In this document: piece by piece, positions 1 through 7,289 of the stretch
How the letters are laid out: every line of letters begins with the position of its first letter
How positions within the stretch are numbered: the first letter of the stretch is position 1
Source of the DNA: a bacterium
GTDB taxonomy: Bacteria; SM23-31; JAUVVT01
Reading direction: 5' to 3'
Assembly: GCA_030616165.1 (NCBI GenBank)
Contig: JAUWXV010000190.1
Span: 1 to 7,289, forward strand
DNA: 7,289 nt
Translations under genes and position numbers: made by a program
The notes under the pieces: model-generated
Databases searched by the model: none
What the model was told of the DNA's origin: nothing
What the model saw: the letters and a program-made list of their open reading frames with translations, nothing else

Positions 1-25
1 TATTTATATATGTAATGAAAAAAAA

Positions 26-60
26 CAACCCCCTAACCCCCTTTGTTAAGGGGGAATTTA
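26..60. repeat. C-rich hairpin repeat at the left edge
   Basis: Two CCCCC tracts (29-33 and 37-41) are followed by GGGGG (50-54). The best hairpin is CCCCCTT (37-43), loop TGTT, AAGGGGG (48-54), a perfect 7-bp stem. The first C tract can pair with the same G tract in an alternative stem. Read on the minus strand, the structure is followed by GTTG and a run of T (opposite the A run at 18-25), so it could act as a terminator for a minus-strand transcript, but no minus-strand gene is visible. Short C-rich and G-rich hairpins of this kind occur as dispersed intergenic repeats in many bacteria. The hairpin is seen directly; repeat status is inferred, since there is only one copy here. Confidence 0.45.
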
Positions 61-260
61 AAACCGCAGATTCCAGACGTTTTTTATAATAACAAGCAAA
101 TGATCATTAAATTACTTTTTTCAAATTAAATTATCTTACAAGTATTATATTATCAATAACTTATATTTTTTTATTCAAAATTTTTGGGTGGTATTCAAAG
201 TTTATACTAACTGAGATTGAGATAAATAAGATAACGATTTTCTTGAATTACTTCTTTTAT
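61..260. other. Non-coding AT-rich spacer
   Basis: No credible coding frame, RNA gene or strong promoter was found here on either strand. The stretch is dominated by A and T runs and lies between the C-rich hairpin and the first inverted-repeat element. Confidence 0.5.
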
Positions 261-395
261 AAGATGGCACGGCAAAAAGTGGAGACATGCCATGGCATGT
301 CTCTACAATATTAACATAAATCCATATTTTACAATTGAATATTTTTGTAAGAAGATTTAAAAATAAATTATTTTGACTTTTTGCCGTGTCATCTT
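261..395. mobile_element. MITE-like 135-bp inverted-repeat element, copy 1
   Basis: The ends form 20-bp terminal inverted repeats, 261-280 (AAGATGGCACGGCAAAAAGT) and 376-395, matching at 19 of 20 positions. Just inside the left end is a perfect 22-bp palindrome (282-303) centred on CCATGG. A further small stem, TTACAA (329-334) with TTGTAA (345-350), lies in the middle. There is no coding capacity. A second copy at 1918-2052 has the same length and orientation and differs at only two bases by eye. The bases AT occur directly outside both ends, compatible with a 2-bp target duplication. This fits a non-autonomous element moved by a transposase encoded elsewhere. The family is not identified. 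Confidence 0.8.
282..303. repeat. Perfect 22-bp palindrome inside element copy 1
   Basis: The half-site GAGACATGCCA is followed by its exact reverse complement, centred between 292 and 293. The same palindrome is present at 1939-1960 in copy 2. It could form a hairpin in single-stranded DNA or RNA, or bind a dimeric protein. Its role is unknown. Confidence 0.85.
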
Positions 396-630
396 ATGAA
401 ACTTATTCCAATCTTCTTTTTTGCTTTCTGAATAGACAAAATATCAAGAACTGAAGTTACTTCTTCCTATTGAAAAACCAACTTAACCTTTTTTTAATCA
501 TTTTTGTTATTTTTTGATGCAAGCAAAGAGAAAAACATAGAGAATCAATCTGATTTACTCTCGACCCTTATTGTAATACGGACATAATCTTTTATTATTC
601 AACCCAGTCAATGTTGATAATTTTTTTGCT
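396..630. other. Non-coding AT-rich upstream region
   Basis: No gene is supported here on either strand. The region lies between element copy 1 and the likely promoter of the broken barrel gene. T runs and A runs dominate and no hairpin with a clear terminator form was found. Confidence 0.5.
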
Positions 631-658
631 TTGATTATCCGAAGAAAAAAAATAAAAT
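631..658 (+). promoter_or_regulatory. Possible sigma-70-type promoter for the barrel gene
   Basis: TTGATT (631-636, 4 of 6 to TTGACA) and TAAAAT (653-658, 5 of 6 to TATAAT) are separated by 16 bases. The region is so AT-rich that -10-like hexamers are common; another TAAAAT lies at 679-684. This is a weak call based on spacing and position only. Confidence 0.3.
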
Positions 659-694
659 ATTTCTGAACTAAAAATGCATAAAATAAGTTAAATT

Positions 695-732
695 AAGGAG
701 GTGGTAAAAAAATGGGGAAGCCATTTTTATAG
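695..732 (+). promoter_or_regulatory. Strong Shine-Dalgarno with six-codon mini-ORF (possible leader peptide)
   Basis: AGGAGG (696-701) is the strongest ribosome-binding sequence seen in the window and precedes an ATG at 712. That frame encodes only MGKPFL and stops at TAG (730-732), 42 bases before the barrel gene start. It is in the same frame as the barrel gene. It could be a translated leader that affects the downstream gene, a relic of an older upstream start, or chance. The sequence elements are seen; the role is inference. Confidence 0.35.
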
Positions 733-774
733 TTTTTTGATTTTATTGTTTTTATGTCACAAAGGAGAGTTTGT

Positions 775-1806
775 ATGAATAAGTCAATTTTGGCTATTAT
801 TTTATTATTTTTAATGCTTTACAATTACTTGTATCCAGCAAATTACAGAGGTGCAAGAGAATGGTTAATGCAGCCTTCTAGTGCACGATGTGCCGGAATA
901 GGAGAAGGAACTGTTGCGATTATTGATAATGCAAATACAGTATTTTGGAATCCTGGAGGAACCCCATTTTTAAGTGGCTTGAACTTATCCTATACTTATG
1001 AACCTTATAAACTAACTTAAAGTTATATTAATTCTAAAATACATAACTTTTCTTTTATTAAAAAATTTAAAAAATCATTTGCAATAGGTTTAAATTTACG
1101 GAAATTTTATCTTCTTCATAATGATTGGACGAGAGTAAATAAATATAATGATTATGATGTAGGAATTTCTTTTGGATATAGGAGAAAGAATATAGGGATA
1201 GGTATAAATACAAAATATCTTTTCTCAAAAAGAGATATTTTTAATGTAAAAAACACGCCGTTGGCTATTGATATTGGTATGTTATATTCAAGAAATCATA
1301 ATATAATAAAAAAATATATATTAAATTTTAACTTTGGTGTATCACTCTTGAACTCTTCGAATGGGATTGAATATGATTATTATGGATCTAGATATTTTGA
1401 TGGTTTGCCAAATATTGTTAGAATGGGATATGCTGTGACATTTAATTTACCAAAGAGAAAATTTAAATTAAATCCATTCTCTATTACTCATAATCTTGAA
1501 TATGCTGAAATTATTAATTATGATAAAACGACCCAAACTAAAGGATATAAATTTCTTGGATATGGTTTAGAAGTTATTTTATATGAAATGTTCTTATTTA
1601 GAATAGGGAACCGTTCTTTGAAGAGTAAAAAATATTATGCTGATATACTAGATATGGGTTTTTCATATGGATTTGGATTAGAAATACCAATTGATTTTCT
1701 TTACAATTCATTTCCATTATCAGTATCTTATAATTATGCTCACTTTCCGTGGAATAAAGAACATTATCTCAAAATTCATTCACTAAATATTAAATATAAA
1801 TTTTAA
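775..1806 (+). pseudogene. PorV/UPF0164-like outer-membrane beta-barrel protein, interrupted by an in-frame stop
   Basis: The start at 775 is chosen because AAAGGAG (761-767) lies 7 bases upstream and the product opens with a clean signal peptide (MNKSILAIILLFLMLYNYLYPA), likely cut near residue 22. An in-frame ATG at 754 would add seven residues with no better signal. Residues 35-62 carry the pattern typical of PorV/PorQ and UPF0164 barrels: SARCAGIGEGTVAIIDNANT followed by VFWNPGG. The rest is rich in alternating aromatic and polar strands and ends in Phe (HSLNIKYKF), as outer-membrane barrels do. Codon 82 is TAA (1018-1020), but the same frame then stays open for another 261 codons, giving a 343-position barrel of ordinary family length. 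It is therefore a recent nonsense mutant, an assembly error or a read-through case. The product before the stop would be a short exported stub. GC is low (about 26% in sampled rows). PorV-type barrels serve as outer-membrane anchors or transporters; the exact role here is unknown. No secretion-system partner is nearby. Confidence 0.75.
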
Positions 1807-1847
1807 ATGTCTTTATTATTAAAAATTATTTAGATAAGAATTTTTTT

Positions 1848-1879
1848 AAACCCGGTTCTTAAAAGTCCGGGTTTTTTTT
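1848..1879 (+). terminator. Rho-independent terminator of the barrel gene
   Basis: A perfect 8-bp stem, AAACCCGG (1848-1855) with CCGGGTTT (1867-1874), has an 11-base loop and runs directly into a T tract up to 1879. It lies 41 bases after the barrel gene stop and points with that gene. The opposite strand lacks a T tract, so it looks one-directional. Confidence 0.88.
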
Positions 1880-1903
1880 ATTTTATAGGTAAAAGGGTTT
1901 TTG

Positions 1904-2073
1904 CTTACTTTTTTTTCAAGATGGCACGGCAAAAAGTGGAGACATGCCATGGCATGTCTCTACAATATTAACCTAAATCCATATTTTACAATTGAATATT
2001 TTTGTAAAAAGATTTAAAAATAAATTATTTTGACTTTTTGCCGTGTCATCTTTCAAAAAAAGTAAGTTTTTTT
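1904..2073 (+). repeat. Terminator-like palindrome split by element copy 2
   Basis: The left arm CTTACTTTTTTT (1904-1915) and right arm AAAAAAAGTAAG (2055-2066) are perfect 12-bp complements and lie directly around element copy 2. A run of seven T follows (2067-2073). With the element and one TC duplicate removed, the arms would be separated by just two bases, forming a hairpin plus T tract like an intrinsic terminator. It may have been a second terminator behind the barrel gene. The arms are seen directly; the former hairpin is inferred. Confidence 0.6.
1918..2052. mobile_element. MITE-like 135-bp inverted-repeat element, copy 2
   Basis: This copy has the same length and orientation as the copy at 261-395, with two single-base differences (C for A in the ACATAAA stretch, A for G in TAAGAAG). 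The 20-bp terminal repeats with one mismatch and the 22-bp palindrome are both retained. TC occurs directly outside each end, compatible with a 2-bp target duplication; the first copy has AT at both ends. It lies 49 bases upstream of the radC promoter -35 box. The near identity of the copies implies recent spread or ongoing homogenisation. Confidence 0.8.
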
Positions 2074-2101
2074 ATTAAATTCTTTAAATATTTAATAACT
2101 A

Positions 2102-2130
2102 TTGACAAATGTTGAAAATTTAAATAAATT
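2102..2130 (+). promoter_or_regulatory. Likely sigma-70-type promoter of radC
   Basis: A perfect TTGACA (2102-2107) is followed after 17 bases by TAAATT (2125-2130, 4 of 6 to TATAAT). Transcription would start near 2137, leaving a 5' leader of about 40 bases before the radC start. A better -10-like TAAAAT at 2135-2140 is too far from this -35 box to pair with it. Confidence 0.5.
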
Positions 2131-2176
2131 AGAGTAAAATAAAAAATCCTGACTTAAACATAATTTTATAAATAAT

Positions 2177-2896
2177 TTGTCAGAAAAAGTCGATAAAATA
2201 AGAGAAGTCTCGTATTATCACACAAAGATAAAGGATTGGCCTGAGAGTGAGCGTCCGCGTGAGAAACTGATGAATCTTGGTGCGGATAGATTGAGTGATG
2301 CAGAACTTCTGGCGATATTATTGAGGAGCGGTGCTGGAAAGATAACGGCTGTTGACCTGGCAAAGAGGCTTTTGATTGAATATGAAGGATTGATACCACT
2401 TTCGGGGAGGTCAATCGGTGAATTGAAAAAGATGAAGGGTATAGGGAGCACAAAAGCAGTAACATTAATGGCAGCTTTTGAAATCGGCAAAAGGATTGCA
2501 AGCGGAGGCGATATTAAAAAGGTGAAAATTAGATGCCCTGATGATATCGCAAACTACTATATTCCAATGATGTGGAATATGAAAAAGGAAATTTTTAAGG
2601 TTGTCCTGCTTGACAGCAGCAATCAGATTATTAAAGATGTTATGATTTCGGAGGGGAGTTTGAATTCAAGTGTAGTTCATCCAAGGGAGGTGTTTAAACC
2701 CGCAGTCTCGGAGTCGGCAGCAGGGGTTATACTTGTGCATAATCATCCAAGCGGTGATGTCCAGCCAAGTCCCGAAGATATAACAATTACGAAGAACATT
2801 GTCGATGCAGGAAAACTTATGGGTATCTCAGTGCATGACCATATTATAATTGGGGGGAAAAGTTATACAAGTCTTGCTGATAAGGGTTTGATGTGA
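2177..2896 (+). CDS. radC: RadC family protein (UPF0758 with JAMM/MPN domain), full length
   Basis: The 239-residue product has the normal two-domain RadC layout. Residues about 20-108 form the N-terminal UPF0758 region, with WPESERPREKL, LSDAELLAILLRSG and a helix-hairpin-helix-like segment MKGIGSTKAV. Residues about 115-239 form the JAMM/MPN-like domain. Its putative metal-site residues are intact: E159 in SEGS, H188 and H190 in HNHPSG, S198 and D201 in PSPED. The RadC name is historical; the E. coli radC repair phenotype was later traced to another gene, and the biochemical role remains unsettled. RadC genes are often found near mobile and defence loci. The start is TTG at 2177: no in-frame ATG occurs before residue 32, which already lies inside the conserved block, and a TGA at 2150 closes the frame upstream. 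There is no clear Shine-Dalgarno. The gene is richer in GC than the DNA before it. The MinD-like gene follows after 48 bases, so co-transcription is plausible. Confidence 0.93.
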   Translation: MSEKVDKIREVSYYHTKIKDWPESERPREKLMNLGADRLSDAELLAILLRSGAGKITAVDLAKRLLIEYEGLIPLSGRSIGELKKMKGIGSTKAVTLMAAFEIGKRIASGGDIKKVKIRCPDDIANYYIPMMWNMKKEIFKVVLLDSSNQIIKDVMISEGSLNSSVVHPREVFKPAVSESAAGVILVHNHPSGDVQPSPEDITITKNIVDAGKLMGISVHDHIIIGGKSYTSLADKGLM

Positions 2897-2944
2897 ATAT
2901 TTTTGTTGTTGATTAGATTTGTTTTTAAAAATAATGAATAACCT

Positions 2945-3925
2945 ATGACATATAATTCAGAAATTGTTAAGAAAAAGGTATGGGCTGTAGCGGGGGGAAA
3001 GGGTGGAACCGGAAAGTCGGTTATTTCTGCAAATCTTGGGATTGCACTTGCAAGCCTTGGGTATAGAGTTATTCTTGTTGATGCAGACCTCGGTGCACCA
3101 AATCTACATACCTGTCTTAATATAAAAAGGCCCTCTTTTACCCTTAATGATTTTTTAACCAATAGGGTTCCTGATTTAAAATCTATACTCCTCGACACCC
3201 CGAATAATAACCTTAAATTAATTTCCGGAGGGATAGAACTTCTTGGTCTTGCAAACATCCATTATCAGAGGAAAATGAAACTAATTAGACATCTCAATAA
3301 ACTTGGCGCAGAATTTATAATAGTTGACCTCGGGGGAGGAACCACTTACAATACTTTAGATTTTTTTAATCTTTCGAATGAAGGGATACTTGTTTGTAAT
3401 CCCGAACCAAACGCGAGAGTCGATGCATATTCTTTTCTAAAAAATGTGGTATGGAGAAAACTCTCAGCATTTACCAGAAACAACGGGGTTTTAAGAGAGG
3501 TAATAAACCGAACCAATTATTTACAGGAAAACAGAATATTCGAAGTATCAAAACTTCTTGAATTGGTTAAAAATGAGGATGAAAATTGTTTCCGGATGAT
3601 GGGAAAAATTTTGAATGATTTTAAACCGAAACTGATTATGAATAAGGTAAGAAGAAGAAGTCAAATTGACGAAGGGAAACAACTTGTTATACTGACAGAA
3701 GAATTTCTTAAAGTTAAACTGGAATACTTAGGATATATTGAAATTGACCAGCATGTCATCGATTCTACAGAAAGAATGATGCCATTTGTTCTTGAATATC
3801 CAAAGTGTGAAGCAAGTAAAAATATCTTTCAGATTATTAAAAATCTGATAGGCGGCAAGGAAGAAGAAAAATCTTTCCGACATTTCAAAAAAGATATGAG
3901 AATCGAAGCCCGTCAGTGGAAGTAA
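2945..3925 (+). CDS. MinD/ParA-family P-loop ATPase, FlhG/YlxH-like
   Basis: The 326-residue product opens with a deviant Walker A motif, KGGTGKS (residues 19-25), with the signature lysine K19 and the P-loop lysine K24. The VDADLGAPNLHT segment (45-56) is the switch I region typical of the MinD/FlhG branch. The Walker B strand is FIIVDLGGG (124-132) with D128. Family members bind ATP, dimerise and set the position or number of cellular structures, often on the membrane or nucleoid. The C-terminus (residues about 290-326) is basic and charged (GGKEEEKSFRHFKKDM) and does not look like the classic MinD amphipathic anchor. No flagellar gene, minC/minE or parB is in the window, so flagellar or division roles cannot be assigned. 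The ATG at 2945 is used because it places the P-loop at the usual distance; no Shine-Dalgarno is present. The gap to the next gene is 104 bases with no terminator seen. Family assignment is firm; function is open. Confidence 0.9.
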   Translation: MTYNSEIVKKKVWAVAGGKGGTGKSVISANLGIALASLGYRVILVDADLGAPNLHTCLNIKRPSFTLNDFLTNRVPDLKSILLDTPNNNLKLISGGIELLGLANIHYQRKMKLIRHLNKLGAEFIIVDLGGGTTYNTLDFFNLSNEGILVCNPEPNARVDAYSFLKNVVWRKLSAFTRNNGVLREVINRTNYLQENRIFEVSKLLELVKNEDENCFRMMGKILNDFKPKLIMNKVRRRSQIDEGKQLVILTEEFLKVKLEYLGYIEIDQHVIDSTERMMPFVLEYPKCEASKNIFQIIKNLIGGKEEEKSFRHFKKDMRIEARQWK

Positions 3926-4029
3926 TTGCATTTCAGATTAATTATCCCTTGCATTATATTTTAATTTTTTTATTACTGTAAATTTGTTATATTAAATATA
4001 TCAATCATCAGAATAAATAGTAATATTTT

Positions 4030-4365
4030 ATGAAAAATAGAAGTGATAAAAAGGTTTATGATGGTTCTGAAAATAAATTGTGGAGTCATCCAGGCGGTAA
4101 ATTAAGAGAACTTGGAGCAGAAAATCTTACTGATGCGGAGCTGCTTTCTATTTTGATTTCACCAGGTATGAAGGGCAGACCCGCGGAAAAAATAGCGGAA
4201 GAAATTCTTGCAAAGTTTAGCTCTTTTAAAGGAATGGCAAATCAGCCTTTTGAGAAATTTATGAAAATAAAGGGACTTGCTGATGTGAAAATTATAAAAA
4301 TTGCAGCCTCATTTGAAATTGCAAGAAGAATTGTTAATGAAGTTGTAAAAGAATATGAGAAGTAA
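4030..4365 (+). CDS. Stand-alone RadC N-terminal (UPF0758) domain protein
   Basis: The 111-residue product aligns by eye with the first half of the RadC encoded at 2177: GGKLRELGAENLTDAELLSIL (22-42) matches the RadC KLMNLGADRLSDAELLAIL block, and FMKIKGLADVKIIKIAASFEIARRI (76-100) matches the helix-hairpin-helix segment and the following helix. It then ends with a charged tail (VNEVVKEYEK). The JAMM/MPN domain is absent, and the DNA downstream is already occupied by the next gene, so this is not a simple frameshift of a longer radC. The HhH turn has lost its second glycine (GLADVK for GIGSTK). The stop codon overlaps the next gene by 11 nt, which implies coupled translation with the restriction-modification enzyme. 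It may bind DNA or the enzyme, for example as a regulator or assembly partner; that is inference. The ATG at 4030 has no Shine-Dalgarno. Confidence 0.8.
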   Translation: MKNRSDKKVYDGSENKLWSHPGGKLRELGAENLTDAELLSILISPGMKGRPAEKIAEEILAKFSSFKGMANQPFEKFMKIKGLADVKIIKIAASFEIARRIVNEVVKEYEK

Positions 4366-7289
4366 AATTAAGTCGAAAAATAAAAAAATTCCCAGCCCCT
4401 TTGAGAAAACAGCACACAAAACAGAGCGGTCTGCAGTGGCTGTATTAATGCATTGGATGAGAGAAATCATTGAGAAAAAAAATATCGACGTGGGAATGCC
4501 GGATGTTGAAACAATCGGCGCTGACAGAAAAATGCCAGATACAGTTATTTATGAATCACAACGAAGTAAAAAAATTCTGTGTGTATTAGAGGCAAAGCCA
4601 CCATATTTTGATGTTTTTAATGAAAAAGAGTTAAAAGAACCAGCAAGAGAAAAGGCAACTGAAAGAAAAGCAAAATACTTTGCTCTTACAAATTTTAAAA
4701 GCCTTTTGTGGTTTAATACAAAAAAAGTAAATGCTTTAAAGCCCGAAGAAGAGCAAATCGTTGGAAAATACTCTCTTTCAGAAATTGAAAACCTTGATGA
4801 TATTGAACAAACAAGGTATAAAGAACCTACTAAAAAGGCTCTTGAAGATTTTTTAACCAAACTATATAAAGTCCACTCAGGTAAAGAACCTGAGCCAAAG
4901 CAGGCAATTGATGAGTTTTTAATATATAGACTTCAGGAAAAAATACGTGTTTTGTCTAATTATTATAAGGATATTATTTATAATCAGTGTCACAAAGATT
5001 CATCATTTGCAAAAAAACTCACAAACTGGTTTGTTGAACAAAATTGGAGTTTTACATGGAGTTCAAAAGACTTTGATATTGCCTCAAGACAAACTGCATA
5101 CCTTCTTGTAAATAAGATTCTATTTTATAATGTACTACAGGCAAAAAGACCACAGGAGCTTGACCCTATTGATATTCCTGAAAGTCGCACAAAAGGTTCA
5201 CTTCTTAAAACTAATCTCCAGGGTTATTTTGAATATGTTTTGAAAAATATAGATTATGAGACAATATATACAACAGACTTTATTGATATTCTTGCTTTCC
5301 CAAATGTTGAAGAGGTTGTAGAAGAAATAAAAGAACTAACAAATATTTTCAAAAGATATGATTTTTCAACATTAGGATATGATATTTTAGGTAGAATTTT
5401 TGAACGGCTTATTCCACCCGGTGAACGACATAATTTAGGTCAGTATTTTACAAATCCTGATGTTGTTGATATAATTTTAAAATTCTGCCTGCATCATGAG
5501 GATGAAAAACTTCTTGACCCTGCATGCGGTGCCGGAACTTTCCTTGTCAGGTCTTATCAGCATAAGAAAATTATGAACCTGCGTAAAAGTCACGAAGAAA
5601 TATTAAAGACAATTTGGGGAAATGACATTGCCAAATTCCCAGCCCACCTCGCAACGATTAACCTTGCAATTAATGATTTAAGCGTAGATGAAAATTATCC
5701 AAATATCATCGATGAAGATTTTTTTGAACTTCTTGTGGGAGACGACGGTTTTGACCCGATTAAGTGGAGAAAGAGAAGAGCAAAAACACTTAGAAAAAAT
5801 GAAAGAGAAATAACTTATCCCAGATGGTTTGATGCCGTTGTCGGAAATCCACCATATACGAGGCAGGAGGAGATAAGCAAAATTTCACCTGAATATGCTG
5901 AATATAAAGAAGACCTTATTAAAAAGGCGCTTTGTTTTAACGATGAGAAATTGGCAGATATAAGTAAACGTGCCGGCATACATTCATATTTCTTTGTTCA
6001 CGGGACAAAGTTTCTAAAAGATGGTGGATATTTTGGTTTCATAGTTTCTAACTCATGGCTAGATGTAGATTACGGAAAAGGACTTCAGGAGTTTTTCCTT
6101 AAAAGTTATAAAATAATTACCATTATAGAATCGAAAGTTGAGCGCTGGTTCGAAGAGGCAGATATCAATACCTGTATAATTATACTTCAGAAATGTAGCG
6201 GAGATTCACGAATTGCCAAAAAAGAACGTGAAGAAAATCTTGTTCGGTTTGTTTATCTCAAAAAGCCACTGCGAAACTTTATACCGCCGGCAAAAGACAT
6301 ATGGGAAAAACAGGTTGAAAGATTAAATGAAATTGATAAACTCAAAAAGACAATTCTTGCTCACAATGATTTTTATGAGAATGAGGATTTGAGAATCTTT
6401 CCAAAAAGTCAGAAGGAACTCTGGAGTGAAGGTTACGACCCAGAAAATAAAAAATATGTTGGTGCAAAATGGGGAAAATATATAAGAGCACCAGAGATAT
6501 TTTTCAAGATTTTGAAAAGGGGTAAAGGTAAATTTGTTCCTTTAAAAGAAATTGCAGATGTTCGACGCGGATTTACTACTGGTGTTAATGAGTTTTTTTA
6601 TCTGACAGAAGAAGAAATAAAGCGTAGAAAAATTGAGAAAGAATTCTGGATGCATAAGGATAAGAAAGGGAATTGGATTCCTAATTATTTAATTTGGAGT
6701 GGACGAGAAGCAAAAAGAATTATAATAAAACCTAAAGATTTAAAGTATCGTGTTATTTTAGTTAATAAATATAAAAATAAACTCAAAAACACTAAAATTT
6801 TAAAATATATAGAAGAAGGTGAGAGTAAAAAATTAAATGAAAGACCAACATGTATAAGCAGAAAGAATTGGTACGAATTAGATAATATTAAAACTGGTGA
6901 TTTTCTTTATTTTTATCAAATGGGAGATAGATTTTTAATTCTAAAAAATAAATATAGATTTTATGCTGACTGTAATCTTTTCAATATTTATATAAAAAAG
7001 AAAATTGATAAAAATTTAATAGGAAGTATTTTTAACAATACACTTTTTAGACTTATATTAGAAATTCAAGGAAGACAACTAATAGGAGCACTAACTGTCA
7101 TAAAAATACAGGTTTATGAGTTATTACAGAGTTTATTAATTAATCCAAAAACTTTATATAGAAAAGATAAGAAGAAATTATCTTCCATATTTAAAAAAAT
7201 AGTTTCTAGGGATATAAAGTCAATTTTTGAAGAACTCGGCGCTTATTCCCCCAAAGAAGTCTCTCTTGATAAAGTCAAGCCCGACCGCA
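4355..7289 (+). CDS. Type IIG-like restriction-modification enzyme (nuclease, N6-adenine methyltransferase and target-recognition region in one chain), 3' end outside the window
   Basis: The frame is open from ATG 4355 to the window edge (978 codons). Residues 1-about 130 resemble a PD-(D/E)xK nuclease: MPD with D62, then ILCVLEAK with E79 and K81. A helical linker follows (about 150-340). The methyltransferase core has motif I DPACGAGTFL (388-397) and motif IV NPPY (498-501), as in gamma-class N6-adenine methylases of the Eco57I/TaqI type; ERLIPPGERHNLGQYFTNPD before motif I is typical. From about residue 727 (FVPLKEIADVRRGFTTGVNEFF) a TaqI-type specificity region begins. Such enzymes methylate adenine in a short target and cut unmodified DNA nearby, usually invading phage DNA. 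The fusion means no separate hsdR or hsdS would be needed. The start overlaps the RadC-N gene by 11 nt, and no Shine-Dalgarno is evident, so translation is probably coupled. Residues about 789-950 are much more AT-rich than the rest. No internal stop or frameshift was found. PglX-like or type I subunits are less likely because of the nuclease-like N-terminus. Confidence 0.87.
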   Translation, partial: MRSKIKSKNKKIPSPFEKTAHKTERSAVAVLMHWMREIIEKKNIDVGMPDVETIGADRKMPDTVIYESQRSKKILCVLEAKPPYFDVFNEKELKEPAREKATERKAKYFALTNFKSLLWFNTKKVNALKPEEEQIVGKYSLSEIENLDDIEQTRYKEPTKKALEDFLTKLYKVHSGKEPEPKQAIDEFLIYRLQEKIRVLSNYYKDIIYNQCHKDSSFAKKLTNWFVEQNWSFTWSSKDFDIASRQTAYLLVNKILFYNVLQAKRPQELDPIDIPESRTKGSLLKTNLQGYFEYVLKNIDYETIYTTDFIDILAFPNVEEVVEEIKELTNIFKRYDFSTLGYDILGRIFERLIPPGERHNLGQYFTNPDVVDIILKFCLHHEDEKLLDPACGAGTFLVRSYQHKKIMNLRKSHEEILKTIWGNDIAKFPAHLATINLAINDLSVDENYPNIIDEDFFELLVGDDGFDPIKWRKRRAKTLRKNEREITYPRWFDAVVGNPPYTRQEEISKISPEYAEYKEDLIKKALCFNDEKLADISKRAGIHSYFFVHGTKFLKDGGYFGFIVSNSWLDVDYGKGLQEFFLKSYKIITIIESKVERWFEEADINTCIIILQKCSGDSRIAKKEREENLVRFVYLKKPLRNFIPPAKDIWEKQVERLNEIDKLKKTILAHNDFYENEDLRIFPKSQKELWSEGYDPENKKYVGAKWGKYIRAPEIFFKILKRGKGKFVPLKEIADVRRGFTTGVNEFFYLTEEEIKRRKIEKEFWMHKDKKGNWIPNYLIWSGREAKRIIIKPKDLKYRVILVNKYKNKLKNTKILKYIEEGESKKLNERPTCISRKNWYELDNIKTGDFLYFYQMGDRFLILKNKYRFYADCNLFNIYIKKKIDKNLIGSIFNNTLFRLILEIQGRQLIGALTVIKIQVYELLQSLLINPKTLYRKDKKKLSSIFKKIVSRDIKSIFEELGAYSPKEVSLDKVKPDR
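6720..7204 (+). other. AT-rich target-recognition segment inside the restriction-modification gene
   Basis: A hand count of 6721-7200 gives 97 G or C in 480 bases (about 20%), against 91 in 240 (about 38%) for 5461-5700 in the same gene and about 32% for 6541-6720. GC recovers to about 38% in 7201-7260, where the protein reads FEELGAYSPKEVSLDKV. The reading frame is kept throughout. The segment covers residues about 789-950, the part expected to read the DNA target. This is the pattern left when a specificity module has been exchanged by recombination between conserved flanks. The composition is seen; the exchange is inferred. Confidence 0.6.

Follow-up and report, generated by a model that had tools for sequence, protein, structure and literature searches.

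Type IIG restriction-modification (R-M) enzymes such as BpuSI, Eco57I and DrdV combine in one chain an N6-adenine methyltransferase with a PD-(D/E)XK-like nuclease at the N terminus, and AdoMet-stimulated cleavage at a distance from the recognition site is a further trait of the type. Single-chain R-M enzymes are usually held to be complete alone. The multi-subunit type IIG relatives BcgI and BsaXI have a separate S subunit, several hundred residues long, that recognises the target. The C (controller) proteins of type II R-M systems are helix-turn-helix regulators, encoded by a small upstream gene that often overlaps the nuclease gene. At the locus described here, the gene upstream of a type IIG-like enzyme encodes a protein of another kind, related to the N-terminal, helix-hairpin-helix (HhH) half of RadC. 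A sequence-only reading of this DNA knew of no named system built from these two parts, and the open-licence papers on RadC/UPF0758 with restriction-modification, type IIG enzymes or defence islands likewise do not describe the pair, although their silence does not prove novelty. We lean, with modest confidence, towards the view that the small protein is an HhH accessory subunit that assembles with single-chain R-M enzymes, probably docking at a basic tail at the enzyme N terminus.

The window (the whole stretch of DNA analysed) is an entire 7289-base contig from a 343-contig assembly. The small gene lies on the forward strand at 4030-4365, begins with ATG and encodes 111 amino acids with an (HhH)2-like domain and the hallmark W18-x-H-P-G-G-K-L25. 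As first proposed, the protein keeps only the UPF0758/HhH half of RadC: its sole Pfam match is the UPF0758 N-terminal family (PF20582, E 3.9e-15), the C-terminal JAB/JAMM domain of RadC (PF04002) is absent with the reading frame ending after 111 residues, and NCBIfam RadC models reach 67.5 of 180 bits, far under the cut-off. No PADLOC family matched the small protein, and a sequence search for related solved structures found none. The AlphaFold model (pLDDT 89) is HhH-like and resembles the HhH domains of XPF, Hef, DisA and UvrC (Z 6-7, weak if taken alone); there is no helix-turn-helix domain by Pfam match or predicted fold. Of 79 small proteins, 38 retain the second hairpin glycine, compared with 23 of 25 RadCs, and this relaxation weakens the case for a DNA-binding role.

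The enzyme gene starts with ATG at 4355, on the same strand, and the stop codon of the small gene ends at 4365, so that the 11-nt overlap (4355-4365) reported earlier is exact. The enzyme frame (4355-7288, 978 residues) is still open at the contig end, 7289; full-length relatives have about 1030-1190 residues, that is, about 50-200 beyond the window copy. Its first approximately 20 residues, MRSKIKSKNKKIPSPF (4355-4420), form a conserved basic tail that is predicted to be disordered. A putative PD-(D/E)XK nuclease domain follows (4421-4900), in which D62, E79 and K81 are invariant in 22 class 1 enzymes (the window type) and would be catalytic; strands are predicted beside them at residues 63-66 and 74-80. 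The N6-adenine methyltransferase core (5500-6200) has motifs I and IV, DPACGAGTF at residue 388 and GNPPY at 497, and the C-terminal half (6520-7288), cut short by the contig end, is a probable target recognition region with a weak, below-cut-off match to M_Eco57I_C. Domain matches are to N6_Mtase (E 3.6e-21), Eco57I (E 1.1e-21) and the PADLOC model REase_MTase_IIG (E 1.4e-46), and the predicted fold (mean pLDDT 77) is closest to the type IIG enzyme BpuSI (E 1.3e-22). By sequence and predicted fold, with D...ExK in the same chain as the methyltransferase, the window enzyme is a type IIG-like nuclease-methyltransferase whose nuclease is a predicted one.

Just upstream of the pair, on the same strand, are a full-length radC gene (2177-2896, TTG start) and a gene for a MinD/ParA-like ATPase (2945-3925). 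The remainder of the window contains two copies (248-395 and 1905-2052, 97% identical) of a MITE-like element of about 140 bp with inverted ends of about 20-34 bp; near-full copies number about 16 in the window's genome (83-100% identity), alongside many partial ones. Between the two window copies lies an outer-membrane-protein-like frame (754-1806) with an in-frame TAA at codon 89, a probable pseudogene.

The presence of a full-length radC 1.1 kb upstream of the small gene raises the question of whether small genes of this type are decaying radC fragments that lie beside R-M genes by chance. This explanation can be set aside almost entirely. The small proteins form one clade with invariant residues of its own: the hallmark WxHPGGKL stands where RadC has RPREKL, and its W, H, G and G are nearly invariant in the small family and not seen in RadC. 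In a tree with 25 RadC N-domains, a single branch separates the small family from them (SH-aLRT 87), though inner branching is weakly resolved with only 88 columns. The median dN/dS of the small gene is 0.07 over 145 pairs, indicating strong purifying selection, and no RadC JAB domain occurs anywhere in 971 kb of related loci. These results had already refuted the decay reading, and the small gene, judged by its sequence evolution, is a real protein gene in a clade separate from RadC; the outcome that would have undone the original proposal, small genes that are mainly radC debris in unrelated places, did not occur. The JAB search also led us to regard the neighbouring radC as incidental, since radC was not found near the pair at other related loci across the same 971 kb. 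Collections of plasmids, phages and viral contigs yielded no member of the small family, only full-length RadC-like matches at about 30-42% identity, or nothing.

A scan for the small family over 84,980 species genomes gave at least 105 relatives. We kept 80 loci; six of these end too soon past the small gene for its neighbour to be judged, leaving 74 informative loci. An R-M gene lies downstream of the small gene in 66 of the 74. The kept loci span at least 15 named phyla, with Chloroflexota the commonest, and the genes upstream of the small gene are not conserved. Three classes of enzyme account for most of the informative loci. Class 1 is found at 33 loci plus two with broken copies. Class 2 accounts for 22 loci; its enzymes, about 1080 residues long, are likewise of the Eco57I type. 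Class 3, at six loci, consists of N6/N4 methyltransferases of about 845 residues, in which a C-terminal D...ExE motif may represent a nuclease. Single cases involve a 1351-residue IIG/DrmMI-like enzyme, a fused HSDR_N_2-N6_Mtase and a type I HsdR. The nuclease halves of classes 1 and 2 are unrelated, and their methyltransferase cores are homologous. The small proteins of three class 3 loci (L142, L145, L147) have a tandem duplicated HhH domain (186-217 residues). At another locus (G265 C1:707245-709696; L165, L174), an IS21-like istA/istB insertion splits a class 1 enzyme gene and the small gene is intact.

Where small gene and enzyme gene are directly adjacent they overlap in 41 of 50 pairs, a count that assumes starts at the first possible start codon. 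The genes found between the two at other loci encode MNT-HEPN, HicAB, PIN, DUF4258, PHD-like or other proteins; toxin-antitoxin or related genes stand directly behind the small gene, mostly before the enzyme, at L077, L078, L080, L081, L085, L089 and L102.

An unbiased count was obtained from 386 genomes picked solely by kinship to the window, five of which are the same assemblies as in the kept-locus set. These contain 12 RadC_N-only copies, 11 of them directly before such an R-M enzyme, and one extra match that proved to be full-length RadC. The association of the small gene with R-M enzymes is thus far beyond chance and well supported. Seen from the enzyme side, all six class 1 enzymes scoring at least 1600 bits and all four class 2 enzymes scoring at least 1419 bits in the 386 genomes have the small gene, and it is absent from relatives below 1000 bits. 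A class 1 relative at 820 bits, found in a further search, has neither small gene nor tail (two further phyla that were searched contributed few enzymes), and the small gene is absent beside the class 3 relative in genome G314; a class 3 copy at a contig edge (G091 C6, L200) was left out of this judgement. Close homologues of the enzyme therefore carry the small gene and remoter ones do not, which is not the general lack of it among homologues that would have counted against a functional unit.

Distances between small proteins correlate with those between their enzymes, with a Mantel r of 0.61 for 29 class 1 pairs and 0.82 for 18 class 2 pairs, values reached in none of 2000 permutations. This co-divergence shows a shared history of the two genes, as joint inheritance would produce, and is not proof of binding. 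Taken with the constant gene order, the usual overlap and the many phyla, it upholds the suggestion that the genes form a functional unit, which the tabulation of neighbours across genomes was meant to examine. The pairing stands, and the picture of a unit of just two parts was too narrow in scope, because at least three R-M classes plus rarer ones are involved and about one copy of the small gene in ten is alone.

A feature new here is an N-terminal tail common to class 1 and class 2 enzymes, with the motif K-[LI]-x-x-K-x-x-R-[IV]-[PS]. When a 12-column tail profile trained on class 1 only was run against a background of 407 N-termini, all 18 class 2 enzymes with the small gene fell inside the top 1%. 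Eight relatives without the small gene (seven class 2, one class 1) scored at background level, and a further two class 1 relatives that lack the gene were judged by eye to lack the tail as well, so that the tail is missing from all ten. In a profile-profile comparison of the first 260 residues, the tail is the sole stretch over which the two classes align (E 5e-5); with the tail removed these regions share nothing (probability 0.2%). Codons within the tail vary freely, arguing that the constraint acts on the protein, and the tail is retained where toxin-antitoxin genes separate small gene and enzyme (L077, L078, L080, L081, L085), arguing that it is not a by-product of gene overlap. It is predicted to be disordered (pLDDT 32-36). 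The correlation has limits: no such tail was found when looked for in class 3 enzymes, four class 1 enzymes with the small gene (L110, L121, L123, L126) are missing the basic part of the tail, and gains or losses of the small gene on the enzyme tree number only about three, which means that the correlation rests on few independent events. In addition, the small protein is basic, as is the tail, which speaks against docking by simple electrostatics.

Solo copies, with no R-M gene beside the small gene, occur at about eight of the 74 informative loci and in genome G062. Four of them (L103, L106, L112, L118) occupy a fixed place between a PLP-enzyme gene and fmt/def, and this group is under purifying selection (dN/dS about 0.1) with no R-M gene nearby. 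The complete chromosomes behind two solo copies (L083 and L106) hold no convincing Eco57I-type R-M enzyme. Solo copies would be either partners of other enzymes or a protein with a function of its own. The small gene could be a housekeeping gene that serves as a leader or landing site, behind which R-M or toxin-antitoxin genes have repeatedly been placed for expression or by recombination. The fixed chromosomal place of the solo group, the toxin-antitoxin modules between small gene and enzyme in several loci and the unrelated enzymes downstream would all suit such a site; co-divergence with the enzyme, a small gene in all close enzyme relatives and an enzyme tail would not be expected of it, and the unconserved upstream genes speak against it as well. 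We consider this explanation improbable.

Assembly with the enzyme as a subunit is the reading that we prefer because it draws together the pairing, the presence of the small gene in all close relatives, co-divergence, the shared tail and the HhH-like fold. Solo copies, the class 1 enzymes that lack the basic part of the tail, the tail-less class 3, the charge of the two partners, the relaxed hairpin glycine and the small number of gain or loss events count against it. Among the roles suggested at the outset (specificity, assembly and control), the shared tail favours physical assembly, as far as sequence can tell. The sequence of events may be as follows. An HhH domain split off from the RadC family would have become a dedicated subunit of single-chain R-M enzymes. 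The small protein would be made just before the enzyme through translational coupling and would join it during coupled translation, probably on the disordered basic tail beside the nuclease domain. There its most likely contribution would be an extra surface, for DNA contact or for oligomerisation, by which cleavage and methylation are licensed or positioned. What we infer in this scheme is that the two proteins bind, that the tail is the docking site, that translation is coupled and that activity is affected; the scheme predicts that the tail peptide binds the small protein. More tentatively, the small protein might be a portable adaptor: one HhH subunit and one short docking tail would have been combined with two or more unrelated kinds of nuclease, as a common assembly or control device for single-chain R-M enzymes across bacterial phyla.

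The same tail could instead be the target of restraint. A single-chain enzyme cannot delay its nuclease through delayed transcription, and so the first-translated small protein might bind the nascent tail and keep the nuclease switched off until the host genome has been methylated, acting at the protein level somewhat as an antitoxin or C protein would. The upstream, overlapping position of the small gene and the location of the tail directly before the nuclease domain agree with such a timing factor, and solo copies persist as orphan antitoxins do. The HhH fold, however, hints at DNA contact rather than inhibition, and type II C proteins are helix-turn-helix proteins, which the small protein is not; we judge restraint to be unlikely, if worth keeping in view, as on sequence alone it would look the same as the subunit model. 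A role in repair or fork protection is rather doubtful. Here the small protein would act on DNA ends or forks arising from self-cut host DNA, much as Vsr accompanies m5C methyltransferases, and its RadC family origin and HhH neighbours in repair proteins, together with its suitability for several unrelated enzymes and solo copies, are in keeping with this. Repair would leave the shared enzyme tail unexplained, and the small protein has no catalytic domain and a relaxed hairpin glycine.

If the small protein is indeed an accessory subunit, a conserved partner common to unrelated single-chain enzymes departs from the usual picture of their self-sufficiency. It might account for the failure of some predicted IIG enzymes to work when expressed on their own, and could bear on how a nuclease fused to its own methyltransferase avoids killing a new host. 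It also suggests what the N-terminal half of RadC, whose family is of disputed function, could do.

Each of the described systems shares part of this arrangement. The small protein belongs with the RadC family (UPF0758) through PF20582 and is about 33% identical to the N-domain of the window's own RadC; it differs from RadC in having no JAB/JAMM domain, in its WxHPGGKL in place of RPREKL and in its separate clade. In gene position it recalls the C proteins of type II R-M systems, whereas its domain is helix-hairpin-helix rather than helix-turn-helix. As in BcgI and BsaXI, a second gene adjoins that for a fused nuclease-methyltransferase, but the small protein, at about 100 residues, is far from their S subunits and has no recognition domain. 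The enzyme itself resembles BpuSI, Eco57I and DrdV, and to that type IIG plan the window system adds a RadC_N-only gene in front and a conserved, disordered basic tail at the enzyme's N terminus.
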